From Bacteroidales bacterium (GTDB lineage: Bacteria > Bacteroidota > Bacteroidia > Bacteroidales > UBA932), in assembly GCA_017465225.1 (NCBI GenBank), contig JAFTWQ010000004.1, positions 1-47,767 of the forward strand: a stretch of DNA of 47,767 nt. Direction: 5' to 3'. Made by a program: the position numbers and the translations under genes. Positions 1-47,767 of this stretch are shown here, in pieces (the stretch's first letter is position 1; each line of letters begins with the position of its first letter). The notes below the pieces were generated by a model. That model made no database searches and was not told the DNA's origin. It saw only the letters and a program-made list of their open reading frames with translations.

Positions 1-951
1 GACGAAGGTAAGTACTGCACATTTCCCCATCTGATCGAGCTGATGGGTCAGGATTACAGAGATGTATTTGAAGTGCTGAAGCAGTTTGACGAACTGGAAG
101 TTAAGAGAAACACGTTTGCTGATGCCATCAAAGACAAGGCTTTCGAACAACTTCAGGGACAGATCGCTTCAGCCAGAGTCCCTTTGAACAGATTCGCATC
201 AAAGACACTATACTGGACTCTGTCGGGAGATGATTTCAGCCTGGACATCAATAATCCGGATGACCCTAAGATTATCTGCGTCGGTAACAATCCGATGAGA
301 CAGTCAATCTATGGAACAACGCTGGCTATACTGACCTCACGACTGTTCAAGATGATCAACAAGCCTGGCAGGATGCATAGTGCCGTACTGATAGATGAGC
401 TTCCAACCATCCTTCTCAAAGGACTTGATCATCTGATAAACACGGCAAGGTCGAATATGGTTGCCACAGTTCTCGGAGCACAGGACAAGACGCAGCTCGT
501 AAAGGATTACGACAAGAAAGAATCCGATGTTATATTCAACACTGTCGGGAACGTCTTTGCCGGAGCAGTCAAGGGCAGTACTGCCGAGACTCTGTCAAAG
601 TCATTCGGCAAGGAAGAGAGGGAGACAAGGTCATACCAGGAAAGCGACATCAGCGATCACGTGACGTACTCCTACCAACTCAAGGACGTATTGCCGGCTC
701 ATAAGATAGAATCTTTATCGCAGGGAACCTTCTGCGGTTACGTCGCTGATACCTTCAAGCAGAAAGTCAATCCGAAGATATTCTGCGGAGAAGTGATATT
801 GCCTCCTCCAGCAAAGCATAACGAGGACATACCAAAAATCCTCAACCTGCCCGAGGACAAGATTGAGGAAGAAATCACAAACAACTACCTCCGTATCAAG
901 AGGGAGATAGTCAATCTTATAAGAGATGAATTGTCCAAATCCAGGAGTTAG
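1..951 (+). CDS. Conjugative coupling protein, TraG/VirD4 (MobC-like) family, C-terminal part
   Basis: The reading frame is open from base 1, so the gene starts upstream of the window and only about 316 C-terminal residues are present. The visible part resembles the C-terminal half of type IV coupling proteins, inner-membrane ATPases that deliver relaxase-bound DNA to the mating channel. Seen: a Walker-B-like stretch VLIDELPTI, then TARSNMVATVLGAQDKTQL, which matches the TraG/TraD pattern of an arginine followed by a Gln-containing strand, then NTVGNVFAGAV. The Walker A motif lies outside the window. The gene ends 3 nt from the oppositely oriented regulator. Together with the primase-like and HTH genes it marks this end as a conjugative or mobilizable element. 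The exact subfamily is an inference. Confidence 0.85.
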   Translation, partial: DEGKYCTFPHLIELMGQDYRDVFEVLKQFDELEVKRNTFADAIKDKAFEQLQGQIASARVPLNRFASKTLYWTLSGDDFSLDINNPDDPKIICVGNNPMRQSIYGTTLAILTSRLFKMINKPGRMHSAVLIDELPTILLKGLDHLINTARSNMVATVLGAQDKTQLVKDYDKKESDVIFNTVGNVFAGAVKGSTAETLSKSFGKEERETRSYQESDISDHVTYSYQLKDVLPAHKIESLSQGTFCGYVADTFKQKVNPKIFCGEVILPPPAKHNEDIPKILNLPEDKIEEEITNNYLRIKREIVNLIRDELSKSRS

Positions 952-954
952 ATT

Positions 955-1251
955 CTATTCATTCTCCTTTACCCAGCGCCATTCGAATTTATATCCTGCA
1001 GCTTTGGCCATCTTCTCCATCTCTGACATCTTGCAGTCATCTGATTGGAACCAGCGTCTCATTATATGACGGTCCACATTGCACATCGCAGCCAGCTGAG
1101 CACCGGTGATGCCCAGTTCAGCCAGATACTTACGGATTCCGCTGAGTCTCGGTCCGGTCTGCATCTCGATAGGAGTCCTCTGTCTCTGTGGTATCACAAC
1201 AGATGATTTCTTTGCCACATCCGGGGTCTCTTGGTTCAATTTATCAGACAT
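955..1251 (-). CDS. XRE-like helix-turn-helix regulator
   Basis: A 98-residue protein with a disordered polar N-terminus (about 1-35) and a C-terminal helix-turn-helix at about residues 45-85. ITGAQLAAMCNVDRHIMRRW has the spacing of a Cro/XRE-type DNA-binding domain. It is transcribed divergently from the primase-like gene across a 182-bp gap holding two copies of ACCAATAGG within inverted repeats, a plausible operator for this protein. A TAACTTTG -7 box on the minus strand lies at 1379-1386. Its likely role is control of the element's own genes; this rests on context and fold only. Confidence 0.7.
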   Translation of the reverse strand: MSDKLNQETPDVAKKSSVVIPQRQRTPIEMQTGPRLSGIRKYLAELGITGAQLAAMCNVDRHIMRRWFQSDDCKMSEMEKMAKAAGYKFEWRWVKENE

Positions 1252-1301
1252 AATTATCTCGTAATTTGGTTTTCTAAAATAAAATTCTTTTCTTTGCGTG
1301 G

Positions 1302-1373
1302 TATTATTTCATTACCAATAGGTATAATACAACAACCAACAAAGAAACCATTATCACCAATAGGTTAGTGATA
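1302..1373. promoter_or_regulatory. Possible operator: two ACCAATAGG copies inside inverted repeats
   Basis: ACCAATAGG occurs at 1314-1322 and 1356-1364, 42 bp apart. The first copy is framed by TATTAT (1302-1307) and ATAATA (1324-1329). The second is framed by TATCAC (1352-1357) and GTGATA (1368-1373). The site sits between the divergent regulator and primase-like gene, so binding by the HTH protein at 955-1251 is a reasonable inference. Confidence 0.4.
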
Positions 1374-1378
1374 TAGCA

Positions 1379-1386
1379 CAAAGTTA
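1379..1386 (-). promoter_or_regulatory. Bacteroidetes -7 box for the XRE regulator
   Basis: On the minus strand the sequence is TAACTTTG, an exact TAnnTTTG box. It lies about 128 bp upstream of the regulator start, so the transcript would cross both ACCAATAGG sites. Confidence 0.4.
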
Positions 1387-1433
1387 TATAAAATTCGATT
1401 AAATGCGATAGAATTAGACGAAATTTCATCAAA

Positions 1434-2336
1434 ATGTTCGATAATCCAATATATAACTACCCGATTGACCTTCTTCTTGAGCACCTTGGATGCAAGGAGG
1501 AAGGCAAAGGAATGTACTATTCTCCATTAAGAAATGAGACGACACCATCATTGCACGTGAACAAACGTGACAATGTATGGTACGATCACGGAGCCGGCAT
1601 CGGAGGAACAAACGTACAGCTGATAATGGCCGTCAAGAAATGCAGTAAAGAAGAAGCGGAGTCATACATCAAAACACTTGATCTTGCTGCAGCCAGCAGA
1701 ACAGAATCAATCTCAAAACCCGAATCTGCTCCGACCACAGAAATCATAAAGGTAAAGCCCATCTGTAGCTATTACCTCAAGAAGTACCTTGAAGAGAGGA
1801 AGATTCCTATAAGCATAGCAGACAAATACTGCAAAGAAGTCATCCTAAGAAACCACGTAAAAGGGAAAGATTACACGACTTTGGGGTTTGAGAACAATGC
1901 TGGAGGCTATAATCTAAGCGCGCCGTATGGATTCAAATCGTGCAGCAAAGGAGGTATAACAACCATAAATACCGAAGGCAAACGGACGGTAATGCCGTCA
2001 ACCAGAGCCGTGTCGATCTTTGAGGGTAGTTTCGACTTCCTTTCGTGGCAAGTACTCCAGAATGCCAAGACGCCCACCACAGACATACTCGTTCTTAATT
2101 CAGTCAACAACCTTGACAAAGCAACCGGCTATCTCAGACTGCACGACTCATACATCTGCTTCCTCGACAACGACCAGGCAGGACGCAAATGTCTCGAAGA
2201 CATCAGAAAGATGTTTCCCGGCAAGGAAGTCAAAGATATGTCATCACTATATGCCCAGCACAAGGACCTTAATGAAATGCTGCAGAACTGCCGGGGATAC
2301 GACATCAACGAGATATCAATCAAAAAATCACTATAA
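1434..2336 (+). CDS. Primase-like protein with CHC2-type N-terminus and Toprim domain
   Basis: A 300-residue protein of the kind carried by Bacteroidetes mobilizable elements. The N-terminal third (PLRNETTPSLHV, WYDHGAGIGGTNVQL) resembles the zinc-finger/DnaG-like region, but the classic Cys/His ligands are not evident. The second half carries Toprim signatures: IFEGSFDFLSW with the catalytic-type Glu at about residue 200, and CFLDNDQAGRKC with the Asp-x-Asp pair at about 240. It probably helps replicate or prime transferred single-stranded DNA. The next HTH gene starts 3 nt after the stop, indicating an operon. An open frame and the MFDNPIYNY start support the chosen start. Confidence 0.8.
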   Translation: MFDNPIYNYPIDLLLEHLGCKEEGKGMYYSPLRNETTPSLHVNKRDNVWYDHGAGIGGTNVQLIMAVKKCSKEEAESYIKTLDLAAASRTESISKPESAPTTEIIKVKPICSYYLKKYLEERKIPISIADKYCKEVILRNHVKGKDYTTLGFENNAGGYNLSAPYGFKSCSKGGITTINTEGKRTVMPSTRAVSIFEGSFDFLSWQVLQNAKTPTTDILVLNSVNNLDKATGYLRLHDSYICFLDNDQAGRKCLEDIRKMFPGKEVKDMSSLYAQHKDLNEMLQNCRGYDINEISIKKSL

Positions 2337-2339
2337 ACT

Positions 2340-2636
2340 ATGGAAGAGAAACTCGACTACAGACTCACATATCTGACAGAAACCATCGAAGATATGAAAA
2401 GAGAGATGGTACGCATCAGAATGATCTTATCCAACAGCAGGAAAACCCACTACTCAAACCAGGAGGTGATAGACCTGCTTGAAATTTCTTCTGCAACATT
2501 GAAGAAATGGAGAGATCAGAAGCTGATCGGATACTCAGCAGTAGGTAACACATACTACTACACAGATGAAGACATCGAGAGCTTCTTCAGGAACAATCAC
2601 AAGAAGTCAGTATTCGAGACTGGAATGGACGACTAA
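2340..2636 (+). CDS. Excisionase/MerR-type helix-turn-helix protein
   Basis: A 98-residue protein. Residues 1-35 look like a short coiled coil (TETIEDMKREMVRIRMIL). Residues about 38-85 form a winged HTH of the HTH_17 kind: YSNQEVIDLLEISSATLKKW, then YYYTDEDIESFF. Such proteins act as excisionase or recombination directionality factors, or as local regulators, in Bacteroidetes elements. It follows the primase-like gene by 3 nt and precedes a second HTH protein by 11 nt. Confidence 0.75.
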   Translation: MEEKLDYRLTYLTETIEDMKREMVRIRMILSNSRKTHYSNQEVIDLLEISSATLKKWRDQKLIGYSAVGNTYYYTDEDIESFFRNNHKKSVFETGMDD

Positions 2637-2647
2637 ACACTAATGCT

Positions 2648-2947
2648 ATGAATGAAAAAATTGTCATACTCAGCCAAGCAGAGCTTGAAGATACTGTGAT
2701 AAAGGCTGTAGAGAAAGCAATGTCCGGATATATGCACAATACGGCTGAAATCCCCGAATATATGACTAGAAACGAGGCTGCACTTCTCTTTAAAATTTCA
2801 CTTTCAACACTACATAGGAATGTTAAGGCAGGGAAACTAAAGATATACAAGTTCGGAAGACGCTCATTATTGAAAACATCAGAAGTACAAAATGCTGTAG
2901 AAGAGAAACTTATAATCAAATATGCAAGAAGAAAGGAACAAAGATAA
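2648..2947 (+). CDS. Second excisionase-type helix-turn-helix protein
   Basis: A 99-residue protein with the HTH_17/excisionase pattern at about residues 35-80: YMTRNEAALLFKISLSTLHRNVK, then KIYKFGRRSLLKTSEV. It is the last gene of the element before a 413-bp zone of repeated ATGTTCCTAT boxes and the tRNA-Lys genes. That position next to a presumed attachment site fits an excisionase (inference). No integrase gene is visible, so the enzyme would lie left of the window or at the other end of the element. Confidence 0.75.
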   Translation: MNEKIVILSQAELEDTVIKAVEKAMSGYMHNTAEIPEYMTRNEAALLFKISLSTLHRNVKAGKLKIYKFGRRSLLKTSEVQNAVEEKLIIKYARRKEQR

Positions 2948-3314
2948 ATGTTCCTAAAGTTCATGAAAAAATGTTCCTATAATGTCCCTAAATCAGCTTA
3001 AAATAGGGTTGTTTAAGGGGCATTATTTTTAATGATTCCATTTTATAAAGATAAAAAGATCCACGATTTCGGACAAGAAAGACCAAAAATGTTCCTATTC
3101 ACACTACAGAAATGTTCCTATGATGTTCCTATCAGCTCTCAAAAACAAGTCAAAAATTCTGTTGGATTTTATTAAATGACTCTTTAACTTTGCAAAAGTT
3201 CTGTCAAAAAGGACAGATTTTTAATTCCACCGACCCCCGTCCTGAGCAATCTAGACGGGGGTCCTTGGGTATATTTCAGAAACTATTTGAAAAATAGGAA
3301 CATTTCAGGAACAT
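2948..3314. repeat. Cluster of ATGTTCCTAT boxes next to the tRNA gene
   Basis: Boxes on the plus strand: 2948-2957, 2971-2980, 2982-2991 (ATGTCCCTAA), 3089-3098, 3112-3121 and 3123-3132. Boxes on the minus strand: 3294-3303 (ATAGGAACAT) and a variant at 3305-3314. The cluster lies in a gene-free stretch between an excisionase-type gene and a tRNA 3' end. That is the usual place for integrase arm sites and excisionase sites. Confidence 0.5.
3185..3263 (+). ncRNA. Possible short RNA: promoter followed by two hairpins
   Basis: TAACTTTG at 3185-3192 matches the -7 consensus, predicting a start near 3199. The transcript would begin at a hairpin CTGTC/GACAG (3201-3216) followed by ATTTTTAATT. It would then enter a perfect 10-bp stem GACCCCCGTC/GACGGGGGTC (3232-3263). 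No open frame follows. It may be a small RNA of the mobile element or part of the attachment region. Confidence 0.3.
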
Positions 3315-3324
3315 TTGTATACAC

Positions 3325-3356
3325 AAACCCCTCCACAGATACCTGTAGAGGGGTTT
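3325..3356 (-). terminator. Terminator of the tRNA-Lys operon
   Basis: Hairpin AAACCCCTC/GAGGGGTTT with an inner ACAG/CTGT stem, directly beyond the 3' end of the first tRNA. On the minus strand it runs into GGTTTGTGT. The stem is symmetric and could also stop transcription from the mobile element. Confidence 0.65.
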
Positions 3357-3360
3357 CTAG

Positions 3361-3433
3361 TGCTCCCCCAGGGGCTCGAACCCTGGACCCCAACATTAAG
3401 AGTGTCGTGCTCTACCAACTGAGCTAGGGAAGC
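3361..3433 (-). tRNA. tRNA-Lys (anticodon CTT), copy 1
   Basis: A 73-nt gene on the minus strand with all four arms: acceptor GCTTCCC/GGGGAGC, D arm with GCTCAGTTGGTAGAGC, anticodon stem CGACA/TGTTG with loop CTCTTAA (anticodon CTT), T stem CAGGG/CCCTG with TTCGAGC loop, discriminator A. CCA is not encoded. Its 3' end faces the mobile element, as expected for an integration target. Confidence 0.95.
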
Positions 3434-3471
3434 ATTGCTTCAATATTTGATTTCTGGGGCTTTCGCCTTTG

Positions 3472-3544
3472 TGCTCCCCCAGGGGCTCGAACCCTGGACC
3501 CCAACATTAAGAGTGTCGTGCTCTACCAACTGAGCTAGGGAAGC
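3472..3544 (-). tRNA. tRNA-Lys (anticodon CTT), copy 2
   Basis: Identical over all 73 nt to the copy at 3361-3433, separated from it by 38 bp. The two copies and the third tRNA appear to be co-transcribed from the promoter at 3679-3686. Confidence 0.95.
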
Positions 3545-3554
3545 AGTATTTCCG

Positions 3555-3627
3555 TGATTCGCATGGGGCTCGAACCCATGACCCCAACATTAAAAGTGTT
3601 GTGCTCTACCTACTGAGCTAGCGAATC
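3555..3627 (-). tRNA. tRNA-Lys (anticodon TTT)
   Basis: A 73-nt gene with acceptor GATTCGC/GCGAATC, anticodon stem CAACA/TGTTG with loop CTTTTAA (anticodon TTT), T loop TTCGAGC, discriminator A. It is first in the three-tRNA operon. Confidence 0.95.
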
Positions 3628-3678
3628 AATCCGAGGTCATTCTTGGGTCTCTAGTGAGTTCCTTTCGAATTGGGACTG

Positions 3679-3686
3679 CAAAGGTA
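3679..3686 (-). promoter_or_regulatory. -7 box of the tRNA-Lys operon
   Basis: The minus strand reads TACCTTTG, an exact TAnnTTTG match, about 52 bp upstream of the first tRNA. Confidence 0.6.
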
Positions 3687-3743
3687 CATCTTTTTTCTTA
3701 CGATGCAAAACTTTTTGCACTTTTTTGCATTCCGACTGTAGTT

Positions 3744-4817
3744 TTATCTCACATTCTCCAGTTCGATGGCTATCATTTCGGAGGCGGAGCGCACCCATTC
3801 ATGGAAAACCGGATCCGGTTTGAAACCTTCGGCAAAGTCTTTCAATCTGCTGAGGTCGAACCTGTCGCATGACACACCGGCTCCGCAGCGCACCGCATCA
3901 AAAGCATTGATCTCCTGCTCTATATGTGACGGTACCATCAAGATCGGCTTCCCGAGGTACATGGCCTCGCATACGGACTCGAAACCGGCCGTGCTGGCAT
4001 ATGCACGGCACCCTGCCATCTGGCGAAGGAATTCATGGTCATCGATCTGATAGAAGCTCAATGTATCATCGACCTTCTGGACCTTCTCCGCATCCCAGTT
4101 GTCCCAAAAGAACCGTAGCGGCACCTCGGGATGGGCCTGATGCCACTCACGGACATCCTTCGCGAAACCGGCATTGAGCATGTAGCCATGGATATAATCC
4201 CCCTCAACAGGCTCAAGACCGAGCACTTCCGGACGCAGAAGCGGAGGAACGACTACAATATTATGCTCATAATCACGTTCCATCTTCCTGAACGAGAGCG
4301 CCAGATGCTTCACCGAACCTACCGATGTCAGCTTCGTGAAGAAATCCAGGGCCATGCTGCCCGGATACCTATGTCTCGGCAGGCCGAAATCCCTATGGAG
4401 AAACAGATACTGATGACCTATGCTGACCATAGGCACATCCAGTTCATAAAAGAAATATGTCATTCCGGCCAGAAGCTCATAGAAGTTCACGACTACATCA
4501 GCCTCTGACGAGCGGATCTCGTCCCTTATGAGCTGGATGGACGGGAAATACCTGTGCATATTGAAGGAATTGAAAAGTACCGTTCCTACCATGCTTGGCT
4601 TGCGGTTGTCGGCAGAGGGCATGAAATTCATGCTTTCAAACTGCCTCACCGGAGCTCCGATCTCCTGGACGAAGAAATCGGGAAGCTTTCTGCTCGGACT
4701 TTTGCCGACAAGCACCTTCACCACATCATGTCCCCTGCCCCGCAGAAGCGAAGCGAGTGTCAGAGCCTGGGTCATATGTCCCCTGCCCTCTCCTTGAACT
4801 ATGAAAATGTATTTCAT
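3744..4817 (-). CDS. Glycosyltransferase, UDP-glycosyltransferase/MurG-like fold
   Basis: About 357 residues from the start at MKYIFIVQGEGRGH. This start overlaps the stop of the upstream gene by 4 nt (ATGA), so translational coupling is likely. An upstream start at 4847 would need an in-gene extension and is less likely. The N-terminal GEGRGHMTQALTLASLL is the glycine-rich loop of GT-B enzymes. A C-terminal acceptor/donor region has ASTAGFESVCEAMYLGKPILMVP and QEINAF, typical of nucleotide-sugar binding. Pairing with a LpxH-like phosphoesterase suggests envelope glycolipid assembly. The sugar and acceptor are unknown. Confidence 0.75.
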   Translation of the reverse strand: MKYIFIVQGEGRGHMTQALTLASLLRGRGHDVVKVLVGKSPSRKLPDFFVQEIGAPVRQFESMNFMPSADNRKPSMVGTVLFNSFNMHRYFPSIQLIRDEIRSSEADVVVNFYELLAGMTYFFYELDVPMVSIGHQYLFLHRDFGLPRHRYPGSMALDFFTKLTSVGSVKHLALSFRKMERDYEHNIVVVPPLLRPEVLGLEPVEGDYIHGYMLNAGFAKDVREWHQAHPEVPLRFFWDNWDAEKVQKVDDTLSFYQIDDHEFLRQMAGCRAYASTAGFESVCEAMYLGKPILMVPSHIEQEINAFDAVRCGAGVSCDRFDLSRLKDFAEGFKPDPVFHEWVRSASEMIAIELENVR

Positions 4818-5578
4818 GCCATGTCCTTGTAATATACTATCTTCCAATTACCGTCATTATCCTCGACAAGGGCGGACAAAGTCTCCACCCAGTCTCCTGA
4901 ATTCAAATAGCGGATTCCATCGATCATCCTGTCCTCCGGACGATGGATATGACCGCAGATCACGCCCTGGCAGCCTTTGGTACGGGCCATGTCGGTAAGC
5001 ATCTTATCGAAGTCTGATGCATTGGAAACCGCCTTTTTCACACTGTTCTTGATAGCTTGTGAAAACGAGTAATACGGACGGCCTCTCCAGGACTGGATGC
5101 GATTGTACAGCACATTGATCTTCAGGAGTATATTATACATGACGTCGCCAAGCTTGGCCATCCATTTCATGTTTGACGTGATGCTGTCGAAGACATCGCC
5201 ATGCGTGACAAAGAACTTCAGTCCCCCGCTTTCCAGAATCATGTCCTTCAGCAGATTGAGCTTGCCCATGGCCATCGGAATGATCTTGTCAAGAAAATCA
5301 TCATGATTGCCACGGAGGAAGAACACATCGGTATTGTGCTTTTCCACCATCTTCAGGATGATACGGAAGAAGCGCGCCTGCTCCGCTCCCCAGAATTCAT
5401 AATCGTTCTTCCGAAGCTGCCAGCCGTCGATCGTATCTCCGTTCAGGATCAGTCTCTCACAATCCACGGAAGCCAGGAAATTGCTGACCTCCACAACCTT
5501 CGAGTATCTGGAACCAAGGTGGATATCCGACACCACCACCGTCCTGTATGCTGTTCTTTCTCTCATTTCCATAAGCAA
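4814..5578 (-). CDS. Metallophosphoesterase, UDP-2,3-diacylglucosamine hydrolase-like
   Basis: A 254-residue calcineurin-fold enzyme with all expected metal ligands: SDIHLGS near residue 18 (D-x-H), NGDTIDGW (GD) near 47, RGNHDDF (GNHD) near 95, FVTHGDVFD and CGHIHRPED near 210. Bacteroidetes enzymes of this type are close to LpxH but often act on other phosphodiesters, so lipid A function is only an inference. It overlaps the glycosyltransferase start by 4 nt. The 95-bp gap upstream carries a perfect 12-bp inverted repeat. Starts at residue 1 or 4 are both possible. Confidence 0.8.
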   Translation of the reverse strand: MLMEMRERTAYRTVVVSDIHLGSRYSKVVEVSNFLASVDCERLILNGDTIDGWQLRKNDYEFWGAEQARFFRIILKMVEKHNTDVFFLRGNHDDFLDKIIPMAMGKLNLLKDMILESGGLKFFVTHGDVFDSITSNMKWMAKLGDVMYNILLKINVLYNRIQSWRGRPYYSFSQAIKNSVKKAVSNASDFDKMLTDMARTKGCQGVICGHIHRPEDRMIDGIRYLNSGDWVETLSALVEDNDGNWKIVYYKDMA

Positions 5579-5579
5579 A

Positions 5580-5659
5580 ACCTTTACATTCCCGCCGTTC
5601 TCCTGCGACTGCCTTCAGAAGCACGGCCGCCCGGAAGCACCGGTACAGAATGTAAAGGT
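5580..5659. repeat. Perfect 12-bp inverted repeat upstream of the metallophosphoesterase
   Basis: ACCTTTACATTC at 5580-5591 is the exact reverse complement of GAATGTAAAGGT at 5648-5659. The loop is 56 bp and GC-rich with no open frame and no -7 box in it. The left arm ends 2 bases from the start codon of the minus-strand gene. It may be a transcript stem or a recombination site. Confidence 0.5.
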
Positions 5660-5673
5660 AAGAAAATTAATTA

Positions 5674-6285
5674 TCAGAATGCCACTCCGAGCTTGAATCC
5701 GACATTATTCAATCCATTCAGACCATAATATTTGTTCCTGTTGGTCGAATAGCTGTAATAAGCGGCCACCTGGAATCCGAAGTCTGTCTTCTGGAACGGG
5801 AAGAATGTCACACCTACTTCAGGAGACATGTAGAATCCCCAGTTGTCCTGCCTGCTGACGAATGTCGACATGTATGTGCTCTGTACTGAGTATTCAGTTC
5901 CGATCTTTGCCTCGACATATGGCTGGATCTCCGACCTCATGAACCTGACTCTGAATGTCGATCCGAAAGGGACCTGATATACCGACCTGTCGAGATCCGT
6001 TGTCAAAGCAGACTTGTCGTCGAAAGTGTATGTCTGTCTTGGAACATATTCATTGTTGGTGTTGAAGCTTGCAAAGCCTCCGATTGCGAACATCGGGGTC
6101 AGATAGTATCCGCCTTCGATATAGGCACCATATCCCTGTGCGCTCTGGACGAAGCTGTTGCCTACTGTCCCGTTGAACTGCCATCCGCCGTTGATGTAGT
6201 CCTTCTTACCCATCTGGGCGCTGGCTTCGTTTGCCGTAAAGGCGACTGCGGCCGCAGCCAGCAAAATGCATATCATTCTTTTCAT
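5674..6285 (-). CDS. Outer-membrane beta-barrel protein
   Basis: 203 residues with a cleavable signal peptide (MKRMICILLAAAAVAFTA, cleavage probably after ASAQ). The mature part shows alternating hydrophobic/polar strands rich in Gly, Tyr and Phe and ends in Phe (GFKLGVAF), as in small porin-like barrels. It is the last gene of a minus-strand operon with the DUF4136 and DUF4251 genes upstream. No specific function can be read. Confidence 0.75.
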   Translation of the reverse strand: MKRMICILLAAAAVAFTANEASAQMGKKDYINGGWQFNGTVGNSFVQSAQGYGAYIEGGYYLTPMFAIGGFASFNTNNEYVPRQTYTFDDKSALTTDLDRSVYQVPFGSTFRVRFMRSEIQPYVEAKIGTEYSVQSTYMSTFVSRQDNWGFYMSPEVGVTFFPFQKTDFGFQVAAYYSYSTNRNKYYGLNGLNNVGFKLGVAF

Positions 6286-6309
6286 ATCTTCATGATCATT
6301 AACATGTTG

Positions 6310-6963
6310 TTATTTAGACTGTGTACGTTTCAGGTACGGAGACTGGACAAAAGCCTGGTTGATGGCATTCGTCATCCTCTTCACATCTCCCTGAAGAGTA
6401 CTTCCCGCAGGACCGCCGATATATGATGTCCAGAGAATCTCCAGAGGCTTTCCTTCCTCGACCTCATCAGTAAGGTCAACGATATCGGTAAGGAGCGCGT
6501 TGGTGGTGTAGGTATAGGTGACTGGCCTTGGATAGTAGAACCCTGTCCAGTTGCCCCAGTAACCTGCTGGCCAATAGCCAGGGAAATCAAGCCACCAGTA
6601 AGGATTGTCGTAATACTGCACATATCTCTCTGTCTTGACCACATATGTGAGCTGGACACCGAGGTCTGCGTCAGGATTTGATGGTGTATAGATGTAGCCG
6701 GCATTCTCCATATTGGTCCTGTACGCCTGGATCAGTTCGAGAGCGCTCTGCGACTGTGAGTACACAGGTTTGTCGGTCTGACCTATGATAAGCAGGCTGT
6801 CTGCAATGTCAAATGTCCTGTACTGTGTGAAATCCACGCCCTTGCCGGGAGATGTGTACACGAGATATTCGTTGTCGCCATTCTGTGGATAAGGCTCTTT
6901 CTGGCAAGCCGCCAGAAGAAGCACTGCTGCTGAGATAAATAATATCTTCTTCATGATCTTCAT
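6310..6963 (-). CDS. DUF4136 family lipoprotein
   Basis: 217 residues. It has a lipobox (LLLAAC, Cys at about residue 20) and the DUF4136 pattern: DFTQYRTFDIAD near the N-terminus, an aromatic-rich central segment (YWWLDFPGYWPAGYWGNW) and a C-terminal IDLTD-type segment. It should be anchored in the outer membrane facing the periplasm. It lies 24 nt before the barrel gene and 15 nt after the DUF4251 gene, so the three appear to be one envelope unit. Function unknown. Confidence 0.8.
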   Translation of the reverse strand: MKIMKKILFISAAVLLLAACQKEPYPQNGDNEYLVYTSPGKGVDFTQYRTFDIADSLLIIGQTDKPVYSQSQSALELIQAYRTNMENAGYIYTPSNPDADLGVQLTYVVKTERYVQYYDNPYWWLDFPGYWPAGYWGNWTGFYYPRPVTYTYTTNALLTDIVDLTDEVEEGKPLEILWTSYIGGPAGSTLQGDVKRMTNAINQAFVQSPYLKRTQSK

Positions 6964-6978
6964 CTTTTTTTGAGTCTT

Positions 6979-7608
6979 TTACAATGAGTTTCCTTCTATC
7001 ACATTTGAATTCTCATACGGTACTATCGTGCCCTGGAGCCATACTGTATTTGAATTGAAGTTAGGATATACCGTTGCTGATGCCTGGTTCGAGTTCGGGA
7101 ACATGTATATCTCTACCTGTGCGTTGATGCCGATACCCATCACATTGAATGAATAGGTGATGCGGCCTTTGCTGTCAGTCCTGATCTCCTGACCGGAAAT
7201 CATTCCATCTACCGTCACACCGCCGAGTCCGTTAGGGCCGGATGCGAAGTTGCTTGGGGAGATCTGTACCACCGCCCTGTTGCCCTTTACGGAAATGAAG
7301 TTGGTGCTGGAATTGACAAATACTGTAGAACCGTTACGGAACTGCACATTGTCCGCTTCAAGAACGAAGTCCTGGTTGCGAAGCGCGGCACGTGCCTGCA
7401 CCGAAGCTACTGAATCGGCAAGTTCGCGAAGCTGACGGTCTTCAGCGGAACGAGCTCTGAATTCAGCCATATCCTTATGCCAGTCATCCATCAGTTTCTG
7501 TCTCCTTGCGGGACCGGTATTGCGATTGTCTGTCTGCGCAGACGCGTCGGGAGCTATCAATGAAAGCCCTGCGACAACGACCATCAAGGTCAGCAAGATT
7601 CGTTTCAT
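6979..7608 (-). CDS. DUF4251 family secreted protein
   Basis: 209 residues with a signal peptide ending at ASAQ. It has the DUF4251 features: FVLEADNVQFRNG, a conserved TNFISVKGNRAVVQ strand pair and GPNGLGGVTVDG in the middle. DUF4251 proteins are periplasmic proteins of unknown function common in Bacteroidales. First gene of the operon running 7608 to 5674. A TAGTTTTG box at 7632-7639 lies about 24 bp upstream and overlaps an 8-bp inverted repeat. Confidence 0.85.
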   Translation of the reverse strand: MKRILLTLMVVVAGLSLIAPDASAQTDNRNTGPARRQKLMDDWHKDMAEFRARSAEDRQLRELADSVASVQARAALRNQDFVLEADNVQFRNGSTVFVNSSTNFISVKGNRAVVQISPSNFASGPNGLGGVTVDGMISGQEIRTDSKGRITYSFNVMGIGINAQVEIYMFPNSNQASATVYPNFNSNTVWLQGTIVPYENSNVIEGNSL

Positions 7609-7615
7609 ATACTTT

Positions 7616-7640
7616 GTAGTTTTTAATTTTTCAAAACTAC
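7616..7640 (-). promoter_or_regulatory. Promoter of the DUF4251 operon inside an inverted repeat
   Basis: The minus strand has TAGTTTTG at 7632-7639 (a TAnnTTTG match). The same bases form GTAGTTTT (7616-7623) paired with AAAACTAC (7633-7640), an 8-bp perfect inverted repeat with a 9-bp loop. This could be a regulator site or a hairpin at the 5' end of the mRNA. Confidence 0.4.
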
Positions 7641-7715
7641 ATTTAGCAAATGGCAGACCAAAGGCGATTATCGGAGATTATTGTTTTTCTTATATGGATT
7701 GTCATGTATATTTCC

Positions 7716-7723
7716 TATTTTTG
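7716..7723 (+). promoter_or_regulatory. -7 box of the alpha/beta hydrolase gene
   Basis: TATTTTTG matches TAnnTTTG and lies 25 bp before the start codon at 7748. This supports that start over the longer in-frame opening at 7520. Confidence 0.55.
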
Positions 7724-7747
7724 TGCCAGAACAAAACACTTATCGAT

Positions 7748-8650
7748 ATGAAAAGAAGTCTATTCGCATTTCTCGCAGCTGTCGCAATGACAGCATGCGT
7801 CTCAAGGCCGTCAGCGCCTGAAGCAACTCAGTCAAGAATCGTGGAGGAAGGCGGTACAGGCCCGTACAAGGCGCTCATGTTCGAGGCACCTTCGCTTGAA
7901 GCCCACACCGTATTTTCTCCTGAAGACCTTTCAAAGTTCGGAAAGAAGAACCTTCTCCCTGTGCTCGTATGGGGAAACGGAGCATGCACGAACTCACCAT
8001 GGGAACACTATAAGTTCCTCAACGAGATCGCATCACACGGTTTTCTCGTGATCGCTACAGGATACATCCCTATGGAGGACGGCCCGTACCATGGACCAAG
8101 ATCGACATCTGAGCAGCAGATTGAAGCCATCGATTGGGCTATCGCGCAGAACGCAGACAAGAACAGCCCGTTCTATGGAAGAGTGGATGTTAATGCTATC
8201 GCAGCGGCCGGCATGTCATGCGGAGGTCTCCAGACCCTTGACAACAGCGCAGACCCGAGACTCAAGACCCTCATGATCATGAACAGCGGCCTCTTCATCA
8301 ACCCTATGGGCGCTGTGCCGGGCATGCCGATGCCGGAAAAGGAGAAGCTCCAGAACATCACAGTCCCTGTGATCTACATCCTTGGCGGAGAAGAGGACAT
8401 CGCATATGCCAACGGAATGGATGACTACCACCGCCTCACAAAAGTCCCTGCATTCGCAGCGAACTACCCTGTAGGACACGGCGGAACATACGGCCAGCCT
8501 CATGGCGGCGAATTCACTATCCCTGCCCTCGCATGGCTCCAGTGGCAGCTTCAGGGCAATGAGGAAGCGGCGAAGATGTTCACCGGTTCGCCTTGCGGCC
8601 TCGAGCTCCGCGACGGCTGGACAATCGAGAAGAACGAGCTTATCGACTAA
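7748..8650 (+). CDS. Secreted alpha/beta hydrolase (cutinase/chlorophyllase-like lipoprotein)
   Basis: 300 residues from MKRSLFAFLAAVAMTAC, whose Cys at 17 gives a lipoprotein signal. The fold has the oxyanion region VLVWGNGAC, the nucleophile elbow GMSCGG (Ser about residue 157), an acid in GGEEDIAY (about 215) and His in PVGHGGTYG (about 245). The set is complete, so it should be active, probably as an esterase on the cell surface. The substrate is unknown. The frame extends upstream to 7520, but the promoter at 7716 and the signal peptide fix 7748. It is convergent with the GH43 gene and separated from it by a strong terminator. Confidence 0.8.
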   Translation: MKRSLFAFLAAVAMTACVSRPSAPEATQSRIVEEGGTGPYKALMFEAPSLEAHTVFSPEDLSKFGKKNLLPVLVWGNGACTNSPWEHYKFLNEIASHGFLVIATGYIPMEDGPYHGPRSTSEQQIEAIDWAIAQNADKNSPFYGRVDVNAIAAAGMSCGGLQTLDNSADPRLKTLMIMNSGLFINPMGAVPGMPMPEKEKLQNITVPVIYILGGEEDIAYANGMDDYHRLTKVPAFAANYPVGHGGTYGQPHGGEFTIPALAWLQWQLQGNEEAAKMFTGSPCGLELRDGWTIEKNELID

Positions 8651-8654
8651 ACGG

Positions 8655-8682
8655 GAAATGGCGGCCTTACGGTCGCCATTTC
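8655..8682. terminator. Bidirectional terminator between the hydrolase and GH43 genes
   Basis: A 12-bp stem (one G-T pair), GAAATGGCGGCC with GGTCGCCATTTC, a 4-nt loop TTAC, followed by TTATATT. It serves both converging genes. Confidence 0.8.
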
Positions 8683-8700
8683 TTATATTAAAATAATCTC

Positions 8701-10065
8701 TTACTGATCCATTCTCCACCAGTCGAGCTGGAAGAGATTGCGGTCCTGATATCTGCCGGCCTTGAATACGAGACAGAGGTCATGAACGCCCTTCGCGCCC
8801 CTGATCTTTGTGGTGAACTCCACGAATTCGTTCTTTGTGCATCCGATATCCACCTTGCCGACGAGCTTTCCGTCGTAGTCATCCAGACGCACCTCGAGGG
8901 TTCCGCCATAAAGAAGAGCGGATGCCGAAACGGTGAAAGACTTTGCACCGCTGCCGAAGTCCACGCCCCTGAGCTTGATGTACTCGCCGTCATCGATATT
9001 TGTCACGAGCTGGTTCCAACGATCCTTGCCCCACTCGTTCTTCGGAATGGTCTTGAGACCGAAGCCCCATGCCATTGTCTCGGCCTGGACCTTCTTGTAT
9101 GGGTTGAACAGCTCGATCTGCTCTACCTTACAGTCGATGAAATATGGAAGTTCCTGGATTGTACCGTCCTCGTTGTAATGCATTTCCGCAACAGAGACCG
9201 AACGGCGCTCGGCGTGACGGCTTTCCTCAAGACGGAAAATGTCGTAGTTCTGTCCGAAACAGTATGTCTTTCCCTTGTAGTCGATGATGCCCGGATGGTT
9301 TCCGCGTGTACGGTGGGTATGATCCATGATATGTCCCTTGTATTCCCATGGGCCTGTAGGACTGTCGCTCATTGCGTAGCCGATGCCTTCAGGGCAGCAT
9401 GTCGATGCGAAGGCAAGATAATAATGGTCATTTCTCTTGTAGAACCATGGACCTTCCTGATAGTCCTCGATATGAGGCAGTTCCACGATATCTCCCGAAT
9501 ACGAGATCATGTCCTCGTTGAGCTTCACGTAGTAAAGATTCGGGTTGCCCCAGTACATGTACGCCTGGCCGTCATCGTCGATCCATACGGTAGGGTCGAT
9601 GTCGTACCAATGCTCCTTCTGCCATACGAGAGTGCCGCCGAGCGGGTCGACGAAAGGTCCATAAGGCGAGTCAGCCACGAGCACGCTGATGCCGTTGCCA
9701 TGGATAGGGCAGTACATGTAGAACTTGCCGTTGCGCTCGACAACCTGCTGGGCCCATGCACCGTTGTTGTTCCTGTACCACTTGAAGTTCCTGAGGCCGG
9801 CGACCGCTCCCCTGTCCTGCCAGTTCACCATGTCTGTGGTGGTATAGAGAAGCCAGTCCCTCATGATGAAGTTTTCTCCATGATCATCGTCATGGCTGGT
9901 GTAAAGATAGAGTGTGTCACCGATGACGATAGGAGATGGATCGGCAGTATACTTGGTCTGAACGATAGGCATGTTCAGGTCCTCAAGTGACTGCTCCGGA
10001 GTTGTGTTGCATGCCGCAACCGCAGCCAGCACCGAAAGTGCCGCAAGAATTGTCCTGGTCTTCAT
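8701..10065 (-). CDS. Glycoside hydrolase family 43 lipoprotein with C-terminal CBM6-like domain
   Basis: 454 residues. Start chosen at MKTRTILAALSVLAAVAAC (lipobox Cys 19); the longer opening to 10185 lacks a signal. The five-bladed propeller of GH43 occupies about residues 35-310, with the catalytic triad visible: Asp42 in ADPSPI, Asp near 150 in DIDPTVW, Glu near 200 in YQEGPW. Residues about 315-454 resemble a family 6 carbohydrate-binding module (QAETMAWGFGL, DGEYIKLRGVDFG, FQLDWW). GH43 enzymes are typically arabinofuranosidases or beta-xylosidases, so hemicellulose side chains are the likely target. No SusC/SusD pair lies nearby. Confidence 0.88.
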   Translation of the reverse strand: MKTRTILAALSVLAAVAACNTTPEQSLEDLNMPIVQTKYTADPSPIVIGDTLYLYTSHDDDHGENFIMRDWLLYTTTDMVNWQDRGAVAGLRNFKWYRNNNGAWAQQVVERNGKFYMYCPIHGNGISVLVADSPYGPFVDPLGGTLVWQKEHWYDIDPTVWIDDDGQAYMYWGNPNLYYVKLNEDMISYSGDIVELPHIEDYQEGPWFYKRNDHYYLAFASTCCPEGIGYAMSDSPTGPWEYKGHIMDHTHRTRGNHPGIIDYKGKTYCFGQNYDIFRLEESRHAERRSVSVAEMHYNEDGTIQELPYFIDCKVEQIELFNPYKKVQAETMAWGFGLKTIPKNEWGKDRWNQLVTNIDDGEYIKLRGVDFGSGAKSFTVSASALLYGGTLEVRLDDYDGKLVGKVDIGCTKNEFVEFTTKIRGAKGVHDLCLVFKAGRYQDRNLFQLDWWRMDQ

Positions 10066-10183
10066 ATGAAAATGCTTTAAGTTATCAATCACGTGTTGAT
10101 GTAAATATAGACATTTAACATGAATATCCAACGACAGCGGCGCCACATGATTATTATGTGAAAGATATTGGTTCAAAACCGAC

Positions 10184-10211
10184 AATCGGGCAACCGTTTG
10201 GCTGCCCGATT
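10184..10211 (-). terminator. Terminator after the small acidic protein gene
   Basis: AATCGGGCA (10184-10192) pairs perfectly with TGCCCGATT (10203-10211). On the minus strand it is followed by GTCGGTTTTG. It lies between the small gene and GH43 and isolates them. Confidence 0.6.
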
Positions 10212-10248
10212 AAAAATATCTGACTAATGAAATCAGTGATGTAGTCTG

Positions 10249-10470
10249 CTAATACTCCTCCTCGTTCCAGAAGAAGTCGTCCTTTGAAGGATAGTCTGGC
10301 CAGATGTCTTCGATGCTTTCGTAGATCTCGCCGTCATCCTCAAGCTCTTCAAGATTCTCTACAACCTCTGCCCAAGCTCCTGAACGGGTAGCGTAGTCAA
10401 TCAGTTCCTCCTTGGTTGCAGGCCATGGTGCATCCTCAAGTTTTGATGCTAGTTCAAGTGTCCAATACAT
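10249..10470 (-). CDS. Small acidic DUF2795 family protein
   Basis: 73 residues starting MYWTLELASKLEDAPWP, a sequence strongly conserved in Bacteroidetes DUF2795 proteins. It has SKLEDAPWPATKEELIDYA followed by an acidic C-terminus (EELEDDGEIYESIEDI, then KDDFFWNEEEY). The family is of unknown function, probably cytoplasmic. The start at 10470 is chosen over 10503 because conservation begins at MYWTLEL. A CAAATATA (-7 on the minus strand) is at 10536-10543. Confidence 0.85.
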   Translation of the reverse strand: MYWTLELASKLEDAPWPATKEELIDYATRSGAWAEVVENLEELEDDGEIYESIEDIWPDYPSKDDFFWNEEEY

Positions 10471-10535
10471 AGTATATATAAAGTTTAAATTATTAATTAT
10501 CAATCTTTAAGCACACAGTCCCCATTAAGGGGGCG

Positions 10536-10543
10536 CAAATATA
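10536..10543 (-). promoter_or_regulatory. -7 box of the DUF2795 gene
   Basis: The minus strand reads TATATTTG, 66 bp upstream of the chosen start. Confidence 0.5.
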
Positions 10544-10576
10544 GACAAAAAAACTTAATGATGAAGTTCTTTTTAC

Positions 10577-10584
10577 TATTTTTG
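10577..10584 (+). promoter_or_regulatory. -7 box of folE
   Basis: TATTTTTG, an exact TAnnTTTG match, about 105 bp before the folE start. Confidence 0.5.
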
Positions 10585-10688
10585 CATAAAATATTTACAT
10601 GTCTGCATATTCAGGGATGGAACAACATCCATACCACTTTGACAGACAGGACATAAACAGCGACTAATCAGCATAAATACCATACGGA

Positions 10689-11276
10689 ATGGCATACATG
10701 AAGGATGAAAGATATGACGAGCAGACTACTGCCGCTATCGCCGCACATTACAAGGAAATACTTCGTCTCCTCGGAGAGGATCCCGAACGCGAGGGCCTGG
10801 TAAAGACTCCTGAGCGCGTGGCTAAGGCTCTCCAGTTCCTCACTCACGGGGCTCATCAGGACGGGGCCGAGATCCTGCGCAGCGCGATGTTCAACGAGGA
10901 ATACCAGCAGATGGTCCTTGTGAAGGACATCGAGCTGTACTCGACATGTGAGCATCATGTCATGCCTTTCATCGGCAAGGCTCATGTGGCATACATTCCT
11001 AACGGAACGATCACCGGCTTGAGCAAGATCGCGCGTGTCGTAGAGACATTCGCACGCCGTCTGCAGGTGCAGGAAAGGCTTACGACCCAGATCCGCGACT
11101 GCATTCAGGAGACCCTCAATCCTCTTGGCGTGGCCGTTGTCATCGAGGCGTCACACACATGCATGACTCTCAGAGGTGTGCTGAAGGCCAATGCAGTGAC
11201 CACCACATCGGCCTTCAGCGGCATTTTCCTCAAGGATGAGAGGACTCGCAATGAGTTTCTGAACCTGATCAGATAG
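10689..11276 (+). CDS. folE: GTP cyclohydrolase I
   Basis: 195 residues. It converts GTP to 7,8-dihydroneopterin triphosphate, the entry to folate or pteridine synthesis. Zinc ligands are visible as Cys87 and His90 in CEHHVMPF and Cys158 in SHTCMTLRG. The region [23 protein letters not shown] is the conserved substrate pocket of the family, and the length is typical. The gene stands alone and is convergent with htpG. The intervening 93 bp hold tandem GC-rich repeats. Confidence 0.95.
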
Positions 11277-11347
11277 ATCCCCGGTCAAGCCGGGGATGAC
11301 GTTGGGTCAGCCGGGGATGACGTTGGGTCAAGCCGGGGATGACGGCA
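11275..11347. repeat. Tandem 21-22 bp repeats GGTCAAGCCGGGGATGACGT
   Basis: Units start at 11283, 11305 and 11326, with lengths 22, 21 and about 22; a degenerate fourth follows. The first unit also closes a hairpin ATCCCCGG/CCGGGGAT at 11276-11297. The array fills the gap between the convergent folE and htpG, where it may end transcription. A related stem (ATCCCCGA/TCGGGGAT) is at 41832-41852. Confidence 0.6.
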
Positions 11348-11369
11348 TGTCCGGTCCCGGATGACGGGC

Positions 11370-13364
11370 TTACAAATAAGCATCCTCAACAACCTTGGCA
11401 CTTCTTGCAATGAAGTCGCTGAGGTCCTTTCCTTTAAGCATTCCGTTAGCCAGAAGCGCAAGGTCAGTGATCTGCTTGAGAATCTCATTATCTCCGGCAA
11501 ACGCCTCAAGATCAGACTTATGAGCAGCCGCTGCAGTCTCCTTGGCCTCTGTCACAGTCCTCTTCACATCCTCTGAAGCATCCTCCGCAGCATCAGGAAT
11601 CACCTGTGCAGGAGCAACATCCGCTGCCTTCGAAGCCATGATCTTCGCAACGAGAGGATTCTGCATGTTTACGGTGATATTGTACATCGCAGGCATCTCG
11701 CCATAGAAGTTCATTCCTCCGCCCATTGCAGACATCTCACGATAGCGGCGCATGAACTCGCTCTGCGTGATGAGGATAGGAGCCGCATTCTCTCCGAGAT
11801 TGTCCGCCTGGACATAATACTGGTTCTCCTTCGGAAGCACGGCCTGGAAGATAACCGAAAGATCCTCCTGATCCGCCTCTGAAAGCTGTGGCTTGATCTT
11901 CTCCTCCTTAGCGATGAGGTTGTCAACGCTATCCGAATCCACACGTGCAAAACGGGCATTCTCAACCTTGGTCTCGAGAAGGTTCACGAAATGGCTGTCA
12001 AGCTGGCAGTCAAGAAGAAGTACGTCATATCCCTTTGCCTTCGCAGCCTCGATGAATGTATACTGGTTCTCAACATCAGTCGCATAGAGGAACACGACCT
12101 TCTTGTCCTTGTCAGTCTGCTCTCCCTCGATCGCCTTCTTATAGTCTTCAATACTGAAATATTTTCCCTCGGTGTTCTTCAGGAGGCAGAACTTCATGGC
12201 CCTGTCACAGAACTTCTCGTCCGAAAGCATTCCATACTCGATGAAGAGCTTGAGGTTATCCCATTTCTCCTCGAGCTGCTGGCGCTCGTTCCTGAAGATC
12301 TCGTCAAGACGATCTGCTACCTTCTTTGTAATATAAGTAGAGATCTTCTTTACGTTGGCGTCGCTCTGGAGATAGCTGCGGGACACATTAAGCGGAATAT
12401 CCGGCGAGTCGATCACTCCATGGAGCAATGTCAGGAAGTCAGGAACGATATTGTCGACAGAATCGGTCACGAACATCTGGTTGCAGTAGAGCTGGATCTT
12501 GTTGCGCGAGATCTCGACATTGTTCTTGATCCTAGGGAAATAGAGGATACCGGTAAGGTTGAACGGATAATCCACGTTAAGATGGATATGGAAGAGAGGC
12601 TCCTCCGCCATCGGATAGAGAGTCCTGTAGAACTCATTGTAATCCTCATCCTTGAGATCGGCAGGCTTGCGCGCCCAAAGCGGCTCGACCTTGTTGATGA
12701 CATTATCCCTCTCTGTATCAACATATTTGCCATCCTTCCATTCCTGTTCCTTTCCGAACACTACAGGCACAGGCATGAACTTGCAGTACTTGTTCAGGAG
12801 ACCCTCGATACGCTTTTTCTCGGCGAATTCCTTCTCATCGTCAGCTATGTAGAGAGTGATGACAGTACCTCTGTCAGTCTTGTCGCACTCCTCCATGTCA
12901 TACTCAGGAGAGCCGTCGCATGACCACTTCACAGCCTTGGCGCCTTCCTTCCATGAAAGGGTTTCGATTGTCACCTTGTCAGCGACCATGAATGCAGAGT
13001 AGAATCCGAGGCCGAAATGACCGATGATGCTGCTGAGCTGGTCCTTATATTTCTCGAGGAATTCCCCTGCTGAAGAAAAGGCGATCTGGTTGATGTATTT
13101 ATCCACCTCTTCCTCGGTCATACCGATACCGTTGTCGATGACCTTGAGGGTCTTTGCAGACTCATCAAGTTCGACGCGTACAGCGAGGTCGCCGAGTTCA
13201 GCGGCATATTCGCCGGAAGCGGCCAGAGCCTTCATCTTCTGTGTAGCATCCACAGCATTTGCCACGAGCTCTCTCAAAAAGATCTCATGGTCTGAATAGA
13301 GAAATTTCTTGATCACCGGGAATATGTTCTCGGTAGTAACGCCAATTTTTCCTGTTGTTGCCAT
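11370..13364 (-). CDS. htpG: Molecular chaperone HtpG (Hsp90)
   Basis: 664 residues. An ATP-driven cytoplasmic chaperone. The N-terminal GHKL ATPase is complete: FLRELVANAVDATQK, DNGIGMT and GHFGLGFYSAFM. The middle domain (about 230-480) and the C-terminal dimerisation region (about 510-664) follow. Bacteroidetes HtpG proteins are commonly somewhat longer than the E. coli form. The gene is monocistronic with terminators or repeats on each side. Confidence 0.96.
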   Translation of the reverse strand: MATTGKIGVTTENIFPVIKKFLYSDHEIFLRELVANAVDATQKMKALAASGEYAAELGDLAVRVELDESAKTLKVIDNGIGMTEEEVDKYINQIAFSSAGEFLEKYKDQLSSIIGHFGLGFYSAFMVADKVTIETLSWKEGAKAVKWSCDGSPEYDMEECDKTDRGTVITLYIADDEKEFAEKKRIEGLLNKYCKFMPVPVVFGKEQEWKDGKYVDTERDNVINKVEPLWARKPADLKDEDYNEFYRTLYPMAEEPLFHIHLNVDYPFNLTGILYFPRIKNNVEISRNKIQLYCNQMFVTDSVDNIVPDFLTLLHGVIDSPDIPLNVSRSYLQSDANVKKISTYITKKVADRLDEIFRNERQQLEEKWDNLKLFIEYGMLSDEKFCDRAMKFCLLKNTEGKYFSIEDYKKAIEGEQTDKDKKVVFLYATDVENQYTFIEAAKAKGYDVLLLDCQLDSHFVNLLETKVENARFARVDSDSVDNLIAKEEKIKPQLSEADQEDLSVIFQAVLPKENQYYVQADNLGENAAPILITQSEFMRRYREMSAMGGGMNFYGEMPAMYNITVNMQNPLVAKIMASKAADVAPAQVIPDAAEDASEDVKRTVTEAKETAAAAHKSDLEAFAGDNEILKQITDLALLANGMLKGKDLSDFIARSAKVVEDAYL

Positions 13365-13411
13365 AATTATTTCTGTTTATATATTTTCGGTTAAAGATGA
13401 CAGTCCGGACA

Positions 13412-13440
13412 AAAAAAAGGCCGTCCGGACGGACGACCTG
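13412..13440 (-). terminator. Terminator of the barrel-lipoprotein operon
   Basis: On the minus strand a stem AGGTCGTC/GACGGCCT (with a G-T type mismatch) around CCGTCC is followed by eight T residues. It lies 62 bp after the lipoprotein stop. Confidence 0.6.
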
Positions 13441-13502
13441 ATATAGTCAAATTATGTTCCATTGCAGAAATACTGACAAATAGTCATATTTACTGCCATG
13501 CG

Positions 13503-14267
13503 TCACCTGCTGGTATTGACAACCTTTTCCACACCGGGGGCAAAAGTCATGTGACAATAGTCATGAGGCACGCCCTGACGGAAAATGTCCACATTGAACT
13601 GCCCCTCATACACATTTGTCTTTTCCTTGGACTCGAGATACCTCTCGCGGACGGTGAACGGCCCGACCGTGCCGAAATCCGCATCCATGCCGATGGATGT
13701 CTCCTCCGCTCCATGAGCCTCGACAGTCCATTCATAAAGTTCTCCCCTCTTCGGATGCATCTTCATCATTGCGGCTCCCTTGTCACCCATCGATACCGCC
13801 CATGTGCTGTCCGCTGCTGACATCATTATCATTTCCGAACCTTCCGGCAGCGTAAAGCGGTAATCCAGATAAGAATAAGCGAAATCATTACCATATACTC
13901 CAAACTCTAAGATTTTCCAAGATGTTCCTTCTTCCATTATCGACCGTCCGCGTGTATCAATCCTCATCTTGACTACACGGAATTCACGTGACGAATCGTA
14001 AGAAATGCTGTAGACTCCGGCCGAGTCCTCGCGGCAATTGCCGAAAAACCTGTAATCCGCCTCTTTCTCCAGATCCGGCAGTTTCAGATATGCATCAAAA
14101 TCAAGGGCGAACTCCACAGCCTCGACAGGGACTGCCACGGTTTCAGCCATAGCCTTGACCGAATAAGACTCCAGCCTTTCCGCCGTAACCGGAGTCACTT
14201 CCGAATGTTCAGCGATACATGCAGCCAGCATCGGCAGCAGCATCAGTATCATGATTGTTCTTTTCAT
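13503..14267 (-). CDS. Lipoprotein of unknown function
   Basis: 254 residues from MKRTIMILMLLPMLAAC (lipobox Cys 17). The frame can be extended to 14318, but that overlaps the upstream gene and has no signal peptide. The mature part is mostly beta-strand-like with no motif that I recognise. It overlaps or abuts the beta-barrel gene 14279-14950 (11-nt gap from the chosen start), so the two are one operon and may act together in the outer membrane. Family not assigned. Confidence 0.65.
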   Translation of the reverse strand: MKRTIMILMLLPMLAACIAEHSEVTPVTAERLESYSVKAMAETVAVPVEAVEFALDFDAYLKLPDLEKEADYRFFGNCREDSAGVYSISYDSSREFRVVKMRIDTRGRSIMEEGTSWKILEFGVYGNDFAYSYLDYRFTLPEGSEMIMMSAADSTWAVSMGDKGAAMMKMHPKRGELYEWTVEAHGAEETSIGMDADFGTVGPFTVRERYLESKEKTNVYEGQFNVDIFRQGVPHDYCHMTFAPGVEKVVNTSR

Positions 14268-14278
14268 AGCAAGTCCGT

Positions 14279-14950
14279 TTAGAATCTGTAACCAAGCCCA
14301 ACCTTTCCGCCGAGACACACGGTACCGACCGAATATTCCGCGAAGATGAAGACTTTTCTGCCCACGGTTATTCCTACAGGAGTCGAATGTACGGCAGGTA
14401 TGACATTTCTCTCTCCATCAAAGGCCGCGACATTGACGCCAAGTCCGAATTCCGAATAGAAACGCACTTTATCATAATTGCTCCAGTAAATCCTTACCGA
14501 AGGAATCATAGTGACTGACACTCCCCTTCTCGGACGTATGATCTTCCCGTTATCCGGATCCACATATGTACCGTACATGCCGTTTACATATATGCCTCCT
14601 GCGAGCGTCAGACGCCTTTTTATATGCCATGAGAACTCGCCGAATATCTGGCCTGTCATATAGGTATTCCCCTTCTGCGGAGCATAAAGCCCTTCCAGTC
14701 CGTCCGGTCTGTCATAACCGGGTCCATAGATAAGGGAATCATCATGAAGATAATAATAGTCATCCATGATCGGCATTCCTCCCCAGCCTGCCCGTACCTC
14801 AAACCTATAAGGCCAGTTTTCCCAGAAATCCGTCTCTCTCTGGATATCGGCCATTTTGATCTCGAGCAGTCTGTCATCGATCTTGCTCTGCGCCGTAAGA
14901 TGGGGAATGGCACAGACAAGAAGAAACAAAGACATCAGAAACTTTTTCAT
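14279..14950 (-). CDS. Outer-membrane beta-barrel protein
   Basis: 223 residues with a signal peptide (MKKFLMSLFLLVCAIPHLTAQ). Alternating strands and a C-terminal aromatic (KVGLGYRF) fit a small outer-membrane barrel. Glycine-rich strands such as FSWHIKRRLTLAGGIYVNG and FYSEFGLGVNVAAF support this. It is the first gene of the pair with the lipoprotein downstream. Function unknown. Confidence 0.7.
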   Translation of the reverse strand: MKKFLMSLFLLVCAIPHLTAQSKIDDRLLEIKMADIQRETDFWENWPYRFEVRAGWGGMPIMDDYYYLHDDSLIYGPGYDRPDGLEGLYAPQKGNTYMTGQIFGEFSWHIKRRLTLAGGIYVNGMYGTYVDPDNGKIIRPRRGVSVTMIPSVRIYWSNYDKVRFYSEFGLGVNVAAFDGERNVIPAVHSTPVGITVGRKVFIFAEYSVGTVCLGGKVGLGYRF

Positions 14951-15055
14951 ATCGGTCAGTTAAGTTGTATTTCATAATCAAGACGCAGAAACGTCTGAAA
15001 AGTACTATAACATAGATGCAGAAAATCGGAATTCGTTGCATGAAGAAACAAAAAA

Positions 15056-15072
15056 GGCCGCAAAATGCGGCC
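15056..15072 (-). terminator. Terminator of the acyl-CoA synthetase gene
   Basis: The stem GGCCGCA/TGCGGCC with a short loop is followed by six T residues on the minus strand, 25 nt after the stop at 15097. Confidence 0.8.
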
Positions 15073-15096
15073 AAATGATATTATGATGATTGTTGA

Positions 15097-16731
15097 CTAC
15101 TTGTACATGAATCTCTTGATACTCATCTTCGGAGTCTTCTCGAACGGCTCGGCCATGTATTCGACTACATTCACCTTGCTGTATGCAGGCATAGACTTGT
15201 TGACCTCTGTCATGATGGTCTTCTTGTACTCCTCAAGATCAACGCCCTCTGCCTTTGCCTTCTCCGAATCCATGTAGATGAGTGCAACGAGTCTTGCACC
15301 ACGGTCTACGACTACTGATTCGATCACATAAGGCTGGTTGTTCACTGCAGCCTCGATCTCCTCCGGATAGATGTTCTGACCGTTTGCAGAAAGGATCATG
15401 TTCTTGCTGCGGCCCTTGATGAAGATATTGCCCTTCTCGTCAAGAAGTCCGAGGTCACCTGTACGCATCCATCCGTCCTCGGTAAACGCAGCCTTTGTAG
15501 CCTCCTCGTTCTTGTAGTATCCGCTCATGATGTTAGTACCCCTTGCCTGAATCTCGCCTACCTTGTTGTATGGATCCTCGGAGTCGATACGTACCTCGAC
15601 TGTATCGATAGCCTTTCCACAAGACTTCGATGCGAAATCCCACCAATCCTCATATGCCATGAGAGGAGCGGCCTCTGTCATACCGTAACCTACTGTGAAA
15701 GGAAGCTTGAACTTTCTGAACCACTTCTCCACATCAGGATTGAGGGCAGCACCACCCATCACGATCTCGCGTACATTGCCGCCAAATGCATTAAGGAGAG
15801 ATGTACGTACCTTCTTGAAGATGATCTGATTAAGGCCAGGGATAGCTGTAACGACCTTCATCACAGGCTTGTTCACGATAGGAGCAACCTTGCTCTTGAA
15901 GATCTTCTCCATCACGAGAGGTACTGTGATCACGAGATATGGCTTCACCTCCGCCATAGCTCCGAGAAGGAGAGCAGGGGTCGGAGTCTTTCCGAGATAG
16001 TAGATCGACGAACCGCCGCAGAGAGGATAGATGAGCTCGAACATCATACCGTACATATGCGCCATCGGGAGCATAGAGACGATCTTGTCCTCCGGATATG
16101 AAGGAAGTCTCTTCTGGCCGAATGCCACATTTGCGGAAATGCACTCATAACGGAGCATCACTCCCTTAGGAGCACTTGTTGTTCCTGATGTATAGTTGAT
16201 GATAGCGAGTTCCTTGTCGTTATCTGTAGGATATGACACGTCAGCAGCAGAGAATCCGTTCGGATATTTTGCGTCAAAAAGAGCCTGGAGGTTGTCGTTT
16301 GCGTTCTGGATCTTCTCATCAGCCGCATAAAGAAGCTTGAAATCTGCAGTTGAAACAACAGCCTTGATCATAGGCATCTTTGTTATGTCAAGCTTGTTCC
16401 AGATATCGGTATCTGTGAAAAGGACAGTACTCTCCGAATGGTCCACGAGAGAGTTCACGCTGTCCGGATGGAAGTCAGCAAGGATCGGAACGACAACAGC
16501 CTCATATGTATTTGCCGAGAAGAAAGCGATGCCCCATCTCGCCGAGTTCTTTGCACAGAGAGCTACCTTGTCTCCCTTCTTGAGGCCGGCAGCCTCATAA
16601 AGCACATGAAGCTTCGCAATGTTTTCAGCGACCTCACCGAATGTGAAAAGTTCTCCGCGATAGTTGCCGAGAGCAGGGCGTCCCCAGTTGGCCTTCATGG
16701 CCTCTTCCAGTCTTGTGAAATAATGTTTCAT
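15097..16731 (-). CDS. Long-chain fatty acid--CoA ligase, AMP-binding enzyme
   Basis: 544 residues. It adenylates a carboxylic acid and transfers it to CoA. ANL-superfamily signatures appear in order: P-loop INYTSGTTSAPKGVML (about 180-195), YGMTEAAPLM (about 345), DGWMRTGDLG (about 418) and the hinge FIKGRSKNMILSANGQN, then the catalytic Lys near the end in FEKTPKMSIKRF. The sequence is shorter than many 600-residue family members, and no membrane segment is evident. Its own promoter box TACTTTTG lies at 16766-16773 on the minus strand. Substrate chain length is not readable. Confidence 0.88.
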   Translation of the reverse strand: MKHYFTRLEEAMKANWGRPALGNYRGELFTFGEVAENIAKLHVLYEAAGLKKGDKVALCAKNSARWGIAFFSANTYEAVVVPILADFHPDSVNSLVDHSESTVLFTDTDIWNKLDITKMPMIKAVVSTADFKLLYAADEKIQNANDNLQALFDAKYPNGFSAADVSYPTDNDKELAIINYTSGTTSAPKGVMLRYECISANVAFGQKRLPSYPEDKIVSMLPMAHMYGMMFELIYPLCGGSSIYYLGKTPTPALLLGAMAEVKPYLVITVPLVMEKIFKSKVAPIVNKPVMKVVTAIPGLNQIIFKKVRTSLLNAFGGNVREIVMGGAALNPDVEKWFRKFKLPFTVGYGMTEAAPLMAYEDWWDFASKSCGKAIDTVEVRIDSEDPYNKVGEIQARGTNIMSGYYKNEEATKAAFTEDGWMRTGDLGLLDEKGNIFIKGRSKNMILSANGQNIYPEEIEAAVNNQPYVIESVVVDRGARLVALIYMDSEKAKAEGVDLEEYKKTIMTEVNKSMPAYSKVNVVEYMAEPFEKTPKMSIKRFMYK

Positions 16732-16765
16732 CGTATTTTGTTTAGATTTTAGAATTTTCCGGAAG

Positions 16766-16773
16766 CAAAAGTA
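16766..16773 (-). promoter_or_regulatory. -7 box of the acyl-CoA synthetase gene
   Basis: The minus strand reads TACTTTTG, 35 bp upstream of the start codon. Confidence 0.5.
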
Positions 16774-16805
16774 ACCAAATAAGCTCCCGCGCGTACATAA
16801 TTTAG

Positions 16806-16813
16806 TATATTTG
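16806..16813 (+). promoter_or_regulatory. -7 box of the HAD phosphatase gene
   Basis: TATATTTG, an exact consensus match. A transcript start near 16820 would give a leader of about 45 nt to the ATG at 16866. Confidence 0.55.
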
Positions 16814-16865
16814 TGGCGAAACGCCCCTTTTTGTGGTAAGTGACATATTAAATTTGATACATTTC

Positions 16866-17705
16866 ATGAGAAATCGACCAATTGTAGCATTGATCTACGA
16901 CTTCGACGGCACATTGTCGCCGGGCAACATGCAGGAGTTCGGATTCATCCAGGCCATAGGAAAGAAGCCCCAGGAGTTCTGGCAGGAAAGCGACGAGATA
17001 GCGATGGGCCAGGATGCGAGCAATATCCTCAGCTACATGAAGCTGATGTTCGATGAGGCACGCAAGGCCGGAATCAAGCTCCGTAGAGAGAAGTTCAAGG
17101 AGTTCGGAAAGTCTGTCGAGCTCTTCGAAGGAGTGAAGGAGTGGTTCGGTTTCGTCAATGAATACGGAAAGTCGAAGGGTGTCAAGATTGAGCATTACAT
17201 CAATTCTTCAGGTCTTGCCGAGATGATCGAGGGCACCGAGATCGCTCATGAGTTCAAGCGCATATTCGCATGCTCGTTCATATATGACAAGAACGGAGAG
17301 GCGGAATGGCCCGGCGTAGCTGTAGACTATACCGCCAAGACCCAGTTCATCTTCAAGATCAACAAGGGAATCCTCAGCATCAGGGACAACAAGAAGGTCA
17401 ATGAGAGCAAGGAGGAGGAGAACAAGAGGATCCCGTTCCCGCATATGATCTATTTCGGAGACGGAGAGACCGATGTTCCATGCATGAAGATCGTCAAGAT
17501 GTTCGGTGGCAACTCGATTGCCGTGTACAATCCTGAAATCAAGAAGAAGGTAAATGTGGCGAGGAAACTCCTGCGCCAGAAAAGAGTCAACTTCATAGCC
17601 CCTGCCAGATACACTCAGGACAGCAGGACCTATGAAGTTGTATGCGCTATCATCGACAAGATCAAAGCCGATTTCGACCTTGCCAGACTGGCTAAAGCCA
17701 AATAA
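16866..17705 (+). CDS. HAD-superfamily hydrolase
   Basis: 279 residues from MRNRPIVALIYDFDGTLS. The N-terminal DFDGTL is HAD motif I (Asp nucleophile). Motif II is the Ser in YINSSGLAE. Lys of motif III and IYFGDGETDVPCM (motif IV, acidic pair) follow at about 190-200. The protein is larger than simple phosphatases and has a cap insertion between motif I and II. The alternative start at 16833 (GTG) adds 11 residues without support. The substrate is unknown. It is convergent with purT, 2 nt apart. Confidence 0.85.
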   Translation: MRNRPIVALIYDFDGTLSPGNMQEFGFIQAIGKKPQEFWQESDEIAMGQDASNILSYMKLMFDEARKAGIKLRREKFKEFGKSVELFEGVKEWFGFVNEYGKSKGVKIEHYINSSGLAEMIEGTEIAHEFKRIFACSFIYDKNGEAEWPGVAVDYTAKTQFIFKINKGILSIRDNKKVNESKEEENKRIPFPHMIYFGDGETDVPCMKIVKMFGGNSIAVYNPEIKKKVNVARKLLRQKRVNFIAPARYTQDSRTYEVVCAIIDKIKADFDLARLAKAK

Positions 17706-17707
17706 TA

Positions 17708-18892
17708 CTAGTAGACTTTCACTTCAAGCTTTGCATATGCACGCTCTGCCTTGGCGAGAGCCTCCTCGACAGTATCTGCTGTCGCGAGGATGACTCCTAC
17801 ACGGCGGTGTCCCGCAATCTCCGGCTTGCCGAAGATACGGATCTGCACGCCCGGTTCCTCAAGAACCTTCTCAAGATTGCAGAACTCATATTCCTTTGTA
17901 TTGCCTTCGACAACGATGGCCTTTGAAGCTGACGGTCCGTAGAACTTAACCTCCGGAACAGGAAGACCGAGGATGGCACGTGCATGGAGTGCGAACTCCG
18001 ACATATCCTGGGAAATCATTGTCACCATACCAGTGTCATGCGGTCTTGGAGACACCTCGCTGAAGATTACGTCCTCACCTTTGATGAAGAGCTCCACTCC
18101 GAAGATTCCATATCCTCCGAGAGCATCGGTGATCGCCTTTGCAATATACTCAGCCTTTTCGATAGCTGCAGGGGACATTGCCTGCGGCTGCCATGACTCA
18201 CGATAGTCACCGTCCACCTGATGATGTCCTACAGGCTTGAGGAATGTAGTTCCGGCACAATGACGTACCGTAAGGAGAGTGATCTCATAATCAAACCTGA
18301 CAAAGCCCTCAACGATGACCTTTCCGCTTCCGGCACGGCCGCCTTCCTGGGAGATCCTCCACGCCTTATCGATGTCCTCCTCACACTTGATTGTGCTCTG
18401 GCCATGACCTGAAGAGCTCATGACAGGCTTCACGACGCATGGAATGCCGATTTCAGCGACAGCCTGGTCGAACTCCTCACGAGTCTCCGCAAAACGGTAT
18501 GGAGAAGTAGGGAGACCGAGAGTCTCTGCTGCGAGACGACGGATACCCTCACGGTTCATTGTAAGCCTGGTAGCCTTTGCTGTAGGAATCACATTATACC
18601 CTTCCTCCTCGAGCTTTACGAGCCTGTCGGTAGCGATGGCTTCGATTTCAGGGATGATGTAATCAGGTTTCTCTTCCTTGATGACCGCCTCAAGCGCATC
18701 GCCGTCGAGCATTGAAAGCACATGGTTCCTGTGGGCCACATGCATTGCAGGAGCATTGGCATATTTGTCAAGTGCAACGACTTCTACGCCGTATCTCTGA
18801 AGTTCTAGTGTTACCTCCTTACCGAGCTCGCCGGATCCGCAGAGAACGGCTTTCTTGCCCGAATTTGTGAATGTTGTTCCTATTTTTGTCAT
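17708..18892 (-). CDS. purT: Formate-dependent phosphoribosylglycinamide formyltransferase (GAR transformylase 2)
   Basis: 394 residues from [27 protein letters not shown], the family's typical length. The enzyme uses formate and ATP to formylate glycinamide ribonucleotide in purine synthesis. ATP-grasp features: [12 protein letters not shown] (N-terminal nucleotide-binding loop), [12 protein letters not shown] (ATP loop), [27 protein letters not shown] (metal and phosphate site). The frame runs 62 residues further upstream, but the promoter at 18914-18921 lies inside that stretch, so 18892 is the start. Confidence 0.95.
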
Positions 18893-18913
18893 GGCATTAT
18901 GGTTATATCTCTG

Positions 18914-18921
18914 CAAATATA
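18914..18921 (-). promoter_or_regulatory. -7 box of purT
   Basis: The minus strand reads TATATTTG 22 bp before the purT ATG. It overlaps the T-run end of the terminator of the upstream OmpA gene. Confidence 0.6.
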
Positions 18922-18928
18922 ATAAAAA

Positions 18929-18962
18929 AAGGAGATGTTCCGTTATCATGGAACATCTCCTT
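18929..18962 (-). terminator. Terminator of the OmpA-like gene
   Basis: AAGGAGATGTTCC pairs with GGAACATCTCCTT around an 8-nt loop. The minus strand then runs into seven T residues. It sits directly ahead of the purT promoter. Confidence 0.85.
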
Positions 18963-18983
18963 ATCATTTTTAATGAAGGATGC

Positions 18984-20219
18984 CTAGAAAGAAATGGCAA
19001 CAGCTCTGTCAAGCTCCGGATTTGCCTTGGCCTCCACGACTTCCGACTTGACGACAAGACGGTCCTTGGCGACTCCATACTTTGTAGTGAGAAGATCGGC
19101 TACATACTTTCCTCTCGCCTCACTCAACTGCTTGTTACGTTTCTCGGTTCCGGTATTGCTGTCTGCCGAGCCCATGACTGTAAGATAGATCTTTCCCTTC
19201 TTGTCAGCCTTTGCGATGATGTTCTTCGCAATGAATTCAAGATGAGCAAGTTCATCTGTCGAGAGTGTCGTCTTTCCTATCTCAAAATAGACTGTCGGAG
19301 CATCCATTCCGTTGAAGAGATCCGCCATGTCAGCGGTATGCTGGACAGGTTTCTTTGAATTCAGCTGTTCTCTCAGGCCGGCATTTGCGTTCCTGAGCAT
19401 CTGGTTGTCATTCTCAAGGGCTGCATTTGCGATCTCAAGTGCGGCAGCGGCAGTCTGAAGAGCAGCAATCTGCTCTGCTGTAGCCATCTCCACAGCACCA
19501 ACGATTGTCGAGGTGCGCACGAAGTTTGGCCAGCCGAGATCTACCGCGAGTCCCATTGTCACAGAAGGGAGAAGTGACACACCGGAACCTTCATGGACTG
19601 TACCGCTGAGCACTGTAGCCCTCATATCGATATTAAGGTCCAGCCTGTCAGAGAGTCTGAGGTTGTGAAGGAGTCCGGCACCGGCAGCGAATTGATTGTC
19701 GACATAATCCGTTTCCTCATTGTTACTGTCAGCGCGGAAATAACCGGCATGCAGATAAGGCACGAAATTCCAGAAACGGGTCTCCTTGTAGCCGCTCAAG
19801 GCATTCGACATGTTCCAGAGGAAGTCCCCGTGGATATACATGAAACCGAATTTCTGGGCATACTTGTTTTCGTCAGTGTCCAGAGTACGTCCGAGAACAG
19901 TCGGCTCATCTGACCAGAACCTGGCATTCAGTCCGGAATAGCCGACGCGCATACCGACTGAAGGTGTGAACCATTTGCCAAGGTTCGCGTCGAGACTAGG
20001 GCCGATCTTCGCTTTATAGCCGTCCTCAAGATACATATTAATACCACCCCCGACTCCGATGAACCAGTTGTCACCGAATCTGTTGGTCTCATATGGGCCT
20101 CGGACGATCTTTCCATCCTCATCCCTGTTTCCGTTCTCCTGAGCGTTGATTACAGGAGAGGCTGTCAAAGCGACAGCAGCAAGAGCCGCAGCTCCCAAAA
20201 TAAATCTAAGACGTTTCAT
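18984..20219 (-). CDS. OmpA-family outer-membrane protein
   Basis: 411 residues from [20 protein letters not shown], with a signal peptide cleaved near NAQ. Residues about 35-245 form a beta-barrel domain. Residues about 245-310 contain an Ala/Asn-rich coiled coil ([22 protein letters not shown]). Residues about 310-411 carry the peptidoglycan-binding OmpA domain ([36 protein letters not shown]). The protein ties the outer membrane to the cell wall. The mRNA leader and first codons form a perfect 13-bp inverted repeat covering the start codon. A longer frame to 20258 is excluded by the leader position and signal peptide. Confidence 0.88.
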
Positions 20220-20253
20220 AACCACTATAATTAAATGTGTATGAAACGTCTTA
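20207..20253 (-). promoter_or_regulatory. Start-codon-sequestering hairpin in the OmpA mRNA leader
   Basis: TAAGACGTTTCAT (20207-20219) and ATGAAACGTCTTA (20241-20253) are exact reverse complements with a 21-nt loop. The first arm, read on the minus strand, contains the start codon and first codons. A near-consensus box CAAATTTG at 20258-20265 would start transcription close to the second arm, so the mRNA would begin with the hairpin. Confidence 0.55.
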
Positions 20254-20324
20254 TACAAATTTGGTGTAAAACTACACTTTTTCTGTAATTATTTTTTAAA
20301 TACAGCTGTCAGGCATGTCCCGGA

Positions 20325-20771
20325 CTACCCCAGAATCTGCGCCGCATGGTTCTTTGTGTCCACATCCTCGATGATCCTGGTAAGGATGCCGTTCTCATCG
20401 AAAATGAATGTCCTTCTGATCGTGCCCATCACGGTCTTGCCGTACATTTTCTTTTCACCCCACGCTCCGAAAGCCTGCAGCATCCCGGTGGATGTATCCG
20501 AAAGCAATGTGAACGGAAGGTCATATTTCTCCTTGAATCTCTTGTGCGAAGCGGCGCTGTCCTTGCTGACGCCGACGACATTGTATCCCCTGGCAAGAAG
20601 GGCATCGTAACTGTCCCTGATGCTGCAGGCCTCGGCTGTGCATCCGCTGGTATTATCCTTCGGGTAGAAATAGACAACGGTCTTCTTACCGACAAGGTCC
20701 TTTGAGCTTACCTTTACGCCGTCCTGGTCCACGACCTCGAAATCCGGCATTCTGTCTCCAATCTTCAACAT
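20325..20771 (-). CDS. bcp: Thioredoxin-dependent thiol peroxidase (peroxiredoxin, BCP family)
   Basis: 148 residues from MLKIGDRMPDFEVVDQDG. It reduces hydrogen and organic peroxides. The peroxidatic Cys is in YPKDNTSGCTAEACSIRD (first Cys, with the second Cys five residues later as in BCP). GVSKDSAASHKRFKEKYDLPF and a C-terminal FIFDENG complete the thioredoxin fold. The 17-residue upstream extension to 20822 has no family counterpart. Confidence 0.93.
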   Translation of the reverse strand: MLKIGDRMPDFEVVDQDGVKVSSKDLVGKKTVVYFYPKDNTSGCTAEACSIRDSYDALLARGYNVVGVSKDSAASHKRFKEKYDLPFTLLSDTSTGMLQAFGAWGEKKMYGKTVMGTIRRTFIFDENGILTRIIEDVDTKNHAAQILG

Positions 20772-20965
20772 GGCGAATAAATTTAAGTTTATAAAATTAA
20801 TGACAATTGCCGATATATGCAAATCGCGTTCTCCAGACAGAGGACAATATCAATTTCAGTTCAAATTCATCAAAGGAGATTTCATTGACGGCCATATTCA
20901 ATCTTGTGTTTTGCTTGGTATGGTTATTATGACTAGATTTATACCATAATATATAGTTTCATATC

Positions 20966-23257
20966 ATGAGCACCAGATTCAGAACCATCATCACATCGCT
21001 TGCGATCCTGTCATGCGCATTCATTTCTTCGGCACAGATGCGCGAGCCGGTCGCATCGCCGATCGTCCATCCGGACAACACAGTAACATTCAACCTCGTC
21101 GCTCCTGAAGCCGAGAACGTAAAGATCAGCGCCCAGTTCGCGCCAAAGACCGACATGGTCAAAGGAGAGAACGGAGTCTGGACAATAACCCTCGGACCTG
21201 TCGCTCCGGATATCTATCCATATTGCTTCGAAGTGGACGGAGTCGCAGTCATGGACCCGCAGTGTCCGGACTGGTTCCCTAACGAAGGCTTCAAGAATTC
21301 CATCGTCGATGTAAGAGGCGACAAGCCGATGGACCATGAGCTCCGAAGCGTTCCTCACGGAAAGGTGGACTATGTGAACTATTATTCAGAGACCCTGGGA
21401 CTTTACGGCAACGCCATCGTATATACACCTCCTACTTATGACAAGGACACAGACAAGAAATATCCTGTATTCTATCTCATAAGCGGCACTACCGACACTG
21501 AAGAGGTCTATTTCAAGGTCGGAAAGATGAACCTCATCCTCGACAACCTCATCGCCGAAGGCAAGGCAAAGGAGATGATCATCGTCCTCCCTTACGGAAA
21601 TCCTATGAAATATTATCCTGCCGGAACATTCGACTTCAGGAAAGGCGACATCTTCAGCAAGGACCTCCTCAACGATCTCATGCCTTATGTTGAGGCAAAC
21701 TACAGGACTCTGAACGACAGGGAGAACAGGGCCATCGGAGGCTTCTCGAGAGGTGGAAACCAGGGTCTTGCATTCGGTCTCAACAACCTCGACAAATTCT
21801 CATACCTCTGTTCGTACAGCTCGTTCACCAGCATGGACATTCCGGGCGTATACGACAAGGCAAGAAAGACCAACAAGAAGATCAATCTCTTCTGGCTCGG
21901 CGTCGGCACCGATGACTTCCTTTACGGCAATGCAAAGGAGTACATGGAGTTCCTCGACAGGAAGGGCATTGACAACGTCCAGGTACTCACTTCCGACAAG
22001 ATGGGACATACATGGATGAACGCAAGATATTTCCTCAGCGAGACCTTCCCTCTCCTCTTCAACAAAGAGGCTTCCAAGGCAGCGATGAAGAAAGCCGAAG
22101 CAGCAAAGCCTGCCGGAAAGAAGGCGAAGGAGGCTCCGGAAGCAGCTCCTGCAGCAAGGCCAGACAGGCAAAGGCTTACTCCTGAAGTGATGGCAGCCCT
22201 CTTCCCTCCGGGAGTTGTATCACCAGAATATCACAAGGACGGTAGCGTAACATTCCGCGTACACGCGCCTAATGCAGAGAAGGTCGAGCTCGAAGGCCAG
22301 ATGTTCGAAGGCACAAAGCCTATGACAAAGGGCGACAGAGGCGTATGGGCAGTCACTATCACCCCGGACCAGCCGGACATCTATCCGTACTCATTCATCA
22401 TTGACGGCACAAAGATCGCCGATCCGCAGAACATGCACATCTTCCCTAACGAGGGCTACAAGGCAAGCCTCGCCGACATCAAGGCTCCACAGCCGGATCC
22501 GCAGGACCTTCAGGATGTGCCTCACGGCAAGGTAAGCTATACATATTATACATCGAAGGCTGTAGGCTTCGACAGGCCTGTCTGCATCTACACTCCGGCC
22601 GGATACGACCCTGCAGGAGCGGAGAAGTACCCTGTGCTTTACCTCATCCACGGCATGACCGACACTTACGAGACATGGTTCAAGGTCGGAAGAGTCAACA
22701 ACATCCTCGACAACCTCATCGCGGCAGGACTCGCCGAGAAGATGATCGTCGTGATGCCATACGCAAACCCATATCCTGAAATGATGCGCAGAGGTCTGGC
22801 GGAAAGATATGACGCCCTCGACACCAAACTGACTACAAAGGAGTTCACCGAATCAGTGGTTCCTTTCATCGAGGCCAACTACAACGTGCGCACAGACGCT
22901 GACAGCAGGGCGATCGCCGGCTTCTCACTCGGAGGAAGACAGACCCTCGCATGCGGACTCGGCAACCCTGACATGTTCCATTATGTATGTGCATTTGCAC
23001 CGGCTATCTTCGGACCGGAAATCGGAGCGAACTTCACAAACGGCACATATGCTGACGCTGCAAAGATCAACGACAGCCTCAAGCTTGTATGGCTCAGCTG
23101 CGGAACATCGGACTTCCTCTACCAGTCGTCTCTTGCCCTCGAGAAGCAGTTCAACGAAAGAGGCATCGAGCACAAGACAATGTATCCTGGCGGCGGACAT
23201 ACCTGGATGAACTGCAGGGACTACCTCATCGAAGTGGCCAAGCTGCTGTTCAAATAA
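20966..23257 (+). CDS. Secreted tandem esterase: two copies of E-set domain plus esterase
   Basis: 763 residues with a signal peptide ending near SSAQ. The order is E-set/CBM48-like domain (about 25-115), esterase-D-type alpha/beta hydrolase (about 130-370), Ala/Lys/Pro linker (about 370-400), a second E-set (about 405-490) and a second esterase (about 505-763). Nucleophile elbows GFSRGG (Ser about 260) and GFSLGG (Ser about 653), and His in HTWMN near 346 and 743, are present in both, so both halves may be active. Such enzymes usually remove ferulate or acetate from xylan. It is related to the single-unit protein at 38722-39900. Unit duplication is an inference from the internal repeat. Confidence 0.85.
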   Translation: MSTRFRTIITSLAILSCAFISSAQMREPVASPIVHPDNTVTFNLVAPEAENVKISAQFAPKTDMVKGENGVWTITLGPVAPDIYPYCFEVDGVAVMDPQCPDWFPNEGFKNSIVDVRGDKPMDHELRSVPHGKVDYVNYYSETLGLYGNAIVYTPPTYDKDTDKKYPVFYLISGTTDTEEVYFKVGKMNLILDNLIAEGKAKEMIIVLPYGNPMKYYPAGTFDFRKGDIFSKDLLNDLMPYVEANYRTLNDRENRAIGGFSRGGNQGLAFGLNNLDKFSYLCSYSSFTSMDIPGVYDKARKTNKKINLFWLGVGTDDFLYGNAKEYMEFLDRKGIDNVQVLTSDKMGHTWMNARYFLSETFPLLFNKEASKAAMKKAEAAKPAGKKAKEAPEAAPAARPDRQRLTPEVMAALFPPGVVSPEYHKDGSVTFRVHAPNAEKVELEGQMFEGTKPMTKGDRGVWAVTITPDQPDIYPYSFIIDGTKIADPQNMHIFPNEGYKASLADIKAPQPDPQDLQDVPHGKVSYTYYTSKAVGFDRPVCIYTPAGYDPAGAEKYPVLYLIHGMTDTYETWFKVGRVNNILDNLIAAGLAEKMIVVMPYANPYPEMMRRGLAERYDALDTKLTTKEFTESVVPFIEANYNVRTDADSRAIAGFSLGGRQTLACGLGNPDMFHYVCAFAPAIFGPEIGANFTNGTYADAAKINDSLKLVWLSCGTSDFLYQSSLALEKQFNERGIEHKTMYPGGGHTWMNCRDYLIEVAKLLFK

Positions 23258-23271
23258 TGCCGGGAATAACT

Positions 23272-23279
23272 TATATTTG
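23272..23279 (+). promoter_or_regulatory. -7 box of the deoxyribosyltransferase-like gene
   Basis: TATATTTG, exact consensus, 6 bp before the ATG at 23285. The short distance suggests the real start is the next ATG at 23306, or a nearly leaderless mRNA. Confidence 0.45.
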
Positions 23280-23284
23280 CAGTC

Positions 23285-23713
23285 ATGACCAACAAGACTG
23301 CAGATATGAAGAAAATCTATTTCGCCGGTTCGATACGAGGCGGACGCATTGATGCCGATCTCTACAGACGCATCATCGAATATATGCAGAGGACTTCCGT
23401 TGTGCTGACAGAACACATCGGAAGTCCTCATCTCAATCTGCTCGAACAGGGCAAGAGGGACATCGAGATATATGACCAAGACACGGCATAGCTCCGTGAA
23501 AGCGACATCCTGATCGGCGAATGCACATGCCCGTCACTCGGCGTCGGTTATGAACTTGCCTATGCCGAGAAGATCGGAAAGCCATGCCACATATTCTATG
23601 ACAGGACAAAGACACAGATGTCTGCGATGCTGACCGGCAATCCGTATTTCCATATACATCCATACGAAAAGGAAGAGGACATTTATCCGGTCATCGACAA
23701 GATTCTCGGATAG
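23285..23713 (+). pseudogene. Nucleoside 2-deoxyribosyltransferase-like gene interrupted by an amber codon
   Basis: The 143-codon frame carries one in-frame TAG at 23489-23491. Before it: KKIYFAGSIRGGR, with the Rossmann-like start of the family, then LTEHIGSPHL and IEIYDQDTA. After it: LRESDILIGECTCPSLGVGYELAYAEKIGK, containing the family Glu and the GVGYE motif. Homologues normally have Trp-Leu at the break (W to stop by one base), so this is a nonsense mutation or a readthrough codon. The intact enzyme would hydrolyse or exchange deoxynucleoside bases. The start at 23306 is an alternative. Confidence 0.7.
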
Positions 23714-23720
23714 CAGACAA

Positions 23721-23741
23721 AATGGCAGAAATATTGCCATT
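23721..23741. terminator. Inverted repeat AATGGCA/TGCCATT
   Basis: A perfect 7-bp stem with a 7-nt loop, 8 bp after the stop at 23713 and 30 bp before the next start. A weak terminator or an operator; no T run follows on the plus strand. Confidence 0.35.
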
Positions 23742-23770
23742 GCTTAAGGCGTACATGATAGTGAAACATT

Positions 23771-24235
23771 ATGAAACGCCTTATAATCATATTGATATGT
23801 TTCTGTGCGGCCGGAGCGGCCTTTGCGCAGACACCAGTCGAGAAAGTGATAACGAAATATGCCGGCACAAAAGGTTCGAAAGACTTCATCGCTTCCGGCG
23901 GCGAAATGATCCTGGCCAGAAGCCTCATAAGGAAGACTCCCCTTGCAGCCATCGCACCGGACGTGGATGTCCTTGAAGTCCTGAAGATGCAGAACGCACC
24001 GGACGACATCCTCAACGACTTTGAAAAAGACCTCAAAGCCGCCCTTGCCTCATATGACTACTACGGGAAGACACAAGGCAAGAACGGCTTGGTAAACATC
24101 TATATTACCCGGTCAGGGGAAGACATCATCGACGAGCTCGTCATCTATAATCCCGTGATCCATTCTGTCAATAGTCTGAAAGGCACCATCAGCGCCACGA
24201 AGCTTCAGAAACTGGATCCCGAATGCCATCCGTAA
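23771..24235 (+). CDS. Small secreted protein of unknown function
   Basis: 154 residues with a signal peptide (MKRLIIILICFCAAGAAFAQ). The mature part has a central segment DVDVLEVLKMQNAPDDILNDF and a C-terminal GLVNIYITRSGEDIIDELVIY. The arrangement resembles small Bacteroidales periplasmic proteins such as DUF4252- or DUF6108-like families, but I cannot assign one. The stop codon falls inside the first unit of a 52-bp-spaced hairpin pair. It is convergent with the next gene. Confidence 0.6.
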   Translation: MKRLIIILICFCAAGAAFAQTPVEKVITKYAGTKGSKDFIASGGEMILARSLIRKTPLAAIAPDVDVLEVLKMQNAPDDILNDFEKDLKAALASYDYYGKTQGKNGLVNIYITRSGEDIIDELVIYNPVIHSVNSLKGTISATKLQKLDPECHP

Positions 24236-24306
24236 AAAACGGCCATTTTACGGATGAGACCCATGTATTTCCTGCCGCCATCCGTAAAAAGGGGGATTTT
24301 TACGGA
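24229..24306. repeat. Two-unit hairpin array (52-bp spacing)
   Basis: TCCGTAAAA...TTTTACGGA stems at 24229-24254 and 24281-24306. Their centres are 52 bp apart. They occupy the gap between two convergent genes, and the first unit contains the stop codon of the upstream gene while the second reaches the last codons of the downstream gene. The stem matches two of the four units at 41572-41750. Confidence 0.6.
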
Positions 24307-25595
24307 CGGAGCAGCCAACTGATGATTCTGTCCAGCACCTCCGGAGCGAAAGTCTCTTCGATATCGCGATATTCCGATGTTGCGCCGGTGGTACAATGCT
24401 GGAAAAGATGGTTCAGCCCATCGATGGATTCGATCACATGCTTCTCATTGGCTGGCAGGCCTTTACGGATAGCGCCGAGATTGAGTTCATGCTCGACCTG
24501 CATATCCTTCACGCCGTTCAGAGCCATCACGGGACATGTGATTTCGCCCAGCAGAGGACGCATGTCCAACGAGACGAAACGGGACATATATGGCGTCTGA
24601 AGCTGCGCAAGTACCGCAAGATAATTCTGCTTCAATGCATCCGGAAGGTCATATCCGGATGCATCTGGCATCGGTGTGCCGCTGTTTTTCGCATCAAATG
24701 CATCCCCGATGAGTCTGCAGTACGTGTCGACGGTATCCTCCGGAAGACCTGCCGCCACGAGGGCAAGCCTGTTCTGCCATACAAGCGTCTCTGCGCCGGA
24801 GATTGACATTCCGGCAAGGCTGATGATGAAGTCAGCCTGCTTTTCCGCCGCAAGCATCAAAGCTATCGTACCTCCCTCACTATGACCGATGACTCCGACC
24901 TTGTCGAATCTGCCACGAAGCATATTGATACCGGCGAGAGCATCGTTCTTGAAATCGTCTGTAGTACAGTCATTTATATTTCCGTCATACCCGTTGAAGC
25001 CTCTGTCATCATAACGAAGAGTTGCAATCCCGGCGCGTGCAAGGGCGTCTGCGATTACAGCAAACGGCTTATGTTCGAACAGTTCCTCATCACGGTTCTG
25101 GATACCGCTTCCGGTCACCATCACAAGCGCTGGGGTCTCTCTGGTGCAACCTTCCGGAAGCACAAGAGTTCCTTGCAGCACGACATCTCCATTGGCAAAC
25201 GTGACTTCCTCCTGTGAATAAGGGAATGGTCCCTGAGGAGTCTGCGGACGCTTCGGCTTGTTCTCTCCAGGGGTAAGCGTCAACGGGAAAGACTGATTCA
25301 TCTGGGTGAATGTACCGACGACCTGCCTTATGAGCCACTGCCCCTCATATCTGGCCCCAAGCGACGGGATCCTGACAATGACCTTTCCGGCACCCGGCCT
25401 TTCAATCTGGGCAGGTATGCCTCTCGCGCCCTGATCCGGCGAATCTATGGTCGGATTCTCATCATCCAGGTGAAATACCAGCGTAAGAGAAGTTCCCTGC
25501 ACGGCAAGTTTGCCGGACCATGTACCTGTCTGGGCATATGCAGCTGACAATGTCGCGGCCACCATGACCGCAACGATTATGATTTTCCTTAACAT
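24300..25595 (-). CDS. Secreted alpha/beta hydrolase of the dienelactone/peptidase S9-like group
   Basis: 431 residues with a signal peptide (ending near AYAQ). The N-terminal 120 residues are a beta-rich domain ([20 protein letters not shown]), then the catalytic domain. Nucleophile elbow GHSEGG (Ser near residue 243), an Asp in the strand [12 protein letters not shown] and a His in DGLNHLFQH complete the triad. It starts 14 nt after the SPFH gene stop, so the two form an operon. Its substrate is unknown. Confidence 0.8.
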
Positions 25596-25609
25596 ATCCG
25601 GAGAATTTA

Positions 25610-26587
25610 TCAGTTATGTGAAGTGCCTGCATTAACGACAGGCTGGGCCGACTCGTCCGAACAAAGCACAACAAGCAGATTGCTTACCATTGCGGCCTTG
25701 CGCTCCTCGTCCAGCTCGACAACCTCTTTCTCTGAAAGCTGGTCAATAGCCATCTTGACCATCGAGACTGCTCCTTCAACGATCTTCTCTCGCGCTGAAA
25801 TTATCGCATCCGCCTGCTGACGGCGAAGCATTACAGCAGCAATCTCCGGAGCATAGGCGAGGTAATTGATACGAGCCTCAACAACCTCAATACCAGCCAT
25901 TTCAAGACGCTCGGAAAGCTTCTGTTCCAGCTGGTCATTTATCTCATCAGCATTGGAGCGGAGACTGAGTTCGCCCTCTTCCGCCGAATTGTTGTCATAC
26001 GCATAGTACCCTGCCACCTGACGGAGAGCCGCATCACTCTGCACGGCCACAAAGTTTGCAAGTGCATCCATGCGGGTTTCGCTGGCGCTTGCGGCTTCCA
26101 CCTCGACCTGTCCCTTCACTGAAGTGGTGGTCTTCACCTGCTTCGGAGCATCAATATTAAACACAGCCTTATAGATTTCTTCAGCCTTTACCTTCCAGAC
26201 AAGCACTAGTCCGATCATGATAGGGTTACCCATCTTGTCATTGACCTTGATAGGATCAGCATTAAGATTACGTGCGCGAAGGGATATCTTCTTTACGCTC
26301 ATGAAAGGATTGACCCACCAGAAGCCCTCCTTAAGGAAATTTCCGCGATACTTTCCAAAGAACACCAGCACCCTTGCCTGATTAGGCTCTATGACCATCA
26401 GTCCGATAAGAGATATCAATGCGACGAGGATACCTGCAGCACCCAGGATTGCAGTAAGACCCTTATTGACACTAACGGCATGCACTATTCCCCAGATTCC
26501 GGCTGCGATGACTGCAATGATCGCAAACAGCATGACAAAGCCATTGGCTTTAAAGCCTCTGTACTCAAAATTTAAGTTCTGTTCCAT
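25610..26587 (-). CDS. SPFH/Band 7 domain membrane protein
   Basis: 325 residues from [16 protein letters not shown]. Two N-terminal membrane segments (about 17-42 and 47-68) precede the SPFH domain, with [17 protein letters not shown] and GFWWVNPF typical of stomatin-like proteins. The C-terminal part is helical ([37 protein letters not shown]) and fits oligomerisation. Such proteins organise membrane microdomains. A TATATTTG box lies at 26621-26628 on the minus strand, and the hydrolase gene follows in the same operon. Confidence 0.9.
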
Positions 26588-26620
26588 ATACAATTATTTA
26601 AATGATAATTCATTATTTCC

Positions 26621-26628
26621 CAAATATA
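26621..26628 (-). promoter_or_regulatory. -7 box of the SPFH/hydrolase operon
   Basis: The minus strand reads TATATTTG, 34 bp upstream of the SPFH gene start. Confidence 0.55.
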
Positions 26629-26661
26629 AGGCAATTTCATTGAATCTTATTAAAAAAAGAG

Positions 26662-26669
26662 TACTTTTG
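26662..26669 (+). promoter_or_regulatory. -7 box of the LRR/FISUMP lipoprotein gene
   Basis: TACTTTTG, exact consensus, with a TTG about 20 bp upstream. It lies 113 bp before the start at 26783. It is divergent from the SPFH promoter. Confidence 0.5.
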
Positions 26670-26782
26670 TTTAAGATTTCAAACACTCATACATTTCATA
26701 CAAAAACTTTTCTGCTGATATTGAAATCCGGTACATCATTAAGGAGATATCATATGCGGAAGTTACGAGATCATAGACAAGA

Positions 26783-29404
26783 ATGAGAAAGACACTGATT
26801 ACCATTATGGCTGCGTTCGCAGCATTGGCATCATGCCAGAAAAACGAAATTACAGAGCTGCAGGAACGTTCCGTCATTAACGCTCACATTGAACAGGCAG
26901 ATGTGACCAGGACCATGATGGACGAGGACAATAATATCCGCTGGTCGGAAGGTGATCAGATCGTCGCATTCATGAAGACTTCACTGGGCCGCAGATATCA
27001 GGTCCAGTCTTCATATGTAGGCGAGACATTCGCCGCATTTGACGATGTATCCGGAACAAGCGGCACACTCACAGCCGGCACCGAGCTTTCCCATAATGTG
27101 GCATACTACCCATATGCTTCAGCCATCACATGCGAAAAGTCCGGTACGGGCTATGTGCTGAACGTTACGCTTCCCGCAGAACAGGCCTACAAGCCAGGAA
27201 GTTTCGGCAACGGATCTTTCCCGATGGCAGCTGCCAGCGAAACCAATGAAATGACTTTCCGCAACATCTGCGGCGGAATGAAGCTCCAGTTTAAAGGCAC
27301 GCAGAAATTGGCATCCATAAAAATCGAAGGCAAAAATTCGGAAAAGCTCTCCGGAGCAGCAGTCGTAACTGCATATACAGACGGCACCAAGCCATCCATC
27401 AGAATGGCTTCAGACGCTTCAGCTTCAGTGACACTTGACTGCGGCGAAGGCGTACAGCTCAATGAAAACACCGCAACCGAATTCATCATCACCATCCCTC
27501 CTGTCGTATTCAGTAAGGGTTTCACAGTCACAGTCACCGACACTGAAGGCTACGCGCAGACAATCGGGACAGACAAGTCAAACGAGGTGAAAAGATCCAG
27601 CCTTCTCGTGATGCCGGAGGTGACGGTAGAGATAGAAAGGTCTGTTCCGGACAATCAGATATGGTATACGGCATCTGAAAAAGTGGAACCGGCAGGTCTG
27701 GAAACGACGTATGGCAGTACGATGGTTATAGAGTCACATGTCTATAACGAAGCGACTCAAAAGGGTGTCATCACATTTACCACCAGCCTCAATTTAATAC
27801 CCGAGAATTTCTTTAGACGCAAAACCAACGTTACAAGCGTAAAATTACCGGATTGCGTGAATGTAATAGGTGGCAGTGCCTTTTATGACTGCGGCCTTAC
27901 GCGTATTACACTTCCTTCAGGTATTCAAGAGATCTGCGGTTCCGCATTTAATACGCTGCAAGAAATAGAATTCTTGGGAGTAGCCTCAATCTCCAAAATT
28001 TATGAATCGGCTATCAACACGTCAACATTAAGAAAAATAACAGGTCCTTATGCTTCTGATGACGGACGGTTCCTTATGAGAAATGGCGAAGTCATGCTCA
28101 TTGCATTTGACGGTCTGACAGAATTGGAATTACCGGACGCAGCCACAAAACTGTCTGCTCCAATGAAAAGTAATGACGTTGCAAGAATAACACTGCCGTC
28201 TTCTGTGACCAAAGTAAGTTCTTTGTTTAGAATGGGGACACTGAAAGAAATGAACATTGCTGGCAGCAATGTGGATTTTGGCGGACAATCACCATTTGTC
28301 GAATGTCCCGTACTTGAAAGATTCACAGGACCAATGGCGACACAGGATGGCAGGTGCCTCATTTCAGATACCGACCTGATCCACGTAGCAGGATGCGGCC
28401 TGCTGGATCTGGTAGTCCCGGAAGGCATAAAGAATATATATATGTATGCAGTTACTGATTGTGAAAGTCTTAAGACAATAACATTCCCATCAACAATTAC
28501 ACATATCGGATATCTGGACACATGTTATGATCTGGAAGAATTCACATGCCTGGCTGTTGAGCCGCCTTTTCTACAGTCTTATTACTTACCTGCCACATTG
28601 GAAAGAATAAATGTGTTGTCTGAATCTGTCAGCCTGTATAAAGAGACATGGGAATATGCAGCTGATATCATATATCCGTTAACTGACACCTATTATATCG
28701 ACGAGGATGGTAATAATTACGGAAAGGGTGTCGAAATAAACGGAGTTGTCTGGGCACCGGTAAACTGTGGATATCATCCGACAGACTATAAATATGGCAA
28801 GCTGTATCAGTGGGGAAGGAAGTATGGGCAGGGATACAATGGCTCTTCCTACAAATTTCCAAGCGACTCTTCAAAGCTGGAAGTAGAAGCAATTTTAGTT
28901 TCTTTAGAAGAGGGTCAGCTGCCTTCTAATGCGGGAAAGTTCTATTGTTTAGACACATCTGATTCTGATGATTGGACTAAAAATCACAATATTAACCTAT
29001 GGAACTCTGGTTCAGAAGACGAACCTATCAAGACAGAGTATGACCCATGTCCGGATGGTTGGCGAGTTCCCACCAAGAATGAACTTGGTACATTATTCAT
29101 GAATAAATCTGAGAAATCCGTTAATGAGAACAATCAGGATGGTTACTGGTTTAGTGGGCAAGCTGCATATTCAAAAGACGTAGCTCAAATATTTTTACCC
29201 GCCGCAGGCTACAATATATATTATAGCGGCAAAGGTAATGGTCGGACAGAGGTCGGAAGTTATTGGTCATCATACGCGTATTTTGACAATGCCTATTCAT
29301 ATAAATCAGCATGCGCGTTCTTTAACCTCACCCACGACATTTTATATACTGCCATACTTAAAGAACGTGCATATGGTTCATCTGTCCGTTGTGTAAAAGA
29401 ATAG
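26783..29404 (+). CDS. Composite surface lipoprotein: fimbrillin-like, leucine-rich (BspA) and FISUMP domains
   Basis: 873 residues. The lipobox ends ALASC (Cys 18). Residues about 20-285 match the N-terminal half of fimbrillin-like anchored proteins (RTMMDEDNNIRWSEGDQIVAF, AYYPYASA). Residues about 300-625 are BspA-type leucine-rich repeats (SVKLPDCVNVIGGSAFYDCGL, ITLPSGIQEICGSAF). Residues about 640-873 form a FISUMP (Fibrobacter succinogenes major paralogous) domain (APVNCGY, LYQWGRKYGQGYNG, DPCPDGWRVPTKNELGTLF, GSYWSSY, SVRCVKE). It is likely a cell-surface or adhesion protein. It has its own promoter and is convergent with GH9, 6 nt apart. Confidence 0.85.
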   Translation: MRKTLITIMAAFAALASCQKNEITELQERSVINAHIEQADVTRTMMDEDNNIRWSEGDQIVAFMKTSLGRRYQVQSSYVGETFAAFDDVSGTSGTLTAGTELSHNVAYYPYASAITCEKSGTGYVLNVTLPAEQAYKPGSFGNGSFPMAAASETNEMTFRNICGGMKLQFKGTQKLASIKIEGKNSEKLSGAAVVTAYTDGTKPSIRMASDASASVTLDCGEGVQLNENTATEFIITIPPVVFSKGFTVTVTDTEGYAQTIGTDKSNEVKRSSLLVMPEVTVEIERSVPDNQIWYTASEKVEPAGLETTYGSTMVIESHVYNEATQKGVITFTTSLNLIPENFFRRKTNVTSVKLPDCVNVIGGSAFYDCGLTRITLPSGIQEICGSAFNTLQEIEFLGVASISKIYESAINTSTLRKITGPYASDDGRFLMRNGEVMLIAFDGLTELELPDAATKLSAPMKSNDVARITLPSSVTKVSSLFRMGTLKEMNIAGSNVDFGGQSPFVECPVLERFTGPMATQDGRCLISDTDLIHVAGCGLLDLVVPEGIKNIYMYAVTDCESLKTITFPSTITHIGYLDTCYDLEEFTCLAVEPPFLQSYYLPATLERINVLSESVSLYKETWEYAADIIYPLTDTYYIDEDGNNYGKGVEINGVVWAPVNCGYHPTDYKYGKLYQWGRKYGQGYNGSSYKFPSDSSKLEVEAILVSLEEGQLPSNAGKFYCLDTSDSDDWTKNHNINLWNSGSEDEPIKTEYDPCPDGWRVPTKNELGTLFMNKSEKSVNENNQDGYWFSGQAAYSKDVAQIFLPAAGYNIYYSGKGNGRTEVGSYWSSYAYFDNAYSYKSACAFFNLTHDILYTAILKERAYGSSVRCVKE

Positions 29405-29410
29405 TCGGTT

Positions 29411-31720
29411 CTACTTCCTGATGCCGTACAGATAAGCCAGAAGGGCCATTTTTCCGCGCATTGTCTCGCGTGGAGTGAATTCTCCGTTGACCCACATGTA
29501 GCGGATGTTGAAGAATGATTCCTGATGAGGCCAGCCTCCGGTGTACCAGTCCGGATAGCATCGGCCAAGGATGATCCTTGCGTCACCGCCGTTTCCTGGC
29601 GACCATGTTTCCGTACCGTTGAACGGAGTCTGTCCGGGATGTGAGCCCGGAACTCCGTCATTGTGTCCGGTCGTGTAGCAGTCGATGATGTGACGTTCTC
29701 CCAGTCCGGTCATCTCGACGGTATTGGATGGATTTCTGCCAAGTCCCCATCCGGCCTCTATGTACATCGCCTGCTCGAGCTGTCCTCTCCTCTGATCCGT
29801 ATCAGCGACATAATGGGCAAGAAGCACCATCTGAAGGTTCTCTGACGTCTGCCAGCGAGGGTCATTGGCTGTCCTGCGAGAAGGGCGAGTTGTCATATGG
29901 CATACATTATTTTCATCCGCCTGCCTGTTCACGCTCTCAACGAGATCCGCATAATACTCCGGATAATGCCTTTCCTGAGGGCAGGTCAGGTACGCCGCCG
30001 CACCCCATATCTGATAATACTGCTCACGTCCTTTTGAAAACAGAGGAGCTACACCGTCCTTCGCGACACTTTCAGCCACCATTATATCCTCCCACTCTCT
30101 GTCTCCTGTAAGGTTATAGATGAACGCCGCCGCCATCTGCTTGAAATCGCGACCACGCATGCTTGAGGTGCCGATATTCTGCCTGTCATCAAGCTGGCTG
30201 ACCTCCTGTTTCTCCGCAAAGCGGAACGCCTTTATGGCCTCGGCCGTATAATATCTGCAGAGTTCCTCGTCTCCATGAATCCTGAAGGCTTCACCGAGCA
30301 TCGCACAGTTTGCGGCATTAGCCCATGCAGCCATGGTAGTACATCCCGCCTGATACATCACCGTCCAGTCTGACGACGGATTTGTAACTCCCTGCGAGTA
30401 AGCCTCTCCATCTCTGATGCTCAAGAAGAAGTCTACCTCATTACGGGCCTCATCCAGCAGGTCCGGAATACCGTTTCCGCTTTCCCTGATGCTCAGATTG
30501 TCTTCAGAAAGACGTCCGCCCGTGAGTATATAGGGAAGAAGCAGGTCATAAATGTTGCTGACATGAGCGAGGTGACGGTCCCAGTCCATTGCATCGGAAT
30601 GTCCGCCTCGGACGATCTCGTTCACAGGATTGCCCGGAAGCCTGTGTTTCCAGAACTCCGACTCCTGCGGCAATTTGAAATGAGGCTCATCCCACACGTC
30701 TCCCCTCAGTTTTCTCCAGTCCGGATGCCATGGATGCATGTCCGTCTTATATATGACCAGACCTTCAGGATTCTCTCCAGGAATGAACTGCGGCTGGCGA
30801 GGTACAGGAGTGATGCGAGGATCGATCGGCTCTCCCAGACGCATGTAATAATATCCTCTTAATGAATAATGATATGGCTGGAAATATATTTCATTGCTGA
30901 TATCGAAGTCCATGCTGCATCCTACGTCTTCGACCACGAGGCGGTAGCGTCCCGGCTCTGCATCCTTGAAATCAATGTTCCACACATCCGAGCCTGTCAT
31001 ATTCTTCTTGTTGGCCTCATTCCCGGATGACGCCGCACTCATCCAGAAGTCCACCTTTCCAGCCTTCTGCTTCTTTCCGGTCCGGACATTATAGAGCCAT
31101 ACCTTGTTCCCCTCGAAAGACGAATAGTCCCTCTGTCCTCCATCACCAAGCCACAGATAAAGGTCTGCCGCCTTCGTCTCTTCCTCAGGGGAATATCCTA
31201 TTATATTTACATGCACGGCCTCGGACACCGATGACCATATGTCAAAGGTCACGTCAGCCACAGAAGCATCCGTGCCAATGCCCTCCGGTATGCTGACGGT
31301 ATATGTGCAGCCCTGTTTCATAGACTTCGGAAGCTGGAGGAAAATCCAGTGGTCAAGCTCTGAGGTAAGGGTATTGTCCGTATTCATCGGCTTCGATTTT
31401 CTCCATGCCGCGACAGCGCTTCGAGTACCGAAGGACTTGTCGTCCTTTGAAGAAATGACCCATTTTGCAGCATTACCGGCGACCGCAGCGTCCAGCCTCT
31501 GTCCGAACACAAAGAGCGTATCGTCTCCCTCGACAAAAGTATGGCCGAGATATGCGCTTGGGCCTGTGGCATCGTCGCGATACCTCACCTCTCCGTCACG
31601 GAAATGCACCATGATATAATCCTTGTCAATGGTCTTCACGCCAAGAAGCTTTGTGGCATTGAGAATCTGCGGGCTTACGAGTGCAGCAAGGACTGCAGCA
31701 AAGGTCAGAAGTCGTTTCAT
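29411..31720 (-). CDS. Glycoside hydrolase family 9 endoglucanase
   Basis: 769 residues with a signal peptide (MKRLLTFAAVLAALVSPQILNA). Residues about 180-290 form the N-terminal Ig-like CelD_N domain (HVNIIGYSPEEETKAAD, YRLVVEDVGCSMDFDIS). The (alpha/alpha)6 barrel follows: GGHSDAMDWDRH near 373 (the acidic pair), GNGIPDLLDEARNEVDFF, SSMRGRDFKQMAAAFIYN, GWGLGRNPSNTVEMTGLG, HNDGVPGSHPGQ and a C-terminal VNGEFTPRETM holding the probable proton-donor Glu. It cleaves internal beta-1,4-glucan bonds. It is the last of a five-gene operon running from 35974, 19 nt after alkaline phosphatase. Confidence 0.9.
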   Translation of the reverse strand: MKRLLTFAAVLAALVSPQILNATKLLGVKTIDKDYIMVHFRDGEVRYRDDATGPSAYLGHTFVEGDDTLFVFGQRLDAAVAGNAAKWVISSKDDKSFGTRSAVAAWRKSKPMNTDNTLTSELDHWIFLQLPKSMKQGCTYTVSIPEGIGTDASVADVTFDIWSSVSEAVHVNIIGYSPEEETKAADLYLWLGDGGQRDYSSFEGNKVWLYNVRTGKKQKAGKVDFWMSAASSGNEANKKNMTGSDVWNIDFKDAEPGRYRLVVEDVGCSMDFDISNEIYFQPYHYSLRGYYYMRLGEPIDPRITPVPRQPQFIPGENPEGLVIYKTDMHPWHPDWRKLRGDVWDEPHFKLPQESEFWKHRLPGNPVNEIVRGGHSDAMDWDRHLAHVSNIYDLLLPYILTGGRLSEDNLSIRESGNGIPDLLDEARNEVDFFLSIRDGEAYSQGVTNPSSDWTVMYQAGCTTMAAWANAANCAMLGEAFRIHGDEELCRYYTAEAIKAFRFAEKQEVSQLDDRQNIGTSSMRGRDFKQMAAAFIYNLTGDREWEDIMVAESVAKDGVAPLFSKGREQYYQIWGAAAYLTCPQERHYPEYYADLVESVNRQADENNVCHMTTRPSRRTANDPRWQTSENLQMVLLAHYVADTDQRRGQLEQAMYIEAGWGLGRNPSNTVEMTGLGERHIIDCYTTGHNDGVPGSHPGQTPFNGTETWSPGNGGDARIILGRCYPDWYTGGWPHQESFFNIRYMWVNGEFTPRETMRGKMALLAYLYGIRK

Positions 31721-31739
31721 AATCGTGTGGTATAGGTAT

Positions 31740-32903
31740 TTATCGTATCAGTTCCTCGATCTTCTTCGGGATATCCGTATTCTTCATGATTCCGGCAAAG
31801 GACTCTGCTCCGGCGCCGTATGCGAAGACAGGTACAACTGTGCCGGTATGGCCGTGTGTGCTGAAATTCAGTCGCGGACCGCCGTTTTCATAGCCGCAAT
31901 AGTCCAGACCGACTCCTCCGGTCTCGTGATCTGCCGTAACCACGAGCAATGTATTCGGATGTTCATTGACATAAGCTACAAGCTGACGCAATGTCCTGTC
32001 GAATTCCCTCATCTCCACGATAAGACCTTCTGGATCATTGTTATGGCCATATCCATCAATGACCGCACTTTCGATCATCAGGAAATAGCCATCCTTATTG
32101 CGGGAAAGCACATCCAATGCCTTTGCCGTAGCTTTTTCGAGATATTCCGTAGGCTCAGAAAGATGAGTGGCACTCTCATTTCCGGCAGAAGCCGCCAGCT
32201 TTGCCGCCAGACATACCTCCTGTCCTTCGGCTGCGCCGGCCGTATTGTTGCTGGACTTGCTGCGATGCACATCCCCCAGCGGAAGTATGCCGACAAACTT
32301 GTCCGATGTCGTATTGAGGACATTCTCCCATGAAAGATAGACATCATAGCCTTTCTCAATCAAGGTCGCAGTAAGGTCAAGAGAGTCCGGACGGGCAATG
32401 AAATGGTCCAGTCCTGCCCCTACAGCCACGTCTACCCCGCTTTCAGTAAACTGCTTCGCGATATCGAATACCTTATATCGGCTGGTGACGCCCGCATAGA
32501 AAGCGCCCGGCGTCGCTTCAGTAAGCGTAGTATTGACCACTATGCCTGTCTTCTTGCCCATATCCTGCGCCTTTCTCAGGATGCTTGTCAGCTGCTTGCC
32601 TTCCGGATCCACTCCTAGATAGCCGTTGTTTGTACGCGTCCCCGTTGCAAGCGCAGTGCCTCCGGCCGGAGAATCCGTCACATAGTTATTGGCCGAGCAT
32701 GTCTCCGAAAGGCCGACTATCGGAGCCTGTTCAAATCCTGTCAAGGAATCCTCCGAAGCAAGCAGGGACGTAACAGCACCAAGGCCCATGCCATCCCCGA
32801 TCAGATAGATAACGTTGTCCACTTCCGGTCTGCTCACCCTTCCGCAACCGGCTGTCATAAATGCAAGCGCAACAAGCGCTGCAGGCAAGATGTTTCTTTT
32901 CAT
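31740..32903 (-). CDS. phoA: Alkaline phosphatase, PhoA family lipoprotein
   Basis: 387 residues from MKRNILPAALVALAFMTAGC (lipobox). It releases phosphate from monoesters. The nucleophile Ser is in TDSPAGGTALATGTRTN (about 74), the metal-site Asp in YLIGDGMGLG, and ADHETGG and GHTGT with two metal-binding His follow near the end. The start at 32903 replaces a 19-residue extension that overlaps the TPR gene. It follows the TPR protein by 13 nt and is followed by GH9. Confidence 0.88.
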   Translation of the reverse strand: MKRNILPAALVALAFMTAGCGRVSRPEVDNVIYLIGDGMGLGAVTSLLASEDSLTGFEQAPIVGLSETCSANNYVTDSPAGGTALATGTRTNNGYLGVDPEGKQLTSILRKAQDMGKKTGIVVNTTLTEATPGAFYAGVTSRYKVFDIAKQFTESGVDVAVGAGLDHFIARPDSLDLTATLIEKGYDVYLSWENVLNTTSDKFVGILPLGDVHRSKSSNNTAGAAEGQEVCLAAKLAASAGNESATHLSEPTEYLEKATAKALDVLSRNKDGYFLMIESAVIDGYGHNNDPEGLIVEMREFDRTLRQLVAYVNEHPNTLLVVTADHETGGVGLDYCGYENGGPRLNFSTHGHTGTVVPVFAYGAGAESFAGIMKNTDIPKKIEELIR

Positions 32904-32916
32904 ATATTTAAATTTA

Positions 32917-33843
32917 TCATTCTTCTCCTTTTCCCAGATCCTCCAGAGCCTGAGCGGCAAACGGAGCGAAATCCGGGTCGCCGGATGACTTTACCATTGT
33001 ATAATATTTCACGGCATCATCTGTCTTATTCATCTGCACATAGATATATGCCACATTGGTCATCACAAGATAGTCTTTCGGATCAATTTCCAGAATCTTC
33101 AGATACTGGTCCAAAGCTGTCTGAAGGTCTCCGGCAGAAAATGCAAGAGCGGCCTTGTCGGAAAGGAACATGATATTGTCCGGAAATGTTTCCAATGCCA
33201 TCTCCACGAGTCGTGATGCATGCTCCAATGCACCCGATGAGTACAATGCCCCGAAATAATCCTGCATCGAATATATGAATGTTTCCCCTCCATCACCCAT
33301 CATTTCATTGAATGTCCACATCCAGGCACCACCGTTAACTTTATGCCTTGCAAAAGCGCTCTGCAGGACTGAAAGAAACCCATCATAATCTTCAGACGCA
33401 TTGAGAAGAAGATGAGCCTTTCCGAAATAAAGGTCCAGACGGTCAGGATGCTGTGAAATTCCCCGGTCAATCTTCTCATAACCAAGAGCCAGAATATCTT
33501 TGTCATATATAACCCTGCTGGTCATATACCCGGCTTCATTGCCTGTCGAGTCGACAAGAGCAAAGGCCTCACCGTCCTGCGGAGCATCCGTAGTCAGTTC
33601 TATAACTTCCTCGGCTGCAGCGAGATAGTAACAGTTCAGCCACAATGCATAAATCTCCGCATTCTGCGGTTCTTCTGCCTCCCATCTTTCCAGGAATACC
33701 TTCAAGGAGTCTGTCTTATGTTCATTCAGCAAAGCGACCGCCTCAGCATATTGAGGAGGTTCCTGTGCATGCATGGCCAGAGCAGAAGCCATTATGGCAA
33801 TAAAGAGAATAAGGGGCCGTTTCATAGCATATAGTTTATTCAT
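32917..33843 (-). CDS. Secreted tetratricopeptide-repeat protein
   Basis: 308 residues from MNKLYAMKRPLILFIAIMASALA, with signal peptide cleavage near HAQ. A start at 33825 (MKRPLILF) is equally acceptable. TPR repeats at about residues 205-300 include ASRLVEMALETFPDNIMF, AAL.FSAGDLQTALDQYLKILEIDP and VAYIYVQMNKTDDAVKYY. Stop and start of the neighbouring genes overlap by TAATG at 33841-33845, suggesting coupling. A scaffold for envelope complexes is a reasonable inference; no specific partner is known. Confidence 0.75.
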   Translation of the reverse strand: MNKLYAMKRPLILFIAIMASALAMHAQEPPQYAEAVALLNEHKTDSLKVFLERWEAEEPQNAEIYALWLNCYYLAAAEEVIELTTDAPQDGEAFALVDSTGNEAGYMTSRVIYDKDILALGYEKIDRGISQHPDRLDLYFGKAHLLLNASEDYDGFLSVLQSAFARHKVNGGAWMWTFNEMMGDGGETFIYSMQDYFGALYSSGALEHASRLVEMALETFPDNIMFLSDKAALAFSAGDLQTALDQYLKILEIDPKDYLVMTNVAYIYVQMNKTDDAVKYYTMVKSSGDPDFAPFAAQALEDLGKGEE

Positions 33844-34943
33844 TATTCAATATCAACACACCTGATCAGACTCTCCTTGATTTCCTTTTTGAAATCTGAA
33901 GAAAAAGAATTGAGATATTGCTTCATTTCCCGTACCTTGTCAGGATAACGGTCCAGCATTTCAGTGAATTTACATCTAACTGTCTCCGAGGCACCTGCAT
34001 CCTTATTATCCAGACAGAAGACAAAGAGATGTGCGTACTCTTCAGGGGATGAAGAAGGCTCATTATAGAAGTCCATGTGTACGGTATAGTATGCTAGTTC
34101 TTCTTGGGAGATTTCTTCACGAAGGTCATACAACAGATCGTCAAACCCCAGCAATGATTCACTCGAGACATAATGCAGGGACATGTTTCCTTCGGGATCG
34201 ATCACCATTTCCGTCAGATATCCGCAATCCGTTTCATTCTCGTACATACCGGTAGAAGCGACCAGTCTGTCACCCTCTATTTCGAACCACACCTTTCCCG
34301 TCGGAGCAAGAATGCATTGGTCGGGGTTTATAACGCCGTCAAATGATGTGGATTGCAGGGTACGGTCAAGTATCCATTCTCCTTTATAAGAAACCACAAT
34401 CTGGAGGTAATTATTCATCACTTTCACTGTGTCACCTGAAGACAGAACCACTACATCCGCAACAGTACTGCTTGGTCTTACGAAATAGTTGATCCAATAA
34501 TCACCATATTTTTCACCCTGAAGTTCAAATGAACAAACCTTGCCATTGGAAAAACGGGTGGTAATAATCCTGTCCTCAAAATCAAGGGATTCAATCTTTG
34601 GATTTTTAGAATCATCGAAATCCAGGCCATTGACAACACCTGCCCTCAACAGAAGAGACTGCCCGAGATCATAGACTATCAACCTGCTTGAGCATTCTTC
34701 CGTCCACAGGTCCTCACGAAAGATGTAGACTTCATTAATCACAGTATCCAAAGTGATCTCATTATGTCCACCGTCATAGATCAGGCTGTCAGTCGCACTA
34801 TCCACGATGGAATATGTGTGTCCCATATCATCTGTACCAGCCTTGATTCTCAAAGGATACTCATTGTGCACGCAGACACATCCGGTTCCCCATACAAAAA
34901 CCGTTGACAGCAATACCTTTTTAATTATTTGAAGAAGTTTCAT
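33843..34943 (-). CDS. Lipoprotein of unknown function
   Basis: 366 residues. A lipobox ends at TVFVWGTGC (Cys about 22). The mature part is beta-rich in the first 250 residues, then a helical C-terminus. I recognise no family. It overlaps the upstream epimerase by 4 nt (ATGA) and the downstream TPR gene by 1 nt, so it is in the middle of a tightly coupled operon. Confidence 0.6.
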   Translation of the reverse strand: MKLLQIIKKVLLSTVFVWGTGCVCVHNEYPLRIKAGTDDMGHTYSIVDSATDSLIYDGGHNEITLDTVINEVYIFREDLWTEECSSRLIVYDLGQSLLLRAGVVNGLDFDDSKNPKIESLDFEDRIITTRFSNGKVCSFELQGEKYGDYWINYFVRPSSTVADVVVLSSGDTVKVMNNYLQIVVSYKGEWILDRTLQSTSFDGVINPDQCILAPTGKVWFEIEGDRLVASTGMYENETDCGYLTEMVIDPEGNMSLHYVSSESLLGFDDLLYDLREEISQEELAYYTVHMDFYNEPSSSPEEYAHLFVFCLDNKDAGASETVRCKFTEMLDRYPDKVREMKQYLNSFSSDFKKEIKESLIRCVDIE

Positions 34944-35974
34944 GAGTAAGAAGCTGCCAATTGAGTTTTAGCACTCTCCATTGTCTCGATGACACGGTCA
35001 CACCATGCGTCGAATTCCGGATCCTCGGTCTGCAGTTCAGGGTGGTCCTTTATATAGGCGATGGCCTTGCGGACGCCTTGTTCAAGGCGGGTTGTAGCAT
35101 TGAAGCCAGGAACTGCACGCTTGAGCTTGCTGCAGTCGAAGACGACAGTCACAGCCTTGTCGCCCAGAAGTCCGCCTTCAAGATCATATGCACGAGGAGC
35201 GACTGCCGCAAGATAGTCGGAAGCCACATAATATGGCTTGAACTCCACGCCGAGTGCGGCTGCTATGGATTGATATATCTGATTCCATGTGAGCGATTCG
35301 TCGGACATAATCTGGTAGGCCTCCCCTATCGCATGAGGATTGCCCAGAAGGCCGATGAATCCTTTCGCAAAGTCCTCGTTCCATGTCATGGTCCAAAGGG
35401 AACTGCCATCGCCATGAACGATGACCGGCTTGCCCTCCATCATACGCTTGAGTACCTGCCAGCTGCCCTTGCTGCCATGCACTCCTACAGGAACGCTGCG
35501 CTCGCAGTAGGTATGGCTCGGACGTACGATGGTCACGGGGAATCCATGCTCGCGGTATTCCTTCATAAGCAGTTCCTCACATGCAATCTTGTTGCGGGAA
35601 TACTCCCAATATGGATTTGCGAGAGTCGTGCCTTCCGTGATGACATGCTGGCGGGCCGGTTTGTTATATGCCGACGCAGAACTGATATAGACATACTGCC
35701 TTGTGCGTCCGGAGAACATCCTGACATCGCGCTCCACCTGATCCGGTACAAATCCGATGAATTCGCATACAGCATCGAAGACCTCGTCGCCAAGCTTTGC
35801 CACAACCTCTTCCGGATGCTCATTGATGTCCCCTGTGATGAGTTTGACATTCTGCGGCACTTCCGCATTACGGTTTCCGCGATTAAGCAGCCACAGTTCA
35901 TGTCCTTCTGCTGCAAGCTGTCTGGTGATGGCACTGCTGATCGTGCCTGTTCCTCCGATGATAAGTATCTTCAT
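34940..35974 (-). CDS. NAD-dependent epimerase/dehydratase (SDR)
   Basis: 344 residues. Rossmann start MKILIIGGTGTISSAITRQL with GGTGTISS, an extended-SDR type. VYISSASAYNKPA and the following SRNKIACEELL (Tyr-x-x-x-Lys position slightly changed) form the active site. NADP/NAD binding is probable. The gene has a strong AGGAGG ribosome site 7 nt before the ATG, unusual in this window. A TAAATTTG box at 36002-36009 supplies the promoter of the operon reaching GH9. Confidence 0.85.
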   Translation of the reverse strand: MKILIIGGTGTISSAITRQLAAEGHELWLLNRGNRNAEVPQNVKLITGDINEHPEEVVAKLGDEVFDAVCEFIGFVPDQVERDVRMFSGRTRQYVYISSASAYNKPARQHVITEGTTLANPYWEYSRNKIACEELLMKEYREHGFPVTIVRPSHTYCERSVPVGVHGSKGSWQVLKRMMEGKPVIVHGDGSSLWTMTWNEDFAKGFIGLLGNPHAIGEAYQIMSDESLTWNQIYQSIAAALGVEFKPYYVASDYLAAVAPRAYDLEGGLLGDKAVTVVFDCSKLKRAVPGFNATTRLEQGVRKAIAYIKDHPELQTEDPEFDAWCDRVIETMESAKTQLAASYS

Positions 35975-36001
35975 AGCAAGTCCTCCTGAAATTTAGATTT
36001 C

Positions 36002-36009
36002 CAAATTTA
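36002..36009 (-). promoter_or_regulatory. -7 box of the epimerase-to-GH9 operon
   Basis: The minus strand reads TAAATTTG, 28 bp before the start codon. AGGAGG lies between it and the ATG. Confidence 0.5.
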
Positions 36010-36115
36010 ATGATTTTCAGGCTAAAATGGAATTTATACGAACAAAACTTATGACATTTCTCATGCTTTTGCCGGCTGGTGATTTCCCTCAAGGCTAAAG
36101 GATCGGCTAAAATCT

Positions 36116-36230
36116 ATGAGCGACGGAACATGAATTGGCCGGTTCATGTTCCCACGGTGTGACAGACACAGTAACCTGTAGCGAAAACAGCATCGTCGGT
36201 ACTTAGATCTAGGGGAATCATGTACCGACG
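36116..36230. repeat. Intergenic hairpin repeat, copy 1
   Basis: Hairpin GGAACATGAA/TTCATGTTCC (36125-36152) then CCCACGGTGTGACA, GCGAAAACAGCA and a second hairpin CGTCGGTAC/GTACCGACG (36194-36230). The same order occurs at 38513-38628. It lies in the 348-bp gap between the epimerase and DUF4375 genes. The rest of the gap holds only the two promoters and a sequence resembling GATTCTTCACTGCGTTCAGA. Confidence 0.6.
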
Positions 36231-36290
36231 TTCTTCAAAAGATTCTTCACTGCGTTCAGAATGACATTTTGAAATTGACCGCAAAAAATG

Positions 36291-36298
36291 TATATTTG
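36291..36298 (+). promoter_or_regulatory. -7 box of the DUF4375 gene
   Basis: TATATTTG 25 bp before the start at 36323, with TTG about 16-24 bp upstream. Confidence 0.55.
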
Positions 36299-36322
36299 TC
36301 ATGAATTACTTAATCTTCTGAT

Positions 36323-36826
36323 ATGAGTGTTGTTAACATTGTAAAATTAGTTGCTTTAGTTGTCATTGTCATTATAGTTGCTGCATCATCTGTTGCCAAG
36401 AAAACTGCGCAGAAGAATATCTGGAAACAAGATGACAATACAGTTTTTGAATATGTTTACGACAAATTGTGCAAAAAGAGTGACTACGGTCATGATTTAT
36501 CCCAATTGAATGATCATGAAAAAGTTTTCATGGCAATGGCCTTGATTGCAGAGGAAGTGAACAACGGAGGATTTGATCAGTTTTTCTTTAATAAAGGAAC
36601 TCGTTGGAATGACATTCTTGTTTCTTCAGCAGAAGCGATAAATGCATATGAAGTTGCAGAAATCTGCAAAAAGGCAGTAGAGATTTATAATAAGCATACT
36701 GATCAGGGAGATATTATCGAAGAATTGAACGAATGCGATGACGAGTTCTATAATTGCAACGATCCATATATGGCTCTGATTGTACAATATGCAAGGAACA
36801 ACAAGGAATTCTTTAAAATCAAATAG
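36323..36826 (+). CDS. DUF4375 (DMP19-like) protein with N-terminal membrane segment
   Basis: 167 residues. A single hydrophobic segment at 5-24 (IVKLVALVVIVIIVAASSV) precedes the domain. VEYVYDKL-like and HEKVFMAMALIAEEVNNGGFDQFFFN at about 65-95 is the DUF4375/DMP19 core. DMP19-type proteins in other bacteria are DNA mimics, but nothing shows this here. The next gene starts 2 nt later. The base composition is more AT-rich than the flanking core genes. Confidence 0.7.
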   Translation: MSVVNIVKLVALVVIVIIVAASSVAKKTAQKNIWKQDDNTVFEYVYDKLCKKSDYGHDLSQLNDHEKVFMAMALIAEEVNNGGFDQFFFNKGTRWNDILVSSAEAINAYEVAEICKKAVEIYNKHTDQGDIIEELNECDDEFYNCNDPYMALIVQYARNNKEFFKIK

Positions 36827-36828
36827 CT

Positions 36829-37053
36829 ATGGCAGAACTGATTATCGGCATTTTGGCTCTCCTTTATGGTTTGTACACCATATATCTGAGAGTAAGCAAA
36901 AATGCAAAGGCGTGGGGTAAACTCGAGCGAATGAAAGAAGTTTATGGAGAGAAAGCAGGCTCTGCAATCCATATCATATCTTACACCGTAGTACCTATCG
37001 CTATAGGAATTGTTGGAATAACAGCATATTGTCTCGGCATTAAGGTATTTTAA
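36829..37053 (+). CDS. Small two-helix membrane protein
   Basis: 74 residues with two predicted membrane segments (about 4-22 and 50-69) and a charged loop. It starts 2 nt after the DUF4375 gene, so they are likely co-translated. No family recognised. Confidence 0.55.
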   Translation: MAELIIGILALLYGLYTIYLRVSKNAKAWGKLERMKEVYGEKAGSAIHIISYTVVPIAIGIVGITAYCLGIKVF

Positions 37054-37066
37054 CAAGATTATTTTT

Positions 37067-37582
37067 TCATTTTGAGGGAAAATCCTGAAGGAACCATTCT
37101 ATGGATTTCCATTCAGGGTCTCCTTCAATATGATATTCAAAATATCTTACTTCATTCCCTTTTGCAATGATCTCATCGAGGTATTCAACAGCAGCCTGAG
37201 CATTGTGAAGCATCCATATCATCTGGCAAGTTCCCTTATGGGTCACCCTAGCAACAAACAATGCATCAGGGTGCTCAGGCAAGCCCTTAAGTCCTTTGTC
37301 AAATGTCTCCACATAGTCCTGCATTATGGCAAATTCTTCTGAACTTGGCCACATATTATCATCAACATCCACATAATCGAAAATAATTGAACAGTAATAG
37401 CCAAACACCTGTTTCAGATCTGTATCATCTCGATGTTCCTTTAATGCCCGATTGATTACCATCAGAGCCTTCGCTCCTTCAGGATCTGCTGTTTCCAGAA
37501 TCGCCAGCGTCTCCTCCGGAATGCAGAGAGTAACGGTTTCCTGTTTTTTCTTACTGCCAAACAATCTATCTTTTAACCACAT
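37067..37582 (-). CDS. DUF695/RraB-like protein
   Basis: 171 residues, soluble. Features are LPEHPDALFVARVTHKGTCQMIWML and FEYHIEGDPEWKSIEWFL in the C-terminal half, the pattern seen in DUF695 and the related RraB-like fold. It converges with the small membrane protein and is preceded by the unknown gene 37594-38451 with an 11-nt gap. Function unknown. Confidence 0.55.
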   Translation of the reverse strand: MWLKDRLFGSKKKQETVTLCIPEETLAILETADPEGAKALMVINRALKEHRDDTDLKQVFGYYCSIIFDYVDVDDNMWPSSEEFAIMQDYVETFDKGLKGLPEHPDALFVARVTHKGTCQMIWMLHNAQAAVEYLDEIIAKGNEVRYFEYHIEGDPEWKSIEWFLQDFPSK

Positions 37583-37593
37583 AGTCCTAGTCC

Positions 37594-38451
37594 TTATTCT
37601 TTGAATATTGCCTGTAATTCCTCTGATGTAAGAGGATTAATGAGAATATGCCTGTAATCGAATTCCGTTTTCTTTTCTGAAGGGACCCTACCCACAAAGT
37701 CGCGAAATCTCATTTTACTCATTTTCTCACCTTCAAAGAGGTCGTGAATAAAGATATATGATTCCTCACATGTATAGATTTCTCCGTCTTGCGTGAACTT
37801 CATTTCAGGCTCTTTAGGCAATATGATTTCCCCGTTATCGAAGAAAACATATATTGAACATATGACATCATCCAACTGTGCGAATAATGGAGCTGACTTA
37901 TATGCGGATATCATCTGTTTTTCGTGCAGATAATGGCCGAACTCATTATAATCATCTGCAAAGTTCTCCAACTGTTCAATAGAAATGCATACAGGTAGAG
38001 TTGCGCATGCCAGGTTCAGATATTCACTTCCATTGAAAATCTGGCGAGCATTTCTCAACACACTTTTGTGCGTTTTGATGTCAAAATCTATACAATGATC
38101 CAGATTTGAGACATCCTCTTTATCACCATCCACAGAAATCTGTTTTGACTTCCATAATTCAGCTATCCTCTTAGCCACATCATAAAGCATCCTCACATCT
38201 CCTTCTGTTGCAGGAAGAACCAATGCGAGATGAATTTCCTTGCTGCTGTCATGATCCAGAATCTGAATGCCTCTACCAATGTTTTCCGTATCATAGATAA
38301 TAAGCGGGCCATTATTGTCAATTTTGCCTTTGTCCAGACGTCCGTGATCATCCAATGTACCATAAGACCATTTATGACCGGAAACAATATCTGACATAGA
38401 AAGCGGTTTCTTAAGAAGACGTGAATTCCGTATAAAAAGTTCTCTTGCCAT
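37594..38451 (-). CDS. Unknown protein, possibly DUF4299-like
   Basis: 285 residues from MARELFIRNSRLLKKPL. The upstream MINQKL extension (to 38469) is rejected because a TATCTTTG box at 38472-38479 would place the RNA start almost on it. Soluble and acidic, with YNEFGHYLHEKQM and DYRHILINPLTSEEL near the C-terminus. A match to DUF4299 is only a tentative recall. The gene leads a two-gene minus operon. Confidence 0.5.
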   Translation of the reverse strand: MARELFIRNSRLLKKPLSMSDIVSGHKWSYGTLDDHGRLDKGKIDNNGPLIIYDTENIGRGIQILDHDSSKEIHLALVLPATEGDVRMLYDVAKRIAELWKSKQISVDGDKEDVSNLDHCIDFDIKTHKSVLRNARQIFNGSEYLNLACATLPVCISIEQLENFADDYNEFGHYLHEKQMISAYKSAPLFAQLDDVICSIYVFFDNGEIILPKEPEMKFTQDGEIYTCEESYIFIHDLFEGEKMSKMRFRDFVGRVPSEKKTEFDYRHILINPLTSEELQAIFKE

Positions 38452-38471
38452 TAATTTCTGATTTATCACTC

Positions 38472-38479
38472 CAAAGATA
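38472..38479 (-). promoter_or_regulatory. -7 box of the minus-strand islet operon
   Basis: The minus strand reads TATCTTTG, 20 bp before the chosen start at 38451. Confidence 0.5.
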
Positions 38480-38512
38480 GATAAATCCGTATGGATTACA
38501 ATGAATTGCCGT

Positions 38513-38669
38513 CATGAATCAGTGCGACCATCTGCGGCCGATTCATGTTCCCACGGTGCGACAAACAGCATAATTAGTAGCAAAAACAGCACCGTCGGTA
38601 CATGGGATGAAAGATCCATGTACCGACGCTCATTCAAAGAAAAAGAGACACCCTCGAAAGGATGTCTCT
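38513..38669. repeat. Intergenic hairpin repeat, copy 2, with terminator
   Basis: Hairpin CATGAATC/GATTCATG (38513-38547), the shared CCCACGGTGCGACA, then a 12-bp stem CGTCGGTACATG/CATGTACCGACG (38593-38628). It ends in GAGACA...TGTCTC (38645-38668), the same terminator sequence seen at 41790-41813 and 46602. It lies downstream of the esterase at 38722 and upstream of the islet promoter. Confidence 0.6.
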
Positions 38670-38721
38670 ATATTGGTCTGAGATGCCCGATCGGGGCGGG
38701 CACGGTTCCCCTAAGGCAAGT

Positions 38722-39900
38722 CTATTTCTTCCAGAGGTTAGGGAGGAAACCATGATAGAGGAGATTTCTCCAGGTAGACCAGTCGTGTCCGGTTTCACCT
38801 ACGCAGAAGTACTCATATTCGATGCCGTGCTTCTCGAGAGCTTCCCTGAAAGGCTTGACACGCATATTGAACATGCCCTTCTCTTCAGCGCCTCCCTGTC
38901 CGATGAACAGATAATCCACCTTGTCGTTGGCTTCAGGATCATTGAGGAATTCGCCGAGGGTTTCTTCTGGTCTGTTGTCACCTGCGCTGAGGACGCCGAA
39001 GTTTGCGAAGAGGTCAAGAGACTTCAGACCCACGAACATAGTGTGGCGGCCACCCATCGAGAGACCGGAAATTGCACGGCCATGAGGATTTGCGATGGTC
39101 TTGTAGTGACTGTCGATGAATGGGATGACAACCTCACGATACTCACGCGCCATAATATCGAAAGTAAGATCGGCGTGCTGAGGATGATTGCGGTGAACGA
39201 CCTGATTGTTCACAAGTACAATAAGCATTGGTTCAGCTTTCCCTTCCGCCAGGAGATTGTCCATAATGAAGTTCACGCGTCCGTCATACATCCAGTTTGA
39301 CGGAAGTTCTCCGCTGCCGCCCATCAGGTAGAGGACCGGATATTTCTTCTTTGGATTATATTTAGGAGGGGTATAAACATAGAGTTCACGTTCGCCTTTG
39401 GTGACAGAGCTGTAGTAGATATGACGTGTGATGGCTCCATGAGGCACATCCTTGGCGTCCCACCATGATGGTCCGTCGCCGTGGACGATAAGTTCGCTAT
39501 AAGGAGGCATTGCCGTAAAGGCCGCATATGTGTTATTCGGATCGGCCATTCTGACACCATCCACAACCAGATTGTACTGGTACATGTCCACCGGGAGAGG
39601 ACCGATGGTGAGGGTCCAGATACCGTCTTCCCCTTTGGTGAATGGTATGTTTCCACGTACTCCCATTACCGTGGTCATTGCGCCAGAGAGGGCTACTGAC
39701 TCCGCTTCGGGGGCCCTGAGGCGGAAAGTGACGGTACGGTCGTCATTCACCTGAGGTGAATTCAGATTCGCACTGAAAGGGATTAATCCTTCGGTATCTT
39801 TCTGAGGATTGTAACTGAGGTTGATGTTCGACTGCTGGGCAGATGCAGTCAAAGCAGTAAGTAGCGAAATCGCCACGACAATAATTTTCCGGTTCATCAT
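38722..39900 (-). CDS. Secreted esterase with E-set domain (feruloyl/acetyl esterase-like)
   Basis: 392 residues from MMNRKIIVVAISLLTALTASA, with a signal peptide. Residues about 40-125 form a CBM48-like E-set (FRLRAPEAESVALSG) and about 140-392 the esterase. The nucleophile elbow GLSMGG (Ser about 278) and His in GETGHDWSTW near the end are visible. It is the single-unit relative of the double esterase at 20966-23257. A longer frame to 39957 has no signal peptide. Confidence 0.85.
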   Translation of the reverse strand: MMNRKIIVVAISLLTALTASAQQSNINLSYNPQKDTEGLIPFSANLNSPQVNDDRTVTFRLRAPEAESVALSGAMTTVMGVRGNIPFTKGEDGIWTLTIGPLPVDMYQYNLVVDGVRMADPNNTYAAFTAMPPYSELIVHGDGPSWWDAKDVPHGAITRHIYYSSVTKGERELYVYTPPKYNPKKKYPVLYLMGGSGELPSNWMYDGRVNFIMDNLLAEGKAEPMLIVLVNNQVVHRNHPQHADLTFDIMAREYREVVIPFIDSHYKTIANPHGRAISGLSMGGRHTMFVGLKSLDLFANFGVLSAGDNRPEETLGEFLNDPEANDKVDYLFIGQGGAEEKGMFNMRVKPFREALEKHGIEYEYFCVGETGHDWSTWRNLLYHGFLPNLWKK

Positions 39901-40026
39901 GGTGTTATTTTTTCGCAATGTACAAAAAAGCTGATTATTATGAAAGTATGGCAGCAAAAGTCTGCCAAAAACGCCACGAATGGAGAATTGAAAAGACTGG
40001 CCAATGTCTGAATTACATGCAATAAT

Positions 40027-40698
40027 TTACCAGATAAAAGGGATAACCTTATACTTTACACGCGTTTTGTATTCCTTGTAACCGTCAAGACCGGATGTCA
40101 GGACTGCTTCCTCATTACGGATCCTCCGGGCGATCACCGGAATATATCCAAGCATAATGAAAAGGGAAATCGGAGAGCCAAGGACCAGAGGCATTGACAG
40201 GAAAAGGATTACTGTTGCCATATACATCGGATGACGGACAATGCCATATAGCCCGGTATCAATGACTTTCTGTCCCTCCTGGACTTCGATGGTTCTGGAA
40301 AGGTATTCGTTTTCCCGCAGCACTTCTGCATATAATATGTACGACAGAATAAAAAGGGCTGCGGCTGTCCATACTGTCCACTCCGGCAGTACCCAACAAT
40401 CGTATCTCCAGTTAAGACCAGCAGTCGTGAATGACATTATGAACAACAGGCCGCTCAATGCCACTACTGCCTTCTGCTCATTTTCCTTCTCCTTGGCATT
40501 CAGCCTTTTACGAAGCAATTCAGGACTCTTGACAAGCATGACAGCTCCGGCAACGAACATAGGTACGAACAGAATTCCCATGAGAAGCCATCCCTGCCAA
40601 TAAGCGAATGATCCTGCCGGCAGAAACAGCATCAGACCTACAAGCACAATACCTGAGGTAAACTTCAACAACGACTGTGTCAACAAGGATTTATTCAT
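40027..40698 (-). CDS. Integral-membrane methyltransferase (ICMT/phospholipid methyltransferase type)
   Basis: 223 residues with about five membrane segments. The C-terminal VIDTGLYGIVRHPMYMATVILFL is the SAM-binding core of isoprenylcysteine and phospholipid methyltransferases. It overlaps the upstream hydrolase by 8 nt. The substrate is unknown. Confidence 0.75.
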   Translation of the reverse strand: MNKSLLTQSLLKFTSGIVLVGLMLFLPAGSFAYWQGWLLMGILFVPMFVAGAVMLVKSPELLRKRLNAKEKENEQKAVVALSGLLFIMSFTTAGLNWRYDCWVLPEWTVWTAAALFILSYILYAEVLRENEYLSRTIEVQEGQKVIDTGLYGIVRHPMYMATVILFLSMPLVLGSPISLFIMLGYIPVIARRIRNEEAVLTSGLDGYKEYKTRVKYKVIPFIW

Positions 40699-41431
40699 AT
40701 TGCATCCGTATTATTCTTTGCGCCACCTCCTCAGGCTTGTCAATCAGGAGCTGGCCGTGGTTCATTCCTTTGAATACTTCAACCTTCGTTTCAGGATGTA
40801 ATGATGTCAGATGACTCACCTGCGGCCTTGCGACAAAGGCTTCCTTCGTACCGTACCAATAATGGATATCGCTTCCTGAAATACTTTCAAGTTTCGTTGT
40901 ATAGACTGAAGTATATCCATCCAGAACCGCCTTACTGCCACCAAATGGATAAGCCTTCTTACATTCGTCAAGTATGACATCGAAATAGTGCGAATGAAAG
41001 ACCCATCTCCAGAATCCGGTCCAATGATAGCAGGTCCAGACGTTGGCACATTGATAGTATTTCAATGGGGTTACGAGCCATCTTGGAAGAGGCAATAAAG
41101 GAGCCGCATCCAATATCGAATGTTTTATCACGACCTCATTTCTTTCAAGAATACGTGACAGGATTTTGCCTCCGAGAGACAGTCCATAGGCTATGTCGAG
41201 ATGTCCGCCGAGGTCTTCTTTGATATATTTGCTTACTTGCCGTGCCTGATCGTCTATTGATGAAAATTCCGTACGACGGCCTAATGTAAAGCCGTCGACC
41301 TGAACCGCTATGACATGAAACTTTTCCTCCAGCAGACCGATAAGAGGCAGGAAAATCTCGTATGAGACTCCCAAGCCTGGAATCAGCAGGAGGGTTGGTG
41401 ATCCGACATTACCGAAAGTCTTGAAATCCAT
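40691..41431 (-). CDS. Alpha/beta hydrolase
   Basis: 246 residues, no signal peptide. The oxyanion region LLLIPGLGVSYE is near the start, the nucleophile elbow GLSLGG (Ser about 104), and the C-terminal His in GMNHGQLL. It is first in the operon with the methyltransferase and has a TATCTTTG box at 41461-41468 on the minus strand. Confidence 0.75.
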   Translation of the reverse strand: MDFKTFGNVGSPTLLLIPGLGVSYEIFLPLIGLLEEKFHVIAVQVDGFTLGRRTEFSSIDDQARQVSKYIKEDLGGHLDIAYGLSLGGKILSRILERNEVVIKHSILDAAPLLPLPRWLVTPLKYYQCANVWTCYHWTGFWRWVFHSHYFDVILDECKKAYPFGGSKAVLDGYTSVYTTKLESISGSDIHYWYGTKEAFVARPQVSHLTSLHPETKVEVFKGMNHGQLLIDKPEEVAQRIIRMQYE

Positions 41432-41460
41432 TGAGTTCTATAAATCTCGATTAATCTGTT

Positions 41461-41468
41461 CAAAGATA
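41461..41468 (-). promoter_or_regulatory. -7 box of the hydrolase/methyltransferase operon
   Basis: The minus strand reads TATCTTTG, 30 bp upstream of the hydrolase start. Confidence 0.5.
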
Positions 41469-41519
41469 ATAAAATTCGCAAGGATTACAAATGATCATTA
41501 TTATGTATCAGTATAATCA

Positions 41520-41813
41520 TCTGCGACCAATTGGAAACTGGCCGCTCATTGGGTTCGGGAAGGTCGTTCTGTCCGTAAATTCCGCCAAATTACGGATGAG
41601 ACGGGCGAATTTGAAGGTTCCATCCGTAAAACATGGGTTTTTACGGATAGAACACAGCATATAGATGATCCTGTCCATGAAAAGGGGCTCTTTTATGGAC
41701 AAGGAGCTGATTTGACGGGCTTTGTCCATGAAAAGGACGGTTTTTGTGGATAAGATGGTGATTGGACGGGAAGATACCAACAAAAAAAGAGACACCCCGA
41801 AAGGATGTCTCTG
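41520..41813. repeat. Hairpin array block, four units, 51-bp period, with head and terminator
   Basis: Head TGCGACC...GGCCGCTCATTGGG (41522-41553). Hairpins lie at 41572-41596, 41623-41647, 41674-41699 and 41725-41750; unit starts are exactly 51 bp apart. Stems are TCCGTAAA/TTTACGGA or TCCATGAAAA/TTTTATGGA, so pairing is kept despite base changes. A terminator follows at 41790-41813. It fills the 451-bp gap between the hydrolase promoter and the GGGtGRT remnant. Confidence 0.75.
41790..41813 (-). terminator. GAGACA terminator beyond the GGGtGRT remnant
   Basis: On the minus strand GAGACA/TGTCTC stem followed by seven T residues. It stops transcription coming from the GGGtGRT remnant side. 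Confidence 0.7.
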
Positions 41814-41831
41814 TAGCTATTTGGTAATGAG

Positions 41832-41877
41832 ATCCCCGATCAGGTCGGGGATGACGTCATTGCCGGCTTGATCGGCA
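41832..41877. repeat. Two short GC-rich stems after the GGGtGRT remnant
   Basis: ATCCCCGA/TCGGGGAT at 41832-41852 and ATTGCCG/CGGCAAT at 41857-41877. These are close relatives of the GC-rich stems near 11276. Confidence 0.45.
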
Positions 41878-41882
41878 ATCTC

Positions 41883-42048
41883 TTATTTGTTAAGCGCAGT
41901 AGCAACGTCAACGGGGCAAGCAACTGTACAACCTACCATAGGGTTGTTACCGATGCCGAGGAATCCCATCATCTCAACGTGTGCCGGAACTGATGATGAT
42001 CCTGCGAACTGTGCGTCAGAGTGCATACGGCCCATAGTGTCGGTCATA
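41883..42048 (-). pseudogene. 3' remnant of the GGGtGRT gene
   Basis: The 166 bp match positions 46682-46847 with 8 differences (about 95%). They encode the last 55 residues of the GGGtGRT protein, including FLGIGNNPMVGCTVAC, with one Ala-to-Pro change (VACPVD). No 5' part of the gene is present. The sequence match stops abruptly after GGTCATA. It is the left end of the insert between 42049 and 46681 and reads as the displaced gene end. Confidence 0.9.
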
Positions 42049-42050
42049 TA

Positions 42051-42099
42051 TCCAATGGCTACCGTCCGTACGCGGTACGTCCGTGTGTAAGCCATTGGA
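42051..42099. repeat. Palindromic insert next to the gene remnant
   Basis: TCCAATGGCT (42051-42060) and AGCCATTGGA (42090-42099) are exact reverse complements. An inner CGTAC-GCG-GTACG stem is also present. The 59 bp (42049-42107) separate the remnant from a 12-bp trace of the same gene (42108-42119, 11 of 12 matching 46848-46859). Confidence 0.5.
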
Positions 42100-42262
42100 C
42101 GTCAATGCCGTATGAAGCAATACTTTGCCAAAATCCGGGTCGCAATTTACCTGAGAGACGTCACACGGTCGCACTGAGAGCCTTATGGAAGTGCCTTTGG
42201 CTCTGTGATTTATCTCGAATTTTTGGGTCGCTTTGGTACAATGGGTTGATTGCACGTTATAA

Positions 42263-42913
42263 TTACCCATCCAACCCGGTCATACAGAGTTCCTTCACTT
42301 TTCGGATAGTGTTGACTGATGTGCCTGTAAGAGCAGCGATGTTCCTCAGTGAGATACCCTTCTTCAGCAGTCCTATCTCCTTCTGATATTGCAGTCTGTA
42401 CGATTCAATATCCTTCTTATATGAGGACGGCCGTCCCATCTTAACACCTTCCTTTCTGCACTTCTCTATGTACTGAGCCCTACCGCTGTTCATACGCTCT
42501 CTGATGGTCAGGCGTTCCATAGATGCGATTTCCAATAGTATTGTACATATAAGACTCACAACGGGATTGACAGTTCCGTCAGTATTCAGCGTCTCCAATG
42601 AATAGTTCTTTATATAGAGACTCACTTTATTCTCATTCAATATCTGAATAACCTTCAGTGCTTCGAGGGTATTACGACCGAGACGACTGATTTCGAGGCA
42701 TACGACTCTTTTCACGTCATTGCTGCGGACGAACTCAATCATATCTCTCAGTTCAGCACGGTTTTCAAATGATTCCGCGCCAGTTACCTTATTTGCGAAT
42801 GTACCTGCGATATCCCAATCCATCTTCTGACAGAACGACTCCAATTCATTTATCTGTCTGCGATATTCCTGCCTGTCTGTGCTGACTCTCGCCAATATTA
42901 CTACCTTATCCAT
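42263..42913 (-). CDS. Small serine recombinase (resolvase/invertase family)
   Basis: 216 residues from MDKVVILARVSTDRQEY. The catalytic Ser is Ser11 in the RVSTDRQ motif. The core has VCLEISRLGRNTLEAL with the two Arg, the E-helix MERLTIRERMNSGRAQYI, and a C-terminal HTH of the resolvase type (GRPS..., ISLRNIAALTGTSVNTIRKV). It catalyses DNA cleavage and strand exchange; it is the likely integration or inversion enzyme of this insert. The longer opening to 42961 adds 16 residues with no family support. It lies 143 bp from the remnant of the target gene. Confidence 0.85.
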   Translation of the reverse strand: MDKVVILARVSTDRQEYRRQINELESFCQKMDWDIAGTFANKVTGAESFENRAELRDMIEFVRSNDVKRVVCLEISRLGRNTLEALKVIQILNENKVSLYIKNYSLETLNTDGTVNPVVSLICTILLEIASMERLTIRERMNSGRAQYIEKCRKEGVKMGRPSSYKKDIESYRLQYQKEIGLLKKGISLRNIAALTGTSVNTIRKVKELCMTGLDG

Positions 42914-43095
42914 AAACGTATGATTAACTACTCTTATATGACAGAAATAGCATGAATACACAGAGATGTATCAATTTAAGATAAAGCAATAAACCGCTGC
43001 GTCCAGGGTATCCGGAAAGATAGCAGTTCAAGCATTAAAACGATGCGTTTGCAGTTTTGACGCGAAGAGAATTTTGCAGATTAAGGAAATTTGTA

Positions 43096-43217
43096 TAATT
43101 TTGCGTCGTCAAGGGGAATTCGCGTAAGGGATGACAACCCTTTCTGTCTGTTGCAGTGATGCCAGTCAGTTTCGAGCCCCAAAGCATAACAGCCACTCTC
43201 AATGAGCGGCTGTTTTT
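43096..43217 (+). ncRNA. Candidate small RNA with own promoter and terminator
   Basis: TAATTTTG at 43096-43103 (-7 box) with TTTTG about 25 bp upstream predicts a start near 43110. The product has a stem AAGGG/CCCTT (about 43126-43142) and ends at AACAGCC/GGCTGTT (43188-43214) followed by T5. No convincing open frame lies in it. The 305-bp gap between the recombinase and the next gene otherwise contains nothing I can name. The terminator also serves the minus-strand gene at 43219. Confidence 0.4.
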
Positions 43218-43218
43218 G

Positions 43219-43611
43219 CTATAAAGAAGTAATGCAATACTGCACCTTATCACCAGTCGATTTCTGAAGACCTACTGTCATCTTAATGTTGTCCAATTGC
43301 ATGATGTACATCTTCAAGAAAGGTTTCTGATTCTTCGTTCCTTTCTTGATCGGTACTTCTGCTATTTTCTTTGACTTTGTAAGAAGTTCCGACAGTCTCA
43401 TTACTGCCAGCGTGGACTCATATTGCCTTGCAGCCTTTTCGGCAGTCTCGGTAATTGAAAGATATTTGACAAGAATGTAATCCTGCAAATCTTCATTCCA
43501 CATTTTCTTATCAGGGTTGTCCGCTATCCACCCTGCATAGAAGTCCTTGATGATCTTATCCCTCATTTTGACTTCCTCTCTACTGTTCCCCTGTGGTATA
43601 TTCATTTTCAA
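43219..43611 (-). CDS. Mobile-element-associated protein of unknown function
   Basis: 130 residues, soluble, Lys-rich. Recognisable elements are IPQGNSREEVKMRDKIIKDFY at the N-terminus and the C-terminal MTVGLQKSTGDKVQYCITSL. Similar proteins are often seen in Bacteroidales mobile regions, but I know no function. A start at 43605 is an alternative. It lies between the candidate small RNA and the AT-rich leader of the protease gene. Confidence 0.6.
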   Translation of the reverse strand: MKMNIPQGNSREEVKMRDKIIKDFYAGWIADNPDKKMWNEDLQDYILVKYLSITETAEKAARQYESTLAVMRLSELLTKSKKIAEVPIKKGTKNQKPFLKMYIMQLDNIKMTVGLQKSTGDKVQYCITSL

Positions 43612-44032
43612 AGTACTTTAGGTTGCTAAGGTACATAATCGTCATCATATTACCAATCATTTTATAATACAAACGCACGATACCCCGTGAGTGTTGTTTA
43701 TCCGAAAAATTCTTCCGACATTTGGGAATCATTCGGCGAAAGCTGTCTGACTTACATATTGTGAAAGTGTTTTTCGCAAGTCCTTTAATGAAAATGTGGA
43801 AGTTTTCTTTGTTAGAAGGATGATACGAACAACACACACTTTCGTATAGATACATGTGGTTGGGTGCATTCTGCATCCCGATATCCCATATCTATTCGAG
43901 TGTGGGGTATTGTGTCGTTTATTTCTAACAGGGTCTTTCCACAACCTTCATTAAGATAAACGGAAGTCAGCTCCACACTTTCTTTGTATATACACTTATG
44001 TCTGAAGGAGTTGGAAGGCATTTATAGTCTCT
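43612..44032. other. 421-bp AT-rich gap with no recognised gene
   Basis: No frame longer than about 70 codons has a family resemblance. It contains repeated fragments of the type GAAAGTGTG with TGTATxTA nearby (about 43838-43860 and 43972-43990) and an inverted pair ATACCCC/GGGGTAT (43680-43686 and 43906-43912). It is possibly the promoter region of the protease gene. Confidence 0.35.
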
Positions 44033-45400
44033 ATGAAAACAAAGGTGTTCTATATAGTTTTATTTGCAATATTATTTTCATGCATATCATCTACAGCAGC
44101 AGATAGAGTAATTGTTAATCCTGTCTGTGAACGACAGACTGTAAGATTAATGCATCTAACCAAGATAGACCTTACTTCGACTGCAACAGTATTATATGGA
44201 GAATATATTTCATACGCGGATGAGTCTTGGGTTAATTTCTCCAAAGATACCTATATCCTTACTGATGGAGGGCTAAAATTGAATCTTATTAAAAGCACGG
44301 GAATACCTACTGATCCTCAGCGTCGTTCAAATCTGTCTAAAGGAGAAATAATATCATTTTCTTTACATTTTCCATCTATAGGGAATAACGTAAATACCAT
44401 TAGTTTAATAGAAGGTGAAGACGGCGCTTTTAATATGTACAACATATACATAAATGAAAGTTTGATTAATGAACTAGCCCCAGAAGCGATAGGAAAAATA
44501 ATGTCTCCTATTGACAACAGAATATTTTCCATGACATATTTAGATGTAGAGAATGAATCTGTGATGAACAGTCCTACACTTAGGGGACGCTTAAGAGGTT
44601 CATCTAAAGCATATATATCAGTACCTGTTGGCCAAACGGAATTGGATCAATTTATTTTTTCAGGGTTGGAGTATGCTTTAACCCTGAAAGGATTAATGGT
44701 AGAAAAACAGCCAACATATTACGAAAATGAACAATTATACCAAAATGGCATCAATGGATTTACAAGAACTGCTAAAAAATCTATGTACGAAAATTATCCA
44801 GATTATAATAGCATTACAGTAATAACTCAATATAGATATATGGCGACAGGATATGGTAATGTTTGCTATATATATTTTACAGTTGTTGATTTATGTGGAA
44901 ACAGTTGGAGTTTTGATATTAAACTGCCTAGAAAACTTGATACTTTTGTTGAAGATATTCTTGAACATATTGGAACTTCTAACACCTACGATTCTTCAAA
45001 GGGTTTTATTAACAATCACTATAGAACGAACTGGGAATATAAGCATTATATGTCTTATTTTGAATCATCTCTCAACAATGACTATGAAGGAATATATACA
45101 TACAAAGGTAGAGAAGTTGCCATCCTAACCGCAGGTAGTGAATTTTTATGTATCTATCTTTTGGGTGCTAAGAATCAAACAAATTGGAAAGAAGGGTATG
45201 TGCAAGCCATTTTAGAGCAAAGTTCAACAAATGGAATAGCAACGGGATGGTGGGAGGATGATGACTTTTATGGTGATGTAACTGTGGCTTTTGACAATGG
45301 ATGCCTCACAGTTATTGGAGAAAACATGAAAGATGGAACTGAGTACAAACAATTATTAATAAAAAAAATATCCACAGGTTTCTTCTGCGAAACAATATGA
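44033..45400 (+). CDS. N-terminal part of a split secreted protease
   Basis: 455 residues with a signal peptide (MKTKVFYIVLFAILFSCISS; the LFSC could also be a lipobox). The part up to about residue 443 is an unrecognised beta-rich region that should precede the trypsin domain. The frame leaves the true continuation at an A8 tract (45361-45368) and ends 11 codons later. Removing one A would join it to the protease frame that continues at 45363. The base composition is markedly AT-rich, as in the rest of the insert. Confidence 0.7.
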   Translation: MKTKVFYIVLFAILFSCISSTAADRVIVNPVCERQTVRLMHLTKIDLTSTATVLYGEYISYADESWVNFSKDTYILTDGGLKLNLIKSTGIPTDPQRRSNLSKGEIISFSLHFPSIGNNVNTISLIEGEDGAFNMYNIYINESLINELAPEAIGKIMSPIDNRIFSMTYLDVENESVMNSPTLRGRLRGSSKAYISVPVGQTELDQFIFSGLEYALTLKGLMVEKQPTYYENEQLYQNGINGFTRTAKKSMYENYPDYNSITVITQYRYMATGYGNVCYIYFTVVDLCGNSWSFDIKLPRKLDTFVEDILEHIGTSNTYDSSKGFINNHYRTNWEYKHYMSYFESSLNNDYEGIYTYKGREVAILTAGSEFLCIYLLGAKNQTNWKEGYVQAILEQSSTNGIATGWWEDDDFYGDVTVAFDNGCLTVIGENMKDGTEYKQLLIKKISTGFFCETI

Positions 45401-46037
45401 ATCTCAATCTAGTTCGGGTTCCGGTTTTTTGGTGTCAACTCATGGGTATGTAATCACAAACTACCATGTCATAGAATCAGCTACTGATGATATATTAATA
45501 ACAGGCTTAAATGGAGATATGCATACCACTTATAACGCTAGAATTGAGATCATTGACAAGCAAAATGATTTGGCATTATTAAAGATAATAGATTCAAAAT
45601 TTGTTGAACTGAATTCTTTGCCTTATGGTTTTAGGACATCAACCTGTGATTTAGGAGAAGATTGTTATGTATTAGGTTATCCTATGATTACAACAATGGG
45701 AACAGATATCAAACTTACAACTGGTATAATAAGTTCTAAGACTGGCTTTCAAGGAGATGTATCGTGTTATCAAATATCAGCACCGGTACAGCCAGGAAAT
45801 AGCGGAGGACCTCTTTTTGATAAAAACGGTAATATCATTGGTATTGTTAGTGCGAAGCACGGTGGTGCGGAAAATGTCGGATATGCAATTAAATGTAATT
45901 ATATAGCTAATCTAGTTGATTTACTAGATACTCCTATTACACTTAACAAGAAAACTAATTTAGTTGGTAAAACATTAAGTGAGCAGGTTAAACATACAAG
46001 TACATGCACGTTACTTATTTTGGTTAATTATCAATAG
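45363..46037 (+). pseudogene. Trypsin-like (HtrA-type) protease domain, out of frame
   Basis: The frame is open from 45363 after a TAA at 45360-45362. An internal ATG is not convincing, so translation needs the upstream frame. All three catalytic residues are seen: His in VITNYHVIES, Asp in KQNDLALLKI and Ser in VQPGNSGGPLFDKNG. GIISSKTGFQGD and YAIKCNYIANLVDLL complete the chymotrypsin fold. Joined with 44033 it would encode about 668 residues. The break may be a mutation, a phase-variable tract or an assembly error. Confidence 0.75.
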
Positions 46038-46050
46038 AATAGCAATTATA

Positions 46051-46398
46051 ATGGATGCAATAATCATGGAAATCAAAAGAATCTCTGAAAACTTGATGGA
46101 GATCCCATATGGTAGGTCTATCAGAAATGGTGAAAAGATTCTTCCACCTCATTACCAACAATATGCAAATGAGATGAAAAGACTTATTAATTTATTGTTA
46201 AGTCTATATAATCTTGACAATGATTGCATTTTAGTGTCGGAAATGAATCAAATACAAAGTTTGTATGATAATGAAATTCTTCAGGCAATAATTGACAAAG
46301 ATCAAAGAATGAGAGAGTTTTATAAGCTTGGGTATGATCCAAAACTTTTAAGTGTATCAAGAACAATAAAACTTATAACAGATCGTTTAAATAAGTAA
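46051..46398 (+). CDS. Small protein of unknown function
   Basis: 115 residues from MDAIIMEIKRISENLMEIPYG. A helical protein with no recognised motif. A longer frame from 45979 overlaps the protease and is less likely. It is the last gene of the insert, 14 nt after the protease stop. Confidence 0.5.
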   Translation: MDAIIMEIKRISENLMEIPYGRSIRNGEKILPPHYQQYANEMKRLINLLLSLYNLDNDCILVSEMNQIQSLYDNEILQAIIDKDQRMREFYKLGYDPKLLSVSRTIKLITDRLNK

Positions 46399-46402
46399 AT
46401 TC

Positions 46403-46624
46403 TGCGACCCATCAAAAACAGGTCGCTCATTGGGTGCGGGATAGTCGTTCCGTCCATGAAAATGGGTGTTTTCGTGGAGGGGAAGCTATGTTTGAGATCG
46501 GTGGCCAGAAAAAAGGCTGATTTTATGGCCGAGAAGGTATTTTTGAGGTCGCCGGCCAAGATAAAGGGCATATTTCTGGCCGGGTGGTTTGCAGACAAAA
46601 AAAGAGACACCCTCGAAGCTGCAA
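46403..46624. repeat. Hairpin array block, three units, 51-bp period
   Basis: The head CTGCGACCC...GGTCGCTCATTGGG has a GCGACC/GGTCGC stem (46404-46426). Hairpins lie at 46453-46478, 46503-46530 and 46554-46581, with centres exactly 51 bp apart. Stems are TCCATGAAAA, GGCCAGAAAA and GGCCAAGATAAA, with matching partners. The closing GAGACACCCTCGAA is followed by a different sequence than at 41790. It is the right-hand counterpart of the block at 41520-41813. Confidence 0.7.
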
Positions 46625-46631
46625 AGAAAAA

Positions 46632-46652
46632 GCCCGGCGAAGAGCCGGGCTA
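46632..46652 (-). terminator. Terminator after the complete GGGtGRT gene
   Basis: AGCCCGGC/GCCGGGCT stem with a short loop, followed by TTTTTC on the minus strand, 30 bp after the gene. Confidence 0.65.
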
Positions 46653-46681
46653 ATTCTTTGCTTGCTACAAGCGAAACAAAT

Positions 46682-47692
46682 TTATTTGTTGAGTGCAGTA
46701 GCAACGTCAACCGCGCAAGCAACTGTACAACCTACCATAGGGTTGTTACCGATGCCGAGGAATCCCATCATCTCAACGTGTGCTGGAACTGATGAAGAAC
46801 CTGCGAACTGTGCGTCAGAGTGCATACGTCCCATAGTGTCGGTCATACCATATGAAGCAGGACCTGCTGCCATGTTGTCCGGGTGAAGTGTACGGCCTGT
46901 ACCACCACCTGATGCTACTGAGAAGTATGGCTTGCCTGCAAGCACGCGCTCCTTCTTGTAAGTACCTGCTGTAGGGTGCTGGAAACGTGTAGGGTTTGTA
47001 GAGTTACCAGTGATTGATACGTCTACACCCTCGTGCCACATGATAGCTACACCCTCGCGTACGTCGTCTGCACCGTAGCAGTTAACCTTTGCGCGTGGAC
47101 CGTCGCTGTAAGCGATGCGGCGTACTTCCTTGAGCTCACCAGTGAAGTAGTCGAACTCAGTCTGCACATATGTGAAACCGTTGATACGAGCGATGATCTG
47201 AGCTGCGTCCTTACCGAGACCGTTAAGGATCACGCGGAGAGGCTCCTTACGTACCTTGTCAGCCTTTGCTGCGATCTTGATAGCACCCTCTGCTGCTGCG
47301 AATGACTCGTGACCTGCGAGGAATGCGAAGCACTTTGTCTCCTCGCGGAGGAGCATAGCTGCGAGGTTACCGTGGCCGAGACCTACCTTACGGTCGTCAG
47401 CTACTGAACCAGGGATACAGAATGCCTGGAGACCGAGACCGATAGCCTCAGCTGCCTCAGCTGCGTTCTTGCAACCCTTCTTGAGAGCGATTGCACATCC
47501 TACTACATAAGCCCACTTTGCGTTCTCGAAGCAGATCGGCTGAGTCTCCTCACATGTCATATAAGGATCGAGACCATACTGATCGCAGATTGCGTTTGCC
47601 TCCTCGATAGAAGCGATACCGTTCTCGTTGAGAACTGCGAGGATCTGGTTGATACGACGATCCTGGCTTTCGAATTTTACTTCTCTAATCAT
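46682..47692 (-). CDS. GGGtGRT protein
   Basis: 336 residues. The name motif is visible in SVASGGGTGRTLHPDNM at about residue 268. The protein is conserved in Bacteroidales but has no established role. It contains NAKWAYVVGCAIALKKGCKNAAEA, SVADDRKVGLGHGNLAAMLL and GNNPMVGCTVACAVDVATALNK. An AGGAGG ribosome site precedes the start. The upstream gene is probably its partner, so a joint iron-sulfur or radical-related function is only a guess. Its last 55 codons are duplicated at 41883-42048. Confidence 0.93.
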   Translation of the reverse strand: MIREVKFESQDRRINQILAVLNENGIASIEEANAICDQYGLDPYMTCEETQPICFENAKWAYVVGCAIALKKGCKNAAEAAEAIGLGLQAFCIPGSVADDRKVGLGHGNLAAMLLREETKCFAFLAGHESFAAAEGAIKIAAKADKVRKEPLRVILNGLGKDAAQIIARINGFTYVQTEFDYFTGELKEVRRIAYSDGPRAKVNCYGADDVREGVAIMWHEGVDVSITGNSTNPTRFQHPTAGTYKKERVLAGKPYFSVASGGGTGRTLHPDNMAAGPASYGMTDTMGRMHSDAQFAGSSSVPAHVEMMGFLGIGNNPMVGCTVACAVDVATALNK

Positions 47693-47707
47693 AGTCTTTC
47701 CTCCTTA

Positions 47708-47767
47708 TTATTCGTGACGTGGGTCAATGTATTTAACTGCACCGGCCTCCTCAGAGAAACGGCCATA
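47708..47767 (-). CDS. End of a gene upstream of GGGtGRT, probably iron-sulfur scaffold-like
   Basis: Only the last 19 codons are in the window; they end GAVKYIDPRHE and a TAA at 47708-47710. This ending resembles the C-terminus of the Bacteroidales NifU-like scaffold protein usually next to GGGtGRT genes (recalled, not tested). The next start is 16 nt downstream with a good ribosome site, so both are one operon. Confidence 0.5.
   Translation of the reverse strand, partial: YGRFSEEAGAVKYIDPRHE

Follow-up and report, generated by a model that had tools for sequence, protein, structure and literature searches.

The analyzed window is one whole contig (JAFTWQ010000004.1, 47,767 nt; assembly GCA_017465225.1) of a Bacteroidales bacterium (UBA932), represented by a 78%-complete MAG referred to as G000. 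Close to the contig end lies an intact GGGtGRT gene of 336 codons on the reverse strand (positions 46682 to 47692; PF14057, 631 bits). The last 55 codons of this gene (46682 to 46847, reverse strand; the putative attL side) recur as a direct repeat at 41883 to 42048 on the same strand (the putative attR side), and the two 166-nt copies share 95.2% identity with 8 mismatches. A preliminary description of this DNA had correctly reported the repeat and that only its right copy is complete, the left one being a displaced gene end of approximately the last 55 codons. The repeat unit is larger, spanning 447 nt (46401 to 46847), and consists of these codons plus a tail; it occurs a second time at approximately 41520 to 42048, where the tail part has diverged. 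On the right side, the duplication runs about 280 nt beyond the stop codon and ends at 46401, and this tail (46401 to 46681, reverse strand) carries a terminator-like GGGTGTCTCTTTTTT. Its more diverged left counterpart is the displaced native tail (41520 to 41882, reverse strand), which is continuous with the outer flank. Since the 166-nt gene end is found at exactly two places in its own genome, and an identical 5' start recurs in other genomes, the repeat is not due to chance. A genome-wide repeat was rejected as an explanation for the right tail, which matches the left tail and one 29-nt piece in its own genome and nothing else.

A genome of the same genus, G234, provides the empty site, with one gene end followed directly by the outer flank of the window insert. 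The preliminary description had proposed to search for such a relative, and G234 has this single end rather than two ends that predated the insert. BLAST blocks against G234 cover 38618 to 42048 and 46401 to 47708, which leaves 42049 to 46400 as insert sequence without a counterpart in G234. The right tail is homologous to the native tail of this empty site. The outer flank encodes an alpha/beta hydrolase (40691 to 41431, reverse strand), which in G234 comes after the gene, and an ICMT-like methyltransferase (40027 to 40698, reverse strand), which is also found past the displaced end in G032.

At the element end bordering the displaced copy, a hairpin stretch on the reverse strand (42051 to 42099; DNA fold of -14.9 kcal/mol, z of -3.5) has 10-nt arms at 42051 to 42060 and 42090 to 42099, and is common to G039, G293, and L040. 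A dispersed repeat was considered for this stretch and rejected, as matches were found in 4 of 250 genus genomes, that in G052 over 21 nt only. The 12-mer TGTGACGTCTCT (42154 to 42165, reverse strand) also occurs in the G170 element, where it stands just before the integrase, and its distance to the junction is nearly equal in both. This is a weak hint that the 12-mer could be the relic of an integrase arm site; the element end of the window insert is without the arm-like sequence common to G032-like ends. G039 and G293 share this element end but carry 39 nt in place of the segment from 42199 to 43666 (reverse strand; edges uncertain by tens of nucleotides), which is probably a nested insertion. 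This segment holds two reverse-strand genes, a small serine recombinase of 216 codons (42263 to 42913; PF00239, 87.9 bits; DNA invertase in PHROGs) and an LPD3-like protein of 130 amino acids (43219 to 43611; PF18798, 29.1 bits with a cut-off of 27). The recombinase resembles the Bacteroidales master DNA invertase Mpi (NF009949), but an identity as Mpi was rejected, as its 56.5 bits do not reach the curated cut-off of 272; unlike Mpi, it is probably a passenger. Of the adjoining segment (43667 to 44004, reverse strand), the low-coordinate part (approximately 43667 to 43725 in G039 and 43667 to 43808 in G293) is separated from the element end by these 39 nt in both genomes; G039 has an additional copy at 88%.

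The remainder of the insert encodes three forward-strand frames. A 455-amino-acid protein (44033 to 45400) has no Pfam, NCBIfam, or PHROG match, and partial homologs with 25 to 36% identity were found in 13 other genomes (14 including G000) in a search of 200 genus genomes. It is followed by a trypsin-like (HtrA-type) protease frame (45429 to 46037; PF13365, 78.3 bits) and a 115-amino-acid protein (46051 to 46398) with no Pfam or NCBIfam match. The 455-codon frame stops just past an A8 run (45361 to 45368), and the protease frame is open back to that run; proof that the two are one broken gene, the "split protease" of the preliminary description, was sought and not obtained. The same description had called the insert AT-rich, which holds for approximately 43500 to 46400 (GC of 0.32 to 0.38) but not for the left 1.2 kb (0.40 to 0.48), and had named a candidate RNA, which has no Rfam match at the gathering threshold, where the whole window yields three tRNAs and no other match. 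No relaxase or conjugation genes were found among the five insert proteins (Pfam and NCBIfam), and no phage structural genes among the five in Pfam and NCBIfam or the three searched in PHROGs.

Similar boundaries recur in other genomes. We collected 23 detached gene-end copies, some of them near-duplicates of one another, that have one common start (TGAC in 22, TTAC in G021b) and differing upstream sequences. Gene-like sequence extends 8 to 30 nt upstream of this start in 7 of the 23, and three partial ends (L042, L046, and L097) start deeper in the gene. On the single 3.44-Mb contig of G507, a 12.6-kb element lies between the gene end and the displaced end, in the order gene end, integrase, DUF3871, RadC, second tyrosine recombinase, cargo, and displaced end; no relaxase or conjugation genes were detected in the 9 of its 16 frames of at least 90 amino acids that were scanned. 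In Bacteroides fluxus YIT 12057, two gene ends are 24.06 kb apart with an integrase after the first, and an 11.0-kb element at the same boundary is present in G170 and absent in G066. Integrases of one tyrosine-integrase clade, with arm-binding, SAM-like, and catalytic domains, lie inside the elements of G032, G170, G068, G041, G507, and B. fluxus. Smaller units also occur between gene ends: G066 and G170 share one without an integrase, which resembles a DUF3990/DUF3791 toxin-antitoxin pair, L047 has a 3.2-kb unit, and P. massiliensis (OY725990) has a 2.3-kb unit with an integrase fragment of 44% identity.

Integrase homologs longer than 300 amino acids with at least 56% identity adjoined the gene end in all cases, 4 of 4 among 200 genus genomes and 1 of 1 among 393 order genomes. 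None of the weaker-homolog loci did so (0 of 26 in the genus set and 0 of 29 in the order set, or 0 of 55 together), although 20 of these 55 have less than 1 kb of DNA on one side, which weakens this negative result. The clade comprises 12 rows of the integrase tree with support of 100/100, and 0 of 500 shuffles were as low. Two short clade fragments with 58 to 76% identity, in G068 (62 amino acids) and G183 (67 amino acids, at a contig edge), have no gene end in the surrounding 5.6 and 6.0 kb. As judged from these sequences, the association of the clade with the GGGtGRT target is supported.

The gene end is also carried by viral contigs. Two IMG/VR contigs, L193 (65.8 kb) and L194 (39.3 kb), each have one gene end adjoining an integrase; L193 also encodes a terminase and a major head protein, and the frames of L194 are near-identical. 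The contigs appear phage-like, and a single gene end beside an integrase is the arrangement expected of an attP. In nine viral contigs, other tyrosine integrases adjoin a GGGtGRT gene end, which occurs at one place per record with no second end. Four of eight viral integrase loci lack the gene end, and those records begin at or inside the integrase. Gene-end matches were also found in 7 INPHARED and 10 PLSDB records; among the five phage and two plasmid records examined for an integrase match, only the P. massiliensis fragment was found. The GGGtGRT gene end thus appears to be a recurrent integration hotspot for phages and mobile elements.

We consider it likely that the 3' end of the GGGtGRT gene serves as an attachment site (attB) in Bacteroidales at which integrases of this clade insert, and that the window insert is one such product without its own integrase. 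The clade integrase would recombine element or phage DNA into the gene near codon 282-283, with the crossover predicted at TATGACNGAYAC. The incoming DNA would bring the last 55 codons, making the gene whole again and pushing the old 3' end to the far side. This would yield the order in the window of gene, new end and tail, cargo, element end, displaced end, and native flank. The serine recombinase would probably have arrived later, in the nested segment. Sequence-level support comes from the duplication, the empty site, the recurrent boundary, complete elements, one-end phage-like contigs, and the tracking of the target by the integrase clade, and the proposal that the insert used the gene's 3' end as its target, made in the preliminary description, is upheld by the attached and displaced ends, the empty site, and the shared start elsewhere. 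Because no clade integrase was detected in the 78%-complete source MAG at an E value of 1e-20 while relatives have one, the insert is classed as a derivative rather than a complete member, and we read it as a defective, integrase-less form of a gene-end element. We infer the crossover, a past or borrowed integrase, and the present defective state from these comparisons. Against a textbook attP, the right copy bears 280 nt of native-like tail, which an attP need not have and which differs from the tails after the gene end in the G032 and G507 elements. No circular form and no excision were seen.

The preliminary description had instead assigned integration to the small serine recombinase. No other recombinase was found in the insert, and 214 nt separate the end of its frame from the junction. 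In G216, a short remnant from this recombinase family is located close to pieces of the gene end, and element L195 has a serine recombinase, 36% identical, after a RadC-like gene; yet L195 and the other gene-end loci in the tree carry a tyrosine integrase. All 13 long in-genus homologs of the recombinase (60 to 71% identity) are on contigs without the gene end, although these contigs are fragments, and 7 of the 13 genomes have the gene end on another contig and 6 do not. Of five IMG/VR stretches matching a pattern for the recombinase, none was confirmed. Its best matches are DNA invertases, and G039 and G293 share the element end of the window insert without having the segment that encodes the recombinase. 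The serine recombinase is probably not the integrating enzyme, and we regard that assignment as very unlikely.

Also very unlikely is an origin of the two ends by unequal homologous recombination, or by tandem duplication, with no site-specific recombinase involved; this could explain why the duplicated piece includes a noncoding native-like tail but not why the same 5' start, with differing upstream sequence, recurs in many genomes and is tracked by an integrase clade. An assembly artefact might be suspected where a gene lies near the end of a contig that forms the whole window and stems from an incomplete MAG, but similar arrangements in G032 (504-kb contig), G507, and a named strain of B. 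fluxus, along with the 8 differences between the two copies and their distinct tails, make this extremely improbable. The insert could, with lower probability than decay of an autonomous element, be an integrase-less cassette mobilized in trans by a clade integrase. The small units of G066, G170, L047, and P. massiliensis fit such a cassette, whereas deletion of the integrase after integration explains them equally well, and the window insert retains the 12-mer found beside the G170 integrase.

The preferred mechanism, integration at the GGGtGRT 3' end by a tyrosine integrase, is known in kind. Phage 21 and element e14 integrate in the 3' part of E. coli icd, where the incoming replacement is approximately 165 bp of coding sequence. 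The GGGtGRT elements likewise enter the 3' part of a protein gene and replace its coding end with an incoming copy, but in another gene and host phylum and with another integrase. Islander genomic islands are described as splitting and restoring their target gene (PMC4383910). As in those islands, a regenerated target and a displaced fragment mark the ends, and complete relatives have a tyrosine integrase; unlike in the islands as described there, the target is a protein gene rather than a tRNA or tmRNA gene, and the window copy is without a tyrosine integrase. The dusA-targeting integrase family (PMC4482086) similarly ties prophages and islands to one protein gene, but at its 5' end.

The GGGtGRT target itself is apparently undescribed. 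No report of it as an integration target was found in the PMC titles, beginnings of abstracts, and passages searched (including PMC9942572 and PMC10434189), in agreement with the preliminary description, which knew of no element family using it. No PMC paper mentions PF14057, and one mentions DUF3871. The gene would be an attachment site for gut bacteria and phages tied to an integrase clade, its detached 55-codon fragment could mark islands, prophages, and phage attP sites, and the clade integrases are candidate tools for DNA insertion at a natural site in Bacteroidales. According to a passage of PMC10434189, the B. thetaiotaomicron GGGtGRT gene and its NifU partner (BT0173-74) belong to an iron-dependent stimulon, and integration may therefore touch an iron-responsive locus. 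More tentatively, and on balance doubtfully, the gene end may act across distant bacteria as a platform resembling a primitive cassette array, in which DNA between two gene-end repeats is cut out and reinserted by the tyrosine integrase of a resident element or phage while the host gene stays whole. Toxin-antitoxin pairs and protease cargo are candidates for the DNA carried between such repeats.

The GGGtGRT gene is intact in the window (47692-46682, minus strand), and its last 166 nt, hereafter the gene end, recur at 41883-42048 with 8 mismatches, as the preliminary description reported. That repeat is real but is not the full extent of the duplication, which on the right-hand side reaches 447 nt. 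DNA alignment to G234, a genome of the same genus without the insert, gives two window blocks: 46401-47708, comprising the gene, its end, and a tail of ~280 nt, and 38618-42048, comprising the second gene end, tail, an alpha/beta hydrolase, an ICMT-like methyltransferase, and an esterase. Placed on G234, the blocks overlap by 417 nt. The empty site anticipated for a related genome is thus present in G234, where a single gene end is followed by the window's outer-flank genes in the order hydrolase (91%), methyltransferase (93%), and esterase (95%). Because there are two blocks in the window and one gene end in G234, the insert is delimited to 42049-46400. In the congeneric G032, the displaced gene end lies 18.2 kb from the intact GGGtGRT gene, and on its far side are the same outer methyltransferase (78%) and a remnant of the hydrolase. 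Two more esterase-like frames, side by side in the window (21056-23227 and 38722-39900), are ~32% identical to the outer-flank esterase, and a dispersed palindromic repeat (GATCCCCGATCAGGTCGGGGAT..) at 41829-41882 has many partial matches in its own genome.

A DNA search detected the gene end in 70 of 200 genus genomes, with more than one match in 11 of them (the window genome G000, G021, G032, G039, G050, G066, G134, G170, G183, G186, and G216), some of these matches being pieces of one copy. Thirty junctions were compared, comprising 23 detached copies, 3 gene-attached copies, and 4 that start at a record edge. All 23 detached copies share a block with the same start, equivalent to window 46847/42048 within ~3 nt; these copies are partly nonindependent (near-duplicates L193/L194, G050/G186, and G216a/G216b) and include L193 to L195, which are phage or element records rather than displaced chromosomal copies. 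The block opens with TGAC(C/A/T)GA(C/T)AC in 22/23 and with TTAC in G021b. Sequence upstream of it varies from one element family to another, and gene-like sequence extends 8 to 30 nt further in seven of the 23 (G066, G170-p2, G012, L047, L190, L191, and L212). Three further, partial gene ends (L042, L046, and L097) start deeper inside the gene. Several detached copies are damaged, by deletions (G066, G170-p2, and G216) or a ~76-nt insertion (G039 and G293), and the gene-attached copies beside them have intact frames. An insertion of ~75 nt at the same point in the detached gene ends of three genomes (L126:6188-6263, L309, and L215) begins TTAAGCCCT; as it is preceded by two different element ends, it may predate the present inserts. 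Sequence comparison establishes the target and its boundary, and we infer a site-specific crossover at the shared block.

One clade of tyrosine integrases tracks this target. In G032, the gene end is followed first by the gene for a 401-aa tyrosine recombinase (int401), and relatives of this enzyme are encoded within ~450 bp past the gene end in G068, G041, B. fluxus, and Prevotellaceae MAG L117 (54%), the last two not being independent cases because they were found by a search seeded with the gene. Among the 200 genus genomes, all four int401 homologs longer than 300 aa (56 to 100% identity) adjoin a gene end, and none was found beside the 26 weaker loci (≤35%). Among 393 order genomes, the one homolog at 73% (G507) adjoins a gene end, and none was found beside the 29 other loci (≤42%). 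These loci are best matches only, with flanks of up to 1.5 kb a side, and 20 of the 55 negative loci have <1 kb of DNA on one side. The 5.6 and 6.0 kb around two short int401-like fragments, of 62 aa (76%, G068) and 67 aa (58%, G183), contain no gene end. Integrase matches occur at eight IMG/VR loci, four with the gene end upstream; the other four records start at or in the integrase and are thus uninformative. In a tree with 48 other integrases, the 12 gene-end-adjacent ones form a single clade (100/100 and 200/200 bootstrap trees). The G507 and G170 integrases contain the Pfam domains Arm-DNA-bind_5, Phage_int_SAM_5, and Phage_integrase.

Sequence shows the anatomy of complete elements. The 12.6-kb element of G507, whose genome is one contig of 3,444,538 bases, reads gene end, integrase, 279-aa protein, a protein with weak DndB/ParB-like matches, DUF3871, RadC, a second tyrosine recombinase (195 aa), transpeptidase, polyvalent kinase, and displaced end. 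Gene ends in B. fluxus YIT 12057 lie 24.06 kb apart, at contig positions 145134 and 169192. A 17.6-kb viral contig (IMGVR_UViG_3300032167_005224, L187/L188) holds two clade elements in tandem, integrase first in each (gene end 468, integrase, RadC-like gene, second recombinase, gene end 14581, integrase). In the clade element of L195, a small serine recombinase (11251-11895) follows the RadC-like gene, where others have the second tyrosine recombinase. The integrase is at the far end in G170 and L190, ~134 nt before the detached end and in opposite orientation. An 11.0-kb element is present in G170 and absent from G066 at one boundary, next to which both genomes share a small integrase-less unit with gene-end copies on either side (L123:1070-2540 and L213:13285-14730), which we take to resemble a DUF3990/DUF3791 toxin-antitoxin pair.

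Two IMG/VR contigs, L193 and L194 (65.8 and 39.3 kb), each have a single gene end directly before an integrase (63% identical), which is how an attP carrying the host gene end should look in a free phage genome. L193 matches terminase large subunit (330 bits), major head protein (90 bits), and exonuclease (114 bits), with a weak Rz-spanin match (24 bits) adjoining the integrase; the frames of L194 are near-identical. Because a linear record holds a single gene end, both are probably free rather than integrated. At nine more IMG/VR loci (L192, L196, and L198 to L204), a tyrosine integrase scoring above the Pfam cutoff is encoded by the first frame ≥110 aa long that follows the gene end (9/9), and none of the nine has the Arm-DNA-bind_5 domain of int401. 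There are 19 gene-end IMG/VR loci in all, two on one contig; L197 and L205 stop at the gene end, and the 17 with DNA to inspect (8 clade and 9 nonclade) all have an integrase there, upstream of the gene end in L190. This count is biased, as the collection is viral and the loci were found via the gene end; even so, it shows that integrases outside the clade also use this site. A search for a second gene end in the nine records found none; their gene sequences give an impression of being Bacillota-like. With nonclade tyrosine integrases directly after it in nine viral contigs, the gene end is a hotspot for several integrases.

The window genome yielded no int401 homolog at E 1e-20, and the insert has probably lost its integrase. 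Its end beside the displaced copy (42049-42198) is common to G039 (94%) and G293 (83%), and all three have a hairpin stretch (window 42051-42099) at the element end (L126 and L309 among the loci); at L040:9166-9244, the stretch is inverted with ~61 nt of gene end. Immediately upstream of this hairpin stretch, the window and G039 have a gene-like GCTTCATACGG, as if the hairpin had been placed inside the site. The element end in G039 and G293 is followed by 39 nt and then by sequence matching window 43667 onward; the window instead has 1,468 nt (42199-43666) with the serine recombinase and an LPD3 protein. The simplest reading is that these two genes arrived later, although the segment may have been lost from both G039 and G293. 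Besides these putative late arrivals, the insert carries a trypsin-like frame and two unknown proteins, of 455 and 115 aa. TGTGACGTCTCT occurs at 42154-42165 and also in G170 (L213:13001-13012), there 11 nt upstream of the integrase start; it lies 117 nt from the junction in the window and ~121 nt in G170. With one site in the window at ≤1 mismatch versus 0.23 expected, it weakly hints at an ancestor of the G170 type.

Integration at 3' gene ends with gene restoration is well known, and the incoming copy would replace the gene end here as well. The right copy may bring a native-like tail because DNA lying between two gene ends would be excised as a circle containing both end and tail. A limited search of the open literature did not find the GGGtGRT gene named as an integration target. 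Its 3' end is a multilineage integration hotspot, used in a mode that is itself already known. Elsewhere in the window, three tRNA-Lys genes stand in a row at 3360-3627 (anticodons ctt, ctt, and ttt).
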